Assembly (NCBI GenBank): GCA_020072565.1
Contig: JAIQGI010000020.1
Location: 124,001-188,000, forward strand
Origin: Terriglobia bacterium
GTDB taxonomy: Bacteria > Acidobacteriota > UBA6911
Length of the DNA: 64,000 nt
Direction: 5' to 3'
The notes beneath the pieces are model-generated. The model did not search any database and was not told the DNA's origin. It saw nothing but the letters and a program-made list of their open reading frames with translations. Of this stretch, positions 1-64,000 are shown in pieces (the stretch's first letter is position 1; each line of letters begins with the position of its first letter). Position numbers and translations under genes: made by a program.

Positions 1-2
1 AC

Positions 3-578
3 GTGCCGCAGCAAGGCACGCCGGAAGCAGCTGTCCCGCCCGAACTCCATGTCGAGCCCGGCGCCCAGGAAGCTGAATCGCACGCCGTCATCCTCGAACC
101 GCCCCCTGCTGCCGACTCAGGACTGGAAGCCGGGCAACCGCCGGAGGCTTGCGAAAGCGCAGCCGCTGTGCCGGAACGGGAGCAGCCGCCACCCACGGTC
201 GCCGAGGCCGCTGCCGACGAAATGGAACCTCCTGCACCCGAAGCGCCGGAACCGGTCAGGACCGCTGTGCTGAGAGAGGTCCAGCCCCTGACGGAAGAAG
301 AAAAGCTTCACGCCGACGCAAGACGATTTGCACGATTGCTGGCATCTGAAATAAAGCTCTATAATGAACAGCGGGTCATGGAGGGACGCAACAACAGGGA
401 TTTATACACACGGCTCAAACGCGATATCGATCGCAGCCGCGATATGTACGAAAAACGGGTTTCGCCCCTGGTCTCCCGCAAGGTCGACTATTTCCACGAT
501 GAGGTGATTCGTATCCTCGGGGACAACGACCCTTCCACACTCGGGGGCGACTATCCCGGACCCCGAGTCGAAGGCTAG
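3..578 (+). CDS. Unknown protein, C-terminal part (cut by window edge)
   Basis: The reading frame is open from the window's left edge, so the GTG at position 3 may not be the true start and the gene probably begins upstream. The first ~95 residues are Pro/Glu/Ala-rich low-complexity linker. The last ~95 residues form a compact charged helical domain (from LTEEEKLHADARRF onward, ending near GGDYPGPRVEG) with many Arg, Asp and Tyr residues. No catalytic motif or membrane segment is visible. The downstream lytic transglycosylase starts only 6 bases after its stop, so the two are probably co-transcribed. I do not recognise the family with certainty. The architecture suggests a regulatory or scaffold protein with a disordered linker. 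Confidence 0.6.
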   Translation: MPQQGTPEAAVPPELHVEPGAQEAESHAVILEPPPAADSGLEAGQPPEACESAAAVPEREQPPPTVAEAAADEMEPPAPEAPEPVRTAVLREVQPLTEEEKLHADARRFARLLASEIKLYNEQRVMEGRNNRDLYTRLKRDIDRSRDMYEKRVSPLVSRKVDYFHDEVIRILGDNDPSTLGGDYPGPRVEG

Positions 579-584
579 ACGGAC

Positions 585-2825
585 TTGCAGCTGCATCAGT
601 TAAAATCCGAGCCGATCTATCCGGAATCACCCAAGGTCCCCGGCACCGGGCGACTTCTTATCCGGGTGGTTGTCTTTTTCCTCGTCGCCTCCTCGGTCGC
701 TGCCGTCAAAGACACCAGAAATGCGTCCGCGCAGCTTTCCGCCACCCTTGACCCGCTCAGCTATAAGTATTCCTCCGTTCTCCAGGCGACGCTGGGCGCA
801 TTCGGGACAGGGATGGGAAACTTCTCCAGCGGCCTTTTCGCAGCGGCCGCAGCCGCATTCCCCGATCTCTCAGCCGCCGCGTCCACCGCCGTGGCGGATT
901 ATATTCTGCTATACAAGGCCAGGGCTTGCCTGGAATTGGGAAAGGGGAAGGAGGCGCTCGATCTCTTCCGTGCGCTTCAGAGCCAGTACCCTGATTCACC
1001 GGTTCTGGCGCAAGCCATTCAGGGTCAATCCCAGGCGCTGTTGATCCTCCACGATCCCACGGCGGCACTCGGCACTCTCGACAGCGCGCAGGTCAAGGAG
1101 GATGCCGGAGTATCATGCCTGCGGGGACAGGCACTGGAAGCCTGGGGCAAGGGCGCAGAAGCAGCCCGGATTTATCTCCATATCTTCACCGATCACGTCG
1201 ATTCCGGTGAGGCGGACTTCGCGGAACGACGCTTGCGCGCCCTCTCTCCGGCTTTCTTGACGAAAGCTGAAAACCGGGAAATGCTTGTGCGGCGCAGTGA
1301 AAACCTGATCCGCGCCGGCAGAAGCCTGGAGGCCAGAACGCTGCTCCTGAAACTGGAAAGCGCTCGCCTGCCCGGGCCTGGGGAGGGGAAAATATACTTG
1401 CTGCTGAGCGACGCGGACACCAACCTGAGGCGGTTGACCGAGGCACTCCGCTATCTGCGCCGTGTCACGGATCCCAACCTCGCGGCCCAGGCCAACTATC
1501 TCGAGGGCGTCTGCTACCGCGGCCTCGGCAACGAAGCCGGTTTCCTGAAGACCCGGGACCGGGCGCTGCAGCTGTTTCCCCAGTCGCCATTCACCGAGAA
1601 ACTGCTCTATTCGGTTGCCACGTACTATGATGTCGACAACAAAATAGAAGCAGCTCGCGAAGCCTACCAGGCGATTGCCCGAGGCTTTCCCAAAGGGGAG
1701 TACATTGAGCGTTCCCTGTGGAAGCTGGCGCTGTATTCCTATTCGGGAAAGCACTATGAAGAAGCGCTCAACGGATTCTGGCAGTATCTGCAGGCTAATC
1801 CGAGCCCGGGTGCGGCCAGTGCGCCGGCTTACTGGATGGGTCGTTGCTTCGAAAATCTCGGAGATCCGGACAAGGCTGCCTCCCTGTACGGCCGCGTCCA
1901 GTTTCTCGCCAACAACAGTTACTATGGCCAACGAGCCCGGGAGGCTCTGGCTGCGATGGTATCCCCAAGCCCGACAACCACTCTCGCCCCCACAACCATC
2001 GACTTCGCGCAGGTGAGCCGGAAGCTCGATACAATCCTGCCCGAGCCGGCCACTATTCCCGAGCCTTCCGCCGCGACGCTTCGGGTGATTGAGCGTGCTC
2101 GCCAACTCGTGGCGGCTGGGCTTCTCGACCTGGCACTGGTGGAGTTGGAGCGTGGCTATGCCGGCCACGGCGGCAACGACAAAGTTCTATGCTACGGCAT
2201 GTCCCGCATCTACCAGAGCAAGGACAATTTCTTCGGCGCCATCTCGACGCTGCGCCGGGCCTTTCCGGACTATCTGGATCTTCCCTCCGCATCGCTCCCT
2301 GATGAGGTTTGGGACATACTTTTCCCTGTACGCCACTTCAATCTCGTGGCCCAGCATGCCCTTCGAAACCATCTGGATCCCGACCTCGTTCTCGCGTTGA
2401 TACGGCAGGAGTCCGCTTTTCAAGAGTCCGCCCGTTCCAAGGCCAATGCGCGCGGACTGATGCAGGTGCTCCCATCCACCGGCCGCATCCTGGCGCGCGA
2501 AGCAGGTATCGCACGCTACACGGTCAGCAGGCTCTACAACCCGGAGACCAACGTGGCTTTGGGCACGCGCTACCTGGCCTCCCTTCTCCAGCGATACGGC
2601 GGCAAGGTAGAATTGGCGCTGGCGGCGTATAATGCGGGCGACAACAGGGTCGATCGCTGGTTGCAGGAGTTTGGAGACGTGAACGTCGCGGAGTTTGTGG
2701 AACGCATCCCATTCAGCGAAACTCGAGGCTACGTAAAACAGGTCATCAGCAACAGAGCCCACTATCATCTGCGCACTGCTCCGAGCTCCGGATTGGCACC
2801 CGGCCTCGAAAAAGACGCGAAGTGA
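585..2825 (+). CDS. Soluble lytic murein transglycosylase with TPR-like superhelix
   Basis: Periplasmic peptidoglycan-cleaving enzyme of the Slt70 type (transglycosylase family 1), producing 1,6-anhydromuropeptides. Residues ~24-41 are a hydrophobic export segment. Residues ~100-460 are TPR-like helical repeats, and the SLT domain lies at ~585-725. In that domain I see the catalytic Glu in RQESAF (residue 609), GLMQVLPST and AYNAG, which are the three family signatures. The 746-residue length fits Slt proteins carrying an N-terminal superhelix. The start at 585 is TTG; a GTG at 666, at the head of the hydrophobic stretch, is an alternative. It follows the preceding gene by 6 bases and precedes an ECF sigma factor. 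Confidence 0.9.
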   Translation: MQLHQLKSEPIYPESPKVPGTGRLLIRVVVFFLVASSVAAVKDTRNASAQLSATLDPLSYKYSSVLQATLGAFGTGMGNFSSGLFAAAAAAFPDLSAAASTAVADYILLYKARACLELGKGKEALDLFRALQSQYPDSPVLAQAIQGQSQALLILHDPTAALGTLDSAQVKEDAGVSCLRGQALEAWGKGAEAARIYLHIFTDHVDSGEADFAERRLRALSPAFLTKAENREMLVRRSENLIRAGRSLEARTLLLKLESARLPGPGEGKIYLLLSDADTNLRRLTEALRYLRRVTDPNLAAQANYLEGVCYRGLGNEAGFLKTRDRALQLFPQSPFTEKLLYSVATYYDVDNKIEAAREAYQAIARGFPKGEYIERSLWKLALYSYSGKHYEEALNGFWQYLQANPSPGAASAPAYWMGRCFENLGDPDKAASLYGRVQFLANNSYYGQRAREALAAMVSPSPTTTLAPTTIDFAQVSRKLDTILPEPATIPEPSAATLRVIERARQLVAAGLLDLALVELERGYAGHGGNDKVLCYGMSRIYQSKDNFFGAISTLRRAFPDYLDLPSASLPDEVWDILFPVRHFNLVAQHALRNHLDPDLVLALIRQESAFQESARSKANARGLMQVLPSTGRILAREAGIARYTVSRLYNPETNVALGTRYLASLLQRYGGKVELALAAYNAGDNRVDRWLQEFGDVNVAEFVERIPFSETRGYVKQVISNRAHYHLRTAPSSGLAPGLEKDAK

Positions 2826-2929
2826 CACTGTGACCGGAGCGGAACTGTGACTTCCTAGGTCCCGACCGAGGGACGGATCATCCATCATCCGAATGCCAAA
2901 CACCTCAGCGCAAGTACGGCAGTATCTGG

Positions 2930-3559
2930 ATGGGGCATACCGTAGTGTGGCGGAAAGAGAATTCAGCTGAAGATCAGACCCTGGTGCGCCGCTGTCAGAG
3001 CGGCGATGACACTGCTTTCGAGGAGCTGGTGCGGAAGTACCAGCAAACTCTGTTCAACGTCGTCTATCACAACATGGGGCGCCGCGGCGATGCGGAAGAC
3101 ATCGTCCAGAAAGTCTTCTCCAAAGTCTATTTTTCGCTTCCCAAATTCGACCTCAACAGGCCCTTCTTCCCCTGGGTCTACCGCATTGCCGTCAACCAGT
3201 GCTATGACGAGATGAGGCGTGCACGGCGGCGCCGGTCCATAACCTTCTCCGAACTCAACCTCCAGGACTCGGAAAACCTCGAAAACCTGTTGAAACAGGA
3301 CGAGATTCAGGAAGCTCCCGGCGAAGAGAGAAGGGATCTTCACGACCTGTTGTACAAGGTGTTGGATCAACTGCCGGAGAAGCAGCGCAAGGCGATTGTG
3401 CTTCGGGACCTGGAAGACGTGCCCTATGAAAAGATGGCCGAAGTGATGAGCTGCACAGAGCAGGCCGCGCGGCTCAAGGTCTTTCGTGCCAGAACTCGCC
3501 TGCGGGATTTGATGTTGAAGGCAATGCGGCGGCGTGAGCGTGCCCCTGCCAGACAGTAA
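2930..3559 (+). CDS. ECF-type RNA polymerase sigma factor
   Basis: A sigma-70 family ECF factor of 209 residues. Region 2 spans ~20-95, with the helix ending FFPWVYRIAVNQCYDEMRR. Region 4 spans ~140-195, with LPEKQRKAIVLRDLEDVPYE and a helix-turn-helix ending in LKVFRARTRLRDLM. There is no region 1 or 3. It would recruit RNA polymerase to a dedicated promoter set. The next gene downstream on the same strand is far away, and no anti-sigma gene is adjacent, so its control is not evident. The ATG at 2930 has only a weak ribosome site; a slightly later start is possible. Confidence 0.88.
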   Translation: MGHTVVWRKENSAEDQTLVRRCQSGDDTAFEELVRKYQQTLFNVVYHNMGRRGDAEDIVQKVFSKVYFSLPKFDLNRPFFPWVYRIAVNQCYDEMRRARRRRSITFSELNLQDSENLENLLKQDEIQEAPGEERRDLHDLLYKVLDQLPEKQRKAIVLRDLEDVPYEKMAEVMSCTEQAARLKVFRARTRLRDLMLKAMRRRERAPARQ

Positions 3560-3703
3560 GTCAGAACCACGGAGCCCGTGCTACGGCATAGCCGCCATCC
3601 CAAGTCTCAACGCCAGCTCCCCTGGGCCGGGCTCCGACGACGACGCCCGAAAAGATCCATACATAGAGTTTTCGAATCTTGGCGGTCATGCGGGCGGTCC
3701 CGC

Positions 3704-4270
3704 TCATGAAAGAGGATTGATTGAGGCCTGCGTGGTCTGGAGTATCTGGCACACGATGTCTTCGACGCTGAGGCCGGCAACCTGGATATGCAGCTGGGCC
3801 TTGGCGTAGAACGGGAGCCGGCTCTGAAGCAACCGCGCCATTTCCTCCATGTTCGCAAATAAGGGCCGTGAGGCGGGATCGCCGCTGCAGCGTGCAAACA
3901 GCGTTTCCAGCGGCGCATTCAGCCAGATGCTGGTACCGGTGCGCGCGATGATTTTCTGGTTCTCGGCATTGCAGAAACCGCCGCCGCCGACCGCAACCAC
4001 AGAGTTATGTCTTACGCTCACCTGGCGCAGCTCACTCCGTTCGAGCACGCGAAAATACCCTTCTCCCCGCTGTTTGAATATCTCGCGGATAGACATGCCT
4101 TCACGCTTCTCGATCTCCCGGTCAAGATCAACGAAGGGCCAGCCAAGCGATTCGGCCAGCCGACACCCTACTTCGGTCTTCCCTGCCCCCATGAATCCAA
4201 CAAGGTAGAGAATCGAATCTCTTCGGGATCCCGGCTTGCCTGAATGGGTTGTCATTCTGGATCGGCTCAT
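3704..4270 (-). CDS. aroK: Shikimate kinase
   Basis: Phosphorylates shikimate at the 3-hydroxyl with ATP, the fifth step of the shikimate pathway to aromatic amino acids. The protein has a P-loop GFMGAGKT at ~25-32, the shikimate-binding DLDREIEKREG near 48, the glycine-rich VGGGGF around 95 and the lid-type Arg in DPASRPLF. Its 188 residues include ~18 extra N-terminal residues, so an internal ATG at 4255 is also possible. It lies 140 bases downstream of aroA on the same strand, with a repeat-rich spacer between them. The group uvrB-aroA-aroK is probably one transcription unit. Confidence 0.92.
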   Translation of the reverse strand: MSRSRMTTHSGKPGSRRDSILYLVGFMGAGKTEVGCRLAESLGWPFVDLDREIEKREGMSIREIFKQRGEGYFRVLERSELRQVSVRHNSVVAVGGGGFCNAENQKIIARTGTSIWLNAPLETLFARCSGDPASRPLFANMEEMARLLQSRLPFYAKAQLHIQVAGLSVEDIVCQILQTTQASINPLS

Positions 4271-4282
4271 TCAAGAAAAGAG

Positions 4283-4405
4283 GTCAGGAGTCAGGTGAAC
4301 AAATGCAGATCCGGGGCCGACCCTGCAATGGCTTACGCTATTCCGCTGCCCCATGCGCTGCCTCCATAAGCGACCTCAGGCCTTTAAATTCTGACTCCCG
4401 ACTCC
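4283..4405. repeat. Inverted pair of heptamer-type repeats between aroA and aroK
   Basis: GTCAGGAGTCAGG at 4283-4295 is mirrored by CTGACTCCCGACTCC at 4391-4405. Each arm is two copies of a ~7-base unit. The arms could pair across ~95 bases. The same word recurs at 24.5 kb. Confidence 0.6.
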
Positions 4406-4410
4406 TTTCA

Positions 4411-5703
4411 TCACCCTGATCGGATGCGCGCGAGGGCCTCGTAGAATCCCGGAAAACTCACGGCGGCGCACTCGGCCTTGTGGATGCGAGTGTCACCGGA
4501 GGCCGCCAATCCTGCTACCGCAAATGCCATCGCGATGCGGTGATCGCCCCGGCTGTCGACCTCCGTGCCGCGCAGGCGCTGCCGGCCTGCAATCGCAAGC
4601 CCATCGGGATGTTCTTCGACGTCCGCACCCATGGCACGGAGGTTCGCAGTCACGGCCGCGATCCGGTCACTTTCCTTCACGCGCAGTTCGCCGGCATCGT
4701 GGATTTCCAGGCCTCCGGTCTGTGATCCCAGGACCGCCAGAACCGGAATTTCATCGATCAGAGCCGCCGCCAGCTCCGCCCGGATCGGCGGCATCTGCTT
4801 TCCCAGGGAAGCGGGATCGTAGCGTACGTGGAGGTCTCCGCGCGCTTCGCCCGCCCTCTCAGACCGGTTTTGGACCGACACCTTCACACCTGCGCCGTCG
4901 AGGTAATCAATGAGCGTGCGGCGCCGCGGGTTCAGCCCGACTTGCGGCAGCATCAGTTCGGAGCCGGGCACCAGGGCTGCGGCCACAATGAAAAAAGCGG
5001 CGCCCGAGAGATCACCGGGGACGTCGAGCCGGAGTCCCTCGAGTGTCGGGCCGGGTTCAACCTCGATCCAGCTCTCGCGCTCTCGCACCGTGCCACCGAA
5101 CTGCCGCAGAGCGATCTCGGTATGATCCCGCGTGGCCACCCTTTCCTCCACCGCGGTAGGGCCATCGGCGAACAGACCGGCAAGCAGCACGCAGGACTTG
5201 ACCTGGGCACTGGCAACCGGCAGAGAGTAGCGGATTGCATGCAGGTTGCCGCCGCGGATACTCAACGGTGGCAGTCCGCCCTCGCGGGAGCCGATCTGCG
5301 CGCCCATGAGGCTGAGGGGCTGGATGATCCTTCCCATGGGGCGCTGGGAGAGCGATTCATCTCCGGTGAGGACGGAAGCGAAAGGCTGGCCGGCGAGGAT
5401 GCCGGAGAGCAAGCGGATGGTCGTGCCGGAATTCCCTGCGTCCAGGGGCGCGGCGGGCGGTTTCAGACCCCGGATCCCGTTGCCCGAGATGAAGACGGAC
5501 GTCCCCTGCGTGCGGATTTCCACGCCCAGCGCACCTAGACAGCGAAGGGTGTTCCGGCAATCCTCGCTCCCCGCGAATTGCCGCAGCTCAGATTTTCCCC
5601 GGGCAAGTGCCGCCAGCATGGCATAGCGATGCGAGATCGACTTGTCGCCCGGACACTGGACTGTGCCGCGCAACGGCCCACCCGACTGAACGGAGTAAAT
5701 CAT
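4411..5703 (-). CDS. aroA: 3-phosphoshikimate 1-carboxyvinyltransferase (EPSP synthase)
   Basis: Joins shikimate 3-phosphate and phosphoenolpyruvate to form EPSP, the sixth step of the shikimate pathway, in the cytoplasm. The 430-residue sequence contains the N-terminal PGDKSISHR signature, the PEP-loop [20 protein letters not shown], and the C-terminal [10 protein letters not shown] and DHRIAMAFA motifs. The PEP-loop keeps the Gly-Thr-Thr form rather than the Ala-containing form of glyphosate-tolerant class II enzymes. Whether this one is tolerant cannot be told from sequence. Its ATG overlaps the uvrB stop by 4 bases (ATGA), so translation is coupled. The downstream neighbour is aroK. Confidence 0.95.
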
Positions 5704-7784
5704 GATGCGGCCCCGGGGGTAAGAAACTCCATCTCCGTTTTCTTGAGTTTCTTGATCTGATCGCGGAGGGCGGCGGCCTTTTCAAATTCGAACTGCCGGG
5801 CCGCCTCCCGCATTTCCTTCTCGAGGTGCTGGATCTGCTTCTCCAACTCTTCGGGCGAAGAATAGCACCCGGCGGCTTCGGCCACTTCCGGCATTTCGTA
5901 GTAGTCGCCCTCGTAGATCCGGATCATCTCGGGATCAAGCGGCTTGATCACGGACTGCGGAATGATGTGGTTCTCTTCGTTGTACCGCTTTTGGGCTGCG
6001 CGCCGACGGTTGGTCTCCTCGATGGCAGCCTCCATGGAGCCGGTGCGGGCGTCGGCGAAGAGGATCGCCCTGCCGTTGATGTGTCGCGCCGCCCGGCCCA
6101 TAGTCTGAATCAGTGAGGTCGTGGAGCGCAGGAATCCTTCCTTGTCGGCGTCGAGAATGGCCACGAGCGAAACCTCGGGAAGATCCAGTCCTTCCCGCAG
6201 CAGATTGATCCCGATCAGGGCGTCAAATTCGCCTGCACGCAGTGCAGCGAGTATCCGCACCCGTTCCAGCGTTTCGATCTCGGAGTGCAGGTAGCGAACC
6301 CGCAGGCCGAGTTCGGTATAATAATCGGCGAGGTCCTCGGCCATGCGCTTGGTTAAAGTCGTGACCAGCACTCTCTCGTTGCGCTCGGCACGCAGCCGAA
6401 CCTCTTCCATCAGGCTGTCTACCTGCCCCGCCACCGGGCGTATCTCGACTTCGGGGTCGGTGAGCCCGGTCGGGCGCACGATCTGTTCCACGACCACCCC
6501 GCCCGATTTGGTAAGTTCATAGGGCCCGGGAGTCGCCGACACATACACCACCTGGTTCACACGCTCCTCAAATTCCTGGAAGTTGAGAGGCCGGTTGTCC
6601 AGCGCCGATGGCAGCCGGAATCCGTACTTCACCAGGTTCTCCTTGCGTGAGCGGTCCCCGAAGTACATGCCGCGCACCTGCGGGATCGTCGCGTGCGCTT
6701 CGTCGACGAAGAGCATCCAGTCGCGGGGCATGTAGTCAAGCAGGGTCGGAGGCGGCTCGCCCGGCAGGCGTCCCGTGAGGTGGCGCGAATAGTTCTCGAT
6801 GCCGCGGCAGTAGCCCAGTTCTTTCATCATCTCGAGGTCGAACAAGGTGCGCTGCTGCACCCTGTGGGCTTCCAGCTCCTTCCCCTCCTGCATCAGGTGC
6901 GTGTGCCATTGCTCAAGCTCCTCTTTGATGGTTTCAATGGCGTGCAAAAGCTGGTCGCGGGGCTGAACATAGTGTGATTTGGGGTAGATCGGCAGACGCT
7001 CATGCTTCTTCAGGGTGCGGCCGGTGACCGGATCGATCTGCGCGATCGAGTCGATTTCATCCCCGAACATCTCGATGCGAATCGCGTAATCCTCGTAGGT
7101 GGGGTACACCTCCACCACATCTCCACGCACCCGGAAATGCCCGCGTTCCAGTTCGAAATCCTGGCGCGTAAACTGCATCTCGACGAGGCGGCGCAGGATC
7201 TCATCCCTCTTGATACGCTGTCCCTTCTCCAGAAAGAGGAGCATGCCGTAGTAGGCTTCCGGCGACCCCAGACCATAGATGCAGGATACGCTGGCGACGA
7301 TGATACAATCCCGGCGCTCGAACAGGGATCGTGTGGCTGAGTGCCGCAGTTGATCGATTTCGTCGTTGATCAGGGCGTCTTTCTCGATGTAGGTGTCCGT
7401 CGCCGCAATGTAGGCTTCCGGCTGGTAGTAATCATAGTAGGAAACGAAGTATTCGACCGCATTGTTGGGGAAGAAGGATTTGAATTCCCGGTAAAGCTGA
7501 GCCGCCAGCGTCTTGTTGTGGGCGAGAACCAAAGTAGGACGCTGGAGAGCTTCGATCACCTTCGCCATGGTAAATGTTTTGCCTGAACCCGTGACCCCGA
7601 GCAGCACCTGGTGTTTTTCCCCGTCCCCAAGACCGTGCATCAAGCTCTCAATCGCGGCAGCCTGGTCCCCGCACGGTTTGAAGGGGGTGCTGATCTCGAA
7701 TTTCGAGGAGTGGATCAATGCTCTTCCGTACGGGACGTTCGAGTAGGAAAGCTCATTTTCGGTTTGCGAGGACTTCTTGGTCAT
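5700..7784 (-). CDS. uvrB: UvrABC system protein B (excinuclease subunit)
   Basis: DNA-damage recognition helicase-like subunit of nucleotide excision repair; it is loaded by UvrA and then recruits UvrC. The sequence has a Walker A GVTGSGKT at 63-70, the beta-hairpin region [11 protein letters not shown] near 115, the Walker B LFVDEAH near 350, C-terminal helicase motifs ([11 protein letters not shown]) and the UVR coiled-coil domain at ~650-688. Length of 694 residues is normal. It is the first gene of the uvrB-aroA-aroK group. UvrA is encoded separately at 26.3-29.1 kb, and uvrC is not in the window. Confidence 0.97.
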
Positions 7785-7807
7785 GTCGGATTACATTCAA
7801 AACCTTT

Positions 7808-7813
7808 ATTATA
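7808..7813 (-). promoter_or_regulatory. Candidate -10 element for uvrB
   Basis: On the minus strand TATAAT lies 23 bases upstream of the uvrB ATG. No good -35 hexamer is visible at the expected spacing. A LexA-type box was looked for and not seen. Confidence 0.4.
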
Positions 7814-7906
7814 CCGCAACGCTCTTTGAGTCCGGGAGCCTTTGCGGTAGGGATCACGGTTCTTGCATTGATCCGGGAAAGCGGATATATGTTCCGGGCA
7901 TGGACA

Positions 7907-8125
7907 CGAGGCTGAAAAATGGCCCGCTACGATGAGCCGGACAGCGCAGAGACCTCCTTCTTCATTTGCCTGGGCGACGCGGCCAATCTCGACGGCCTGC
8001 ACACCGTCTTCGGCAAAGTCGTGGAGGGCATGGAAGTCCTGGATCGCTATCAAGACGTCCCCGTGGAAGGCGAAACTCCCAAGGGGCGCATCGAGCTCCA
8101 GAGGGAGACAATCAGCAAGAAATAA
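7907..8125 (+). pseudogene. Cyclophilin-type peptidyl-prolyl isomerase, decayed C-terminal fragment
   Basis: From 7919 the frame encodes 68 residues that read as the C-terminal third of a cyclophilin: MARYDEPDSAETSFFIC, then LDGLHTVFGKVVEGMEVLD and a typical tail. The usual N-terminal ~100 residues, including the catalytic Arg/Phe region, are missing. An in-frame TGA sits at 7913-7915. Just before it, in another frame, TRLKNG resembles the GLKN-GT-(S/A)MAR stretch, which suggests a small deletion at about 7916-7920. The piece could only be functional as an unusual micro-protein. I regard it as a remnant, or less likely an assembly error. Confidence 0.6.
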
Positions 8126-8202
8126 AAGCACATCACAAAGACACAGGAGATGCGGGCTCTGCCGGCCTCCGGTGCTACTTGCGGCTTGTGAAGGTTTCAG
8201 TG

Positions 8203-8862
8203 ATGAAAACAGCCACGATCGAAAGGATATTGCGCGTTCTGCGGAGGGAAGTCTTGAAATGGAAAGTCCCGGCAGTCGGCGCCGTCGCCGAGCGCGCTGC
8301 CGACCGCCCTTTTGAAACCCTGGTCAGCACCATTCTTTCTTTGCGCACCAAGGATGCCGTGACCGGCCAGGCTTCGCGTCGCCTCCTGTCGCGCGCCCCC
8401 ACGCCCGAAACCCTGGTGTCGCTCCCGATCGCGAAAATTGAGGAGCTGATCTTTCCCGTGGGCTTTTATCATACCAAGGCGCGAAATCTTCAAGAGACCT
8501 GCCGGATTCTGCTGCGGGACTATAGCGGGAAAGTTCCGCCCGACATGCAGGAGCTGCTGAAACTCCCCGGAGTCGGACGCAAGACAGCCAACCTGGTGAT
8601 CACGCTCGGCTACGGCCGTTACGGCATATGCGTCGACACCCACGTGCACCGCATTTCGAATCGCTGGGGTTACGTCAAAACAAAAACGCCGGAGAAAACC
8701 GAATATGCGCTGCGCGACAGGCTCCCGAAGAAGCATTGGAAGTCCTACAACGACCTCCTGGTAACCTTCGGCCAGAATATGTGCGTGCCGATTTCGCCGT
8801 GGTGCAGCAGGTGCCCGGTTAGACAGTACTGCAAAAGAGTGGGAGTGGGCCGCCACCGCTAG
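8203..8862 (+). CDS. nth: Endonuclease III (DNA glycosylase/AP lyase)
   Basis: Base-excision repair enzyme that removes oxidised pyrimidines and nicks abasic sites. The helix-hairpin-helix LPGVGRKTANLV carries the catalytic Lys (residue 127), and VDTHVHRISNRWG carries the catalytic Asp (145); their spacing matches E. coli Nth. The C-terminus has a [4Fe-4S] ligand pattern C-x6-C-x2-C-x5-C. I chose the ATG at 8203, giving 219 residues and the normal family N-terminus; upstream codons in frame extend into the cyclophilin remnant and show no homology. An AAGG sequence precedes the ATG. Confidence 0.95.
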   Translation: MKTATIERILRVLRREVLKWKVPAVGAVAERAADRPFETLVSTILSLRTKDAVTGQASRRLLSRAPTPETLVSLPIAKIEELIFPVGFYHTKARNLQETCRILLRDYSGKVPPDMQELLKLPGVGRKTANLVITLGYGRYGICVDTHVHRISNRWGYVKTKTPEKTEYALRDRLPKKHWKSYNDLLVTFGQNMCVPISPWCSRCPVRQYCKRVGVGRHR

Positions 8863-9298
8863 CCGCCGACCGCCGAGTTCCGACTTACGCCCTCCGAGAC
8901 TGGAAGCAATTTCCCCGCGCCTTGTGACGCATGAAAGCCTGGGATCCGACCACGGGCTAACCCGGATCATCCATGAATATGCGATCAAAAGAAATTTTTG
9001 GACGCGGGAAAACGCTGACAGACGCTGACCGTTCGGTCTTGGTCGGCGTGCAGGAGCTTTTGCCGCGCCGCAGGCGCCAGCGTGTGTCCGCGTCCAATTT
9101 TGTTACCTTTCACCGGCGTTCGGTTCTGCTTCACGAATAATTCGGGCCAAAGCCCGTCCCTACTGAACCTATACTAATAATTGAAACCTGTGGGGGCAGG
9201 ATTCCCATCAGTTATATCCGGAACGGCCTTTCGCGCGCAAGCAGGGCACTCCAGGACGTTTGAAGATGACCGCATGCACCCAATTTCACCGAACCGGT
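8863..9298. other. Intergenic stretch without a gene
   Basis: No credible coding frame is present. It holds the long inverted repeat described separately and words such as CCGCCGACCGCCGAG near the left end. Its right end (9298-9330) contains GGAGGTCGGAACTCGGAGGTC-like heptamer repeats leading into the MFS remnant. Confidence 0.6.
8991..9106. repeat. Inverted repeat around TTGGACGCGG...ACGCTG
   Basis: TTGGACGCGGGAAAACGCTG (8998-9017) is mirrored by CAGCGTGTGTCCGCGTCCAA (9079-9098). The arms are about 20 bases with few mismatches and flanking A/T tracts, separated by ~60 bases that also contain GACGCTGACC. The arrangement resembles a dispersed non-coding repeat or small folded element, not a simple terminator. 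Confidence 0.55.
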
Positions 9299-9625
9299 TC
9301 AGATCGGAGGTCGGAACTCGGAGGTCGTATGTGCCGCGCGAATTGCGGGCCCAATTGATTTCCACGCATATATCAGAAGCAGGAAAAAAACACTGCCGTT
9401 GAAGAAAAAAATAGCCCGGATGCTCAAGTGCGTAAGAATTCCGGCGGCCACCGACCCGATAGCAGCGCCCAGGAGCGAGGCGCTTGCGAGGAAAGAAAAA
9501 GATGTGGCCCAGGTCTCCTTGGGGATGACCAGGCTGGCCAGAGTGTAGATCACCACCATATGAGCAAATGGTAGACATTGGTCGCAAAACCGAAGAACGC
9601 CCATGGCGCGGAGAAGGCATGACTG
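9299..9625 (-). pseudogene. MFS-type transporter remnant, frameshifted
   Basis: On the minus strand one frame reads APWAFFGFATNVYHLLIW and then hits a stop. The continuation, MVVIYTLASLVIPKETWATS, then LLGAAIGSVAAGIL and AIFFFNGSVFFLLLIYAW, is in the next frame. Joined at about 9550-9560 they read as the last two or three membrane helices of a major facilitator superfamily transporter. No upstream part of the transporter is found in the adjacent 100 bases, so this is a truncated and frameshifted relic. The lepA promoter region abuts it. Confidence 0.55.
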
Positions 9626-9660
9626 CTGCTTCTGCGCCAGGATTTCTGCACGTGGTGATG

Positions 9661-9687
9661 TCGGGTATCTACCCGATATGCTACTAT
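9661..9687 (+). promoter_or_regulatory. Palindrome and extended -10 upstream of lepA
   Basis: TCGGGTATCTACCCGA (9661-9676) is a perfect 7-base inverted repeat with a 2-base centre. It is followed immediately by TGCTACTAT (9679-9687), an extended -10-like element. Transcription would start near 9694, about 34 bases before the lepA GTG. A repressor bound to the palindrome would block the promoter. Confidence 0.45.
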
Positions 9688-9727
9688 TCGAGGTTTGCGG
9701 TGAATCATCGAAAGAGGATCTGGGGTT

Positions 9728-11527
<1,800 letters not shown>

Positions 11528-11635
11528 TGGTTTGCGGTCCTGTCGGGTACCGATGGACATCCGTGAATCTCCACTAACGAAATTGCCGGCGCCGGCCGAT
11601 CAGTCCTGGAGAGAATTCCCCCCGAAGGAATAGTT

Positions 11636-12031
11636 ATGCGACCCACAATGAAAAGCATCCACATGCTACACAGCTCCGAGGGGAAGGGTGCGCTGGGCTG
11701 CCTTGTTTCCATCATCCTCCTCGGCGTCATGATCCTCATCGGGGTGCGGGCTGGCCCGCCCTATTTTGCTTACAAGAGCCTGTCCGGAGACGTCAGCACG
11801 GAAGTCACCCGTGCCGGCGCTCATTTCTTCTCGGACGAGGTCCTGGCGCAAAACATCCTGGATGTGGCGAAAAAAAACGAGATCCGCCTCAAGCGGGAGG
11901 ATATCAAGATCGAGCGCCTTGCCGGGCAGGTGCAGGTCCAAATCCATTACCAGGTGCCGTTGGATTTGATCGTCCTCCAGCGCACGATCGACTTCAACAT
12001 CAAGGCCTCGAGCTTCGTAGGAACGCTGTAG
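11636..12031 (+). CDS. Small single-pass membrane protein, DUF4845-like
   Basis: 131 residues with a short N-terminal tail, one membrane helix (LGCLVSIILLGVMILIGVRA, about residues 20-40) and an extracytoplasmic domain of ~85 residues. That domain ends in alternating beta-like stretches (VQVQIHYQVPLDLIVLQRTI). GAAGGAA precedes the ATG. The size, topology and position after lepA resemble DUF4845 proteins. The function is unknown. Confidence 0.7.
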   Translation: MRPTMKSIHMLHSSEGKGALGCLVSIILLGVMILIGVRAGPPYFAYKSLSGDVSTEVTRAGAHFFSDEVLAQNILDVAKKNEIRLKREDIKIERLAGQVQVQIHYQVPLDLIVLQRTIDFNIKASSFVGTL

Positions 12032-12263
12032 TCACGCTCCAGCGGAAGACTGCCGAGCCTCCAGGATTCAGCGGCGACAAAAAGCCCGTCAAGGACAACG
12101 ATTCCGGGAGCCTTCGCGCCCCAGTGGCTTGTCGATCGCTGAGCTCGGGCTGATCTGATTCACATACTGTCGCCGGACATCGGCATTGGCTTGCGCCAAA
12201 AATCAGGAAAGCCTAAGATATGCTTAAATGTTTGCACACCGAGGCAGGCATACAGGGAGCAGG

Positions 12264-13061
12264 ATGAGCCCTCCAGGGCTTCGCCCATGGGCGAGCCGTA
12301 TTGCCATGACCGCCCTCGTGTCGATCCTGCTGTGCACGGCTGCGGGCTGCAGACCTGCGACAGTGCGGGTTCCAGTCGCACCCGAGGACCTGGCACGGGC
12401 AAACACGGTGGCGACAGAAGGCGATATCGCATTCGCGCGCAAGGATTACTATGCTGCTCTGATCAAATACCTGGAAGCAGGGCGGCTCAATCCGAACAGC
12501 GAGTACGTCCAGAACAAGCTCGGGATTACCTATTCCCGGCTCCGTTTCTACCCGGAGGCGATCTCGGCCTTTAATCGCTCCATCGCGCTCGATCCGAAGT
12601 ATTCCTTCTCATACAACAACCTGGGTTCTGTCTACTTCGCCGACAACAATAAGAAAAAGGCGGAGGCGTACTTCCGCAAAGCTATCGGCTTGAAAAACGA
12701 TGAGGCGTCATTTCACATCAACCTGGGAACCCTCCTCTTCGAGAAAGGGAAATATGAAAAGGGCTTGCAGGAGTTGAGGAAGGGACTCAGCCTCGACCCC
12801 GATATTATGAAGAGATCCGTCGGCGACGGCCTGGTGGCCGCGGTTGCACAGAAAAGCAGCGCGGAAAAGAATTACTTCATGGCGCGCTTCTATGCCTCCA
12901 TGGGCAACGCTGAGCGTGCGGTGGAGAACCTGCAGCAGGCCCTAACCAACGGATTTACAAACCTGGAAGCTCTCCGCACGGAGAAGGACTTCGATCCCAT
13001 CAGGCAGGATGAGAAGTTCATCGCCTTCATGAAATACGCCGCCCAACTGATAAAGTCCTGA
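12264..13061 (+). CDS. TPR-repeat lipoprotein
   Basis: 265 residues. A signal peptide ends in a lipobox (LLCTAAGC), so the mature protein is probably lipid-anchored in the envelope. At least three TPR units follow (for example YYAALIKYLEAGRLNPNSEY, then FYPEAISAFNRSIALDPKYS). A non-TPR tail of ~90 residues carries a YFMARFYASMGNAERAVENL helix and ends KFIAFMKYAAQL. I chose the ATG at 12264 because it has GGGAGCAGG upstream and starts the signal peptide; an ATG at 12228 lacks both. TPR lipoproteins are scaffolds for envelope complexes. The partner is not evident from the neighbours. Confidence 0.82.
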   Translation: MSPPGLRPWASRIAMTALVSILLCTAAGCRPATVRVPVAPEDLARANTVATEGDIAFARKDYYAALIKYLEAGRLNPNSEYVQNKLGITYSRLRFYPEAISAFNRSIALDPKYSFSYNNLGSVYFADNNKKKAEAYFRKAIGLKNDEASFHINLGTLLFEKGKYEKGLQELRKGLSLDPDIMKRSVGDGLVAAVAQKSSAEKNYFMARFYASMGNAERAVENLQQALTNGFTNLEALRTEKDFDPIRQDEKFIAFMKYAAQLIKS

Positions 13062-13134
13062 GCAGAGCCCGCAAAACTCACGAAACACACGAGAGTCTTT
13101 TCGTGGGTTCCCACATATTTCATGGTTATCGTTT

Positions 13135-13164
13135 TTGCCAGCGAGTGCCGGGCGGTCTTATAAT
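13135..13164 (+). promoter_or_regulatory. Sigma-70-type promoter for the GAF histidine kinase
   Basis: TTGCCA (13135-13140) and TATAAT (13159-13164) are separated by 18 bases. Transcription would start near 13171, about 13 bases before the kinase ATG. Confidence 0.6.
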
Positions 13165-13183
13165 TCTTGCGGCATGAGAGGCT

Positions 13184-14440
13184 ATGGTGCAAATACATAA
13201 GATCCCGGCAGGATTCCGGCGGCAGAGGGCCATCAGCCGGCAGGCCGTGCAGGACTTCAATCGCTCCCTGCTCCTCATCGTCGATCCGGAATCACTCCAG
13301 GCCAGCATCGGAGCGCGGCTGACCGAGCTGTTCGCATGTGATCGGATTCTGATCTTGCAGCTCGATCCCGAGAGAGGCACATTCAAGCCCACCTTCAGCC
13401 TCGGTTTCGACTTGAACGTCTTGGGCAATTCTCCTCTGCGCCGGCACGGGCGTCTGGCCAAATGGCTTCTCGTCAACGAGACTTGCCTTATCGTGCCCCG
13501 AACATCCGGGGTGGACGAATACCTGAGCGAAGCAGAGCAGGAGATGCTCGGCCGGTTGCAGATCCGTTTTTGCGTCCCCTTGATTTCGCTGAATCGTCTT
13601 ACCGGCATCATCATGCTGGGATCGGAGAAAGCCGGGTGGGATTTGTCCCCCCACGACCTCGAGCTGCTCCAGCTGCTGGCGGGCCAGGCCAGCCTGGCGT
13701 TCGAGAATGCATACCTGTATCACGAGCAGCGCGAGCGCCTGCGGCGCATTTACCGGGCCGAGCGCCTTGCCGCGGCCGGCCAGCTCGCCGCGGGCGTCGC
13801 ACATGAAATCCGCAATCCGCTCACCGCGATCCGGTCCACAATCCAATACGCCGTGCACGAATACGAGGAGTCCAATCCAAAGCGAGCGCTGTTGCAGGAG
13901 TTGCTGACCGAAGTAGATCGCATTGATCGCACTGTCAATGGTCTGCTCAGCCTGACCCGTCTTGGTGAGATCGTACCGGAGCCGGTCGACATCGGGGATG
14001 TGCTCGCCCGGTCGCTCACCCTGGTCAGTGCCCAGGCTCAGCGCCAGGGGGTCGAAGTGAAGCTCGCGGAAACGGCTCACCGTTTCCAGATCATGGGGGA
14101 CATCGGACAACTCAAGCAGGTCTTTCTCAATCTCCTGCTGAACGCCCTTCAGGCCATGCCCGACGGAGGCCGTCTCCAGACAACCGTCGAGGAATGGCAG
14201 GCCGGAATGACTCCGGTCGCCGGCCGCTGGGTCCAGATCAGAATCAGCGACTCCGGAACAGGAATTCCGTCTGAACACCTGGACAAGGTCTTCGATCCAT
14301 TTTTCACCACCAAACGGGAGGGGACGGGCTTAGGTTTATCCGTCTGCCACGGGATCGTTCATCGGCATGAGGGAGAGATAGACCTCGCCAGCGAGGTCGG
14401 CAAAGGAACGATAGTAACGCTGCGCTTCCCGCTGCTATGA
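13184..14440 (+). CDS. Cytosolic GAF-domain sensor histidine kinase (NtrB-like)
   Basis: 418 residues without membrane segments. A GAF-like sensor domain occupies ~25-185 (LTELFACDRILILQLDPERG ... IRFCVPLISLNRLTGIIMLG). A HisKA domain follows with phospho-accepting His 207 in GVAHEIRNPL, then an ATPase domain with NLLLNALQAMP, DSGTGIP and GTGLGLSVCHGI. It would phosphorylate the response regulator encoded 51 bases downstream. The ligand of the GAF domain is unknown. The pair faces the 3' end of a sigma-54-promoter-bearing ABC operon, its most likely target. Confidence 0.9.
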   Translation: MVQIHKIPAGFRRQRAISRQAVQDFNRSLLLIVDPESLQASIGARLTELFACDRILILQLDPERGTFKPTFSLGFDLNVLGNSPLRRHGRLAKWLLVNETCLIVPRTSGVDEYLSEAEQEMLGRLQIRFCVPLISLNRLTGIIMLGSEKAGWDLSPHDLELLQLLAGQASLAFENAYLYHEQRERLRRIYRAERLAAAGQLAAGVAHEIRNPLTAIRSTIQYAVHEYEESNPKRALLQELLTEVDRIDRTVNGLLSLTRLGEIVPEPVDIGDVLARSLTLVSAQAQRQGVEVKLAETAHRFQIMGDIGQLKQVFLNLLLNALQAMPDGGRLQTTVEEWQAGMTPVAGRWVQIRISDSGTGIPSEHLDKVFDPFFTTKREGTGLGLSVCHGIVHRHEGEIDLASEVGKGTIVTLRFPLL

Positions 14441-14491
14441 TGTCGAGTTCCACAACTTCCGAGTTCGCATATCTGATGTCGGAGGTCTGAA

Positions 14492-15895
14492 GTGAGTCGC
14501 ATTCTGATTGTCGATGACGAAAAACAGATTCGCCGCATCCTGTCGGTCCTGCTCGCGGAGGGCGGGCACGCGGTCCTGGAAGCAGAAACCGGCGAGGAAG
14601 CATTGACGCTACAGCCGGAGTTTCAGCCCAATATCATTCTGCTCGACATCAGCCTGCCGGGCATGGGGGGCATGGAGGTTCTGCAGAAACTGCTGGAGCG
14701 GGCGCCGCAAGCGGACTGCATTATGATGACCGCCTTTGGCACGATCCGCTCGGCGGTCGAAGCCATGCGGCTCGGCGCCTTCGACTACCTGGCCAAGCCT
14801 TTCGACAATGACGAACTTCTCCTGATCATCGACCGCGCCTTGCGTATGCGCAGCATGAATGCGGAACTCGAAGACCTGCGGACGGAGCTGGAGGCGCGCT
14901 ACGGCTTCAACGAGATCGTCGGGATCAGTCCCCCGATGCGGGAAGTCTTCCGAATCATGGCGAAAGTCGCGGGCGTCGATGCTACGGTTCTGATCGCCGG
15001 CGAGTCGGGAACCGGCAAGGAGCTGGTCGCGCGCGCGCTTCACCGCCGCAGCCGACGAGCCGCCGCTCCGTTTGTCGCCGTGAATTGCAGCGCGATCCCT
15101 CAGGATCTGATCGAGGCCGAGTTTTTCGGGCACCGGAAGGGCGCCTTTACCGGAGCGCGCGAAAGCAGGGAGGGAAGATTCGAGCTGGCTGCCGGCGGCT
15201 CACTCTTTCTCGACGAAGTGGGGGATCTGTCTCTCGAGGCTCAGGCGAAGTTGCTGCGTGCTCTGCAGGAACACGAAGTGACGCCCGTGGGCGGGCGCGA
15301 ACCGGTCCCAGTCGATGTGAGGGTCATCGCGGCCACCAACAAGGACCTGGAACGGGCCGTCCGCAAGGGGGAGTTCCGCGAAGACCTTTTTTGGCGCATC
15401 AACGTCGTCAACATCAAGCTCCCCCCTTTGCGGGATCGGATCGAAGATCTGCCCCTGTTGGTCGACCACCTGCTTGACCGCTTCCAGTCGGAGCTGAAGC
15501 TTGCGGTCAAATCGGTCAGCCCGGCAGCACGCCAGCTGCTATTGCACTACGACTGGCCCGGAAATGTGCGGGAGCTGGAGAATACTCTGTGCCGGTCCAT
15601 GATCCTTTGCGATAGCCACACTCTGATGCCGTCCGACCTTCCACCCCGTATCCGAGGTGAAATGCGTGGCAGAGAGCTCTCCCACGGTGTGGAATACGAT
15701 ACGATCAAGCTCGCCGACGCCGTCAAGGAAGCCACAGAGCGCCTCGAGAAAATGCTGATCATTTCCCGTCTTGCCCAACACCATGACAACCGGACCGCTA
15801 CGGCCGAAAGCCTGGGCATCAGCCGCAAGACCCTCTTCAACAAAATGCGCGACTACCACATGGACGTTACCGGGGTAGGACCAGGACAAATTTAA
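14492..15895 (+). CDS. Sigma-54-dependent response regulator (NtrC family)
   Basis: 467 residues. The receiver domain spans 1-120 with phospho-acceptor Asp 52 in LLDISLPG. The AAA+ domain spans ~143-380 with GESGTGKE, the sigma-54-contacting GAFTGA loop, LFLDEVGDL and an R-finger region. A Fis-type helix-turn-helix lies near the C-terminus (TAESLGISRKTLFNKM). The start is GTG with a strong GGAGG upstream. It is partnered with the preceding GAF kinase. Because GAFTGA is intact it should activate sigma-54 promoters; the closest perfect consensus is at 24.33 kb, in front of the ABC operon. Confidence 0.94.
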   Translation: MSRILIVDDEKQIRRILSVLLAEGGHAVLEAETGEEALTLQPEFQPNIILLDISLPGMGGMEVLQKLLERAPQADCIMMTAFGTIRSAVEAMRLGAFDYLAKPFDNDELLLIIDRALRMRSMNAELEDLRTELEARYGFNEIVGISPPMREVFRIMAKVAGVDATVLIAGESGTGKELVARALHRRSRRAAAPFVAVNCSAIPQDLIEAEFFGHRKGAFTGARESREGRFELAAGGSLFLDEVGDLSLEAQAKLLRALQEHEVTPVGGREPVPVDVRVIAATNKDLERAVRKGEFREDLFWRINVVNIKLPPLRDRIEDLPLLVDHLLDRFQSELKLAVKSVSPAARQLLLHYDWPGNVRELENTLCRSMILCDSHTLMPSDLPPRIRGEMRGRELSHGVEYDTIKLADAVKEATERLEKMLIISRLAQHHDNRTATAESLGISRKTLFNKMRDYHMDVTGVGPGQI

Positions 15896-16041
15896 TGTCT
15901 TCTATAGGTTAACGGAAACATAAGAGCCGAAAACGGCCCCAATCCCAATTGGGCTGCAACCCCTCTTCCGCATATCTGCTGCAGGTATTTAACTTACGTG
16001 GGTCCGAGGGGCTTGCCTGGGTCCGACACCGAGGGGAGGGG

Positions 16042-17448
16042 TCAGCGGACGTCGTAGCGCAGGAACGAGACGAAGGCGGCAGTGAACAGGATGAGGTTGA
16101 TCAAGGTCAGAATCGCAGCGTTCTGGAGCAGGGGGGCGGCCATTTCGGATGCCGGCGCCGGCCGGTCTTCGAATTTGGGGATGGAGGCAAAATCCACCTG
16201 CATGCCGCCCAAGACACGATCAGTAGCCTGGTCGCGTTTCAACGGATATGTCTTGTCCAAGGGAAACTTGCTGTCGAGGTAGCTCGCCAGCTCTATCTGA
16301 TAGCGCCGCGCCGATTTCAAAAAGTTCTCGTAATGGGGAATTCCGGACTCAACCGTTCTTTCCAAAGTCTCTGTCAGGAGAGCTGCCGGCGAGAATGCCG
16401 CAATCTTCAGCCCCAGCTTGATCTGGGATATCTTGCTGTCCTGATAAGCCTGGAAAACCCGGCCCCATGCCTGATCGGCTTCGAATGCCCGCAGCAAGGG
16501 TTCGCCGGGAGACCACCTGCCGCTCATGATCCAATTATCCGGATGAGGATGGCGCTGGTTGTAGTTTTCAACCGCCTCGCCCCAGGCGCGCTGTGCCTCT
16601 TCCTGGACTCGATCCTCTGTGGGCAGGCGCACGAATCCCCGCGCAGTCAGATTCCCGCCAGCCGGAATGACGATTACCAGGAATACCCATATCAGGAGCC
16701 CCGAAACCAAGCTGATGACCGGCGTCTTGCTGCGCGCCGAGAGGAACAGCCCAAGCAGCACAAAAAGAGAAATGTAGATCACGCTCAACACGAAACTGAT
16801 CGTCAGCCTCCATACGAAGCCCGCTTCGAACTGGACGGAGCCTCCAAGACCGAGGATGAGCATGTCCAACAGAATCCCTGCCATGAGTGGAATAATGAGC
16901 ACGATCGCAGCACTAAAATATTTCCCAAGCAGGATGGTTGCGCGCGACACCGGTTGAGACATCATCAGGCGCAAGGTACCTCGTTGTTTCTCGCCATTAA
17001 TACCGTCATAGACCAGCACGATCGCTGCAAAGCTCAGAAGCACAGTCACGATAAAGGCCCAGTCCAGGTTGTCAAACCGCCATAGAAGCGGATTGCCGCG
17101 CAGATTGAACTCGGGAGCCCTGAGCCGGAATGCGTTGACTTGAAAAACGTTCGGCAGATCTTTGTCGTGGCCCTCGGCAACGAAGCCCAGCGGATTCGGA
17201 CGCCGATAGATGAGCTGGTCGCTAAAGCTGAATGCCTGGAACAAGGGGAAGCCGGATGAGGCTCTCCGCGCCAGCGCCGCCAGATTCAGGCTTACATCCC
17301 GGCTGTAATCTGCGAGCTTCTGCTTGTTTCCCGCCTGAAACAGGAGGGCATTTGCGACCATCAGGAGAAGGACCAGCAGAAAGGACAACATCAACCTCAG
17401 ACTCAGGAGCTGATCCCGCATTTCCTTTATGATGATTTCCCGGAGCAT
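16042..17448 (-). CDS. ABC-2 type transporter permease (copy 1 of 4)
   Basis: 468 residues. There is one membrane helix at ~15-37, then an extracytoplasmic domain, then five helices between ~130 and 260 (including FIVTVLLSFAAIVLVYDGI and the EKQRGTLRLMMSQPVSR coupling region), a second soluble domain, and a final helix ending FLRYDVR. The family is ABC-2 permeases of the type with large loops (DUF3526-like). It is the last gene of the operon, starting 13 bases after the stop of copy 2. The four copies share the architecture and a C-terminal (R/K)-(Y/T)-D-V-R motif, so they arose by duplication. Confidence 0.88.
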   Translation of the reverse strand: MLREIIIKEMRDQLLSLRLMLSFLLVLLLMVANALLFQAGNKQKLADYSRDVSLNLAALARRASSGFPLFQAFSFSDQLIYRRPNPLGFVAEGHDKDLPNVFQVNAFRLRAPEFNLRGNPLLWRFDNLDWAFIVTVLLSFAAIVLVYDGINGEKQRGTLRLMMSQPVSRATILLGKYFSAAIVLIIPLMAGILLDMLILGLGGSVQFEAGFVWRLTISFVLSVIYISLFVLLGLFLSARSKTPVISLVSGLLIWVFLVIVIPAGGNLTARGFVRLPTEDRVQEEAQRAWGEAVENYNQRHPHPDNWIMSGRWSPGEPLLRAFEADQAWGRVFQAYQDSKISQIKLGLKIAAFSPAALLTETLERTVESGIPHYENFLKSARRYQIELASYLDSKFPLDKTYPLKRDQATDRVLGGMQVDFASIPKFEDRPAPASEMAAPLLQNAAILTLINLILFTAAFVSFLRYDVR

Positions 17449-17461
17449 CGCGATCGCACCT

Positions 17462-19018
17462 CTAATATGGCCTCACGTCCGTCCTCAACATGCCCACGTG
17501 GGCAGCGAGAAAGAGAACAAGGTTGAGAAACAACAGAATTCCTGCCTCGGGGAGTGCGGATCTGACGCGCGCTGCAAAAGCATCGGGCGCAGAATCCCAG
17601 CCGGGCATGTCATACAGGTTCAGAGGCGCTACCGCGTCCCACCCAGGCCCTATCATGTTATCAACTGCACGTTGCCCACGGCTGGCCTTCATGATGTCCA
17701 GGTCCTGGGTCGTAGGAAGCTTCTCGACATCGATGCGCGTGAAATAGGCGGAGGAGTACAGACCGCCTTTGTCTTGCACGTACTGGATCAGGTCCCGGCG
17801 ATAGCGCCTGGTCTGGTCCAGAAAGCGCAGGAAGCTTCCCGAATCCGTGCCGGCGAGGATGGATGCGGCGTGGTAATAAATCCAGGCCGGGGATAGGCGG
17901 CCCATGGCCCCCGCCAGTGCCGCCTGGGAAGCCAAGGCGAGCTCGTAGTTGCGGTACAGGCTATAAGTCTTCTCAGCATATTCCATGTCGAGCCGCAGGC
18001 AGTACTTCAGACCCTCGAGTTCCCAAAGCATCACCTCTCTGGGCGCGTAGTAAATCCTGATCGGGTAGGGAACGTCACCCGTAAAAACGCTCCTATCCTT
18101 GATAAATTCCCATCGATGGATGGGTCTCGGGTGCTGCTCTGAATATGCCTGGAGCCGGTTCCACAGCTCCGTTTGAAGGTTTCGAGCGTTCGCGTCCACA
18201 ACAGACTTAGCCTCGATGGGCCGGAGATTGGAAGCGAGATGAGCCGAGACATGGGGAAGCAATATGACAGAGATGACCCAAAAGAAGAGAACGATCACCA
18301 GGGAAGTGGCAGACTTCCTGGTCATAATCGAAATAAACATCCCTGCGAGGAAAAGCACCGAGATGTACAGGATCGACAACAAAATGATCAAACCCAGGAG
18401 AGCCCAATCGTGCGCCGAGAGTGAAACTGAACGCGAGTTTCTCAGTATCAGAACCGCAAGCCCCATTCCCATGAGAAACACAGGAAGAATCGTCAGCATC
18501 CCGCCGAGATACTGCCCCGCCAGGATACTGTTCCGGGGCACCGGATTGGCAAGAGTCTGAGCCAGAGTTCCTTGCTCCCGCTCTCCGGAAACGACGTCGT
18601 AGGCAAAGAGCAGGAGAAGCAAGCCGAGCACGATTTGCACAATCGCAACCAGATCGAGGGAATCCAGGGCAGCCATGAGAGGATTCTTCTCCGTCTGCCC
18701 CACGCTGATGGTCGGTATGCTGGTATAGGAAACATCCACGGATCCGGCAAACCGCTTGTCAAAGCCTTCGCAGAGGGGACTGAGCGGAGAGGGTCGGCGG
18801 TCAATCGTCACCAGTAATTCGGAGTAGACCTTTGCCTGCTGGAGTTGCGTCGTGTGCAGGCTGGTCCCCGAATTGAACGCCGCCAGCCGCCCCTCATAGT
18901 CGCGGGTCAGGATCACAGCGCTCAGCGAAAAAAGCAGCTGGCAAAGGACAAAGCCCACTACAAACTTATATGTGAGGATACCGGTAAGCACCTGTTTGCG
19001 CGCAATCGTCCAGATCAT
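17462..19018 (-). CDS. ABC-2 type transporter permease (copy 2 of 4)
   Basis: 518 residues from the ATG at 19018. This start gives an N-terminus (MIWTIARKQVLTG) that parallels copy 3 (MIWVIALKEIREN); earlier starts would overlap the upstream gene's end. The first helix lies at ~15-35. The membrane core contains FAYDVVSGEREQGTLAQTLA, the loop likely to contact the ATPase. The second soluble loop (~270-470) is the longest of the four. The last helix precedes GMLRTDVRPY, a diverged form of the shared C-terminal motif. It is most different from the other copies in its loops, which suggests a distinct contact or substrate role. Confidence 0.87.
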   Translation of the reverse strand: MIWTIARKQVLTGILTYKFVVGFVLCQLLFSLSAVILTRDYEGRLAAFNSGTSLHTTQLQQAKVYSELLVTIDRRPSPLSPLCEGFDKRFAGSVDVSYTSIPTISVGQTEKNPLMAALDSLDLVAIVQIVLGLLLLLFAYDVVSGEREQGTLAQTLANPVPRNSILAGQYLGGMLTILPVFLMGMGLAVLILRNSRSVSLSAHDWALLGLIILLSILYISVLFLAGMFISIMTRKSATSLVIVLFFWVISVILLPHVSAHLASNLRPIEAKSVVDANARNLQTELWNRLQAYSEQHPRPIHRWEFIKDRSVFTGDVPYPIRIYYAPREVMLWELEGLKYCLRLDMEYAEKTYSLYRNYELALASQAALAGAMGRLSPAWIYYHAASILAGTDSGSFLRFLDQTRRYRRDLIQYVQDKGGLYSSAYFTRIDVEKLPTTQDLDIMKASRGQRAVDNMIGPGWDAVAPLNLYDMPGWDSAPDAFAARVRSALPEAGILLFLNLVLFLAAHVGMLRTDVRPY

Positions 19019-19080
19019 GAAGATCCCCATCTGCTCGAAATTGTCGATCCAATTCCTGCCGGCATCAGCAGCCTCGCCTC

Positions 19081-20442
19081 CTAGCGCACGTCGTAGCGGG
19101 CAAGAGCGGTATAGGTCAGGATCGCCGCAAGCAGGAACCACAGGAGCAGTATGGCGAGGTCGCTTCCCTGCATGCTGCTGCCGGCCGCTACCCGGGGCAG
19201 CCTGAACTCGGGAAGCTGGGCGGTGCTGATGGGGCCGTTCATCCCCATCGAGACGCTGCCGTTAGGGTAGACATCGCGATAGAACCTGCTGAAGAGCTCC
19301 TGGTGCAGGGTCACACGATAGCGGTCTGCTTCCGCCACGAACTGATCCTCCGCCCGGATGCCGGTGCCGGCCATCTCGGTGGTAAAACTGGCGAATGCGC
19401 CTGCCGGCGACAGCCGCGCCAGCCAGAGACCCAGGCGTCGTTGTTCCGCTTTGCGGCGGCGATAATCTTCTTCGATGCCCTGGATGGTTCTTGTTGTGCG
19501 CTCCTCATAGGGAGCGGCAATCTGATCGCGTTCCTTCTGCCAATTCGGCCCGGCAACCCTTTTCCCGTCCTTGTCCACGACCGACGACTTTTCCGCCGCT
19601 TCCTGCAGCGCGCGCCCTTTTTCCAGCTCGAGGCTGTTCTCCGCGCTCACCTTCTGCGAGGCGGTCCTGGGCAGCACCATGACGGCGGCGAGCCAGAAGG
19701 CCAGCGACAACACGAGCGCCGCATAGGTCGAGGCCACGATCGAGGAGACCAGCAAGCCCAGGACGAAAAATACCGCAATGAAGAGCAGCGACGATGCCAG
19801 AATCAATCCGGTCCGGGCGATAAAATCCGCGCCGAAAACGTCGAGTCCTGCGACCGCCAGCACCGCCACCCCCACCAAAAAGGCGAGAATCAGCGGGATT
19901 GCCAGCGTGAGATAACCTCCGAGAAGCTTGCCCGTAGCCAGGGCGGCGCGGCCGAGCGGGTTCGCCAGGATGGTACGCAGTGTCCCGTTTTCTTTTTCGC
20001 GCGTGATGGCATCGAAGGAGAGAAGAACGGCAAACAAGCTGAAAATGAACTGCACCACGAAAAGGTAGTCCATGCTGCCGAACAGAACGGACGAGGACTG
20101 CACGTCGAGCGGCGCCCCGTATTCCACGCTGCTCTTTCCCACCACCAGGTGGCGCGGATGAGTCTCTTCGAAGCCGGCGCTGAAAACGGAGGCTGGAGAG
20201 GGAGGCCAGTAGACATCGACCGTAAAGTTGGGGGTGGTAAAGATCTGCGTCGCGCGCAGCTTGCGCAGGTAGTCGTTGTTGTTCTTCACGATCTGCTGCT
20301 GATCATTCAACCGCGTAAGATACGCGCGATAGTTGGTGTACAAAGAGGAAGGGATGAAAATTACCGCCAGCAGCAGCAGGAGCATGAAGCGCAGGCTGAG
20401 AATGTTCTCCCTGATCTCTTTCAGTGCAATCACCCAGATCAT
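19081..20442 (-). CDS. ABC-2 type transporter permease (copy 3 of 4)
   Basis: 453 residues from the ATG at 20442. I prefer this ATG to the GTG at 20451 because GAGGTGA, which overlaps the stop codon of copy 4, lies six bases before it; translation is thus coupled to the preceding gene. There is an N-terminal helix (MLLLLLAVIFIPSSLYTNYR), the core with FDAITREKENGTLRTILANP, four further helices, a charged loop (AEKSSVVDKDGKRVAGPNWQ) and a final helix ending ALARYDVR. It probably pairs with copy 4, which has the closest loop layout. Confidence 0.88.
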   Translation of the reverse strand: MIWVIALKEIRENILSLRFMLLLLLAVIFIPSSLYTNYRAYLTRLNDQQQIVKNNNDYLRKLRATQIFTTPNFTVDVYWPPSPASVFSAGFEETHPRHLVVGKSSVEYGAPLDVQSSSVLFGSMDYLFVVQFIFSLFAVLLSFDAITREKENGTLRTILANPLGRAALATGKLLGGYLTLAIPLILAFLVGVAVLAVAGLDVFGADFIARTGLILASSLLFIAVFFVLGLLVSSIVASTYAALVLSLAFWLAAVMVLPRTASQKVSAENSLELEKGRALQEAAEKSSVVDKDGKRVAGPNWQKERDQIAAPYEERTTRTIQGIEEDYRRRKAEQRRLGLWLARLSPAGAFASFTTEMAGTGIRAEDQFVAEADRYRVTLHQELFSRFYRDVYPNGSVSMGMNGPISTAQLPEFRLPRVAAGSSMQGSDLAILLLWFLLAAILTYTALARYDVR

Positions 20443-20447
20443 TGCAA

Positions 20448-21875
20448 TCACCTCACGTCGTATTTGAGGAATGCCAGAGTCGCCCCCGCGAAAAGCAACG
20501 CGGCGTAGCCGATCAGGAGGCCAATGTCGGGAATGCTGGCCGCCACGGTTTCGGTCCGGCGCGGGAAGCTGAGGCTGAAAAGCGGGAGATCCTTCGACTT
20601 CGCCACGCCACTCCCCGGCAAATCGCCGCCGAAGCCCCAGTTGCTGTTGCTGTCGCTGATGGTGTCGCTGTAACTCCTGCTGAAGACCAGGCGGTCCATG
20701 TTGGCGTAGTGCTCGCGGACGGCGTCGAGGAACTTGATCTTCACGTACTCACCTGTGTCCGCCAGATCCGTCATCAGATAGCTGAGAATTGATGCGGGAG
20801 AGAACCGGGACAGGTTGTGGGCAAGATTCAACTGTGCCTGCTTCCGGCGTTGCTGATCCTCTTCGAGCCGGGACAGCTCCGCCCGCAACCGGGCCTCAAA
20901 CGGGCCTGCGATCTCGAACCTGCGCCGGACGAATTCGGGATCTTCAGCGTCAAACATGAGCTGGCCTTTGCCCAACCCTTTCTGCCTTGCCTTTTCGAAA
21001 TAGAGCGGCTTGAGCGCGTTGCCCTTCTCTTTCTCGATGGTGTCGGTGAGCAGGCGCTTGCGCAGCAGCACGACGGAGTCGTCATCGACGGGACGGATTA
21101 CTTTGGCCGCCATGATGCTCAGGCGCGGGGCGCCCAGCACGAGCACGACCCAGACAAACATGAGCAGGATCAGCGCCGTCTTCGACTGGTGGGTCAGAGT
21201 CGAAACCAGGAGACCCGCCAGGAAAAAGACGGCGACATATGTGACCGCAAGGCCGAGTATCCATAAGACGCCACCCATCACGCCACTCTGAAATACGGGG
21301 TAGCCGACAATTGTGAGCATGGCCAGACCGAGCGCAAAGGAAAGTAACAGGGGAGCGATCAGAACGATCATCCCTCCGGCGAATTTCCCCAGAAGCACCT
21401 GATGCCGAGGCACGGGATTGGCAAGGACGAGCTTCAAGGTGCCCAGTTCCTTCTCCCCCGACACAGAGTCGAATGCAAATAGAAGAGCGGTAAGGCTCAG
21501 TACCGTTTGCACCACGAACAGGAAATCGATGCGCCCGAAGATCTCATAAATCGGATCGCCGTAGCTCCTCGGGATTCCGAAAGAGATCTGTTTGTTCTGG
21601 AGAGAAAAGTCTTTGGGCAGGCTGGTCTCGATGCCGTTGGCGAAAACCGAGAGCGGCGAGGGCTGGCGCACGCCGTGATATCCACGATTGCCGCGGCCCT
21701 CCATCTCCGACTCGATCTTGAGTTGCTCGTTGTAGTCCGCCGACCAGCGCCGGTAGGTCTCGTGATTCACGTACAGGCTGAGCGGAATCAGGAGAACGCA
21801 AAGCGCCGTCAGCACGAGGAAGCGTATCGAAACAAGATAATCGAGAATTTCCTTCCTGAGCACCGTCGCAAACAT
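20448..21875 (-). CDS. ABC-2 type transporter permease (copy 4 of 4)
   Basis: 475 residues from the ATG at 21875, which has GGGAG upstream. It shows the same plan as its paralogues: N-terminal helix at ~18-36, FDSVSGEKELGTLKLVLANP as the ATPase-coupling segment, a cluster of helices, an ELSRLEEDQQRRKQAQLNLA helical loop and a terminal helix ending FLKYDVR. It is the first permease after the ATPase gene in the operon. The QRRKQAQLNLAHNLSRFSPA stretch matches the AEQRRLGLWLARLSPAGAFA stretch of copy 3, showing recent common ancestry. Confidence 0.88.
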   Translation of the reverse strand: MFATVLRKEILDYLVSIRFLVLTALCVLLIPLSLYVNHETYRRWSADYNEQLKIESEMEGRGNRGYHGVRQPSPLSVFANGIETSLPKDFSLQNKQISFGIPRSYGDPIYEIFGRIDFLFVVQTVLSLTALLFAFDSVSGEKELGTLKLVLANPVPRHQVLLGKFAGGMIVLIAPLLLSFALGLAMLTIVGYPVFQSGVMGGVLWILGLAVTYVAVFFLAGLLVSTLTHQSKTALILLMFVWVVLVLGAPRLSIMAAKVIRPVDDDSVVLLRKRLLTDTIEKEKGNALKPLYFEKARQKGLGKGQLMFDAEDPEFVRRRFEIAGPFEARLRAELSRLEEDQQRRKQAQLNLAHNLSRFSPASILSYLMTDLADTGEYVKIKFLDAVREHYANMDRLVFSRSYSDTISDSNSNWGFGGDLPGSGVAKSKDLPLFSLSFPRRTETVAASIPDIGLLIGYAALLFAGATLAFLKYDVR

Positions 21876-21937
21876 CACTGACTCCCGGCAGAATTCGGAC
21901 TGCGAAGACCCCAAAGGCCACGAGGCTTTACTGTGTC

Positions 21938-22693
21938 CTAGAAATCCTTCTGCTTTGCCGCCTCGTCTCTGACTTCCGGGCCGATGCCGCCGCGCATGTA
22001 GTCGAGGTAGAGGCGTTCGAGGTTTTCGAATTCGAGTTCTTCGCGGGTACGCTCCATTACCTTGCGACCTTCCTTCATGATCCCGACGCGGTCGGCGACA
22101 TCCTTGGCGCGGAATATGTCGTGAGTGGACATCAGGATCGCTTTCCCCTGCCGCCGCAGTTCGACGAGAGTCTCGAGAAACTCCGCACCAGCCTTGGGAT
22201 CTAGTCCTGCTGTCGGTTCGTCGAGCAGCAGTGCCGGTGCGTCCTTGATCATGGCGATGGCGATGCCCAGTTTTTGCCGCATCCCCTTGCTGAATTCCTT
22301 CAACCGCTGTTCGAAGGCTCTCTCGGGCAGGCCGACCTCGCGCATGACGCGGTAGTAGTCATCCTTCTTGAGGCTCTTCTTGCCGCCGAGCTTGGCAAAA
22401 AAGTCGAGGTTCTGGCGTGCTGTGAAGTTGCCGTAGAGCATCACGTTCTCGGAGACATAGGCGACGTACCTCTTGGCATCCAGGGGATCCTTTTCCACAT
22501 CGATGCCGTTCAGCAGCGCCGCGCCGCTCGTGGGCTCGATGAAATTCAGGAACAGGTTGATGGTCGTGGTCTTCCCGGCGCCGTTGGCGCCGAGCAGGCA
22601 GTAGATCTCGCCTGGCTTCACATTCAGATTCAGAGCATCCAGTGCCAGGACGCCGTCTTCGTAACGCTTGCTCAAGTTCTTGGCTTCGATCAT
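21938..22693 (-). CDS. ABC transporter ATP-binding protein
   Basis: 251 residues from the ATG at 22693 (AAGGGTGG upstream). The cytoplasmic ATPase has Walker A GANGAGKTT, the signature region EFSKGMRQKLGIA, Walker B ALLLDEPTAGLD and H-loop STHD. It belongs to the group that energises ABC-2 exporters. It is the only ATPase in an operon with four permeases, so it must serve two permease pairs or a heteromeric assembly. A 62-base gap separates it from each flanking gene. Confidence 0.95.
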   Translation of the reverse strand: MIEAKNLSKRYEDGVLALDALNLNVKPGEIYCLLGANGAGKTTTINLFLNFIEPTSGAALLNGIDVEKDPLDAKRYVAYVSENVMLYGNFTARQNLDFFAKLGGKKSLKKDDYYRVMREVGLPERAFEQRLKEFSKGMRQKLGIAIAMIKDAPALLLDEPTAGLDPKAGAEFLETLVELRRQGKAILMSTHDIFRAKDVADRVGIMKEGRKVMERTREELEFENLERLYLDYMRGGIGPEVRDEAAKQKDF

Positions 22694-22755
22694 GGTCCAC
22701 CCTTTCAAAAGCCCTTCAATGAAGCGCTCGCAGAGAACGCAGAGAGAGGCTGAGG

Positions 22756-24312
22756 CTAGCGCCGCGTCAGCTTCACACCGAAGATGACAATGCCGATGAC
22801 AATGAGCAGCAGGCCGCCTACGAGAGCAGCTGTGCCCCAAACGTTCGTCTGAGCCTTGATACTTACGCGATAGATTTTGTCCTCGGAAGGCACCCTGCGG
22901 TTGTAAGCGTAGCTTTCCGTCTTGATCCTCACCTCGTAATCGCCCACCATCACGTCGGAGGGGGGCACAATCCGCAGCTTCACCGGGGATTCGCGGTTGA
23001 TGTCGAGCGCGGGCACAATGTCGGGCGTGACCTCGACGCGCCAGTTGAGCGGATATTCCGTCGTCAGCTTGATGTTGTCGAGGATTCGTGTGCCGGTGTT
23101 GCGGATCGTGATGTTCGTCTCTATGGTTTCCCCCGGCTGGATCTCCGAATACAGGCTGGCGGCCGAGGCTTCGATCTTGCCGAGTCCGCGCGGGGTGATG
23201 ACCAGCCGCGCACGCCCGGCACGGCTCTGTGCGATCTCCACCGGAGCATAGCTCCGTTCCTGCTGGAAGAGCTGCCCCTGAGACTGATCCGTCACCAAAG
23301 CCCAAAACTCGAGGGGCTGGTCTATGACCACCTGCGCGTCGGAGCGTTCGGGCAGGAACAGGCGCAGACCGAGCGTCTGCTGAGTGACGCCGGCGGGGAA
23401 ATTCAGCTGTGACAGCCGCGCCTGGCTGGTAAGGTCGACAAAGCTGTAGCTGATCTGATGCGGCAGATTCACAGCTTTCAGCTGGAACTGCCGGACGTCC
23501 ACCGACGAGCGCTCGAGCTTAAGTTCGAAAGTTGCCTGCGATCCCAGGTCTGCTTCCTGGGAAACCTGCATCGAGGAGATGTTGACCGCATTCTCGGTCT
23601 CGGCCTGCTCCAGCTGGACCACGTTCTCCTGGTTCTGCCCCTTATATGTCGACGCGACCACCACACTGTTAACGTCACGAAGAAGCTGAAATTCCATGCT
23701 TTTTGATTCGCCGTACTTCAGCTCCGGGATGTGCGTCTCATAAGGGAGCGCGATGGTCGTTCCGCGCGCCGCCGAGTCCCCTGTCGCGCCGGGGCCGGCG
23801 GCTTCGCCAGCCGCCCGCAGCGAGATGAAGATGTCGCGCACATCGCGGGTGCGCAGCGACTCGGGAATCGGGTCGGCGCCTTCAAAGTTGCTGAGCAGCT
23901 TGAATTGCGAATCGTCGAAGGTGGGGGTCAGGTTCTGGACCGTCAGGCTCACGAATTTGCGGCCGTCCTTGCTCTGATGCTTGACCGCCTGCGTCACGGT
24001 AAGGCGAGGTTGCAGACTCAACAGCGACAGCACCGCCTCCTGGTAGTTCAGCTGAGCCGTGTCGACCGCCGTCTGGGCGTGGTCAAGATCGGTCTGCGGC
24101 ACCAGCCCCAGTTTGAACAGCTCCTGCATGCGCGTGAGCGCCGCCCGCGCCGCAGTCAGATCGATCTGACGCCGGCGCACGTCCAGAAACCGGCGCTGCT
24201 CATCCGGAATGGCGCCTTGCTGCGCCCGCGCCATCGTGACCGGCCCAACGCGCGGGAACATGACCAGAATGCAGAAGCACTCCACTACACCCATCAGCCA
24301 GATCCGTCTCAT
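22756..24312 (-). CDS. NEW3-domain exported protein of the ABC operon
   Basis: About 518 residues, first gene of the operon. An N-terminal signal-like segment (MRRIWLMGVVECFCILVMFP) is followed by a short helical hairpin at ~45-105 (ALTRMQELFKLGLVPQTDLD ... AQLNYQEAVLSLL), which resembles the coiled-coil repeats of TolC-type and membrane-fusion proteins. The rest is beta-rich. The C-terminal part has a NEW3-type domain (GETIETNITIRNTGTRILDN ... VMVGDYEVRIKTES) and one last membrane helix (AALVGGLLLIVIGIVIFGVK). It probably sits on the outer face of the membrane and binds or hands over substrate. The exact start is uncertain: ATGs at 24318, 24312 and 24294 are all possible. Confidence 0.75.
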   Translation of the reverse strand: MRRIWLMGVVECFCILVMFPRVGPVTMARAQQGAIPDEQRRFLDVRRRQIDLTAARAALTRMQELFKLGLVPQTDLDHAQTAVDTAQLNYQEAVLSLLSLQPRLTVTQAVKHQSKDGRKFVSLTVQNLTPTFDDSQFKLLSNFEGADPIPESLRTRDVRDIFISLRAAGEAAGPGATGDSAARGTTIALPYETHIPELKYGESKSMEFQLLRDVNSVVVASTYKGQNQENVVQLEQAETENAVNISSMQVSQEADLGSQATFELKLERSSVDVRQFQLKAVNLPHQISYSFVDLTSQARLSQLNFPAGVTQQTLGLRLFLPERSDAQVVIDQPLEFWALVTDQSQGQLFQQERSYAPVEIAQSRAGRARLVITPRGLGKIEASAASLYSEIQPGETIETNITIRNTGTRILDNIKLTTEYPLNWRVEVTPDIVPALDINRESPVKLRIVPPSDVMVGDYEVRIKTESYAYNRRVPSEDKIYRVSIKAQTNVWGTAALVGGLLLIVIGIVIFGVKLTRR

Positions 24313-24324
24313 GCCCATAGCTCT

Positions 24325-24340
24325 AGCAAATATCGTGCCA
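24325..24340 (-). promoter_or_regulatory. Sigma-54 promoter (-24/-12) of the ABC operon
   Basis: On the minus strand the sequence TGGCACGATATTTGCT is an exact match to the sigma-54 consensus TGGCACG-N4-TTGCW. Transcription would begin near 24314, at or just before the first plausible ATGs, so either the message is nearly leaderless or the ATG at 24294 is used. The NtrC-type regulator at 14.5-15.9 kb, just beyond the end of this operon, is the natural activator. Confidence 0.65.
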
Positions 24341-24655
24341 GGCAGCTGTCCGGCACCGAAATCGCTGTATCTGCACCATGCAACGCACCATCCCGCAGCC
24401 AGGCCCGAGACACACAACGGGCGGATTTCCGGATATCCGTGTTCCCGGTTACCCGGCGCGGGTAGACCGTTACCCACCTGGATGGAGTCAGGAGTAAGGG
24501 GTGGGAATCAGAGAATACGTGGTGTGCCGACAAGAAACTGGCAGGTCGCTGGTCGGTTCGCTCCGCCGCTTCTTTTTCTGACTCCTGACTTCTGATTTTC
24601 GGGGACCAGCGGCGGTCATTTCGCGAACCGGTGCCCCGGCGGCACGGAGCGCTGC
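24341..24655. other. Upstream region of the ABC operon with heptamer repeats
   Basis: No gene is seen here. The stretch holds the sigma-54 upstream sites and an inverted pair of heptamer-type words, GGAGTCAGGAGTAAGG (24485-24500) and CTGACTCCTGACTTCTGA (24580-24597). These match the words at 4.3 kb. The pair separates the ABC operon from the stop of the GmhA-neighbour gene. Confidence 0.6.
24446..24469. promoter_or_regulatory. Possible activator-binding inverted repeat
   Basis: CGGTTACCCG (24446-24455) is mirrored by CGGGTAGACCG (24459-24469) with one extra base in the right arm. It lies ~110-130 bases upstream of the sigma-54 promoter, a usual distance for NtrC-type enhancer sites. GGATATCC at 24431-24438 is a second small palindrome. 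Confidence 0.35.
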
Positions 24656-25627
24656 TCACTCGTCGCTGCGGGTAGGCGGAGATAGTTCCACCAGCCAGGC
24701 AGCGAGCAAGGGGATGAGGATTTCGTGGTGACCGGTGAGCGGAATGCCCTCGCCGCCTTTTTTCACGGGCCTCCTGAGTACATTCTCCCGCGGCCGGTAA
24801 TGCTGGAAAAAATCGAGGTTGGCCGTGGTGAAGTCCTGGAGCTCTCTGCCGCTGTTGCGCACCAGCGTAACGCATTTCAGGAAGACTTCGGGAAGCGTCA
24901 CGGCCGAGCCGCAGTTCAAGTAAACGCCGCCGCCGTTGAGACCGGCGACCAGGCTCGCGAACAGGCGGAAATCGTGATGGGAGCCCTCGCCCAAAGACGA
25001 AGGGGAGCAGCTGGGATGGTTGTGAATGGTGTCCGCGCCGATCGTGATGTGGACAGTGACCGGGATGCCGCGCATATAGGCCTGCAACAGCAGGCTGATC
25101 TCTCCGAAGGGTGGCGCTTGGGCGCTGAGGCAGCGCCCCAGGGATTCCCCGATGCCGACGCCGTTGGCGGCACCGTCTCGGATCGCCAGGTTGATGTCCC
25201 GCCCGGTTTCTTCGGCCATGCCAAACGCGCCTTCATCCAGCTGGGCATCCACGTCCTCGCTGGTAGAGCCGATGATGGCAAGCTCGAAATCATGGATGAC
25301 TCCGGCTCCATTCAGGGCAATTCCCGAGACCAGCCCCCGATCCATCAGGTCGATCAATATCGGGCTAAGCCCGGTCTTGACAACGTGACCCCCGAGCCCC
25401 CACAGGATCGGCTTACCTGCGCCCCGCGCCTCAACCATGGCATGGGCAAGACTCCTCAAGCACCTGGCGCCGAGGATCTCCGGCAGGCCGTTGAGAAAAT
25501 CGGCAACCGATCCGCCTCTGAGATGGGGACGGCCGAAGCTGCGCACATCCACCTTGCTCGAACGCTCCTTCAGAGGGTAAGTGTGGATGCGGCTCAGATC
25601 GAAAGGCTCCACAGGATATTTGGACAT
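24656..25627 (-). CDS. Conserved protein of unknown function in gmhA operon
   Basis: 323 residues, no signal peptide or membrane helix, so cytoplasmic. A Gly-rich centre reads KPILWGLGGHVVKTGLSPIL, then RGLVSGIALNGAGVIHDFEL, and later IPVTVHITIGADTIHNHPSC and GGVYLNCGSAVTLPEVFLKC. The first part weakly resembles the nucleotide-binding core of deoxyhypusine-synthase-like proteins, but that family's active-site Lys motif is not visible. It begins six bases after gmhA and is therefore almost surely co-expressed, which suggests a role in sugar-phosphate or heptose metabolism. I cannot name the reaction. Confidence 0.75.
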   Translation of the reverse strand: MSKYPVEPFDLSRIHTYPLKERSSKVDVRSFGRPHLRGGSVADFLNGLPEILGARCLRSLAHAMVEARGAGKPILWGLGGHVVKTGLSPILIDLMDRGLVSGIALNGAGVIHDFELAIIGSTSEDVDAQLDEGAFGMAEETGRDINLAIRDGAANGVGIGESLGRCLSAQAPPFGEISLLLQAYMRGIPVTVHITIGADTIHNHPSCSPSSLGEGSHHDFRLFASLVAGLNGGGVYLNCGSAVTLPEVFLKCVTLVRNSGRELQDFTTANLDFFQHYRPRENVLRRPVKKGGEGIPLTGHHEILIPLLAAWLVELSPPTRSDE

Positions 25628-25633
25628 GTGGGT

Positions 25634-26206
25634 TTACAGACCTTTCAGATTCTCATCAATCAGCGCGCACAGGATGTGCCCGATCATGATATGGACCTCC
25701 TGCACCCGCGCCGATGCCCGGTGCGGCACGTGGAGGTGGTATTGAACCGCGGCGCCGAGCTTCCCGCCGTCACAGCCTGTGAAGCCCACGGTAATCAGAC
25801 CCATCTCCCGAGCCGCCTCGTTGGCCAGGCACACATTCGGCGAATTGCCGCTGGTCGAGATGCCGATGGAGGCGTCACCCGGCTTCCCGAGAGCCCGGAT
25901 TTGGCGCGCAAAGACCTCCTCGTACCCGTAGTCGTTGCTCACGGCGGTCAGGATGGAAGTGTCCGTCGTCAGAGCAACGGCGGCCAGAGGGCGGCGCTCG
26001 CGGCTGAATCTGCCCACCCATTCGCAGGCGATGTGCTGGGCGTCGGCGGCGCTCCCGCCGTTGCCGAACAGCAGCACTTTGTTGCCGTTTTCCAGAATCC
26101 GGCAAATCTCGCGCGCCACCGCGGCGATCTTTTCTTCGTTGGCGGTGAAAAACGATTGTTTCAGCCGCAGGCTTTCGGAGACAGCGTTCCGGATGCTCTC
26201 AATCAT
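25634..26206 (-). CDS. gmhA: Phosphoheptose isomerase (SIS domain)
   Basis: Converts sedoheptulose 7-phosphate to heptose 7-phosphate, the first step to ADP-heptose for lipopolysaccharide cores. The 190 residues comprise one SIS domain: LLFGNGGSAADAQHIACEWV (phosphate loop and family signature), TDTSILTAVSNDYGYEEVF, ISTSGNSPNV and the C-terminal EVHIMIGHILC helix with the catalytic His/Glu region. I chose the ATG at 26206; the TTG nine bases earlier is an alternative, and a GGAGG sequence lies unusually close to the ATG. No other heptose gene is present here except possibly the co-transcribed 323-residue protein. Confidence 0.9.
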   Translation of the reverse strand: MIESIRNAVSESLRLKQSFFTANEEKIAAVAREICRILENGNKVLLFGNGGSAADAQHIACEWVGRFSRERRPLAAVALTTDTSILTAVSNDYGYEEVFARQIRALGKPGDASIGISTSGNSPNVCLANEAAREMGLITVGFTGCDGGKLGAAVQYHLHVPHRASARVQEVHIMIGHILCALIDENLKGL

Positions 26207-26252
26207 GGCCTCCAAGATCGGCCACCGGCCTTATCCAAGTCAAGACCTAATT

Positions 26253-26336
26253 CAGTGATGTGTCATGAGTGATGCGTCACGAGTGCGGCTTTGGCTGCCG
26301 GGACGTGCAACAGCCCTTTCTCATCACTCATCACTG
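26253..26336. repeat. Heptamer-type inverted repeats between gmhA and uvrA
   Basis: CAGTGAT and ATGAGTGATG (26253-26274) pair with CATCACTCAT and CATCACTG (26322-26336), the right arm reaching the uvrA stop codon. The unit GAGTGAT recurs. The same word family occurs at 57.8 kb. Confidence 0.6.
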
Positions 26337-29135
26337 CTTTTTGAGAACAGTGCGGAGGGCCTGGCCCGTGGCAGAGTGCTTGACCTTGGCGACGTCCTCG
26401 GGAGAGCCGAGGGCAACGATCCTGCCTCCGCCTTCGCCCCCTTCGGGGCCGAGGTCGATGACCCAGTCGGCCATCTTGATGACATCGAGGTTGTGCTCGA
26501 TCACGATCACGGTGTTCCCGAGTTCCACCAGGCTGTTGAGTATGTCGAGCAGTTTCTTGACATCGTGAAAGTGCAACCCCGTGGTGGGCTCGTCCAGGAT
26601 ATAGAGGGTTTTGCCTGTGGCACGGCGGCTGAGCTCGCGCGCCAGCTTGACCCTTTGCGCTTCGCCACCTGAGAGCGTCGTCGCTGCCTGGCCCAACTGA
26701 ACATAGCCCAAACCCACGCTGTTGAGCGTCTGCAGTTTCTGGGCAATCGCCGGAATGTTCTCGAGCAGCGGGTAGGCGTCGCTGATGTTCATCTCCAGCA
26801 GATCGGCGATCGAATATCCCTTGTATTTGACCGTCAGAGTCTCGCGGTTATAGCGCTTGCCGTGGCAGGTCTCGCAGAGCACGTGCACCTCGGGCAGGAA
26901 GCTCATCTCGATTCGGCGCAACCCTTCACCCTGGCAAGTCTCGCACCGGCCCCCTTGAACATTGAAGCTGAAGCGGCCGGGTTTGTACCCGCGCATGCGG
27001 GATTCGGGAAGCAATGCAAACAGTTCCCGGATGTGGGTGAACAATCCGGTGTAGGTTGCAGGGTTGGAGCGTGGGGTCCGGCCGATGGGAGACTGGTCGA
27101 TCTCGATCACTTTGTCGAGGTGTTCCAGGCCCAGAATTTCATCATGCTCCCCGGGATCGAAAAGCGCGTGATGGAGCTTGCGGGAAAGCGCCCGATATAG
27201 AATATCGTCCACAAGCGAAGACTTGCCCGAGCCGGAGACGCCGGTTACGCAGAGGAACAGCCCGAGTGGAAACTCGACGGTGAGATTCTGCAGGTTGTTG
27301 TGCCGGGCGCCCTTCAGCACCAACCGCTTGCCGTTGCCAATCCGGCGGATCCGGGAGTACTCGATGCGCAATTCGCCGCTCAGGTACTTGCCGGTAAGCG
27401 AATCCGGCTGCCGCTGGACCTGGTCCAGCGTTCCCGCCACGACCACCCTACCCCCGGCATTCCCGGCTCCCGGTCCCAGATCGACAATATGGTCGGCACT
27501 TCGGATTGTCTCCTCGTCGTGTTCCACCACTATGATCGTGTTGCCCATGTCTCTCAATTCGGTCAGTGTATCGAGGAGGCGCCTGTTGTCGCGCGCGTGC
27601 AATCCGATCGAGGGCTCATCCAGAACATAGAGCACTCCTCTCAGCTTCGACCCGATCTGAGTGGCCAGCCGGATGCGTTGCCCCTCTCCCCCGGAGAGCG
27701 TCGAGACCGGGCGGTCCAGCGAAAGATAGGCGACACCCACATTCAGGAGGAACTCGAGCCGCTCTTTGATCTCCTTCAAGACTTGTCCGGCGATCTTATG
27801 CTCGCGCGCAGTCAGTGTGAGTTGACGAAACGCCTGGAGAGCCTTGCCCAGCGGCAAGCGGGAGAAATCATCGATCCCCATCCCATCCAGCTTGACGGCC
27901 CTGCTTTCGGGGCGTAACCGGGCTCCGCCGCATGCGGGACAGGCCTGGGCCGAAAACAACAGACCCACTTCCTCCTGGAGGCGGGTATCTTCCTCGTCGG
28001 AACGCAATTCCTCCAGCCACCGCGCGATGCCGCGAAACGTGGCGGAATAGTGATAGTCGTCATAAGCAAAGGTCAGTGGTTCCGTGCTGCCGTAAAAATA
28101 GACCTCCCGGGCATTGCCCGGCAGCTGCGCAAACGGGGTCGCACTGTCGGCCTTGAAATTCCTGGCAACTGTGAGAAGCGCCTCGCGCAAAAAGCCGGCG
28201 ACCCTCCTGTTCTCAACGGGGAATTGAATTGCCGAGATGGGAACGCTCGCATCGGGAATGACTTTTTCCGGGTTGAGCACCATTTTAATGCCCATTCCAT
28301 CGCATTCCGGACAGGCGCCGTACTTGGAGTTGAAGGAGAAAGAGCGTGGTTCCAGCGTGGGAATGTTCACCCCGCAATCGATGCAGGCCTGTCGCTCCGA
28401 AAACAGCTTTTCCTCCAGGTCGAGGGCTGCCACCGCCACCAGCCCCTCGGCCAAATCCATGGCCGCCTTGACGGAAAGCTCGAGCCGGCGGCGGATGCCG
28501 GATCTGATCAGAATCCGGTCGACCACGACTTCGACCGTGTGGGCCCGGGTTTTTGGAAGCTGAATCTCTTCATCAAGATCATAGATGCGGCCATCCACTC
28601 TGACCCTGACATACCCTTTCTTCAGGTACTTCTCGAAGAGTTTTCTGAACTCGCCTTTTCTACCCCGCACCACCGGCGCGAGAATCATGACGCGTGTTTC
28701 GTTCGGGTAGGTCAGGATCGAGTCAACGATCTTATCCAGGGTCTGGTGCGTTATCGGACGTCCACAGAGATGACAGTGTGGTTTGCCGATGGAGGCGAAC
28801 AGCAGACGCATGTAGTCGTAGATCTCCGTGACAGTGCCGACGGTCGAACGCGGGCTGCGGCTCGTGGTCTTTTGCTCGATGCTGATTGCCGGAGACAGCC
28901 CTTCCACACTGTCAACATCCGGCTTCTCCATCTGTTCGAGGAACTGGCGCGCGAAGGCCGAGAGCGATTCGATGTAGCGGCGCTGCCCTTCTGCATAAAT
29001 CGTGTCGAATGCCAGGCTGGACTTGCCCGAACCGGAAAGGCCGGTAACTACCGTCAGCTTCTGCCGCGGAATTTCGAGGTCGATGTCCTTGAGGTTGTGT
29101 TGGCGCGCGCCGCGCACCACGATCTTCTCTAGCAT
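26331..29135 (-). CDS. uvrA: UvrABC system protein A (damage-recognition ATPase)
   Basis: Dimeric ABC-type ATPase that finds lesions and loads UvrB. The 934 residues contain two nucleotide-binding domains with Walker [15 protein letters not shown] near 31 and [14 protein letters not shown] near 635, two signature regions ([26 protein letters not shown]) and DEPTTGLH. The zinc-binding CxxC pairs are CIDC...CPEC and CETC...CETC. I prefer the ATG at 29135 to the TTG at 29141. It is not in an operon with uvrB, which is typical. Confidence 0.97.
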
Positions 29136-29355
29136 GGTCAAACCAAATAAGTAAGTTTATCAAAACCTCTGCCGCAGATTCCATGGATTTGCCGCGGTCC
29201 AGGTTGGAGGTCTTCTTATTGAATAAGGGGACCGGATCTAGTAATTTGAAATGGCAAAATAACTCCGCAGTTCGGAGGGTCGCAGCGCTGACCGATCCGG
29301 CCTCAAAACTAAGTAAGACTGTGCTCGAAGAAACGCTCTATCCGAGGAGGATCCC

Positions 29356-31650
29356 ATGATCCGTAAGCAAGACGCACTGGATTACCATTCAGAAGGAAGA
29401 CGCGGCAAAATCGAGGTGATCGCGACCAAACCCTGCCAGACTCAACGCGATCTCTCCCTTGCCTACACGCCCGGAGTCGCCGAGCCGTGCCTCGAGATCG
29501 AGGCCAACCCCGAAGATGCCTATCGTTATACTGCCAAGGGCAACCTGGTTGCGGTCGTCACCAACGGTACCGCGGTGCTCGGCCTCGGCAATATCGGCCC
29601 GCTCGCCGGCAAGCCCGTCATGGAAGGCAAGGGGGTGCTATTCAAGCGCTTCGCGGATGTCGACGTCTTCGATATCGAATTGAATTCCCTGGATTCCGAC
29701 GACATCATCAAAGCGGTCATGCTGCTGGAACCGACTTTCGGCGGCATCAACCTGGAGGACATCAAGGCTCCCGAGTGCTTCTACATCGAAGAGACGCTCA
29801 AGGCCCGGATGAACATACCGGTTTTTCACGACGACCAGCACGGCACAGCCATCATCAGCGGTGCGGCGCTGCTCAATGCCCTCGAACTCGTGGGCAAGAA
29901 AATCGAGAACGTGCGCGTCGTCTTCTCGGGCGCCGGCGCAGCCGGCATCGCCTGCGCCAAGCTTTACGAACGCCTGGGAGCAAAGAAGGAGAACATTCTT
30001 CTCGTCGACACCAAAGGCGTGGTCTTTGAGGGCCGGACGGAAGGGATGTCTCCATACAAACAGTATTTCGCCAGATCCACGAAAGCGCGGACCCTGGCAG
30101 ATGCCATGAAAGGTGCCGACGTCTTCTGCGGCGTATCCGCCAAGGGCGTCGTAAGCCAGGAAATGGTGCGCTCCATGGCCGACAACCCGATCGTCTTTGC
30201 CATGGCTAATCCTGATCCCGAGATCACCTACAACGATGCTCTCGCTGCCCGGCCCGATGTCATCATGGCCACCGGACGCTCCGATTTTCCCAACCAGGTC
30301 AACAATGTTCTCGGATTTCCTTTCATTTTCCGGGGCGCACTCGATGTGCGCGCCAGGGCCATAAACGACGAAATGAAGATCGCCGCCTGCATGGCACTGG
30401 CAAATCTCGCAAAGCAGGACGTGCCGGATTCCGTGATCCGCGCCTACGGCGGTAAGAAGCTGGGCTTCGGACGCGAGTACATCATTCCCAAGCCGTTCGA
30501 TCCCCGAGTCCTGCTGTGGGAAGCGCCGGCGGTCGCCCGGGCTGCCATGGAGTCGGGCGTGGCGCGCCAGCCCATCTCGGACTTCGAAGCTTATAAGGAC
30601 GCCCTCGAAGCCAGGTTGGGCAAGTCACGCGAGGTGATGCGGGTCTTCATTCATAAGGCGCAATCCGCTCCAAAGCGCATCGTGTTCCCGGAGGGCGAGG
30701 AAGAGAAGATCCTGCGAGCCGCACAGATCATCATCGACGACAAGATCGCTCAGCCCATTCTGCTCGGGAACATCGCGGCTATCCAGCATCACATCGCGGA
30801 ACTGGGCCTGGATCTGAAGGGCGCGGAGCTGATTGATCCCACAACGTCGCCGAAGCTGGCGGAATACGTCGCAACCTTTTATCGGGAGCGTCAGCGAAAA
30901 GGAGTGACCCCTTACAGCGCCGAGCGCAGGGTGAAGAACCATAACGTCTTCGGCATGATGATGATTCAGAGCGGCGAAGCAGACGGGTTGATTTCGGGGC
31001 TCACTCAGCACTACCCGGACACCCTGAGGCCTGCGCTCCAGATCATCGGCAAAAAGGAAGGGGTCCGCAAGGTTGCAGGGCTGTACATGATGATCTTCAA
31101 GCATCGGACCGTTTTTATCGGTGATGCCACGGTAAACATCGAACCCGGCGCCGAGGACCTGGCAGAGATCGCTCTCCTGACGGCTGAAAGAGTCCGGCAG
31201 TTCGACATCGAGCCCAGGATCGCCATGTTGTCCTTCAGCAACTTCGGCGGCACCAAGCATCCGCTGGCTGAGAAAGTGACGCGCGCAGTGGAACTGGTCA
31301 AGAAAGCGGCACCCGAATTGATGATTGACGGCGAGATGCAGGCCGACACGGCCGTGGCGCCGGAAATCATTCAGGAAGTGTACCCCTTCAGCACCCTGAA
31401 GGAGCCGGCCAACGTGTTGATCTGCCCCGATCTCACTTCGGCAAATATCGCATACAAACTGCTGGCGCACCTCGGAGGCGCAACCGCAATCGGTCCCATG
31501 CTCATGGGTATCCGTAAGCCGGTCTACCTGTTGATTCCGGGGAACGATGTCAGCGATATTGTGAACACCACGGCACTCGCGGTTTGTGATGCACAAGTCA
31601 CGGGGCGCAGGCCCGCAGGTATCGAAAGCGCCAAAGCGGGCGAGGCCTAG
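29356..31650 (+). CDS. maeB: NADP-dependent malic enzyme with phosphotransacetylase-like domain
   Basis: Oxidative decarboxylation of malate to pyruvate, supplying NADPH. The N-terminal ~430 residues are a malic enzyme: [10 protein letters not shown], the catalytic Lys/Asp region [10 protein letters not shown], and a nucleotide fold at [20 protein letters not shown]. The C-terminal ~330 residues (from [20 protein letters not shown]) are homologous to phosphate acetyltransferase, and in characterised MaeB enzymes they act as a regulatory domain sensing acetyl-CoA. The 764-residue length is the family norm. A strong GAGGAGG precedes the ATG. It is monocistronic, and a hairpin follows the stop. 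Confidence 0.95.
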
Positions 31651-31676
31651 CACATGAGAGGATAGCGACCGTGGTT

Positions 31677-31730
31677 CCAGGACTCAAGGGAGCGCCCGCC
31701 GGAGCAATTCCGGGCTTCTTTGAGTCCTGG
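31677..31730 (+). terminator. Hairpin downstream of maeB
   Basis: CCAGGACTCAA (31677-31687) pairs exactly with TTGAGTCCTGG (31720-31730), and inner GC-rich bases extend the stem. It begins 26 bases after the maeB stop. No long T run follows, so it may be a Rho-assisted or mRNA-stabilising structure. Confidence 0.5.
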
Positions 31731-31785
31731 CGGTTTAGGCATGGCCGCGCTGGAACTCCCGGCCCTGCGAGCAGCGTGAGGCGGG

Positions 31786-31995
31786 TCAGCGCACGAAAAC
31801 GCGACGCAACCTGCTTCGACGACGGGCAGATCTTACCGGTTGGAGCATCTCCGGAGATCTCGAGCGATTTCCTGCGATGACGGGATCGACGATTTCACCG
31901 CACAGAAGACATACCAGTCCAGCAGCTCGGCCCTGTGCTCGCCGATCGCGCAATTCAAAGGGATACATCAGTCCACTACATCGTTGGCATTTCAT
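31786..31995 (-). CDS. Small zinc-ribbon protein
   Basis: 69 residues. CQRC near the start and CLLC at ~28-31 form a two-CxxC zinc ribbon, with the conserved ending GEIVDPVIAGNR. Short proteins of this kind, beginning like MxCxRCxGLM and containing a CxxCGExxDPxI motif, are widespread and uncharacterised. The last ~20 residues are Arg-rich. GAGGT precedes the ATG. It has no obvious partner. The strong motif match makes it real despite its size; it overlaps no other gene. Confidence 0.7.
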   Translation of the reverse strand: MKCQRCSGLMYPFELRDRRAQGRAAGLVCLLCGEIVDPVIAGNRSRSPEMLQPVRSARRRSRLRRVFVR

Positions 31996-32239
31996 AAGAC
32001 CTCACCGACCTTCGTTTCCACGCTCTGTAACTGATTCGATCTTTCCATCCCGTTTGCAGCCCGTGCCTGCGCCGAATCCCGACGCGGTCCAAGCGGCTGA
32101 TCAAAATCGGGTGGAGTCTATCAATTGCTTTGGGAAGGAAAAAACTAGGTCATTCCCTAGGTAGGGGAGGAGAAAATCCTGGAACGCGAGGATTCGACGA
32201 TGGCAGGCTCGGCAGGCCGCCCTGTAAAAGCAAGTGCCT

Positions 32240-32689
32240 TCAGCGCTTCCTTCTTCTGGGCGATCTTGGGAGGCTCTGGGCCGGCCGGAGATTGCGCTCG
32301 GGGTAGTCCTCCGACGAGGCCGGATCAAGTTCCCAGCGTTTCTTGTCCCGCTGCTCCAGCTTTTCCGCGGTATGGAGAGGTTCAGAATCTTCGTAGACGA
32401 TCCCCGCGGCCAGCCCGAGTTCATCAACAATGTCCTGATTCGGCGTAGGATTGTCGCCGCCGACCGTCTCATCCCCCGCATCCGCCTGGTCCCACGCAGC
32501 ATCCGGGTCGCCGCCGGAGATCTCAGGTTGCTTGTCGGTGTGTTCATGCAGCTTGCGCGCCAGTTCATTGCACCGGCCCCGCTGTTCGGCCTCGTGGAAT
32601 TCTTCTTCGACTTCTTCGTCCACGGGAACCTGCGGGCTCTCCGCCCTGCCGGCATCAATGATGATCGCAGGATCTTTGATTTTGGCCAT
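32240..32689 (-). CDS. DUF6335-like acidic protein
   Basis: 149 residues, strongly acidic, without membrane segments. The conserved centre reads TVGGDNPTPNQDIVDELGLA then VYEDSEPLHTAEKLEQRDKK and RWELDPASSEDY, which I recognise as the core of the DUF6335 family found in cyanobacteria and other phyla. The basic tail (RSPRRRKR) contrasts with the acidic body. The function is unknown. It is monocistronic; a 14-base perfect inverted repeat lies ~90 bases upstream of its start. Confidence 0.75.
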   Translation of the reverse strand: MAKIKDPAIIIDAGRAESPQVPVDEEVEEEFHEAEQRGRCNELARKLHEHTDKQPEISGGDPDAAWDQADAGDETVGGDNPTPNQDIVDELGLAAGIVYEDSEPLHTAEKLEQRDKKRWELDPASSEDYPERNLRPAQSLPRSPRRRKR

Positions 32690-32778
32690 AACCGATTCTT
32701 CCCATCCCGGCGCCTCAGGGATATTCTGAAGGTGCCTTTCAATAGATTATAACGCCGCGCGAGGACGCCGGGAAGGGC

Positions 32779-32838
32779 AGCCCCGCATGGCAAGGATGTC
32801 GCGGATTCAGGCACTCGAAACTCGTGCCATGCGGGGCT
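32779..32838. repeat. Perfect 14-base inverted repeat
   Basis: AGCCCCGCATGGCA (32779-32792) and TGCCATGCGGGGCT (32825-32838) are exact complements. The 32-base loop contains a competing GGCAC...GTGCC stem. On the plus strand it is followed by CTTCCTGGTTTTT, like an intrinsic terminator, although no plus-strand gene lies upstream. Confidence 0.6.
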
Positions 32839-32981
32839 CTTCCTGGTTTTTAAGAAGCTGTTTTCGGAGGGTGGCACAATAAGTCGTCAATCTTCAGCCG
32901 CCAAACGTCAATTCGAGTATGCTGGCAACCTCTCCCGGTGCACCGGTCTTAGGTACGGAGGCTGGACAGTAGGTCGGACCG

Positions 32982-33301
32982 ATGCTTGAGCGACACACCA
33001 CTGGGCAGAACCAGCCGGAGCCGGCATGGCATTCCTTGGCTGCGGCGGATCTGTGTGCCCACTTGCAGGCAATTGGCAATTCAGGACTTGATGAGGCCGA
33101 AGTGGACAGCGGGCGTAAGAGGATGTCGGTGATATTCGAGCGCGACGGCAGGCTGGCCTGTGCCGTCAAGGGGGCCCCCACAGCGGTGCTGCCTCGCTGC
33201 GACCGGAAGCTGACCAAAGGCAGATCGGCTTGGCAAACGATGACAAGCTGCTCAGCGGACAGGATCTGGGCGCACTCTCCGAAGCGGCTCTAGCGGGATA
33301 A
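32982..33301 (+). pseudogene. P-type cation ATPase remnant with internal deletions
   Basis: Three pieces of a Ca2+-type P-type ATPase are pressed together in ~320 bases. Residues ~15-41 (AWHSLAAADLCAHLQAIGNS) match the N-terminal cytoplasmic domain. Directly after, DSGRKRMSVIF and AVKGAPTAVLPRC match the nucleotide-binding domain that should lie ~350 residues later. From 33221, in another frame, IGLANDDKLLSGQDLGALSE matches the following segment. The phosphorylation motif DKTGT and all membrane helices are absent. It is non-functional as an ATPase. Confidence 0.65.
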
Positions 33302-33354
33302 GATCGAGGGCCCCTTCAGCCGGAATCTGATTGATTTGCTGTATTTTAAAGAGC

Positions 33355-33873
33355 TTACTGTGGTCCGGCACCGATCCCTTTGACGAGCGTCTGGTAATCC
33401 TGGGGGGAGAGTGCGGGCAGTCGCTGCAGAAAGGCAATCAGCGCCCAAAGCTGTGCTTCGTCGTATGCCGGGGCAAACGCCGGCATGCCGGTCATTCTGA
33501 CTCCGTTCTTGACGATCCAAAAGAGTTCTGCCGGCGTCCAGTCCGACACGGCCCCAGCAAGACTGGGTGGCGCTGGATTCAGGCCTTTGGCGAAAGTCGC
33601 GCGCGCCACGCCTGGAGCGCCATGGCAAGTGGCACAGGACGTCTGGTAGTAACCCGCGCCCCTGCGCACCATATCCGCGTCAGTGAGAGGCGGAGCCGAA
33701 ATTCCTGCCGCATGCCGGCGAACTGAGTTGTCCATGGTAGTGCTCATGACCCAACGTATTGGCCTGCTGTGCGGTTCAATGGCGCTCACATTGTAGATCC
33801 CCAGGTAGATGAAAAAAAGAAACGCAATGACGAGCACAATCGCGAGGATCACAATCGATGCAATGATTTTCAT
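33355..33873 (-). CDS. Membrane-anchored monohaem cytochrome c
   Basis: 172 residues from the ATG at 33873, which has GGAGAGGAGA upstream. One N-terminal membrane anchor (IIASIVILAIVLVIAFLFFI) is followed by a class I cytochrome c domain with CATCH haem attachment and the distal Met in MTGMPAFAP. It would carry electrons in the periplasm. It stands alone, so its partners are unknown; it could serve the redox complexes elsewhere in the genome. An upstream ATG at 33915 would add a non-conserved tail. Confidence 0.9.
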   Translation of the reverse strand: MKIIASIVILAIVLVIAFLFFIYLGIYNVSAIEPHSRPIRWVMSTTMDNSVRRHAAGISAPPLTDADMVRRGAGYYQTSCATCHGAPGVARATFAKGLNPAPPSLAGAVSDWTPAELFWIVKNGVRMTGMPAFAPAYDEAQLWALIAFLQRLPALSPQDYQTLVKGIGAGPQ

Positions 33874-34086
33874 CAATTCTCCTCTCCTGCGCTCCTGCAC
33901 CAGAAATGTTAGCACAGTGAGCAGCGAGCAGCGGCCAGCGTGATGTCGGCCAGGGTGCAGAGATGGAAACGCCGCCGGCTCCGGAAGCGGACTTTCAGCT
34001 GCGTCTGTCTGGGGGGTAAGCTTGACTTATTCCGGTCCTTAGCCTAAAAATGAGTCACCCTCGCTCACATTGGCAAGGAGCACAAA

Positions 34087-34599
34087 ATGATATGGAAAAA
34101 GTCCGATTCTGAAGAGGCCGCAGCCCCGGCCCAGTTTCAGCCGTCGCCGGCACCCCTGACACGCACCCAGCCGCAACCTGCAAGAGAGCGCGCCCTGATC
34201 GGCGCATCGATCGAAATCAAGGGCAACGTCACCGGCGGAGAGGATTTGTTCATAGAAGGGCGGGTCGACGGAAAAATCGAATTGCAGCAGCACAGCGTCA
34301 CTGTCGGCAAGAGCGGGCGCGTAAATGCGGACATCATCGGCCGCACTATTGTGGTTATGGGTGAGGTTGACGGCAACCTCTGCGGGGAGGAACAGATCAT
34401 TTTGCACCAGTCATGCAGGGTGCACGGCAACTTGTTTGCCCCGCGCGTGACCCTGGAGGACGGCTGTAATTTCAAGGGCAGCATCGACATGGCGCCCAAG
34501 GCTGCCGCCGAAACAACCCCTCCGCAGCCTGCGGCACTGGAAATAAGCCCGGCGATACCGCCGTTTCAGCGACACGATAGAACCACGGAAGAGATCTAA
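34087..34599 (+). CDS. Bactofilin
   Basis: Polymer-forming cytoskeletal protein of 170 residues. The central DUF583 beta-helix lies at ~35-135, seen as repeating short strands (GASIEIKGNVTGGEDLFIEG, VDGKIELQQHSVTVG, GRVNADIIGRTIVVMGEVDG). Proline-rich tails flank it, as usual for bactofilins. AAGGAG precedes the ATG. Bactofilins organise cell shape and peptidoglycan enzymes. The next gene is a methyltransferase-like protein, with no mreB or M23 peptidase nearby. Confidence 0.9.
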   Translation: MIWKKSDSEEAAAPAQFQPSPAPLTRTQPQPARERALIGASIEIKGNVTGGEDLFIEGRVDGKIELQQHSVTVGKSGRVNADIIGRTIVVMGEVDGNLCGEEQIILHQSCRVHGNLFAPRVTLEDGCNFKGSIDMAPKAAAETTPPQPAALEISPAIPPFQRHDRTTEEI

Positions 34600-34671
34600 T
34601 CCGCAGGAGGCCTGAAGAGGCCGCTGCACCTAGCCGTCGGCAGCGCGGCGTTTAGCCGGTTTGACATCACA

Positions 34672-35289
34672 ATGACTCGGATTGTCTCCCAGAATTCACA
34701 TCTCGAACAGACAGAGTACAAGACGCTCGGGCTCGACGCTCTGGTGAGCCGTCTGCAAGGCGACCGCAAGTATTTCATCCTCGATCTGGGACAGGCACTC
34801 GGCGTCAATGTGGAATTCTGGTCCAGATTCCAGTGCCGGCTTTACATCGAGGATTTCTACCGCAGTTACAGCGCCAGGGTCGCTTCGGGTCCGGATGATC
34901 CTAAAGAGACAATTCTGGCAGAGCTCTTGCCGTTCAGCGAGGAGGCGCGCTTCGACATCATCCTGGCTTGGGATCTGTTCAACTACCTGAATCTGGAAGA
35001 GATTGAGGCGCTCGTCGGGCGCCTCGACAGATGGTGCCGGCCGGGAACCCTGCTCTTTACCCTGCTCTCGTACCTGCCTCAGATCCCCGCCGAACCTTTC
35101 GTCTTCAGGATCCTGGACACCCAACGGATGATTTACGAAACGAGCACGCGAGAAACCCGGCCCTGCCCGCGCTACCAGCCCAGAGACCTGGTCAGGTTTC
35201 TCGCGCGGTTTGATGTGTCCAGCTGCTTCCTCCTGCGCCATGGAGTCCAGGAATTCATTTTTGCGTACAGGGATGACCCGAAGCGGTAA
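34672..35289 (+). CDS. SAM-dependent methyltransferase-like protein
   Basis: 205 residues of Rossmann-like layout: KYFILDLGQALGVNVEFWSR would be motif I, FDIILAWDLFNYLN the acidic post-motif and RPGTLLFTLLSYL a later strand. The classic GxGxG loop is degenerate (LGQALG), so cofactor binding is uncertain. No membrane segment is present. It lies 72 bases downstream of the bactofilin on the same strand. The target is unknown. Confidence 0.65.
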   Translation: MTRIVSQNSHLEQTEYKTLGLDALVSRLQGDRKYFILDLGQALGVNVEFWSRFQCRLYIEDFYRSYSARVASGPDDPKETILAELLPFSEEARFDIILAWDLFNYLNLEEIEALVGRLDRWCRPGTLLFTLLSYLPQIPAEPFVFRILDTQRMIYETSTRETRPCPRYQPRDLVRFLARFDVSSCFLLRHGVQEFIFAYRDDPKR

Positions 35290-35476
35290 GTTCGGAGTCC
35301 ACGCTGCCTACCCGGCACGGAGAGCAATAACCACGCTCGATCGTCATGCCTTCGAACGCGGTATCGGGGTATTCCGTTGAAACTGCGTTGAAAAACAACT
35401 AACTTAGGGCGCTCGACTGAAACGACCATCGGTCATGTGCGCAGACGGTACTAATCTTCCCCTATAGGATAGAAGC

Positions 35477-36760
35477 ATGAAAAGGCGGCGTTTTCCCTCT
35501 TTGACCGTGCAGATTCTGATTGGTCTGGTGATCGGCATCTTCATCGGCTGGCTTGAGCCGGGCTGGGGCAAGTCCATCAAGCCCATGGCCGATATTTTCC
35601 TGCGCATGATCAAAATGATTATCGCACCCCTGATTTTTTCGACATTGGTCATCGGCATCGCCGGCACAGGTGATTTTAGGAAAGTCGGACGCATCGGGCT
35701 CAAAGCCATAATCTACTTTGAGATCGCCACGACCGTTGCTCTCTTGATCGGACTGGTAACGGTAAACGTGTTCAAGCCCGGGCAATACATCTCCCAGAGC
35801 GTCACCCGAAGCTCAGCCCCGCCCCAGTCGGCCAGCACGCTGATACAGGCTCATGAGTCCGGCAGCGACTTCCTGATTAATGTCTTCCCTACCAGCGTAG
35901 TCGACGCGATGGCGAAGGGTAACATCTTGCAGTTGGTCATCTTTTCCATCTTTTTCGGCCTCGCGCTGGCCGCAATTGGTGAAAAGGGGCAGCCGCTCAT
36001 TTCTGTTCTGAACACGGTGGCCGAGACGATGTTCCGCTTCACCGATTTTGTGATGAGATTCGCGCCACTGGGGGTGATGGCAGCGATTGCGTGGACCGTC
36101 GGAGACAAGGGACTGGGAGTGCTGAGAGGATACGCGAGCCTGGTCCTTTGCTTCTATGGGGCCTTGATCTTCTTTGTGTTCGTAGTGCTGTTTCTGGTTT
36201 GCAGCATGATCCGGGTGCCTTTCATGCGCCTGTTCAAGGCCATTCGTGAGCCGTTTACCATCGCCTTTACGACCGCCTCGAGCGAAGCTGCACTTCCTAC
36301 CGCCATGGAGATGATGGAACGCTTCGGCTGCCCGCGAGACATCGTGGGATTTGTTCTCCCCACGGGTTACAGCTTCAACCTCGATGGCGCCACTCTTTAC
36401 CTGTCGCTGGCTTCGATTTTCATCGCGCAGGTCTTCGGCATTCCCCTTGATATAAAGACGCAGCTCGCCATGATGCTCACGCTGATGCTTACGTCCAAAG
36501 GGGTCGCGGGCGTGCCGCGCGCGTCCCTCGTGATTCTCGCCGGGACGGTTGCCAGCTTCAATCTGCCGTTGGAAGGAGTCGCCCTCCTGCTCGGCATCGA
36601 TCAGATCCTCGATATGGGGCGCACGGCCACCAACGTGACCGGAAACTGCGTCGCAACCGCCGTAGTAGCGCGCTGGGAGGGAGTGCTCGACGACAAAAAG
36701 ATGCTGGCCTTCGAAGGCGGTAAAGCCGCTCCGGCCACCGCGAGCATGCAAACGGACTAG
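35477..36760 (+). CDS. Dicarboxylate/amino acid:cation symporter (DAACS family)
   Basis: 427-residue inner membrane importer of the GltP/DctA family, with eight helices and two re-entrant loops expected. Signatures seen: the serine-rich hairpin TTASSEAALPTAMEMMERFG, the GYSFNLDGATLYLSLASIFI helix, GVAGVPRASLVILAGT and DQILDMGRTATNVTGNCVAT, which together form the substrate and Na+ sites. It probably takes up C4-dicarboxylates or glutamate/aspartate. It is monocistronic, with a weak AGGAT ribosome site. Its 3' end is convergent with an M48 protease gene, 10 bases apart. Confidence 0.93.
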   Translation: MKRRRFPSLTVQILIGLVIGIFIGWLEPGWGKSIKPMADIFLRMIKMIIAPLIFSTLVIGIAGTGDFRKVGRIGLKAIIYFEIATTVALLIGLVTVNVFKPGQYISQSVTRSSAPPQSASTLIQAHESGSDFLINVFPTSVVDAMAKGNILQLVIFSIFFGLALAAIGEKGQPLISVLNTVAETMFRFTDFVMRFAPLGVMAAIAWTVGDKGLGVLRGYASLVLCFYGALIFFVFVVLFLVCSMIRVPFMRLFKAIREPFTIAFTTASSEAALPTAMEMMERFGCPRDIVGFVLPTGYSFNLDGATLYLSLASIFIAQVFGIPLDIKTQLAMMLTLMLTSKGVAGVPRASLVILAGTVASFNLPLEGVALLLGIDQILDMGRTATNVTGNCVATAVVARWEGVLDDKKMLAFEGGKAAPATASMQTD

Positions 36761-36770
36761 CAGTCACCCG

Positions 36771-38159
36771 TCATTTTGCTATGAACCGGGCCGAGTTGAC
36801 CATGTTTTCCAGGGCGCGCCGATAATCGCCGTATTCCTGCTCGGGAGCGACTCCGACAAAATAAACGAGACCTTCAGGGCGCAGCACCGTCACGAGCCAG
36901 TTGGTCTCGGTCCCCCCGACCGGCGAGTCGTTCCGCAACGTGGTTGCCAGGGCGCGTTCGCCGCCGACCCGCAGCTGCGCGCTGGATTTCGTCACGCGCA
37001 TGTTTGGATTCTCGCGCTGCAAACCGGCAATCAGCTGGTTCGTCGCCTCCTGCAGGTCAAATCGTCCGGAACGCCCGGCCTGTGGCGGAAAAACGGAGAT
37101 CATCATTCCATACGCCAACGAGTCTCCCTGGCTCCCCGCGATAATGCCGTTGTCCGGCGCGATCATCACCGACTGATCGCTGTCGCGCGCGCTCCAATTG
37201 TCGGGATGACGCAGCCGCAGAATATCATTCTCGTAATCACGAAGCTGATTCGACGGTTTGGGCGGGCGCTGGGCGCGCGGCTGCACATCGCTTTGCGGTT
37301 TCGTTGCAGGAGCCTCTTTGGGCCGGGGCAGCGACCTGACATACTTCCGGATCGCCTGGAACTCAGCCGAATCGGCGATCGCGCCCTGCGGCGGGCCACC
37401 GAGCCGGTCGATCTCCACAGAGATGTCGCTGATCCGATTTTCAGTGTTCGGGTGGCTGCTGAGCCACTGCGGCATCCTGCTCCCTCCCTGGGCCTGGAGC
37501 TTTTCGAAAAACTGCAACATGGCGCGCGGATCATAGCGGGTGTCGTACAGTACCTGTGTCCCCAGGAGATCCGCCTGACGTTCGGCGTCGCGCGAATACT
37601 TCAACAGCACCGAATCGGTGGCAAAGCCGGCACCGATCTGGGCCAGCACTGCTCCGACCGAACGGCCTCCCAGCCCCCCCAGAATTGCCAGAGGCACTTG
37701 CGCGAGATAAGCCTTGCTTGCCTGATTGGTGCCATGGCGTAAGGCCGCATGACCGATCTCGTGCGCCATGACGCCGGCCAGCTGGGCTTCGTCGTCTGCG
37801 GCTTCCATGGTGCCGCGATTCACAAAGAGGAAGCCTCCGGGAAGAGCGAAGGCATTGATGCTCATGTCGTTGACGGCTTTGAATTGGTAGGGATACTTCT
37901 CTCCAGGAGCCTTGGCAGCCAGGCGGAGGCCGAGGCGATTCAGGTAATCATCGACCCTGCGGTCATTAAGCATCGGGAGCTGCCGCTCAGCATCCGCAGT
38001 CACCTGGCGCCCCATTTCGACGTCCTGCGCCGGAGTGAACAGATTCCAGCCCGGCTTCAGCTGCGTGCGCTGTGCAAATGCAGCAGGGACCAGCACCAAT
38101 ACCAACGATGCCAGCACCAAACGGGCGCTAAAAACCCGACCTTGATTCGGATTTTTCAT
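36771..38159 (-). CDS. M48-family zinc metalloprotease (BepA-like)
   Basis: 462 residues with a signal peptide (SARLVLASLVLVLVPAAFA). The protease domain spans ~45-260 with HEIGH as zinc ligands and catalytic Glu, and the third ligand in SRDAERQAD. The ending of the domain, LSSHPNTENRI, is typical of periplasmic M48 enzymes. In place of the usual TPR tail there is a ~160-residue C-terminal domain of unknown fold (RLRHPDNWSARDSDQSVMIA ... TNWLVTVLRPEGLVYFVGVA). It likely performs quality control of outer-membrane proteins. GGGAGGGAG precedes the ATG. It lies downstream of the sigma/anti-sigma/PDZ cluster on the same strand, 197 bases away. Confidence 0.92.
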   Translation of the reverse strand: MKNPNQGRVFSARLVLASLVLVLVPAAFAQRTQLKPGWNLFTPAQDVEMGRQVTADAERQLPMLNDRRVDDYLNRLGLRLAAKAPGEKYPYQFKAVNDMSINAFALPGGFLFVNRGTMEAADDEAQLAGVMAHEIGHAALRHGTNQASKAYLAQVPLAILGGLGGRSVGAVLAQIGAGFATDSVLLKYSRDAERQADLLGTQVLYDTRYDPRAMLQFFEKLQAQGGSRMPQWLSSHPNTENRISDISVEIDRLGGPPQGAIADSAEFQAIRKYVRSLPRPKEAPATKPQSDVQPRAQRPPKPSNQLRDYENDILRLRHPDNWSARDSDQSVMIAPDNGIIAGSQGDSLAYGMMISVFPPQAGRSGRFDLQEATNQLIAGLQRENPNMRVTKSSAQLRVGGERALATTLRNDSPVGGTETNWLVTVLRPEGLVYFVGVAPEQEYGDYRRALENMVNSARFIAK

Positions 38160-38356
38160 TGATCTCCCTCCCGCTTTAGTTTATGGCCAATATAAAGAAC
38201 CGGGCGAAAGAACAGAGTGGACATGCCACGTACCAAGATAGTCAGGCGGTTGGAATAAAGCAAAAATAAAAGCAGCCGCGAATGACAGGAATAAAGCGGA
38301 ACAAGAAGGTCGTGCGCTTCGTGCTTTTCGAGGCTGCTCTTGCTTTTGCCTGCCCG

Positions 38357-39757
38357 TCAGTCACGCTTGCGGGACGGGAGCTGGATTGTCTTGCTCAGTT
38401 CCTTCCCTTTGCGCAGAATGCGCAGGATCAGCTGGCTGCCCCAGCCCCGCGTCTTGATGTGTTCGTAGAAGGTCTGTGGATCACCCACACGCAGCCCATC
38501 AACGCCCAGGATGATGTCTCCGGCGAGCACACCGGCGAGGTCAAAGGCCGCCTGCCTGGTGACGCTTGAAACCAGAAGACCGCTCTGCACCGGCAGTTGA
38601 AAATAGCCGGCCAGCTGCGGCGTCAGCGGTACGGTGTCAATTCCGAATCCGGAGGGAAGCTGCACCTCACGAGCGATAATCCGGGCGCCGGGCATGGACA
38701 TCAGATCCTGCAGATCAATCACCATTCTGTCGCCGGGATCCTGCTGTTTGCGCGCGCCGATCACAGCTGCTACTGTCACCGGCTTCCCTTGCCGCAGGAC
38801 TTCGATGAGCGCCTTCGAGTTTACCGGCGTGTCCTGTATCATCTGAATGAGCCTGCGCTGGTCCTGAATCGTCGCTCCGTTCCACTTCACGATGACGTCC
38901 CCGGGCATCATGCCGGCCTTAGCGGCCGGGCTCTCAGGTTCGACGATTGCGATCGTTACCCCGGCTCCCGAGTCCGGATAGGATTCCGGAGAGACACCCA
39001 GCCAACCGGATTGAATGTCTCCACGCGTTGCTATGATTCTATCGGCCGATCCCAGCATCTGGAAAATAGTCAGGATCGTGACGGCGGGAGGAAGATCTTG
39101 CGTATCCTGGTGGGCAACCACTCCGACGACCTTGTGATTATCGACGAGCGGGGAACCCACCAGGCTCAGAGGCCGGCTGAGCTTGACGGTCCAGCCCCCT
39201 CCGCCGGACGCGTTCCCTTTCGTGCTTGCCGCGATGAGTTGGGCGCTCTCAAACTGGGACATCACGGGACCTTCGAGAACCGGAACGATCACAGTAGTCT
39301 CTTTGTTGATCTCGCAGGTCTCGCAGATCGGTGTTTTTGTCAGGCCGCACTGGTGGCAGAGAACGACCGCGATTTTCATGCTCTGGTCGATGCCGACCAG
39401 TTTCGCGGGGAAATTCTTACCACGGGGATCGGTCACGTCGATGCGCGGATTGCGCGCGCGCAGGCTCCCCCCGCTGTACCCGAGGAACGTCAGCACGTGT
39501 CCCTTGTCATCCGCCACAATGCCGGGAAATGCCTCGACGATTCTTAGCCCTTTCGGGATGATCCTGCCTCCAAAGTCCGAAGCAGATTCGGGGGAACCAG
39601 CCACCTCGGTTGTGATATTGACGCGGACGAGAGTTTCTTCGGCGCTCTTCGGTTTGCTGTCCTGCGCCAGTGCTGCCGAGCAGGTCAAGGCAAGGGAAAT
39701 TGCCAGCAGCGCCAGGCTGCAATAGTTGGTCGGGAATTTCACTGTGGAAGCGGACAT
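38357..39757 (-). CDS. Exported HtrA-like PDZ protein with degenerate protease domain
   Basis: 466 residues with a signal peptide (LALLAISLALTCSAALA). The trypsin-like part (~40-240) follows the HtrA strand order, but the three catalytic positions are not preserved: the His region reads DDKGHVLTFLGY, the Asp region IDQSMKIAVVLC, and the Ser region LVGSPLVDNHKVVGV instead of GNSGGP. CHQC-x7-CETC is inserted after the Asp-equivalent. Two PDZ domains follow (~250-340 and ~375-455). It is therefore probably a non-proteolytic sensor or chaperone. The gene follows the anti-sigma gene by 8 bases, an arrangement like rpoE-rseA-mucD. Confidence 0.82.
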   Translation of the reverse strand: MSASTVKFPTNYCSLALLAISLALTCSAALAQDSKPKSAEETLVRVNITTEVAGSPESASDFGGRIIPKGLRIVEAFPGIVADDKGHVLTFLGYSGGSLRARNPRIDVTDPRGKNFPAKLVGIDQSMKIAVVLCHQCGLTKTPICETCEINKETTVIVPVLEGPVMSQFESAQLIAASTKGNASGGGGWTVKLSRPLSLVGSPLVDNHKVVGVVAHQDTQDLPPAVTILTIFQMLGSADRIIATRGDIQSGWLGVSPESYPDSGAGVTIAIVEPESPAAKAGMMPGDVIVKWNGATIQDQRRLIQMIQDTPVNSKALIEVLRQGKPVTVAAVIGARKQQDPGDRMVIDLQDLMSMPGARIIAREVQLPSGFGIDTVPLTPQLAGYFQLPVQSGLLVSSVTRQAAFDLAGVLAGDIILGVDGLRVGDPQTFYEHIKTRGWGSQLILRILRKGKELSKTIQLPSRKRD

Positions 39758-39765
39758 GGTCAGCT

Positions 39766-40446
39766 TTAGTAACTTATGCTTCGGATGAAATATTCTCCCG
39801 AGGGTTGTTCATTCCGCATGCGTATGGTCTTCGGCAGCCGGAGTACGAGCTTTTGGTCGCCCGCGATCGGGACAAAGACGTCGACATACTCGGAATCGGC
39901 TGGCTCTGCGAGAGGCTTAGCCCAATTACCCCGGCCGGCGTCAAACGGAGGGATCTTTCCAAGCGAAGAGCTCAGGTCGGCATCAGAAATCAGCCTGTTT
40001 TCGGATGAGGGCTGGCCGGCATCTTTTTCAAGAGGCGCGGTATTCAAAGTGCCCATGGCAACCTGTGGCGCTGTCAGCCGCTCCAATTTGCCTCCGAAGT
40101 AAACGTAGGAAGCGGCAACGACGATCATGACGGTGATCAAAGCCGTGGCGCTTGCCACTCTCCAGGACCACCCTTCCAGCCCATAAATCCACAGGCTCCG
40201 GAGTGTCCAGAATCGCCGCTGTGAGCTTGCGCCCCGGATCCGGGCCTGCAGCGATGCTTCGAAATCTGCGGGAGCTCCGACCCGGCGGAGGCTCTGGGCC
40301 ATCTGCCTGAGCTTGAGAGCATCCGTGACGACCTTTTCGCAGGCGAAGCATTGCTTCGCGTGCCGCTCCATCCCGAAGCGCGCCGGGAAATCCAGCCCGC
40401 CCCCCAGGTAATCTTCCAATTTCCTATGAAATGTGCGGCAATCCAT
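39766..40446 (-). CDS. Anti-sigma factor with zinc-finger ZAS domain
   Basis: 226 residues. The N-terminal ZAS domain carries the H-x3-C-x2-C motif (RHAKQCFAC). One membrane helix (ASATALITVMIVVAASYVYF, ~97-116) separates it from a ~105-residue extracytoplasmic domain of no recognised fold. It would hold the sigma factor encoded immediately upstream at the membrane until an envelope signal leads to release. AGGAA precedes the ATG. Ten bases separate it from the sigma gene. Confidence 0.88.
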   Translation of the reverse strand: MDCRTFHRKLEDYLGGGLDFPARFGMERHAKQCFACEKVVTDALKLRQMAQSLRRVGAPADFEASLQARIRGASSQRRFWTLRSLWIYGLEGWSWRVASATALITVMIVVAASYVYFGGKLERLTAPQVAMGTLNTAPLEKDAGQPSSENRLISDADLSSSLGKIPPFDAGRGNWAKPLAEPADSEYVDVFVPIAGDQKLVLRLPKTIRMRNEQPSGEYFIRSISY

Positions 40447-40456
40447 AGTTCCTATT

Positions 40457-41101
40457 CTACACGTAATGCTCCAGCTTGCGCTGAAGGAGTTCCCTGGCCC
40501 GGTGTAAGCGTGATTTAATGGTGCCGGTCGAGCACTTCAGAACTTTGCCGATGGTCTCGTACGGCAACTCCTGGACCTCTTTCATAATAAACACGACGCG
40601 GTATTTCTCAGGCAGGGATCGGATCGCATCGCCGAGAATCTGGCTGCTCTCCTTCCGCAGTACTTCATCCCGGGGCCCGCGCCGGACATCAGAGATCTGC
40701 ATCTCGGGCCGCTCGTTGTCGCTGGTTCGGCTGCTGTCCCAAATGTTGTTATAGAACACCTGGCCGCGCCGTTTGCGGTAGCGCAGTTCGTCAATGGCCA
40801 GGTTGGTAGCGATTCGGTAAAGCCAGGTTGAGAACTGGTATATATTGCTGTAACGGCTTATGTTCCTGTAAACGCGGAAAAAAGTTTCCTGCGCCAGATC
40901 CGCAGCAACATCATAACTGCCGATCATCACGTTCAGGTAGTTGGTCAGAGCGTCTTTGTACTTTGTGACCAGCAGTGTGAAGGCGGCGTCGTTGCCTGCG
41001 ATGAAATCACGTACCAGGCTGTTGTCGGTGCCGGGAACGATCTGCTGCAGGCCAAGCTCCAACTCATCCATTTCCAGGATTTCCTCTTGCGCCTCAGCCA
41101 T
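40457..41101 (-). CDS. ECF sigma factor (RpoE-like)
   Basis: 214 residues from the ATG at 41101; upstream ATGs lack ribosome sites. Region 2 contains DLAQETFFRVYRNISRYSNI and FSTWLYRIATNLAIDELRYR. Region 4 contains LPEKYRVVFIMKEVQELPYE and the helix STGTIKSRLHRARELL. It is the first gene of a probable operon with its anti-sigma factor and a PDZ protein. A GGAAC-N16-CGTGT sequence upstream fits the promoter class recognised by RpoE-type factors and suggests autoregulation. Confidence 0.92.
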   Translation of the reverse strand: MAEAQEEILEMDELELGLQQIVPGTDNSLVRDFIAGNDAAFTLLVTKYKDALTNYLNVMIGSYDVAADLAQETFFRVYRNISRYSNIYQFSTWLYRIATNLAIDELRYRKRRGQVFYNNIWDSSRTSDNERPEMQISDVRRGPRDEVLRKESSQILGDAIRSLPEKYRVVFIMKEVQELPYETIGKVLKCSTGTIKSRLHRARELLQRKLEHYV

Positions 41102-41140
41102 TTCCACACTCTTTCCCAGCTTCCACGATCGCATATACTT

Positions 41141-41166
41141 ACACGATTCCCCGGGTTTCCGGTTCC
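41141..41166 (-). promoter_or_regulatory. Candidate autoregulated ECF promoter
   Basis: On the minus strand GGAAC (41166-41162) is followed after 16 bases by CGTGT (41145-41141). This is the -35/-10 pattern of RpoE-type sigma factors. Transcription would start near 41134, 33 bases upstream of the chosen sigma ATG. Confidence 0.5.
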
Positions 41167-41273
41167 CGATTATTTCAAGGGCTCCAGGTCCTCCAAAGCC
41201 GATTCTCAACCGCCAGGCATGCTATGTGCGGAGGAATGCAAGAAAACTCGATTTTGAGGGCCTGACTCCGATT

Positions 41274-43898
41274 TTACTTCATCTCCATCCAGCTGTCACC
41301 CAAACCCATGTCCACGCGCAGAGGGACCTTCAGGGAAACCGCGTTCTCCATTTCCTGTCTTACAATCTCCTGGACTTTCTCGACTTCCCGTTCGGGGCTC
41401 TCGAGGACGAGTTCGTCATGAACCTGGAGCAAGATTCTAGACGAAAGCTCCTTCTCATGCAACACCTTCCAGATCCGGATCATCGCGATTTTTATAATGT
41501 CGGCCGCCGTTCCTTGAATCGGGGTGTTGACGGCCGTCCGTTCGGCAAACTGGCGGACTGCATAATCTTTGCTGTGGATGTCCGGGATGGGTCGAATCCG
41601 CCCGAAAAGAGTGCGGACCAATCCCGTCCGACGCGCTTCCTCGATGGTGCGATCCAGCCAGTTGCGGACCCCCTTGTAACGGGTGAAGTAGGCGTCGATG
41701 AATGCCTGAGCATCCTCGCGCGAAATCCCAAGCCTTTGAGCCAGGCCGAAGGCTGAAAGCCCGTAAACGATACCAAAATTGATGACTTTGGCCCGACGGC
41801 GGCACTCCGCCCGGTTGGCTCTTTCTGCTTCGCTGAACACCTCCCGGGCGGTGCGCTCATGGATATCTTCATTGTGCCGGAAGGCATCGACAAGCACCTC
41901 GTCTTCCGACAGATCTGCCAGGACGCGCAATTCCACCTGTGAATAATCGGCGGAAACGAGCCGGTACCCCTTCTCAGGGATAAACGCGCCGCGGATGCGG
42001 CGCCCCAGTTCTGTCCGGATCGGTATGTTTTGCAGGTTGGGATCGGAGCTGGAAAGACGGCCGGTGGCCGTGCCGGTCTGGTTGAAGGAGGTGTGGACCC
42101 TGCCGGTTTCGTCGTTGATCAAGGCCGGTAGAGTATCGACATAAGTCGATTTCAGTTTTGAAAACTGTCGATATTCGAGGATGAGCCGCGGGAGCTCGTA
42201 CGACTCGGCGAGTTCTTCCAGCACCGCCTGATCGGTGCTGTAACCCTTCGTCTTGCGGGTTTTCTTCATCATGGGCAGGTTAAGCTTCTCGAAGAGGATT
42301 TCGCCAAGCTGCTTCGGGGAATTGATGTTGAACTCGACGCCGGCAGCCTCGTAGATGCGGCGGGTGAGGCCCGTGAGCTGTTCCTCCATTTCCGTGGACA
42401 GCGATCGTAGCACATTCGGGTCCACCTTCACGCCGGTGCGCTCCATCTCGGCCAGCACCGGGATCAGCGGCAGTTCGATTTCCTGGTACAGACGGCGCAC
42501 CCCCAGGCTCTCCATTTGCGGAGTGAGCAGCTCATACAGGAGGCGCAATGCCTCCAGCTCCAGACTCAGCGCTTGGGCAATTTCGTCTCGTGCCGCCTCG
42601 GTAAGGAGGAACCCCTCGAGATTCACTCCTGGAAGCGAGATGTGAAGTTTCTCGAGAGCCCAGTGTTTGAGGGTGTAATCTCCCACATGCGGGGCAGTCA
42701 GGAACGCCATGACCATCGCGTCCTCGACATTCGTCCCCATATTCAGGCCGCGGCGCTCCTGCGCGAGCCGGCAGAGCTTGGCATCCCAGCAAACCAGGGT
42801 CAGCGCAGGGTTGCGCAGTGCCTGCTCCCATGTGCGTGCGATTGCCTCATTTTTCAAGTCGAGAAGGAAAACGGCCCCCGGGCCGGTGCTCACACACACC
42901 GCATCGGCCGCCTTGCGTGCCAGTGCTTCTTCCGTCAGCTTCAAGACCAGGTATATGTGTGGTTGATGCTCCAAGTCCTTGACGAACTTCCCGGCGTCTT
43001 CCGGCGAAAGCCATTTCGCTTTCGGCGTCTCTCGCCGTTGCTCATCGAGAAACTCCATCATCAGCGATTTAAATTCGAGCTCGGCAAACAGCTGAAATGC
43101 GGCTTTGCGATCCGGCGGGCTGAGCACAAGTGCGTCGAGATCCAATTCCAGCGGGAGATCCTGGTGGATGGTGGCGAGTTCACGACTGATGCGGATGAGC
43201 TCCGCGTTGTCGCGCAGGCTCTCCTGGTAGGTCTTCCTCTTGACCTTCTCCCAGTTCTTGAGTGTATTCTCGAGCGTCCCGAAGGTCTGGATTAGTTCCT
43301 TCGCGCCTTTTTCCCCGATTCCCGGTGCGCCGGGGATGTTGTCGGAAGCGTCCCCCCAGAGCCCGAGCAGATCGGGCACCTGCTCCGGCTTGACGCCCAG
43401 CTTTTCGACCACCTTGTGCGCATCCAGGATCTGGTTGTCCTTCATCGGGTCCATGATGCGGATGTGGTCATTCACCAGCTGCATCATGTCCTTGTCGCTG
43501 GTTACCACGATCGGGTTGAGGCCCGCGGCGACTGCCTTACGCGCCAAGGTTCCCAGAACGTCGTCGGCCTCATAGCCGGGATAGGAAATGACCGGTACGC
43601 GAAAAACCTCGCACACTTTCGTGATATAGGGGATCTGAAGCGACAGATCCTCAGGCATCGGCTTGCGCGTAGCCTTGTAAGCCTCAAACTTTTCGTGGCG
43701 CACCGTCGGACCTTCCAGATCGAACGCGACCCCAATATAGTCTGGCTTCTCCTCCTCGACGAGCTTGCGCAACATGGTGGTAAAACCATAGATCGCGTTG
43801 GTAGGAAATCCTTTGGAGTTACTCAACCTCGGTATGGCATAGTAAGCACGGTAGATGTGCGACATGCCATCGACCAGGACCAGGCGCTTTCCGCTCAC
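41274..43898 (-). CDS. polA: DNA polymerase I
   Basis: 874 residues from a GTG at 43898, which has GAGGAAG upstream and gives the family N-terminus (SGKRLVLVDGMSHIYRAYYA). The N-terminal 5'-nuclease domain spans ~1-290. The central domain at ~310-480 has the 3'-5' exonuclease fold but lacks the DEDD residues (LVLKLTEEAL at the DxE site), so there is no proofreading, as in Taq and Bacillus enzymes. The polymerase domain has motif A DYSQVELRVLA, motif B RRRAKVINFGIVYG and motif C LQVHDELVLE. It repairs gaps and removes Okazaki primers. It is divergent from the NUDIX gene. Confidence 0.96.
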   Translation of the reverse strand: MSGKRLVLVDGMSHIYRAYYAIPRLSNSKGFPTNAIYGFTTMLRKLVEEEKPDYIGVAFDLEGPTVRHEKFEAYKATRKPMPEDLSLQIPYITKVCEVFRVPVISYPGYEADDVLGTLARKAVAAGLNPIVVTSDKDMMQLVNDHIRIMDPMKDNQILDAHKVVEKLGVKPEQVPDLLGLWGDASDNIPGAPGIGEKGAKELIQTFGTLENTLKNWEKVKRKTYQESLRDNAELIRISRELATIHQDLPLELDLDALVLSPPDRKAAFQLFAELEFKSLMMEFLDEQRRETPKAKWLSPEDAGKFVKDLEHQPHIYLVLKLTEEALARKAADAVCVSTGPGAVFLLDLKNEAIARTWEQALRNPALTLVCWDAKLCRLAQERRGLNMGTNVEDAMVMAFLTAPHVGDYTLKHWALEKLHISLPGVNLEGFLLTEAARDEIAQALSLELEALRLLYELLTPQMESLGVRRLYQEIELPLIPVLAEMERTGVKVDPNVLRSLSTEMEEQLTGLTRRIYEAAGVEFNINSPKQLGEILFEKLNLPMMKKTRKTKGYSTDQAVLEELAESYELPRLILEYRQFSKLKSTYVDTLPALINDETGRVHTSFNQTGTATGRLSSSDPNLQNIPIRTELGRRIRGAFIPEKGYRLVSADYSQVELRVLADLSEDEVLVDAFRHNEDIHERTAREVFSEAERANRAECRRRAKVINFGIVYGLSAFGLAQRLGISREDAQAFIDAYFTRYKGVRNWLDRTIEEARRTGLVRTLFGRIRPIPDIHSKDYAVRQFAERTAVNTPIQGTAADIIKIAMIRIWKVLHEKELSSRILLQVHDELVLESPEREVEKVQEIVRQEMENAVSLKVPLRVDMGLGDSWMEMK

Positions 43899-44063
43899 GC
43901 TGACTTCCTCATGGATAGGAGTTCGATGCGCACAACGCAGCATTGTAGCACGAAGCCCGGGAAACAAAGTTTCGACGCCACGATCCCGGAGGCCGCGAAG
44001 AAAGGCAGATATATTCTCCGCAGCCTCCGTGCCCGCCGCGTTGAAATTTTGAGGAGCAGACAA

Positions 44064-44615
44064 ATGGCTGGCGAAAAAAATCCGGAGACCGCACTAATAC
44101 GGCACGAAGTCCTCTACCAAGGGAAAGTGGTAGATTTGGAGGTCGACACCATCCGTCTGCCTTCGGGACGCAGTGCAATTCGCGAGGTGGTCAAGCACCC
44201 GGGAGGCGTAGTCGCCGTTCCCCTGCTCGACGATGGCAAGCTTCTCTTGATCCGTCAGTTCCGCTATCCGCTGCAGAAGTACATCTTCGAGTTTCCGGCA
44301 GGCAAACTCGACAGCGGCCAGACCCCCTTGGACACAATGAAACGGGAGCTCGAGGAAGAAACCGGCTACCAGGCCGCGGATATGCGCTACGAATTCTCCT
44401 TCCACACCTCGCCCGGATTCTGCAACGAGATCATCCACCTCTTCCTGGCGTCGGGCCTGACTCGAGTCGCGCAACGGCTCGAAGAGGGGGAACACATCAG
44501 CGTCGAGAGTTACACGCAGGATGAGTGCCTGCAGATGATCCAACGTGGAGAAATCGCCGACGCCAAGACTATCCTGGGAATACTCTGGTACCGCCGGCAG
44601 ACCTTAGACCGGTAA
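44064..44615 (+). CDS. NUDIX hydrolase, ADP-ribose pyrophosphatase type
   Basis: 183 residues from the ATG at 44064 (GAGGAG upstream). The Nudix box GKLDSGQTPLDTMKRELEEETGY fits G-x5-E-x7-REUxEExGU except that the first acidic position is Gln (SGQTP). The LIRQFRYP and HTSPGFCNEIIHLFLA segments are typical of ADP-ribose pyrophosphatases (NudF type), which hydrolyse ADP-ribose to AMP and ribose 5-phosphate. A longer in-frame extension upstream runs antisense to polA and is not coding. It is followed by a strong hairpin. Confidence 0.9.
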   Translation: MAGEKNPETALIRHEVLYQGKVVDLEVDTIRLPSGRSAIREVVKHPGGVVAVPLLDDGKLLLIRQFRYPLQKYIFEFPAGKLDSGQTPLDTMKRELEEETGYQAADMRYEFSFHTSPGFCNEIIHLFLASGLTRVAQRLEEGEHISVESYTQDECLQMIQRGEIADAKTILGILWYRRQTLDR

Positions 44616-44756
44616 CAGGGATCCCGAGGGTTTTTTCAGCGGGAATGCACAGCAAATAAGGAATTCTCAGCCTGTAGATCCGTTGCATCGCCGTCGAAAT
44701 TCGATCATGCAGTACATGTGAAAGGGATCTCCAGACTATTCCTAAGGTCCCCAAAG

Positions 44757-44793
44757 CCCAGGACGCCGAGAACAAGGTTATCGGCGTCCTGGG
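44757..44793 (+). terminator. Perfect 13-base stem hairpin
   Basis: CCCAGGACGCCGA (44757-44769) and TCGGCGTCCTGGG (44781-44793) are exact complements around an 11-base loop. It lies 140 bases after the NUDIX stop. GTCCTGATTTCT follows, so it may terminate that transcript or bind a protein. The remaining 44616-44900 bases show nothing else. Confidence 0.5.
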
Positions 44794-44900
44794 GTCCTGA
44801 TTTCTCGGCGGTATTAATAGTGAAGATATTGCCGATTCCAGCCGATTTAGAGAGGGACGCGTTTCCTATGAAGAACCTCTGATCTACTGGAGTCCGTATC

Positions 44901-46289
44901 GTGAATTGCCCAAAGTGCGGATTCGTCCAGGAAGAGCGGACGGACTGCCGAAAGTGCGGCGTGGTGTTTGCCAAGTTTTTGGCTCTCCGCGCCCTGGAGT
45001 CTGCCGCTCCGCTCGAAACTCAGGAACCGCAACACCCCCAAAACGCGTTCTCCGAAGAGCACCACGATCATGAGGAGCCCGCACTCGTTGAGGTCCGGCA
45101 GGATCTGCAAGTCGTGCAGCAACGATTCAAAGAGCTGGAGTTCGAAAAAGCTGAACGCCGCCGAATTCAGGGCGAGATCCGCGCCTTGAATGAGTCGGTC
45201 CAGGAAAGCGTGGCCCGGATCATGGCTCGACAGGAAGACCTGGAACAGCGCCTCTCCAGGCTTGCCGACCTCCCACCCGCACCCAGCGCGCAGGAATTCG
45301 CCGAGCTCAAGATGGAAGTGCACGCAATCGACGTTGAGTCGGTGCGCCGGCACCTCGAAACCGTCGAAAACCGGCTTCAGTCCTGTATGCAAACGCCGGC
45401 CGTGGACCCGGAAGCGCGCCTACTCGAGCTCCGTCCCGAGCTTGAGCAACGGCTGCTCGAAATCGAGAGTCGCATCGATCTACTGGCTCAGGCAAAAGGG
45501 GCGGCTGCGGGGAATGACGCACAGTTGGACACGGCCCTCAAAGGAATTGAGGAGCTGAAAGCCGCTCTGCAAAACGTTACCGTCCGATATACCGAAATCG
45601 GAGAGCTCAAGAAAAATCACCTCGTGCTGCGCGACATGCTGGAATCGCTGCAACAGGCCACGGAGCGCTTCAGGAAAGAGTCCACCAACGGAAACTCCGG
45701 TAAGGTCGTGGAACTCGAGAAGGAGGTATTCGCTCTGAAGGCTGAGGTTCGCAAAGCATACGAACGCATGGAGTTGCTGGAAACGAAGGGGCCACAGCCG
45801 AGGCCCGCGTTTGAAGCCGCCCCTTTGACAGAGGTAATTTCGCTGCGCGAAGAAGTCGCCGCCTCCGGCCGGCTCGGTTCGGAACAACGGCAGCAGATGC
45901 AGGCCGAATTGAGCACACTTGCGGCCAAAGTGAACGAAAGCCTCCAGACCCAGTCAGAAATCCCCGACAAGCTGGAATCGTTCTCCTCCCAGATCCGGCG
46001 CCTGGACCAGGAATATCAACGATTGACCCATACCCTCGAGCAGGTATCGGGCGCTACCAACGGAGGACCGCAAAACATCGCGGACCTCGACCGGAATCTC
46101 GCCGCCTTGCGTGAGGAATTCCGAAAGGCACAGTCACAACTGCAGGCCTTGCACGAAAAGCTCGATAGGCCCACAGACCGGCTTCCCGCGGGAGCAAATC
46201 CTCAGACCCCGGGAGAAATGGGCGCCATCCGCGAAAACCTCGATGAAATCCGCCACTTCATGGCCTCCCTGTCCCAGAAGCTGCAGTGA
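44901..46289 (+). CDS. Zinc-ribbon coiled-coil protein
   Basis: 462 residues, starting with GTG at 44901. The first ~25 residues are a zinc ribbon with CPKC and CRKC. The rest is almost wholly coiled coil: long heptad-type runs rich in Glu, Leu, Gln and Arg from ~65 to 460, for example LQVVQQRFKELEFEKAERRR and RRLDQEYQRLTHTLEQV. No membrane helix or signal is present, so it is cytoplasmic. Proteins of this layout may act as structural spacers. I do not recognise an exact family. It precedes another zinc-ribbon gene by ~195 bases. Confidence 0.75.
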   Translation: MNCPKCGFVQEERTDCRKCGVVFAKFLALRALESAAPLETQEPQHPQNAFSEEHHDHEEPALVEVRQDLQVVQQRFKELEFEKAERRRIQGEIRALNESVQESVARIMARQEDLEQRLSRLADLPPAPSAQEFAELKMEVHAIDVESVRRHLETVENRLQSCMQTPAVDPEARLLELRPELEQRLLEIESRIDLLAQAKGAAAGNDAQLDTALKGIEELKAALQNVTVRYTEIGELKKNHLVLRDMLESLQQATERFRKESTNGNSGKVVELEKEVFALKAEVRKAYERMELLETKGPQPRPAFEAAPLTEVISLREEVAASGRLGSEQRQQMQAELSTLAAKVNESLQTQSEIPDKLESFSSQIRRLDQEYQRLTHTLEQVSGATNGGPQNIADLDRNLAALREEFRKAQSQLQALHEKLDRPTDRLPAGANPQTPGEMGAIRENLDEIRHFMASLSQKLQ

Positions 46290-46483
46290 CGGGAGTGGAT
46301 CGAGGTCATCACTGCACTTCTTTCGTCAATCGCTCTGCAGCGGGACTCCCATAAACGAAGCGCAGCTTTTGATCTTCAGCCGTCATGCAGCCTCAGCCTG
46401 AAATACCCTAAATCCCTAGGGTTTCGGTCCCCGGTGTGGTATTATTTGAGGTTGATTCCTGGCTGAAACTCTGAGGGCATGTC

Positions 46484-46912
46484 ATGAAAAAAATCGCCGC
46501 CGGTTCGGATGTTGAGGCTTACTGCACCAAGTGCAAGCTGGTGCTGGCCCACACAGTGGTAACCATGCAGGGCGCAAAGCCGCGCCGGGTCAAGTGCAAT
46601 ACCTGCGCGGGCGAGCACAACTATCGGGCAGAAAAGCCCCAAGCCAAGATCGAGACCGCCGTCAAAAAGAGCGGGAAAACCCAGAAGACCAAATCACCAA
46701 CCAAGCGGACTCGGCAGACTTGGACCGAAATCATGCAGGAGGCCTCAGGAAAGCCTCACAAGGCCTATAGCATGGCGGGAAGTTTTGGCGAGGGCGACTG
46801 GATCGAGCATCACACCTTCGGATTGGGATGCGTCCAGTCTTTCACACCGCCGAATAAGATCACCGTGCGTTTTGCGGATTCCACCAAAATGCTCGTATGC
46901 AATCGGAGCTAG
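46484..46912 (+). CDS. Zinc-ribbon protein with C-terminal SH3/KOW-like barrel
   Basis: 142 residues in three parts. A zinc ribbon at ~14-45 has CTKC and CNTC, a basic linker (~50-80) is rich in Lys and Thr, and a C-terminal ~45-residue domain reads GDWIEHHTFGLGCVQSFTPP then KITVRFADSTKMLVC. That last part has the G-x-x-(V/I)-x-H-x-x-F-G-x-G-x-V pattern of the small barrel found at the C-terminus of UvrD/PcrA-type helicases. This suggests binding to RNA polymerase or nucleic acid. The stop abuts the GTG of the pseudouridine synthase gene, so the two are translated together. Confidence 0.72.
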   Translation: MKKIAAGSDVEAYCTKCKLVLAHTVVTMQGAKPRRVKCNTCAGEHNYRAEKPQAKIETAVKKSGKTQKTKSPTKRTRQTWTEIMQEASGKPHKAYSMAGSFGEGDWIEHHTFGLGCVQSFTPPNKITVRFADSTKMLVCNRS

Positions 46913-47773
46913 GTGAAACTCGTACTTCCGACTGAGCGTTCGCTTCTCGAGGCGGTTCGGGTCCTGGTTCCCGGTGCGTCCAATCGAACCCTGCGTCAAT
47001 TGCTGCAGCACGGACGTGTCCGGCTCAATGGCGAAACCAGCAAGATCGCCGCCCGGCGCGTCGCCCCTGGAGACAGGATCGAGATCGTGGCGCAGGGGAG
47101 TTCCCCTCCCCCTGTGCACGGGCTCAAGATCGTCTACGAGGACAAGGACATCCTCCTTGTAGAAAAGCCGCCGGGATTGTTGACGGTGGCAACACCGCAC
47201 GAGCAGGAAAAAACCGCTTACGCCTATCTGCGCCAATACGTCAAGGAGCGCGACGCGAGGCAGAAGCTATTCATCGTGCATCGCCTCGACAAGTTCGCCA
47301 GCGGAGTGCTGGTGTTCGCGAAATCGGAGCCGGTCCAGACCAAACTGCAATCCCTGTTCAGCAGCCACAACATCCAGCGCAAGTATTGGGCCGTCGTCGA
47401 AGGACACGTGAGCCAGAACCACGGCACCATCCGAAGCCATCTTGCCGAAAACCGGGCGAGGCGCATGCATTCGACCGAGGACGAGTCCGCGGGCAAGGAG
47501 GCGGTGACTCACTATCGCGTTCTGCGGCGCTTCCCACGACTGACCACCCTTGAAGTGACGCTGGAGACGGGCAGGAAAAACCAGATTCGCGTCCATCTGG
47601 CCGAGATGGGGCATCCCATCGTCGGGGACCGCGCATACGGCAGCACGTCGAATCCGATGGGACGGCTGGGACTGCATGCATTCCTTCTCGGATTCAGGCA
47701 CCCTGCCCTCGGCATCCCGATCCGGCACGAGACCAAGGCCCCCCCTGAGTTCGCACGCTACCTCCCCAAATGA
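46913..47773 (+). CDS. RluA-family pseudouridine synthase
   Basis: 286 residues. The N-terminal S4 RNA-binding domain (~15-75) is followed by the pseudouridine synthase domain with catalytic Asp in HRLDKFASGVLVFAK, a GRKNQIRVHLAEMGHPIVGD motif and the LHAFLLGFRHP ending. It converts uridine to pseudouridine in rRNA (RluC/RluD) or tRNA; sequence alone does not say which. The GTG start follows directly after the previous stop codon, so translation is coupled. Confidence 0.92.
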   Translation: MKLVLPTERSLLEAVRVLVPGASNRTLRQLLQHGRVRLNGETSKIAARRVAPGDRIEIVAQGSSPPPVHGLKIVYEDKDILLVEKPPGLLTVATPHEQEKTAYAYLRQYVKERDARQKLFIVHRLDKFASGVLVFAKSEPVQTKLQSLFSSHNIQRKYWAVVEGHVSQNHGTIRSHLAENRARRMHSTEDESAGKEAVTHYRVLRRFPRLTTLEVTLETGRKNQIRVHLAEMGHPIVGDRAYGSTSNPMGRLGLHAFLLGFRHPALGIPIRHETKAPPEFARYLPK

Positions 47774-47834
47774 GACCACCAAATACACTAATAGCGCGAA
47801 AGGAGTCTTCCTGCGTCTTGTGGTCCGGGACAGG

Positions 47835-48623
47835 TCATGCCCGCGGGCGGGCTGGCCGGCACCGTGACCGGAAATCGAACAGGCCGCGGTCCATGAGATG
47901 GGAAGGAATGACCTTCCCAAGAGCGGACAGCATGGAGTCGCGGATCCCGGGGATTTCGTTCTCCAGTTCCGCAATCAACCTCTGAACGCGTTTACGTTTC
48001 AGATTTTCCTGCGAACCACACAGATTGCAGGCAATGACGGGGTATTTCTGCAGGGCCGCGAATTCCGCGATGTCCTTCTCCTGGCAGTAAGCCAGCGGGC
48101 GGATCACCGTGTTGCGCCCATCCTCGCTCCTGAGGATAGGAGGCATCGCCTTGAGCGAGCCGTTGAAAAACAGGTTGAGCAGAAGTGTTTGAATAATGTC
48201 GTCGGCATGATGGCCCAGAGCAATCTTTGTGCACTCCTCCGCCACCGCGATATTGTAAAGAACTCCACGCCGCAACCGCGCGCAGAGGGAGCAGGTCGTC
48301 TTTCCCCGCGGGATCCTGTCGGAAACAATCGAGTAGGTGTCCCGCTGTACAATCCGGAACGGAATCCCTTCGGCCGCAAGGTACTCCTCCAGGACCTGCA
48401 CCGGAAAGCCCGGCTGCATCTGATCCAGGCTGACCGCCAGCAGGTCAAACCGCACCGGCGCCCGTCCCTGCAGATCACGCAGCAGGCCAAGAAGAGTAAA
48501 GCTGTCCTTACCACCGCTCAGGCAGACCATCACCCGGTCGCCGGCGGCAATCATCTTATAATCCGCGATCGCCTGCCCGGCGCATCGCAGCAGCCGTTTC
48601 CTGAGCCTTCCCCCTTGGTTCAT
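47835..48623 (-). CDS. ttcA: tRNA 2-thiocytidine biosynthesis protein TtcA
   Basis: ATP-dependent enzyme with an iron-sulfur cluster that converts cytidine 32 of some tRNAs to 2-thiocytidine. The 262 residues carry the PP-loop LSGGKDS, the CSLC pair and the downstream CNLC pair that bind the [4Fe-4S] cluster. The start at 48623 is chosen because residues before it are not conserved; it has no ribosome site, but an extended -10 (TGCTACAAT) ends nine bases upstream, so the mRNA may be leaderless. It diverges from the MBL hydrolase gene. Confidence 0.93.
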
Positions 48624-48632
48624 CGCGACGGA

Positions 48633-48641
48633 ATTGTAGCA
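48633..48641 (-). promoter_or_regulatory. Extended -10 of ttcA
   Basis: On the minus strand TGCTACAAT ends 9 bases before the ATG at 48623. Transcription would begin at or next to the start codon. Confidence 0.5.
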
Positions 48642-48707
48642 GATGCGCTTGCGGAAAACAGCGGAGCAGCGGCCATTGATTTCGCGGAACGGGTGCCGTA
48701 GTTTGAA

Positions 48708-48716
48708 TGTTATACT
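48708..48716 (+). promoter_or_regulatory. Extended -10 of the MBL hydrolase gene
   Basis: TGTTATACT ends 6 bases before the ATG at 48723, so the transcript would start on the A of the initiation codon. No -35 hexamer is seen. Confidence 0.5.
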
Positions 48717-48722
48717 CTGCGC

Positions 48723-49466
48723 ATGGGCCAATTGTCCGTGTCATTCCTGGGGTCGGGGGATGCCTTCAACGCCCAGGGTCGACACCATGCGGCTTATTTT
48801 GTTCGTGGAGCCGACGCTGCACTTCTGCTTGATTGCGGGGCAACCGCGCTGGCATCTTTGAAGCGCGACGGCATTTCTGCAGGTGACATCGACAGCATTC
48901 TGCTTAGCCATCTGCACGGCGACCATTTTGCCGGCCTCCCCTTCCTTTTTCTCGAATACTCCTGGCTCGAGGCACGCCGGCGACCGCTTCGCATCGTCGG
49001 CCCACCCGGGACAGAGGATCGCGTCATGTCTCTCTTTCGCGCCATCTACCCCGGCCCGGCCGCCCAGTCTCTTCCTTTCCCGCTCGAGTTCACGGAGGCT
49101 TTGCCCGATCACCCGCTCCGGATCGGCACGGCGGTAATGGAACCTTTCCAGGTCCCGCATCAGGAACACGAAATCTCGTTGGGTTTCGCGCTCTGGCTCG
49201 ACGGCCGTCACCTGGTCTATTCCGGCGACACCGGCTGGACAGAACAACTCGTGGCGCACTCTCAGGGAGCGGACCTCCTGATCTGCGAATGCTCCTTCTT
49301 CGAAACCCGCGTCTGGTTTCACCTGGACTACCCCAGGCTCGCCGAAAACCGCGACCGCTTCGGAGCCCGCAGGATCATCCTGACCCACCTCGGCCGCGAG
49401 GTGCTCGCGCGACGGGAAGAAATTGAAATGCCGCTGGCGGAGGACCGGCTCGTCATCCAGATCTAG
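48723..49466 (+). CDS. Metallo-beta-lactamase fold hydrolase, RNase Z-like
   Basis: 247 residues. The metal-binding motif [13 protein letters not shown] is complete; further ligands are likely in [19 protein letters not shown] and ILTHLG. The fold and the [20 protein letters not shown] opening match RNase Z and related phosphodiesterases. It lacks the long exosite arm of true tRNase Z, so the substrate could be a cyclic nucleotide or another phosphodiester. The promoter geometry points to leaderless translation. Confidence 0.88.
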
Positions 49467-49799
49467 CGACTGTTTCCAAGATGCTGCCAAGAAGCAAAAG
49501 CCTGACGCCAAGAGTAGCAGATGTTCTTATCCAGAAATATCAGAGCTCGTGCACACAGCTGGGAAAGGAGGTGTCGACAATTAACGTAGATTTTTTAAGC
49601 AGTTTATGATGAATATTTATACACAGTAACAAAGGCCAAGGTTTCAATCACTTACAGTAAATCATCCGCAATATCGCCAAGATTCGTTGATTTTATCAAC
49701 ACTCTATCTTTCTGAATATTTCCGGGATCTCATCAGGTCATAACCATAAGCGATTGTATTTAAATACTTTCACGTTTTATCTCGCCATCTGATGCTTTG
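49467..49799. other. AT-rich intergenic region before the redox operon
   Basis: No gene is seen. From about 49580 to 49790 the sequence is clearly more AT-rich than its surroundings (runs such as ATGAATATTTATACAC and GTATTTAAATAC). This is a likely site for IHF-type bending or regulator binding upstream of the sigma-54-like promoter. GTATTTAAATAC (49757-49768) is a perfect 12-base palindrome. Confidence 0.6.
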
Positions 49800-49815
49800 T
49801 GGCACGGATCTTTCT
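49800..49815 (+). promoter_or_regulatory. Sigma-54-like promoter of the redox operon
   Basis: TGGCACGGATCTTTCT matches the sigma-54 consensus at every conserved position except T for G in the -12 GC. The start point would be near 49826, 33 bases before the first ATG. The NtrC-type regulator encoded at the end of the same cluster is the expected activator. Confidence 0.55.
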
Positions 49816-49858
49816 TATAGGGAGGGTGGCAGTTCATGGAGGAGAACGGAGAAGCATC

Positions 49859-50545
49859 ATGGTAGCCATCCTGGCACTCTTGGCACTCGGGATCATGCTT
49901 CTGATCGAAATCTGGCGACAACGGCGCCGGGAGCGACGGGAGCCTGGCCTCGCATTGGAGCCGGCGAAGGTAGGGTTGCCTGAGGGGAGCATCGAGCGTT
50001 ACCTGCATCCCGGACATGGCTGGGTGCTGGTCCACAAGCCCCGTCTGGCGAGCGTGGGAGTGGATGATTTTGCGGCGCGCTTCGTCGGCAGGCTCGAGGC
50101 GGTCGAGGTGAGGAAGCCCGGCACCCTGGTACTGCAGGGAGAGCCGCTGGTAACGCTGAGGCGCGGAAGAAGATCGCTCACCCTGATGTCGCCGCTTTCC
50201 GGAATTCTCATGGATGTCAACACCCGACTGTCGTCGCAGCCGTCACTCGTGAACGATTCTCCTTACGACCAAGGCTGGATTGCCAGGGTGTCTCCTGCCA
50301 GGCTCGATATAGATTTGATGAACCTGTTGAAAGGCCCGGCGGTTCAGAGATGGAGGGAGAGCATCCAGGAGCGGTTGTCGAGCTGGTTCGCCCCAAGGCT
50401 CGGGATCGTGTTGCAGGACGGCGGCCAATGGTCTGAAAACATGGGCGAGCTGCTCAATGACGAAGACTGGGAAGAGCTGGTGAAGATGTTGTTTCCTCTT
50501 CACCCTTCATCCAAATCATCCAATCCCAAACCGGTGACGGAGTGA
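49859..50545 (+). CDS. Membrane-anchored GcvH-like protein 1 (no lipoyl-lysine)
   Basis: 228 residues. The ATG at 49859 has GGAGAA upstream and lies downstream of the predicted transcription start. The first ~17 residues form one membrane helix followed by a run of Arg (RQRRRERRE), which by the positive-inside rule places the body in the cytoplasm. Residues ~40-135 are a glycine-cleavage H-protein-like domain (HGWVLVHKPRLASVGVDDFA ... LMSPLSGILMDVN). At the usual lipoylation position, eight residues before the Pro of SPLSG, there is Arg instead of Lys. The C-terminal ~90 residues are of unknown fold. First gene of the operon. Confidence 0.82.
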   Translation: MVAILALLALGIMLLIEIWRQRRRERREPGLALEPAKVGLPEGSIERYLHPGHGWVLVHKPRLASVGVDDFAARFVGRLEAVEVRKPGTLVLQGEPLVTLRRGRRSLTLMSPLSGILMDVNTRLSSQPSLVNDSPYDQGWIARVSPARLDIDLMNLLKGPAVQRWRESIQERLSSWFAPRLGIVLQDGGQWSENMGELLNDEDWEELVKMLFPLHPSSKSSNPKPVTE

Positions 50546-50549
50546 AATC

Positions 50550-51221
50550 ATGACACCATTATTTGTAGTCGGAACCATCATCGCATTTCTAATCGTCGAC
50601 TGGATCGTTCAAGCGCGCAAGGCGACGAAGCAGGCCTTGGCGGCCGCGCCCGTCCGGTCTCTCCAGTCGCAAACTTTCTCGCTGCGCACGCCGGAGGGGA
50701 TCTTCTTCGCCAAATCCCATACCTGGCTCAGCCTTTTCCCTTCGGGCAAGGTGCGATTGGGGATCGACGACTTCGTGGCCAACCTCCTGGAGAGGGCTGA
50801 GGTCACGCTGGTAAAGAACCAGGGAGATCACGTGCAGAAAGGGGAGCCGCTGCTGGTGCTTGCAGAAAACGGGCAGGCGCTGACCGTGCGCGCCCCGATC
50901 AGCGGAGATGTCGTCGCGGTGAATGAAAAACTGGAAGAGACGCCCGGCCTAAAGCATGCGGATCTGTTCGGCGAGGGGTGGGCCTACACGATGCAGCCGA
51001 GCCGGCCTGAGGAGCTCCGCGGACTTCTGCTCGGCAACGAGAGCCGGTCCTGGATGTCCGAGGAATTGCGCCGCTTGCGTGATTTCTTCGCAGGCGCGAT
51101 CGCGAACGGCGTGCCGGCGCCGGCCTTGCAGGACGGGGGTGCGCCGGCTCCTGGTGCGTTGTTGCACCTGGGTCCCGATGTCTGGAAGCGGTTTGAGCAG
51201 CAGTTCCTGCAGGCTGAGTGA
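50550..51221 (+). CDS. Membrane-anchored GcvH-like protein 2 (no lipoyl-lysine)
   Basis: 223 residues, starting 4 bases after the previous gene with GGAG upstream of the ATG. An N-terminal helix (MTPLFVVGTIIAFLIVDWIV) followed by basic residues indicates a cytoplasmic body. The H-protein-like domain spans ~45-150 (KSHTWLSLFPSGKVRLGIDD ... VRAPISGDVVAVNEKL). The lipoyl-Lys site is Gly (ENGQALTVRAP). A C-terminal ~70-residue region resembles that of protein 1 in length and in the PALQDGG motif (IVLQDGG there), so the two are paralogues. Confidence 0.82.
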   Translation: MTPLFVVGTIIAFLIVDWIVQARKATKQALAAAPVRSLQSQTFSLRTPEGIFFAKSHTWLSLFPSGKVRLGIDDFVANLLERAEVTLVKNQGDHVQKGEPLLVLAENGQALTVRAPISGDVVAVNEKLEETPGLKHADLFGEGWAYTMQPSRPEELRGLLLGNESRSWMSEELRRLRDFFAGAIANGVPAPALQDGGAPAPGALLHLGPDVWKRFEQQFLQAE

Positions 51222-51259
51222 ATCCACAACAGCATGTTCAGAAGGAAGAGGATTAGATC

Positions 51260-52039
51260 ATGACCACGCGAAAAGCAATGCTCATCGACATAACCATGTG
51301 CGCCGGCTGCAACAGCTGCCAGGATGCCTGCAAGAAGGAGAACAACCTGGCCGGTGGCGCCGAGACCGGACTCTCGCCCACAGCCTACACGGCCCTGGAA
51401 GACCACAATGGCGTCAGCGTGCGCCGCATGTGCCAGCACTGCGTGGCGCCCACTTGCGCGTCTGTTTGTCCAGTGGGCGCATTTACCAAGACCGAAGAAG
51501 GCCCGGTAATTTACGACGAGACCAAGTGCATCGGTTGCCGGTACTGCATGCAGGCCTGCCCGTTCCAGGTTCCGCGCTATGAATGGAGCAGCAACAACCC
51601 GCGTGTACAGAAGTGCCGCTTCTGCTACGACCGGATCAAGAACGGCCGGCAGCCCGCCTGCGCCGAGGCCTGCCCCACCGGCGCGACCAAGTTCGGGAGC
51701 CGGGATGAAATGCTCCGGGAAGCGTTCGGCCGCATCCAGGCTGAGCCCGGCAAGTACGTGAACCGTATCTATGGGCAGAGCGAGGTCGGAGGCACTTCGA
51801 TTCTCTACATCACGAGTGTTCCTTTCGAAAAGCTCGGCTTCAAGACCCAACTGCGCAGGGAAGCCTTGCCGGAGCTGACCATGAATGCGTTGTCGAAGAT
51901 CCCGACCGTCGTGACTGTCGGGGGCGCATTCCTGGCCGGCGTCTACTGGATCACCAACCGCAGGGAGGAAGTAAGGCGGGCCGAAGGAACGAAAAACGGG
52001 CGCGCGCGCAACGCAGGGCCGCGGAAATTCAATTCATAA
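51260..52039 (+). CDS. 4Fe-4S ferredoxin subunit, HybA/NrfC-like, without Tat signal
   Basis: 259 residues. Sixteen cysteines form four [4Fe-4S] sites: CAGCNSCQDAC, CQHC...CASVCP, CIGCRYCMQACP and CRFC...CAEACP. This is the electron-transfer subunit that accompanies NrfD-type membrane proteins. Unlike HybA, it has no twin-arginine signal at its N-terminus (MTTRKAMLIDITMCAGC), so it should stay in the cytoplasm. A C-terminal hydrophobic helix (IPTVVTVGGAFLAGVYWI, ~213-230) with a basic tail may anchor it. GGAAGAGGA precedes the ATG. Confidence 0.9.
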   Translation: MTTRKAMLIDITMCAGCNSCQDACKKENNLAGGAETGLSPTAYTALEDHNGVSVRRMCQHCVAPTCASVCPVGAFTKTEEGPVIYDETKCIGCRYCMQACPFQVPRYEWSSNNPRVQKCRFCYDRIKNGRQPACAEACPTGATKFGSRDEMLREAFGRIQAEPGKYVNRIYGQSEVGGTSILYITSVPFEKLGFKTQLRREALPELTMNALSKIPTVVTVGGAFLAGVYWITNRREEVRRAEGTKNGRARNAGPRKFNS

Positions 52040-52060
52040 TCGATGGCACAGGAACGAATC

Positions 52061-53242
52061 ATGAAAAACTACATTGGCAAACTCACTTTCTGGAAATGCC
52101 TGGCGGGGATTATCCTGGCTGCCGGCGCGTACGCCACCTTTGTGCGGTTTACTTCGGGCCTCGGCAGGTCGACGAATCTGAACGACATGTATCCCTGGGG
52201 TCTCTGGATTGGGTTCGACGTCATGTGCGGCGTCGGCCTGGCCGCGGGAGGCTTCACTATCGCCGCGCTCGTGCACATTTTCAATGTGAAGCGGTTTGAG
52301 CCGATCTTGAGGCCCACGATCCTGACCGCGTTCCTGGGCTACCTTCTGGTCATTGTCGGCTTGATGTTCGACCTCGGCCGACCCATGATGATCTGGCATG
52401 CCATCATCATGTGGAACCCCCATTCGGTCATGTTCGAAGTGGCCTGGTGCGTGATGCTGTACACGACCGTCCTGGCCCTGGAGTTCGCCCCGGTAGTGCT
52501 CGAGAAGTTCAAGATGTCGAAGACACTGCGCATCCTGAGGCGGGTATCGATCCCGATAGTGATCCTGGGCGTCCTGCTTTCTACCCTGCACCAGTCTTCG
52601 CTCGGCTCCCTCTTCCTGATCGTGCCGGACAAGCTGTATGGACTCTGGTACACCCCGTACCTGCCGATTTTCTTCTTTGTCTCGGCTCTGGCCGCCGGGT
52701 GTGCGATGGTGATTTTCGAGTCGACCCTGAGCGCGCGCGTCTTCCATCGAGGACTCGAGCTGAAAATCCTGGACGAGATCGGTAGAATCGCGGTCGTCCT
52801 CCTTGGGGTCTGTCTCGTCATGAGGGTCATGGACGGCTATTATCGCGACATCTCCACCCTCCTCTTTGTGCCGAGAATGGAGACCTATCTCTACTGGTTC
52901 GAGATGCTGGTCGGCGTGATCGCTCCCATCATCCTGCTGTCGCAAGCTAGAATCAGGAAGAGCAAGAATGGATTGTTTGTGTGCGCCGTGATGATCATTA
53001 TCGGATTCATCACCGACCGCCTGAATATCGCCCTTACCGGCATGCAGGCATCGGCCGGCATGTCCTATTTCCCGTCCTGGATGGAAACTTCCATCACGCT
53101 TGCTATTGTGACTTTCGGTTTCGTGGCCTTCTCTTTGGCGGCGAAGTATCTGCCGGTCTATGAGCAGGAGGAACATGCCGCGGCAGCGTCATTGCCGGAA
53201 GCCTGGGTTGAGGATCTTGCACTCATATCTGAGAAGCCCTGA
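52061..53242 (+). CDS. NrfD/HybB-type integral membrane quinone-interacting subunit
   Basis: 393 residues from the ATG at 52061 (AGGAA upstream; the ATG at 52043 lacks one). About ten membrane helices are visible. The family motifs resemble HybB: GLWIGFDVMCGVGLAAGGFT, DLGRPMMIWHAIIMWNPHS and LHQSSLGSLFLIVPDKLYGL. In respiratory complexes such proteins exchange electrons between a quinone pool and an iron-sulfur subunit, here the ferredoxin encoded just upstream. No catalytic partner is encoded in the operon. Confidence 0.9.
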   Translation: MKNYIGKLTFWKCLAGIILAAGAYATFVRFTSGLGRSTNLNDMYPWGLWIGFDVMCGVGLAAGGFTIAALVHIFNVKRFEPILRPTILTAFLGYLLVIVGLMFDLGRPMMIWHAIIMWNPHSVMFEVAWCVMLYTTVLALEFAPVVLEKFKMSKTLRILRRVSIPIVILGVLLSTLHQSSLGSLFLIVPDKLYGLWYTPYLPIFFFVSALAAGCAMVIFESTLSARVFHRGLELKILDEIGRIAVVLLGVCLVMRVMDGYYRDISTLLFVPRMETYLYWFEMLVGVIAPIILLSQARIRKSKNGLFVCAVMIIIGFITDRLNIALTGMQASAGMSYFPSWMETSITLAIVTFGFVAFSLAAKYLPVYEQEEHAAAASLPEAWVEDLALISEKP

Positions 53243-53250
53243 GGGGTCGA

Positions 53251-53293
53251 CAGTTCCCGCCCTCTGCCCTGCACGTCGGCGGAGTGCGAACTG
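53251..53293 (+). promoter_or_regulatory. Intercistronic hairpin in the redox operon
   Basis: CAGTTCCCGCCCTCTGCC (53251-53268) can pair imperfectly with GGCGGAGTGCGAACTG (53278-53293). It lies between the NrfD-like gene and the third GcvH-like gene and may tune their relative expression. Confidence 0.3.
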
Positions 53294-53325
53294 GAACAGG
53301 TTCCATTTACCAGACAGGTGGATTC

Positions 53326-54087
53326 ATGAACTCTTCTAAAAGGTGTCACCTCATCCCTCCGGATGAGCAGCGTTGCCTCTGGATGGCGGCTGGAGTCGTC
53401 TCCTATCAGCTCTGTGACCGGATGTTCGACTGCGATAACTGCCCGCTGAACCAGGCGATGCGCAGACGATTCCACGCGCCGACCACCGCCAGTGCGGAAG
53501 AAAGCAGCCAAACCGCTCCCGCGGGCTCACAGGAAATCCCGCCGGAGGGATTTCATTACAGCCGTAACCATTGGTGGGCCCGCAAGACCGGTCCTCGCCT
53601 GGTCCGCCTCGGCATCGAGGAGGGCCTCGCCCAGGCGCTCCTGGGAGTCAAAGGGGTCGTTTTCCCGTCGCTGGGACAGCACGTGCGTAAAGGACAGACC
53701 TGCGTCTGGGTGGTCATGGACGGGGGGACAGTTCCGCTCGAAGCTCCGCTGGACGGCATCATCCGCGCGGTGAATCACGAGGTGACGGCAAAACCCCACC
53801 TGCTCTGCCTGCAACCGTTCGAGGACGGCTGGCTCTGCGAGCTGGAGGCCGACAATACCGAGGCCGCGACCGTGGACCTGATGACCGTCGAAGAAGCACG
53901 GCCAAGATACACAGCCGATCACAACCGTTTCCTGGCCTCGCTGGCGGGTGCGCTGCGCGGCAAGCGCCCGTCCGTAGGCCTCACGCTTGCCGACGGTGGC
54001 GAGAAACTACAGAGCTTTGCCGACATGCTCGGCCCGACCCGCTACTTCGCCCTGGTGCGCCAGTCCTTCGGCTGGTCTCGGCGCTAG
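53326..54087 (+). CDS. Cys-rich GcvH-like protein 3 (no lipoyl-lysine)
   Basis: 253 residues from the ATG at 53326 (AGGTGG upstream). Unlike proteins 1 and 2 it has no membrane helix. The N-terminal ~50 residues contain CLWMAAGVVSYQLCDRMFDC and then DNCPLNQAM, five cysteines in all, suggesting a metal or iron-sulfur site. The H-protein-like domain spans ~85-175 (SRNHWWARKTGPRLVRLGIE ... LEAPLDGIIRAVNHEV). The lipoyl-Lys position is Gly (MDGGTVPLEAP). The tail contains LTLADGGEKL, matching the LQDGG element of its paralogues. Probably a soluble partner of the membrane module. Confidence 0.82.
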   Translation: MNSSKRCHLIPPDEQRCLWMAAGVVSYQLCDRMFDCDNCPLNQAMRRRFHAPTTASAEESSQTAPAGSQEIPPEGFHYSRNHWWARKTGPRLVRLGIEEGLAQALLGVKGVVFPSLGQHVRKGQTCVWVVMDGGTVPLEAPLDGIIRAVNHEVTAKPHLLCLQPFEDGWLCELEADNTEAATVDLMTVEEARPRYTADHNRFLASLAGALRGKRPSVGLTLADGGEKLQSFADMLGPTRYFALVRQSFGWSRR

Positions 54088-54246
54088 CCTGCTCACCCAG
54101 CTTATGTTACCGAGGGCGCAAGGTCGCAGGAAAATAGTGATGATTTTCTCTGCAACTATCGACTGCTTGTTCTGATATTTTTTTCTGCACTTTTTCCGCG
54201 CAGTGCTTCAAATTCCAAATGCATTCGTGATAGGATTCGTTTACCT

Positions 54247-55863
54247 ATGCGATATTTTCATACGTTAACCTTCCGCGTGTTGGTCGGTTCCTGCCTCTTG
54301 CTGATTGCTCTCTTTGGCCTCTATACCAACTTCGCCGTGAGCTTCCATAACCAGCAGATGATGGATCAGGTACGCGACAACGCCAACAGCCTGAGCGACA
54401 TCATCAAGAACGCCACTCATTACAGCATGCTGAAAGACCGCCCCCAAGATGTTAAGGAAACCATTTACAGCATCGGCCGCGAAGGGGTTGAGATCCGGAT
54501 TTACAACAAGCGTGGCCAGATCATGGTTTCGACCGACAGAGCCCTGGAAGGCAGCTATGTGGAGCAAAGCGCCGAGGCGTGCAATGTCTGCCATGACAGC
54601 ACCAAGCCCCTGGCCCAACCCCTGCAATCGGTCCCGGCGGGATTGAACTTCCGGGGGCCTTACATCGGGCCCAAAGGGAATCACCTGGTCGGCCTCATCA
54701 ATCCCATCCGCAACGAACAGGCCTGCTACGGGTGCCACACCCCGGATCAGACGGTGCTGGGAGTGCTTGACGTGCGCCTGTCACTCGACAAGGTCGCTGA
54801 CAACATCGCGGAGGCGCGACGAAAGCTGATCCTGTACGCCATCACCGGCACAGTAGTGGTGATGCTCAGCTCGGGCATTTTTCTGTCCGTCACCGTGCAC
54901 CGGCCGGTCCGCAGGCTGCGGGAAGGCACAAATCAGATCTCCGCGGGCCATCTGGACTTCCGGATTCCGCTCTCCTCGAGGGATGAAATCGGTGAGCTGG
55001 CGCGGGCGTTCAATGAGATGACTCAAAGCCTGCAGAAAGCCGAGCAGGAGAACAAGCTCTGGTCGCAGACCCTGGAGAAGCGCGTCGAAGAAAAGACCGC
55101 CGAACTGAAACACATTCACGAACAGATCCTTCAGATCGAAAAAATGGCTTCGCTCGGGAAGCTGTCGGCGACGGTGGCGCACGAGTTGAACAACCCGCTC
55201 GAGGGGATCCTGAATTATTCAAAGCTGATTTCGAAAAGGCTCAGGAAGATCGAGTCGACGCCGGCCACGCAGTCGACCTTGGAGGACCTGGAACTGATCA
55301 CAAGCGAGGTCCAGAGGTGCGGGAACATCGTGAAAAATCTGCTTCTGTTCTCCAAGCGTCAGGTCGGCGAGTTCGGCCTGGTTCCGGTAGCGGATCTCGT
55401 CGACAAAGCGGTGCGGCTGATGCAGCATCATTTCAAGATCTCCAATGTAAACTTTCAGGCCGAGATCGCCACTCCTGAGGCGACGCTGATGTGTGACGAA
55501 AACCAGATTCAGCAGGCTCTGATCGCACTCTTCGTCAACGCAGTGGAGGCCATGCCGCAAGGGGGCGATCTCAAGCTCACGGCCATGCGGGATGCTTCGG
55601 GCGGCATCCGCATGGACATTGCGGACACGGGGGCCGGCATCGCCGCCGAAGATCTGCCGCATCTGTTTGAGCCATTCTTCACCACCAAGAAAGAAGGAAA
55701 AGGGGTGGGCTTGGGCTTGTCGGTCGTCTACGGGATCCTTGAGCGCCACGACGGAACGGTCTCGGTCCGGTCCGAACCGGGCAAGGGAACGACGTTCACG
55801 CTGACGTTTCCCCCAGCGGAGAAGCATCATCCCAGAGTCGAGGCCAAAGGAGCAGTCACCTAA
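54247..55863 (+). CDS. Sensor histidine kinase with two c-type haem motifs
   Basis: 538 residues. Helix 1 (~10-28) and helix 2 (~195-217) enclose a periplasmic domain with two haem-attachment motifs, CNVCH (112-116) and CYGCH (160-164). This makes it a likely haem-based redox or gas sensor. A HAMP domain (RPVRRLREGTNQIS...) is followed by a coiled coil, HisKA with His 312 in TVAHELNNPL, and an ATPase domain (DTGAGI, GVGLGLSVVYGI). It is followed after 24 bases by its NtrC-type regulator. Cytochrome c maturation proteins must exist elsewhere in the genome. Confidence 0.9.
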   Translation: MRYFHTLTFRVLVGSCLLLIALFGLYTNFAVSFHNQQMMDQVRDNANSLSDIIKNATHYSMLKDRPQDVKETIYSIGREGVEIRIYNKRGQIMVSTDRALEGSYVEQSAEACNVCHDSTKPLAQPLQSVPAGLNFRGPYIGPKGNHLVGLINPIRNEQACYGCHTPDQTVLGVLDVRLSLDKVADNIAEARRKLILYAITGTVVVMLSSGIFLSVTVHRPVRRLREGTNQISAGHLDFRIPLSSRDEIGELARAFNEMTQSLQKAEQENKLWSQTLEKRVEEKTAELKHIHEQILQIEKMASLGKLSATVAHELNNPLEGILNYSKLISKRLRKIESTPATQSTLEDLELITSEVQRCGNIVKNLLLFSKRQVGEFGLVPVADLVDKAVRLMQHHFKISNVNFQAEIATPEATLMCDENQIQQALIALFVNAVEAMPQGGDLKLTAMRDASGGIRMDIADTGAGIAAEDLPHLFEPFFTTKKEGKGVGLGLSVVYGILERHDGTVSVRSEPGKGTTFTLTFPPAEKHHPRVEAKGAVT

Positions 55864-55887
55864 CTCATCGCCGGGTGCAGGGGTTTT

Positions 55888-57231
55888 ATGAGCAATCGGA
55901 CATCCATACTCATTGTCGATGATGAAAAAATCGTGCGGGAATCACTCACCAAGTGGTTTCTCGAGGACGGGTTCACCGTCGGTGCCGCCGAAGACGCTAC
56001 GGCGGCAATCCGCCAGCTGCAGGCCCAGCGCTGGGACATCATCCTGCTCGACATCAAGATGCCGGGCATGGACGGCATGGAACTCCAGGGGCGGATCAAA
56101 GAGATCGATCCGCTGGCCTCGATCATCTTCATCACAGCACATGCCTCGGTCGACACCGCAGTCCAGGCTCTCAAGGCCGGAGCCTTCGATTACGTGACCA
56201 AGCCGGTTGATCCCGATTATCTGTCTCACCTGATCCGCAACGCGATCAAGCAGCGGGCGCTCGTGCAGGAAAACATCAAACTCAAGGAGCAGATCGCGGA
56301 GTTTCCCAAGCTCGACGAGATCATCGGCGAATCGCCGGCGATGCAACAGGTGTTCGAGATGATCGAGACCGTTGCCAAGACGGACACAACGGTCATGATC
56401 CGGGGTGAGAGCGGCACCGGCAAGGAATTGATCGCACGCGCCATTCACAGCAACGGCGAGCGTCGTTATTTTCCGATCGTAACCATCAATTGCGGCGCCA
56501 TGCCAGAAGGGGTGCTCGAAAGCGAACTCTTCGGTCACGAGCGGGGAGCCTTCACCGGCGCGCAATACCGGCGCAAGGGCAAAATCGAGCTCGCCGACCA
56601 GGGAACCCTGTTTCTCGACGAGATCGGCAACGTGGGCATGAAAACCCAGATGGATCTGTTGAGAGTGCTGGAGACCAAACAGTTCGCGCGCGTCGGCGGC
56701 AATGAAATCATCAAAGTCGATTTCCGGATCATCTGCGCCACCAACAAGGATCTCGAGAAAGCAGTCCAGGAGAACACCTTCCGGGAAGACCTCTATTACC
56801 GCTTGAATGTCTTCAGCATCTTCGTGCCCCCCCTGAGGGAGCGCAAATCGGACATTCCCCTGCTTGTGAACTATTTTGCGCAGAAATATGCGCACGCCAT
56901 GGCCAAGCCGATTGCATCCGTCTCTCCCGAAGCGATGGATGTGCTGGTGCGTTACAACTGGCCGGGGAACGTGCGCGAGCTCGAAAACGCGATCGAACGA
57001 GCCATGGTGGTCGGGAAGCCGCCCGCGATTCTCCCCGAGGATCTGCCCTTCCGCCTGTCTGATAAAAACAACATGCCGCACAACGGATCCCTCGCAGCGA
57101 TCGAAAAAACGCACATCGCCCACGTGCTCGAACAGAACAACTGGAATATCTCGCGGTCGGCCGAAATCCTTGAAATCGACCGGGTGACGCTATACAACAA
57201 GATTCACAAGTACGGCTTGAGGAAACCGTAG
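55888..57231 (+). CDS. Sigma-54-dependent response regulator (NtrC family)
   Basis: 447 residues. Receiver domain 1-120 with phospho-acceptor Asp 55 (LLDIKMPG). AAA+ domain ~140-375 with RGESGTGKELIARAI, intact GAFTGA, LFLDEIGNV and NWPGNVRELENAIERAM. A Fis-type helix-turn-helix ends the protein (SAEILEIDRVTLYNKI). AGGGG precedes the ATG. It is paired with the dihaem sensor kinase, and together they probably switch on the sigma-54-like promoter at 49.8 kb in response to redox state. The archaemetzincin GTG follows its TAG directly. Confidence 0.94.
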   Translation: MSNRTSILIVDDEKIVRESLTKWFLEDGFTVGAAEDATAAIRQLQAQRWDIILLDIKMPGMDGMELQGRIKEIDPLASIIFITAHASVDTAVQALKAGAFDYVTKPVDPDYLSHLIRNAIKQRALVQENIKLKEQIAEFPKLDEIIGESPAMQQVFEMIETVAKTDTTVMIRGESGTGKELIARAIHSNGERRYFPIVTINCGAMPEGVLESELFGHERGAFTGAQYRRKGKIELADQGTLFLDEIGNVGMKTQMDLLRVLETKQFARVGGNEIIKVDFRIICATNKDLEKAVQENTFREDLYYRLNVFSIFVPPLRERKSDIPLLVNYFAQKYAHAMAKPIASVSPEAMDVLVRYNWPGNVRELENAIERAMVVGKPPAILPEDLPFRLSDKNNMPHNGSLAAIEKTHIAHVLEQNNWNISRSAEILEIDRVTLYNKIHKYGLRKP

Positions 57232-57783
57232 GTGTCTCACGAGATCCACATCCTCAACGGCTCCTCCCTGAAGCCCGGCGGTTTGATTGCTATCTCGCGT
57301 CGGCTGGAGGAGGTTTTTGCGGTCCCGGTGAGCTCGGAGCGAGCGGCGCTGGACCTCCGGACAGCCTACGACACTTCGCGGCGGCAAACCAACTCCACGC
57401 TGTTGCTCGCCCAGATCCTAGACGGAGCCCACAATCCGGGGAAAAAGCGCATCGGGATCGTGGACGTCGATCTTTTCATCCCGATTCTCACATTTGTCTT
57501 TGGGGAGGCACAGCTTGGGGGGCCCGCCGCCATTGTCTCAACCCACCGGCTGTCGAACCAGTTCTACGGCCTGGAGCGGGACGATGCGCTCATGCTGCAG
57601 CGGCTGGAAAAGGAGCTGGTGCACGAGCTCGGGCACACCTTCGGCCTATATCATTGCCGCCAGTTCGAATGCGTGATGCGGGCCTCGACCTACGTCGAGG
57701 AGATCGACTTGAAGCGCGTCCATCCCTGCAAAACCTGCGCCGCGGAATTGAGCCTGCAAAATCGAGTGGTGAGTCATGAGTGA
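57232..57783 (+). CDS. amzA: Archaemetzincin-like zinc metalloprotease
   Basis: 183 residues. The full archaemetzincin signature is present: HELGHTFGLYHC with catalytic Glu, then x4-C-x-M and a CKTC pair, giving a catalytic zinc and a structural second zinc. Archaemetzincins are mainly archaeal, with scattered bacterial members; substrates are little known. No signal peptide, so it is cytoplasmic. The GTG start is contiguous with the TAG of the response regulator, so it is translated with the two-component system. Its stop codon lies inside a long hairpin shared with the convergent nitrilase gene. Confidence 0.9.
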   Translation: MSHEIHILNGSSLKPGGLIAISRRLEEVFAVPVSSERAALDLRTAYDTSRRQTNSTLLLAQILDGAHNPGKKRIGIVDVDLFIPILTFVFGEAQLGGPAAIVSTHRLSNQFYGLERDDALMLQRLEKELVHELGHTFGLYHCRQFECVMRASTYVEEIDLKRVHPCKTCAAELSLQNRVVSHE

Positions 57784-57844
57784 TGAGCAGCAGGCAGTGG
57801 GCTTCCGCCTCACACGGCACTTTGCTCGTCACTCATGACTCACC
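57768..57844. terminator. Bidirectional hairpin between amzA and the nitrilase gene
   Basis: A 22-base left arm (57768-57789) and right arm (57823-57844) are complementary with a single mismatch; the loop is 33 bases. The arms consist of GAGTCAT/GAGTGAT heptamer words. It includes the amzA stop codon and sits between convergent genes. No T run follows. Confidence 0.6.
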
Positions 57845-57859
57845 ACTCATCGCTCTCGC

Positions 57860-58669
57860 TTAGAGCGGATAGATGTCGGGCCGGCGATCCCGCATGAAAT
57901 GCAGGTGTGCCGCGCACTCCCGGAGCAGCGAGAAATCCAGTTCCGCATATAGGATATGGTCCTGCTGCGCGGGCGCGTGAGCAATGACTCTGCCCATTGG
58001 ATCAGTGACAAAAGATTCTCCCGCAAACGTGAGGCACTCTTCCGGGCCGACGCGGTTCGCGAGGGCCGCGAAGTAACCGTTCTGAAAGCTCGCCACCTGA
58101 AGCTCTGCTTCAAAAACGCCCGCCGGCCACTCTCCGACGGAGCCCGCTTGCGGCACCACTACAATCTCGGCTCCCTTGACACCCAGGGCGCGCGTATACT
58201 CCGGAAAGTGCCGGTCATAGCAGATCGCGACTCCCAGGTGACCCGCAGCGGTCGGGAAGACCCGTGCCCCATGATCGCCCGGATGGTAGAAATCCGTCTC
58301 ACGGAAACAGGGGCCATCGATGATGTGCACCATGCGCGTCACGCCGGCCAGCCTCCCGTCGGCATCGAGCACAGGCGATGAGTCGAAGGCCCGCTCCCCG
58401 TCGCGTTCGTACAGGTTGAGGACAACCACGACACCGAGTTTCCGCGCGAGGCCGGCAAACAACTGGGTGGTCGGGCCGGGAATAGTCTCAGCCCAGGGAG
58501 GAGGCTGCTCTCTGCGCCAGCGCTGCGGGAAAAATCGAAGGAACGCCAGTTCGGGAAAGACCCATAACTGTGCCCCCTGGGCCGCGGCTTCCTCCAGGGC
58601 CATCACGCCTCGTCTGACGTTCGCCTCGCGATCCTCCGTGGCGTGCTGCTGAATCAGGGCGATCTTCAT
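57860..58669 (-). CDS. Nitrilase-superfamily protein with altered catalytic Lys
   Basis: 269 residues, carbon-nitrogen hydrolase fold similar to N-carbamoylputrescine amidase. The catalytic Glu (FPELAF) and Cys (VAICYDRHFPEYTRAL) are present. The position of the catalytic Lys, normally in RK-x-HI, reads TRMVHI, so Met replaces Lys. This variant looks subfamily-like rather than decayed, because the rest is well kept (DGPCFRETDFYHPGD, VVPQAGSVGEWP, ESFVTDPMGRV). Activity is therefore doubtful or altered. It converges on amzA and diverges from the RNase D gene. Confidence 0.85.
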   Translation of the reverse strand: MKIALIQQHATEDREANVRRGVMALEEAAAQGAQLWVFPELAFLRFFPQRWRREQPPPWAETIPGPTTQLFAGLARKLGVVVVLNLYERDGERAFDSSPVLDADGRLAGVTRMVHIIDGPCFRETDFYHPGDHGARVFPTAAGHLGVAICYDRHFPEYTRALGVKGAEIVVVPQAGSVGEWPAGVFEAELQVASFQNGYFAALANRVGPEECLTFAGESFVTDPMGRVIAHAPAQQDHILYAELDFSLLRECAAHLHFMRDRRPDIYPL

Positions 58670-58962
58670 AAGATTCCTCTTCGCCGAAAAACATCACCGC
58701 AGAGATTCTGGAGACCGCAGAGAGCGAAACTGATGAAATCCGAAGCAGGGACGGAAACCATGAGAGGGGGAGCCGCCCCATCTAGAGCCTCGCCGAGGAT
58801 AGAATGCACGCCGCCAGTATACCCGCATTTCAGCTTGTTGCGAACTATAGTTGCCCGAGCGGCCCCGGGAACGGTATATTGACGCGGAATGCACGAGTGG
58901 GGGGCCGCCAGGGCAGCCTCCGCTGCGCACGTTCTGCTCCATGGCGAAGCCCTTGGCTGAAT

Positions 58963-60138
58963 ATGGATCCTCGAGAGACAGAAAGCACTGCTGCTGCACA
59001 TCCGACACCATTCACCTGGGTGGCTACCGCCGATGCGTTCCTCCACATGGTCGGGCTTCTTGTGCCCGCCCGCCGCGTGGCCATCGACATTGAGGCCGAT
59101 AGCCTTTATCACTACTTCGAGAAGGTGTGCCTGATCCAGATCTCGTCCGACAGCGAGACGTTCGTGCTGGACCCCCTGGCGATCAGGGACTTGAAAGCGC
59201 TCGGCCCGATCATGGCAGATCAAGCAGTGGAGAAAGTGTTCCATGCGGCCAACTACGACCTTTTCTGCCTGCGCCGGGATTACAGCTTCTCCTTCAGGAA
59301 CCTTTTCGACACTCACATTGCCGCGCAGCTCCTGGGCTACGAGCAGCTGGGCCTGGATGCGCTTCTGGAGAGACTCTCGGGCATCGCGCACTCCAAACGC
59401 CGCCAGCGGGACGACTGGTCGCGCCGGCCGCTCGCTGTCGAGCAACTGGAGTACGCCGCCATGGATACGCATCATCTGCTGCAGCTCCGCGACCTGCTCG
59501 AGCAGCAGTTGCGCGACAAGGGGCGGCTGTCGTGGGCTCGGGAGGAGTTCGAATATCTGGCTGAGATGGAGACCCAGGAGAGGGAGTTCGATCGGGAGGG
59601 ATTTCGCCGGATCAAAGGAAGTCGCGAACTCCCATTGCAGCAGCTCGCGGTTTTGCGGGCTCTCTATCTGCTGCGCGACCGCTATGCACGGGAGCTGGAT
59701 GTCCCGCCGTTCAAGGTCATGAACAACTCAGTTCTGATGGAGCTTGCCCACCGTCCGCCGCGCTCTCCCCGCGAGATGTTCAATCGGCCCGGCGTCTCAT
59801 TCCGCGTGGCGCGCAGGTTCGGAGGAGAGATTTTTCGCGCCATCGAGAGGGCACGAGCCGAGGATCCTTCATCCCTCACATTGCCGGCGCGCAGCGCGGG
59901 CAAGACGCCGTCCCGGGAAGCCAAAATCCGCCTGGAAGAACTCCGGCGCTGGCGCCGGGCGAAAGCGGAAGCATTGAGGCTGCACGTCGGCGTGATCTTT
60001 CCCGGTACCCTTCTCGAGATTCTGGCGTCCTTTCCCCCCGCAAATCCGACTGAGTTGGAAGGGGTTACGGGTATGCGCCGCTGGCGCGTCCAGGAATTCG
60101 GCAACGAAATTCTCGAGATCCTCCATCACACTCCCTGA
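58963..60138 (+). CDS. rnd: Ribonuclease D-like 3'-5' exonuclease
   Basis: 391 residues from the ATG at 58963, where the homology begins. The DEDDy exonuclease domain (~20-200) shows VAIDIEADSLYHYFEKVCLI (Asp, Glu), HAANYDLFCLRRDY (Asp) and YAAMDTHHLLQL (Tyr-x3-Asp). One HRDC domain follows at ~220-300 and a second, diverged one near the C-terminus. It trims tRNA and other RNA 3' ends. The 293-base upstream space holds only junk-like repeats (CACCGCAGAGA...). Confidence 0.9.
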   Translation: MDPRETESTAAAHPTPFTWVATADAFLHMVGLLVPARRVAIDIEADSLYHYFEKVCLIQISSDSETFVLDPLAIRDLKALGPIMADQAVEKVFHAANYDLFCLRRDYSFSFRNLFDTHIAAQLLGYEQLGLDALLERLSGIAHSKRRQRDDWSRRPLAVEQLEYAAMDTHHLLQLRDLLEQQLRDKGRLSWAREEFEYLAEMETQEREFDREGFRRIKGSRELPLQQLAVLRALYLLRDRYARELDVPPFKVMNNSVLMELAHRPPRSPREMFNRPGVSFRVARRFGGEIFRAIERARAEDPSSLTLPARSAGKTPSREAKIRLEELRRWRRAKAEALRLHVGVIFPGTLLEILASFPPANPTELEGVTGMRRWRVQEFGNEILEILHHTP

Positions 60139-60153
60139 CGAGCCTGTCCGTCC

Positions 60154-60186
60154 GTCATTCGTCATTTAAGGTCATTCGTCATTCGG
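60154..60186. repeat. Direct heptamer repeats GTCATTC
   Basis: GTCATTCGTCATT and then GTCATTCGTCATTCG are four copies of a 7-base unit broken by AAG. They lie directly against the -10 region of the following kinase gene. Confidence 0.65.
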
Positions 60187-60194
60187 TGTAGAAT
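60187..60194 (+). promoter_or_regulatory. -10 element of the 60.2 kb kinase gene
   Basis: TGTAGAAT ends 6 bases before the ATG at 60201, so transcription should begin on the start codon. The GTCATTC repeats occupy the -35 region. Confidence 0.4.
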
Positions 60195-60200
60195 TGCCGC

Positions 60201-61196
60201 ATGCGCAGCAAAGCTCGCTGGCTCTATCATCCGGTCACGATATTTCTGTTGATGCAGGTCCTATGGGTCCTGCTCATGGTGGTCTGGATCCGCTGGTACA
60301 TCGAGAATCACGCCCAGCTGCGCCAGATGGCAGGGCAGCTCACATCCGGCACGGAGGTACGGGAGCTGCCCTGGCTCCCGCTCTTGCAGGGCGCTGTCCT
60401 TCTGACGCTGATCCTGGCCGGAGCCACATTGATCTTCATATACTGGAATAAGCAGCACCGCTTGAATCAGATGCAGCGGACGTTCGTGTCGAACGTTACC
60501 CATGAACTGAAATCGCCCGTTGCGTCGATCCAGCTGGCCCTGGAGACCATGGCCATGCGCGAGCTCTCAGCAGGGCAGAGGCAGGAGTTCCTGTCGATGA
60601 TGCTCGACGACGCCGAGCGCCTCACGACTCTCATCGACCGGATCCTGCGCGCCGCGCGCATCGAAAAAAAACGCGGCAGTTACAGTCTGAAGCCCCTCAG
60701 CATGCGCCATTTTGTCGAGGAGGTGCTGGAAGAAGACCGCCACCTGTTTGAGAAGGACGGCCACCAGGTCGTGCTCGAAAAAGGGGGTGATGCCCGGGTC
60801 GCCATCGACCGCGTGGCCATGCACATGGTCTTGGCCAATCTGATCGAAAATGCCGCCCGTTACTCCCCTCGCGGAACCACCATCCGGCTCCGGCTGCACC
60901 GCGATCTGCGCAGGTGCCGCCTGGACGTCATTGACAGCGGCGTCGGGATCGCGCGGAAGGAACTCAAGAACATCTTCAAAATGTTCTGGCGGGGCGAAGG
61001 GAGCCGGGTCTCCGGCACGGGGCTCGGTCTGTACATCGTCCGCCACATCGTGAGGGATCACAAGGGCAAGGTCTGGGCCTCCAGTCCCGGACCCGGGCGC
61101 GGCTCCACCTTCAGCTTGAGCCTGCCGCGGGTGCGACGATACTGGAGCTTCGCCGCCCGCAAAAACCTGCGCGCCCAGGCGGATAGTAATTCGTGA
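60201..61196 (+). CDS. Membrane sensor histidine kinase (OmpR-partner type)
   Basis: 331 residues. Two membrane helices (~11-30 and ~58-80) enclose a short ~28-residue periplasmic loop, too small for a usual sensor domain, so it may sense within the membrane or through a partner. The HisKA domain has THELKSPVASIQL with the phospho-His. The ATPase domain has NLIENAARYSP, DSGVGI and GTGLGLYIVRHI. It is followed after 9 bases by its response regulator. No ribosome site is seen; a leaderless transcript fits the promoter geometry. Confidence 0.9.
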   Translation: MRSKARWLYHPVTIFLLMQVLWVLLMVVWIRWYIENHAQLRQMAGQLTSGTEVRELPWLPLLQGAVLLTLILAGATLIFIYWNKQHRLNQMQRTFVSNVTHELKSPVASIQLALETMAMRELSAGQRQEFLSMMLDDAERLTTLIDRILRAARIEKKRGSYSLKPLSMRHFVEEVLEEDRHLFEKDGHQVVLEKGGDARVAIDRVAMHMVLANLIENAARYSPRGTTIRLRLHRDLRRCRLDVIDSGVGIARKELKNIFKMFWRGEGSRVSGTGLGLYIVRHIVRDHKGKVWASSPGPGRGSTFSLSLPRVRRYWSFAARKNLRAQADSNS

Positions 61197-61205
61197 GGTC
61201 CGGCC

Positions 61206-61919
61206 ATGGCTGAGAATGAGAGCGTTCGCCCGCTGATCCTGCTTGTCGAGGATGAAATCAACCTCGCTCGGCCGCTCCATTTCAACCTGGAGCAGGAGGG
61301 CTATCGAGTGCGCGCCACACCCAGCGGCCGGGAGGCGCTGCAGTGGCTTCGCAGTGATCGCTTCGATCTGATCATACTCGACATCATGATTGAAGAGATG
61401 GACGGCTTTGAGGTCGCCCGACGGGTGCGCCAGCAGGATGAGAAGCTGCCGATATTGATGCTCACCGCCCGCACTGCGGAGGTCGACCGCATCCACGGGC
61501 TGGAGGTCGGCGCCGACGATTACCTGGTCAAGCCGTTCCACCTGCGCGAGCTTCTGCTGCGCATCCGCCGCATGCTCCAGAGGAGTTGCTGGTACGGTGA
61601 AGCCGCAGAACCCGAGCGGGTGATCAGCGTCGCAGGCTACATGGTCAACTTTGATCAGCTGACGGCCACCGGACCCCGGGGCAAGCTGCAGTTGACTGCC
61701 CTGGAGGCCCGCCTGCTCGAGGTGCTCACGATGCAGCCCAATCGCGTGCTATCGCGCGCCGAGCTTCTGGAGAAAGTCTGGGGCTATCACTGTGATATTG
61801 AGACCAGGACGGTCGACAACTTCATCGTGCGGTTGCGAAAATACTTCGAGCCCGAACCGGACCATCCGCGTTACTTCATAAGCATTCGCGGACATGGCTA
61901 CATGTACCAGAAAAGCTAG
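61206..61919 (+). CDS. OmpR/PhoB-family response regulator
   Basis: 237 residues. The receiver domain (~10-125) has LILLVEDEIN, the phospho-acceptor region LIILDIMIEEMDGF and the switch Lys in YLVKPF. A winged helix DNA-binding domain (~140-235) ends ETRTVDNFIVRLRKYFEPEP then RYFISIRGHGYMY. GAGG precedes the ATG. It is partnered with the preceding kinase. Target genes are not visible in the window. Confidence 0.94.
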   Translation: MAENESVRPLILLVEDEINLARPLHFNLEQEGYRVRATPSGREALQWLRSDRFDLIILDIMIEEMDGFEVARRVRQQDEKLPILMLTARTAEVDRIHGLEVGADDYLVKPFHLRELLLRIRRMLQRSCWYGEAAEPERVISVAGYMVNFDQLTATGPRGKLQLTALEARLLEVLTMQPNRVLSRAELLEKVWGYHCDIETRTVDNFIVRLRKYFEPEPDHPRYFISIRGHGYMYQKS

Positions 61920-61920
61920 T

Positions 61921-61975
61921 GGGCAGTAGGAGGTGGCAAGATCGGCCTTAATCTATGCCCTGCTGCCTGCTGCCT
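61921..61975. repeat. Inverted GGCAGTAG / CTGCCTG words between convergent genes
   Basis: GGGCAGTAGGAGGTGGCA (61921-61938) can pair with TGCCCTGCTGCCTGCTGCCT (61956-61975). The right arm contains repeated CTGCCTG and overlaps the end of the glycosyltransferase gene. Probably a shared terminator. Confidence 0.55.
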
Positions 61976-62651
61976 GGTGCCGAATCACATAGGTGTCCAG
62001 GGACAGGCCCAGCACGTATCCCGCCTTCCTCAGCCTGCGGCAGTAATCCGCATCGCCGCCGCCGTCATGGGTGTCCACGAGAAGTCCCACCTCCAGGATG
62101 GCTCGTCGCGTAAGCGCGGCGCAGAAGAAGCCCAGCACTCCATCCACCAGAATGCCGGTGCGTTGGAAGTGGAACTGCAGAATCCGGTTGCGCTCGTGAA
62201 TGTCCTCGGTGAAGAACTGGGGAATTTGAGGAACAATCTTTTCACGCACTCGGTCCACACACTGCCAGTCATGCCTGTCGGAAACAAGCGGCCCGACTGC
62301 GGCGATGCGGGGATGCGTGTTCAGAAATGAGATCATGTTCCCCAGCCAGCCGTGTGCAAGCTCAATCCCATGATTCATAAAAACCAGGTAGGGGTTGGAC
62401 CCCATCTGGATCCCCTGATTGATCGCCCCTCCCCAGCCGCGACTCTGGCGATTCCGGACAATCGTGATGTCGCGCGTGTAGATCTTGTGAATATCCACGG
62501 TTTCATCGGTCGAAGCGTTGTCGATGATGTAGAGATGAAAAGGATAATCCGTGTAGCGGTAGATGCCCTCCAGCAGCTCCCTGGTGGCAGGGTAGTGGTT
62601 GCGCACAGGGACGAGAATGTCTGCCGCGCCCTGGTTTGAACCCTGTTGCAT
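61953..62651 (-). CDS. Glycosyltransferase family 2 protein
   Basis: 232 residues, a single GT-A domain without membrane helices. ADILVPVRNHYPATRELLEG and HLYIIDNASTDETVDIHK form the nucleotide-sugar fold. At the usual metal-binding DxD site the sequence is FMNHGIELAHGWL, with no Asp pair, so the metal site is unclear. The C-terminal GFFCAALTRRAILEVGLLVD and DGGGDADYCRRL (general base region) are typical. It may act on cell-surface polysaccharide or protein. AGGAT precedes the ATG. Confidence 0.82.
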   Translation of the reverse strand: MQQGSNQGAADILVPVRNHYPATRELLEGIYRYTDYPFHLYIIDNASTDETVDIHKIYTRDITIVRNRQSRGWGGAINQGIQMGSNPYLVFMNHGIELAHGWLGNMISFLNTHPRIAAVGPLVSDRHDWQCVDRVREKIVPQIPQFFTEDIHERNRILQFHFQRTGILVDGVLGFFCAALTRRAILEVGLLVDTHDGGGDADYCRRLRKAGYVLGLSLDTYVIRHQAAGSRA

Positions 62652-62853
62652 GGCTCGATCCTGTTGTCGTCAAAAACTGGCGAAAATTGCGGTCCAGAGT
62701 TACATATCGACCGGAGGGCAAAAATCTGAATCTTTTAGCGCGGTTGGAAAACAAGACTGCCAGATGCACCAGGACCATGAACCAATGCTCCCGCGGCATC
62801 CGGTATCTCGCGGTTGGTGACCATATTTCGATGCGTTGACTCAGCAGATCACG

Positions 62854-63159
62854 TCAGCAGCAGCTACAGGCGGCGGCATGGGTCAGTGGATGGGGAGGCT
62901 CCTCGGACATCTCCTCGGATGTCCCGTCACGGAACACTTTCAGCGCCTGATAGAGTTTGTGCTCGCAATGCTGGAGAATCTGGATCACTTCGCTTTGGCT
63001 CAGGCCAAAGATGCGCGAGATGTCTGCCACGGACCGCCCGCCATAATGCATCTCGATGAAAATCCGGCGCTGCAATTCGGGCCAGGATTTCAAGGACTCC
63101 ACGATAGCCTGCGACAACAAATCTCGTGACGTTTCCAATCTCAATCCAGCCGCTCCCAT
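62854..63159 (-). CDS. Stand-alone sigma-70 region 4-like protein
   Basis: 101 residues. Residues ~20-75 (IVESLKSWPELQRRIFIEMH ... VADISRIFGLSQSEVIQILQ) form the helix-turn-helix of sigma region 4. There is no region 2, so it cannot be a full sigma factor. It ends in a Cys/Ala tail (AAACSCC). It diverges from a 64-residue zinc anti-sigma-like gene, suggesting a small matched regulatory pair. Confidence 0.72.
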   Translation of the reverse strand: MGAAGLRLETSRDLLSQAIVESLKSWPELQRRIFIEMHYGGRSVADISRIFGLSQSEVIQILQHCEHKLYQALKVFRDGTSEEMSEEPPHPLTHAAACSCC

Positions 63160-63293
63160 AAAGACCCCCGATTTCCTTGCTCTATGCCACCCAACTTGTA
63201 ATACTCTCTTAGACGCAGTTTGGTTCGAAAAAGTTTTCTCAGGATTCTCGAAGGCTCTCCGATGAGTTTAGTAAGACGACTGCGGGGGGACCA

Positions 63294-63488
63294 ATGAAAA
63301 CCTGCAACTTTGAAAAACTGGTTCTTTACCTCGATAAGCAGCTAGACGTAGATGAAAAACTGGATGTCCTGGAGCATCTGGACCATTGCGACATCTGTCG
63401 CGACGCGGTTTTTCATATCTCGAGGGATCGCGATGCAAACCTTTTCTATTACCGTCCCTATAAACCGGAGAAGGTTTTGTCGCGCTGA
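63294..63488 (+). CDS. Tiny zinc-finger anti-sigma-like protein (ZAS)
   Basis: 64 residues. LEHLDHCDIC gives the H-x3-C-x2-C zinc motif of ZAS anti-sigma factors, and the helical N-terminus (MKTCNFEKLVLYLDKQLDVD) fits the fold. No membrane helix follows, so it is soluble. GGGGGG precedes the ATG. Its neighbour is the divergent region-4-like protein. Such small ZAS proteins may bind a full sigma factor encoded elsewhere. Confidence 0.75.
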   Translation: MKTCNFEKLVLYLDKQLDVDEKLDVLEHLDHCDICRDAVFHISRDRDANLFYYRPYKPEKVLSR

Positions 63489-63509
63489 AATCCAGAACGT
63501 ATGGCGCCT

Positions 63510-64000
63510 TTATTTTGCTTTGGGAGCGTAATAGCCTTTGCGCGCGCGGATGCTCACGCCCGGCACCTTGCAGCGCAGATCGATGCGACGGAAAGCTCCG
63601 TCCCGCACTGTGTTTGTCGATCTGTAGGCCAGGCTGTACTGCCCCTGCAGATCCTCGCCGATCGCCTGGAAGGCTGCCCTGATTTCGGCCAGCCTGTAGC
63701 CGGGTGAGAAGAACCTGCCGCCCGTATCCTCGGCGAATTTCCTGAGCACGTCGAAGCTGACCAGATCGTCTCCGCGGACGCCGATCCCATAGATGAGCAC
63801 GTCGCTTCTCTGCGCGACCTCGATAGCCTCCTTCTCCTTGACCTTGCTGGAGGTATCCGTGCCGTCGGTAATGACGACGATCACCCTGCGCCCGGTTTCC
63901 TGCTTGAGCTTCTCGTCAACGGCCAGAAAAACAGCATCGTAGAGCGCCGTGCTGTTGCCTGCCCGGAGTGTGTCCAGAGCGGCAGTCAGTCGATCGGGAT
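63510..64000 (-). CDS. VWA-domain protein, C-terminal part (cut by window edge)
   Basis: The minus-strand frame is open to the window's right end, so the N-terminus lies outside. The visible part includes RLTAALDTLRAGNSTALYDA, the metal-site strand RRVIVVITDGTDTSS, then SDVLIYGIGVRGDDL and a terminal beta domain (GQYSLAYRST ... VSIRARKGYYAP). This matches the VWFA-related proteins abundant in Acidobacteria, which are exported and of unknown function. Confidence 0.85.
   Translation of the reverse strand, partial: PDRLTAALDTLRAGNSTALYDAVFLAVDEKLKQETGRRVIVVITDGTDTSSKVKEKEAIEVAQRSDVLIYGIGVRGDDLVSFDVLRKFAEDTGGRFFSPGYRLAEIRAAFQAIGEDLQGQYSLAYRSTNTVRDGAFRRIDLRCKVPGVSIRARKGYYAPKAK

Follow-up and report, generated by a model that had tools for sequence, protein, structure and literature searches.

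The GcvH fold is found outside glycine cleavage in LbpA and in the GcvH-like proteins of sHdr and lipoate-scavenging systems (including GcvH-L, 5a35). These proteins act through a lipoyl-lysine, and in lipoyl domains attachment of the cofactor requires an exact position at the tip of a hairpin. HmcB/HmcC and HybA/HybB each pair an iron-sulfur protein with an NrfD-type membrane protein, whereas NtrC-family two-component systems with heme-c kinases (cf. Pfam Mcp40H-20_sensor) combine a periplasmic CxxCH sensor and HisKA/HATPase domains with a sigma54 activator. Archaemetzincins (AMZ, Peptidase M54) carry the zinc motif HExxHxxGx3Cx4CxM...CxxC; the known members are proteases, and many of their physiological roles remain unknown (PMC4681839). 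Relatives of all these components stand together in a single operon (positions 49859-57783) within a stretch of 64,000 nucleotides from a Terriglobia bacterium (contig JAIQGI010000020.1; hereafter the window), in the order GcvH-like, GcvH-like, iron-sulfur protein, NrfD, GcvH-like, sensor kinase, NtrC-type regulator, archaemetzincin (Table 1). The interval covered by the preliminary description ended at 54087; the operon extends to 57783 and includes in addition the genes for the kinase, the sigma54 regulator and the archaemetzincin. All parts belong to known families and the operon is apparently undescribed, as neither the combination nor the use of GcvH with a receiver was met in the open-access literature. 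In the open-access literature searched, no link of GcvH-like proteins with NrfD, HmcBC or receiver domains was reported, nor was an archaemetzincin in such an operon.

Table 1 Features of the operon and its upstream region (positions in the window)
Feature	Position	Strand	Characteristics
Candidate sigma54 promoter TGGCACGGATCTTTCTT	49799..49815	+	-24 element perfect, -12 element with one mismatch, 60 bases upstream of the first gene
P0001, GcvH-like, 228 aa, class A	49859..50545	+	N-terminal transmembrane anchor, GcvH-fold domain, LQDGG tail (DGG codons begin at 50417), Arg104 at the lipoyl position (50168-50170)
P0002, GcvH-like, 223 aa, class A	50550..51221	+	N-terminal transmembrane anchor, GcvH-fold domain, LQDGG tail (DGG codons begin at 51132), Gly108 at the lipoyl position (50871-50873)
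HmcB/HybA-like iron-sulfur protein	51260..52039	+	Four 4Fe-4S-type motifs with sixteen Cys in all; hydrophobic segment at the C-terminus; lacks a twin-arginine signal
NrfD/HybB/HmcC-like integral membrane protein	52043..53242	+	Presumed quinone site
P0003, GcvH-like, 253 aa, class B, soluble	53326..54087	+	N-terminal CxWMxAG...YxLC...C..CP (C17, C30, C36, C39), GcvH-fold domain, LADGG tail (DGG codons begin at 53992), Gly133 at the lipoyl position (53722-53724)
Sensor histidine kinase	54247..55863	+	Periplasmic heme-c type sensor with CNVCH (residue 112) and CYGCH (residue 160); HAMP, HisKA, HATPase
NtrC/AtoC-type sigma54-dependent response regulator	55888..57231	+	
Archaemetzincin (Peptidase M54)	57232..57783	+	Full zinc motif HELGHTFGLYHCRQFECVM...CKTC

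The three GcvH-like proteins share the fold of GcvH across the whole 128-residue domain and retain its HxW motif, the Asn of its VN motif and its GW motif. All pass the Pfam GCV_H cut-off of 22.2 bits (P0001, 76.1; P0002, 62.8; P0003, 53.7) and match solved H-proteins at E values of about 1e-16 to 1e-14. They differ from GcvH proper in that they do not reach the NCBIfam gcvH equivalog cut-off of 115.85 bits (57.3, 50.6 and 49.8), have a transmembrane or Cys-motif N-terminus and extra C-terminal helices with DGG, and are encoded in an operon without gcvT or gcvP. An AlphaFold model of P0002, built on a 63-sequence alignment (pLDDT 89.7), displays the complete H-protein fold and matches the E. 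coli H-protein (3a8k_E) with a Z score of 17.6 and an rmsd of 1.4 Å over 125 residues, and the model of P0003 adopts the same fold (Foldseek TMt about 0.9). Ungapped alignment with solved H-proteins across the lipoyl region places the Arg or Gly listed in Table 1 in the lipoyl-lysine column, eight residues N-terminal to the Pro of the P-x-S/D-G turn, and in the P0002 model residue 108 forms the tip of the E100-106/E109-114 hairpin. Alignment and structural comparison with the H-protein thus agree with the initial proposal that all three domains lack the lipoyl-lysine. The same absence sets them apart from LbpA and sHdr-type proteins, the position being defined here by GcvH rather than LbpA alignment; their neighbours also differ from those of LbpA, as they adjoin genes for NrfD and the iron-sulfur protein, the kinase, the regulator and M54, and sHdr complex genes are absent next door. 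The shared L-Q/A-DGG tail described earlier is likewise present in all three, and Pfam detects no receiver domain in any of them.

Loss of the lysine is a trait of the family rather than a chance occurrence. We aligned 140 homologous domains, comprising the three window domains and those of related loci, and the lipoyl column is occupied by Gly in 67, Asp in 15, Ala in 13, Asn in 11, Glu in 11, Ser in 8, Lys in 4 and Arg in 3; ordinary H-proteins within the same alignments carry Lys there. About 86-89% of these cassette homologues retain the C-terminal DGG. As the host genome encodes LipA, LipB and an ordinary GcvH with its lysine (ESVKAVS), a host-wide lack of lipoylation is ruled out and the loss is specific to the GcvH-like family of the cassette. 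A branch (89/81) in a tree of 58 domains sets the Lys-bearing proteins apart from the Lys-less ones. P0001, P0002 and P0003 represent three separate old subfamilies in this tree, each with counterparts in cassettes of Ignavibacteriota, Bacteroidota or Chlorobiota, which rules out a recent tandem duplication of the three genes. By hydropathy, 103 of the 140 belong to class A, defined by the N-terminal transmembrane anchor, and a strict pattern for the class B motif (CxWMxAG...YxLC.....C..CPxD) retrieves 24 proteins, all with DGG.

The electron-transfer part of the operon is homologous to HmcB/HmcC and HybA/HybB. The window membrane protein matches the NrfD family (PF03916) at 84.4 bits against a cut-off of 25.8, but the scores of 253.8 of 420 and 317.7 of 550 bits relative to the NCBIfam equivalog cut-offs for HmcB and HmcC identify the two window proteins as homologues and not as members of these families. 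Unlike both known systems, the window operon contains no hydrogenase, multiheme cytochrome or twin-arginine signal and adds GcvH-like proteins. To follow the cassette across lineages we used 80 loci from a scan of named genomes with an NrfD alignment; as similarity to window proteins was the basis of selection, fractions of these loci are not population frequencies. A GcvH-like gene lies near the iron-sulfur and NrfD genes in 66 of the 80, mostly in the same order and in most cases with kinase and regulator, and these loci span Ignavibacteriota, Bacteroidota, Acidobacteriota, KSB1, Zixibacteria, Calditrichota, NC10/Methylomirabilota, Gemmatimonadota and others. The other 14, some of them incomplete, have NrfD but yielded no GcvH-like gene in its vicinity, so that the domain is not an absolute requirement. 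Some class A genes are solitary (L045, L048, L053), and in a genome of the same genus (G004, L064) most of the cassette is gone from this site, which retains the P0003 orthologue, the regulator and an apparent kinase remnant. Genes for 2-oxoacid:ferredoxin oxidoreductase adjoin the cassette in eight loci of several lineages (L066, L084, L087, L090, L100, L104, L151, L152), which suggests a low-potential ferredoxin link. Topology cues for the iron-sulfur protein conflict, as it has no twin-arginine signal and its C-terminal charges suggest the opposite topology; such a signal is missing from the iron-sulfur proteins of close relatives, whereas more distant cassettes have one, some together with a small cytochrome c7.

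The signalling part resembles NtrC-family systems with heme-c kinases, from which it differs by its linkage to a membrane Fe-S/NrfD complex, to GcvH-like domains and to an archaemetzincin. A periplasmic CxxCH motif occurs in 63 of 73 NrfD-linked kinases, and the window kinase has two. Five loci (L071, L080, L081, L123, L126) encode a fusion in which a receiver domain, its acceptor motifs intact, sits between the anchor and the GcvH-like domain; the fusion proteins score 95-104 bits for Response_reg in addition to matching GCV_H, and one of them comes from the genus of the window. No second receiver gene was found beside the kinase in the cassettes of L071 and L080, and because the fused receiver is the only one found there, the GcvH-like domain is probably the output of the neighbouring kinase. 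In three further loci (L056, L057, L058), where no NrfD gene was detected, the GcvH-like gene adjoins those for a kinase and a regulator. In 17 of 75 loci the DNA ahead of the first cassette gene contains sigma54 -24/-12 sites scoring 9 or 10 of 10, compared with 2.5% of random segments from the same loci reaching 9/10 or more, an enrichment that is indicative only because the controls included non-intergenic DNA and the loci are partly related. The window site lies at a distance similar to that of the better sites of its relatives, but its -12 element is without the GC and it is therefore only a candidate promoter.

The archaemetzincin of the window scores 82.3 bits against the M54 Pfam cut-off of 24.4, is the sole M54 gene found in its genome and shares the full zinc motif of the family. 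This putative protease differs from known archaemetzincins in its place as the last gene of a predicted redox-signalling operon. M54 directly follows the regulator in 55 of the 76 cases where the sequence allows this to be seen. Among 297 genomes of the phylum, 44 have a cassette-type GcvH that lies outside family f31; M54 is present in 39 of these vs. 41 of the 253 others (18 families; Fisher p 5e-21, a statistic that ignores relatedness). None of the 17 f31 genomes has M54. Two f31 cassettes (L071, L080) proved on Pfam analysis to have the receiver fusion, and no separate NtrC-type gene was seen in three f31 loci. Consequently, M54 appears to go with the cassette version that carries the NtrC regulator.

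The fold, the lost lysine, the DGG tail, the anchor or Cys motif, the recurring operon and the receiver fusions are read directly from the sequences. With a probability of about 0.5, we explain them by a GcvH fold that has lost lipoylation and may serve as a cofactor-free, cytoplasm-facing regulatory or docking module of a membrane redox-signalling system, which would connect a quinone/Fe-S complex to two-component signalling. NrfD and the iron-sulfur protein would connect the quinone pool with a soluble partner by electron transfer, and the sensor kinase would sense redox state via its heme. The GcvH-like domains may dock the membrane complex to the signalling proteins, and in the receiver fusions phosphorylation could gate this docking. 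The regulator would then drive the operon from a sigma54 promoter, with the archaemetzincin as a putative protease output of the same circuit. More tentatively, these components could form a new signal-transduction system in which a phosphorylation-gated, lipoyl-less GcvH output or adaptor couples the redox state of a quinone-linked NrfD/Fe-S complex and the heme kinase to sigma54-dependent transcription and archaemetzincin proteolysis. Re-use of the domains for another purpose, and a common new function indicated by the shared tail, had both been proposed from the window alone, and both gain support from the loss of Lys and the retention of DGG across many phyla in a conserved operon.

The main rival explanation assigns the GcvH-like proteins a structural or assembly role as subunits of an Fe-S/NrfD quinone oxidoreductase (e.g., ferredoxin:menaquinone) and no part in signalling, the kinase and regulator merely controlling the operon. 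This is possible but doubtful. Tight linkage to the Fe-S and NrfD genes, the adjoining 2-oxoacid:ferredoxin oxidoreductase genes and the iron-sulfur proteins of close relatives, which in the absence of a twin-arginine signal are compatible with a cytoplasmic partner, all agree with it; however, the receiver-GcvH fusions point to signalling, GcvH-like genes occur beside two-component genes where NrfD was not found, and the window operon has no catalytic subunit. The preliminary description had assigned the domains a structural or metal-binding purpose. A structural one is compatible with these data, but a regulatory one fits better given the receiver fusions and the kinase and regulator neighbours that persist even where NrfD was not found. 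The metal-binding part fares less well, and we consider it unlikely that the Cys motif of P0003 coordinates zinc or an Fe-S cluster while the DGG loop and hairpin tip form a ligand site in all three proteins. Among 25 class B proteins, C17, C30 and C39 never vary and C36 hardly does; some relatives carry tandem copies of the Cys motif, and DGG is conserved across classes. Nevertheless, P0001 and P0002 contain no Cys, so that metal binding by the GcvH domain itself is not supported; the only His conserved family-wide is that of the HxW motif, which ordinary GcvH shares; and confidence in the modelled Cys region is low (pLDDT about 50-60). With one occurrence found in the genome of P0003 and carriers in 11 of 297 genomes from the phylum, the motif does not qualify as a general metal-binding module. 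Only the conserved four-Cys motif at the N-terminus of P0003 is a plausible metal site.

Persistence of acylation at a shifted lysine near the hairpin tip is highly improbable. Although Lys stands one or two columns past the canonical position in 17 and 21 of the 140 relatives, attachment depends on the exact tip position, and the column varies through Gly, Asp, Glu, Ala and Asn; for the window proteins a shifted lipoyl-lysine is rejected, as none of the three has Lys in the 14 residues preceding the Pro. That the proteins are decaying, functionless pseudo-paralogues of GcvH is scarcely credible: the loss of most of the cassette at this site in the same-genus genome would be expected of such genes, but the reading frames are intact, conservation is deep over many phyla with DGG and operon order kept, and the three window copies represent separate old subfamilies rather than recent duplicates.

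Overall, the GcvH fold has probably been re-used in this operon for redox signalling. A cofactor-carrier fold has thus been widely re-used after loss of its cofactor, within an operon of recognisable parts whose function is undescribed in the literature searched, and the receiver-GcvH fusions yield the concrete hypothesis that GcvH may act as a signalling output domain. Archaemetzincins are without a settled physiological role, and their presence in an operon with a heme sensor, an NtrC regulator and NrfD makes this question testable. If true, a phosphorylation-gated GcvH system would give bacterial archaemetzincins a functional context.

At the site of a same-genus genome that is equivalent to the window's chromosomal site (L064:5352-7632, genome G004), no class A (membrane-anchored) GcvH-like, Fe-S or NrfD genes were found. 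Only the regulator, the orthologue of P0003 (the soluble GcvH-like protein) and a short stretch apparently left over from the 3' end of the kinase gene are retained. The window kinase carries two CxxCH motifs (CNVCH at residue 112, CYGCH at residue 160), compared with one in those relatives bearing the motif. Archaemetzincin is encoded by the final operon gene; the order NtrC-type regulator then M54 recurs in 55 of 76 related cases. The P0003-type Cys motif is doubled in tandem at L058:5883-7025 and in genome G139 (contig C15:146-448), where an M54 gene adjoins it.

At five loci a membrane anchor, a receiver domain and a GcvH-like domain are fused in a single protein. The window's own genome encodes a second Lys-bearing GcvH-like protein (ETVKVN; G000 contig C105:6642-6995, loci L002 and L077), in an open frame of 195 aa.

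Coordinates of cassette genes and fusions
Feature	Location
Sensor kinase	window 54247-55863
Archaemetzincin (Peptidase M54)	window 57232-57783
Anchor-receiver-GcvH-like fusion	L071:6260-7378
Anchor-receiver-GcvH-like fusion	L080:5858-6979
Anchor-receiver-GcvH-like fusion	L081:1880-3091
Anchor-receiver-GcvH-like fusion	L123:7935-9098
Anchor-receiver-GcvH-like fusion	L126:16553-17701

Genes for KorA/KorB-type 2-oxoacid:ferredoxin oxidoreductases adjoin the cassette, upstream or downstream, at L066, L084, L087, L090, L100, L104, L151 and L152. In more distant cassettes (L054, L060, L063, L067, L069, L081) the Fe-S protein bears a twin-arginine signal and a small cytochrome c7 is sometimes present, features in which the window-type cassette differs from them.
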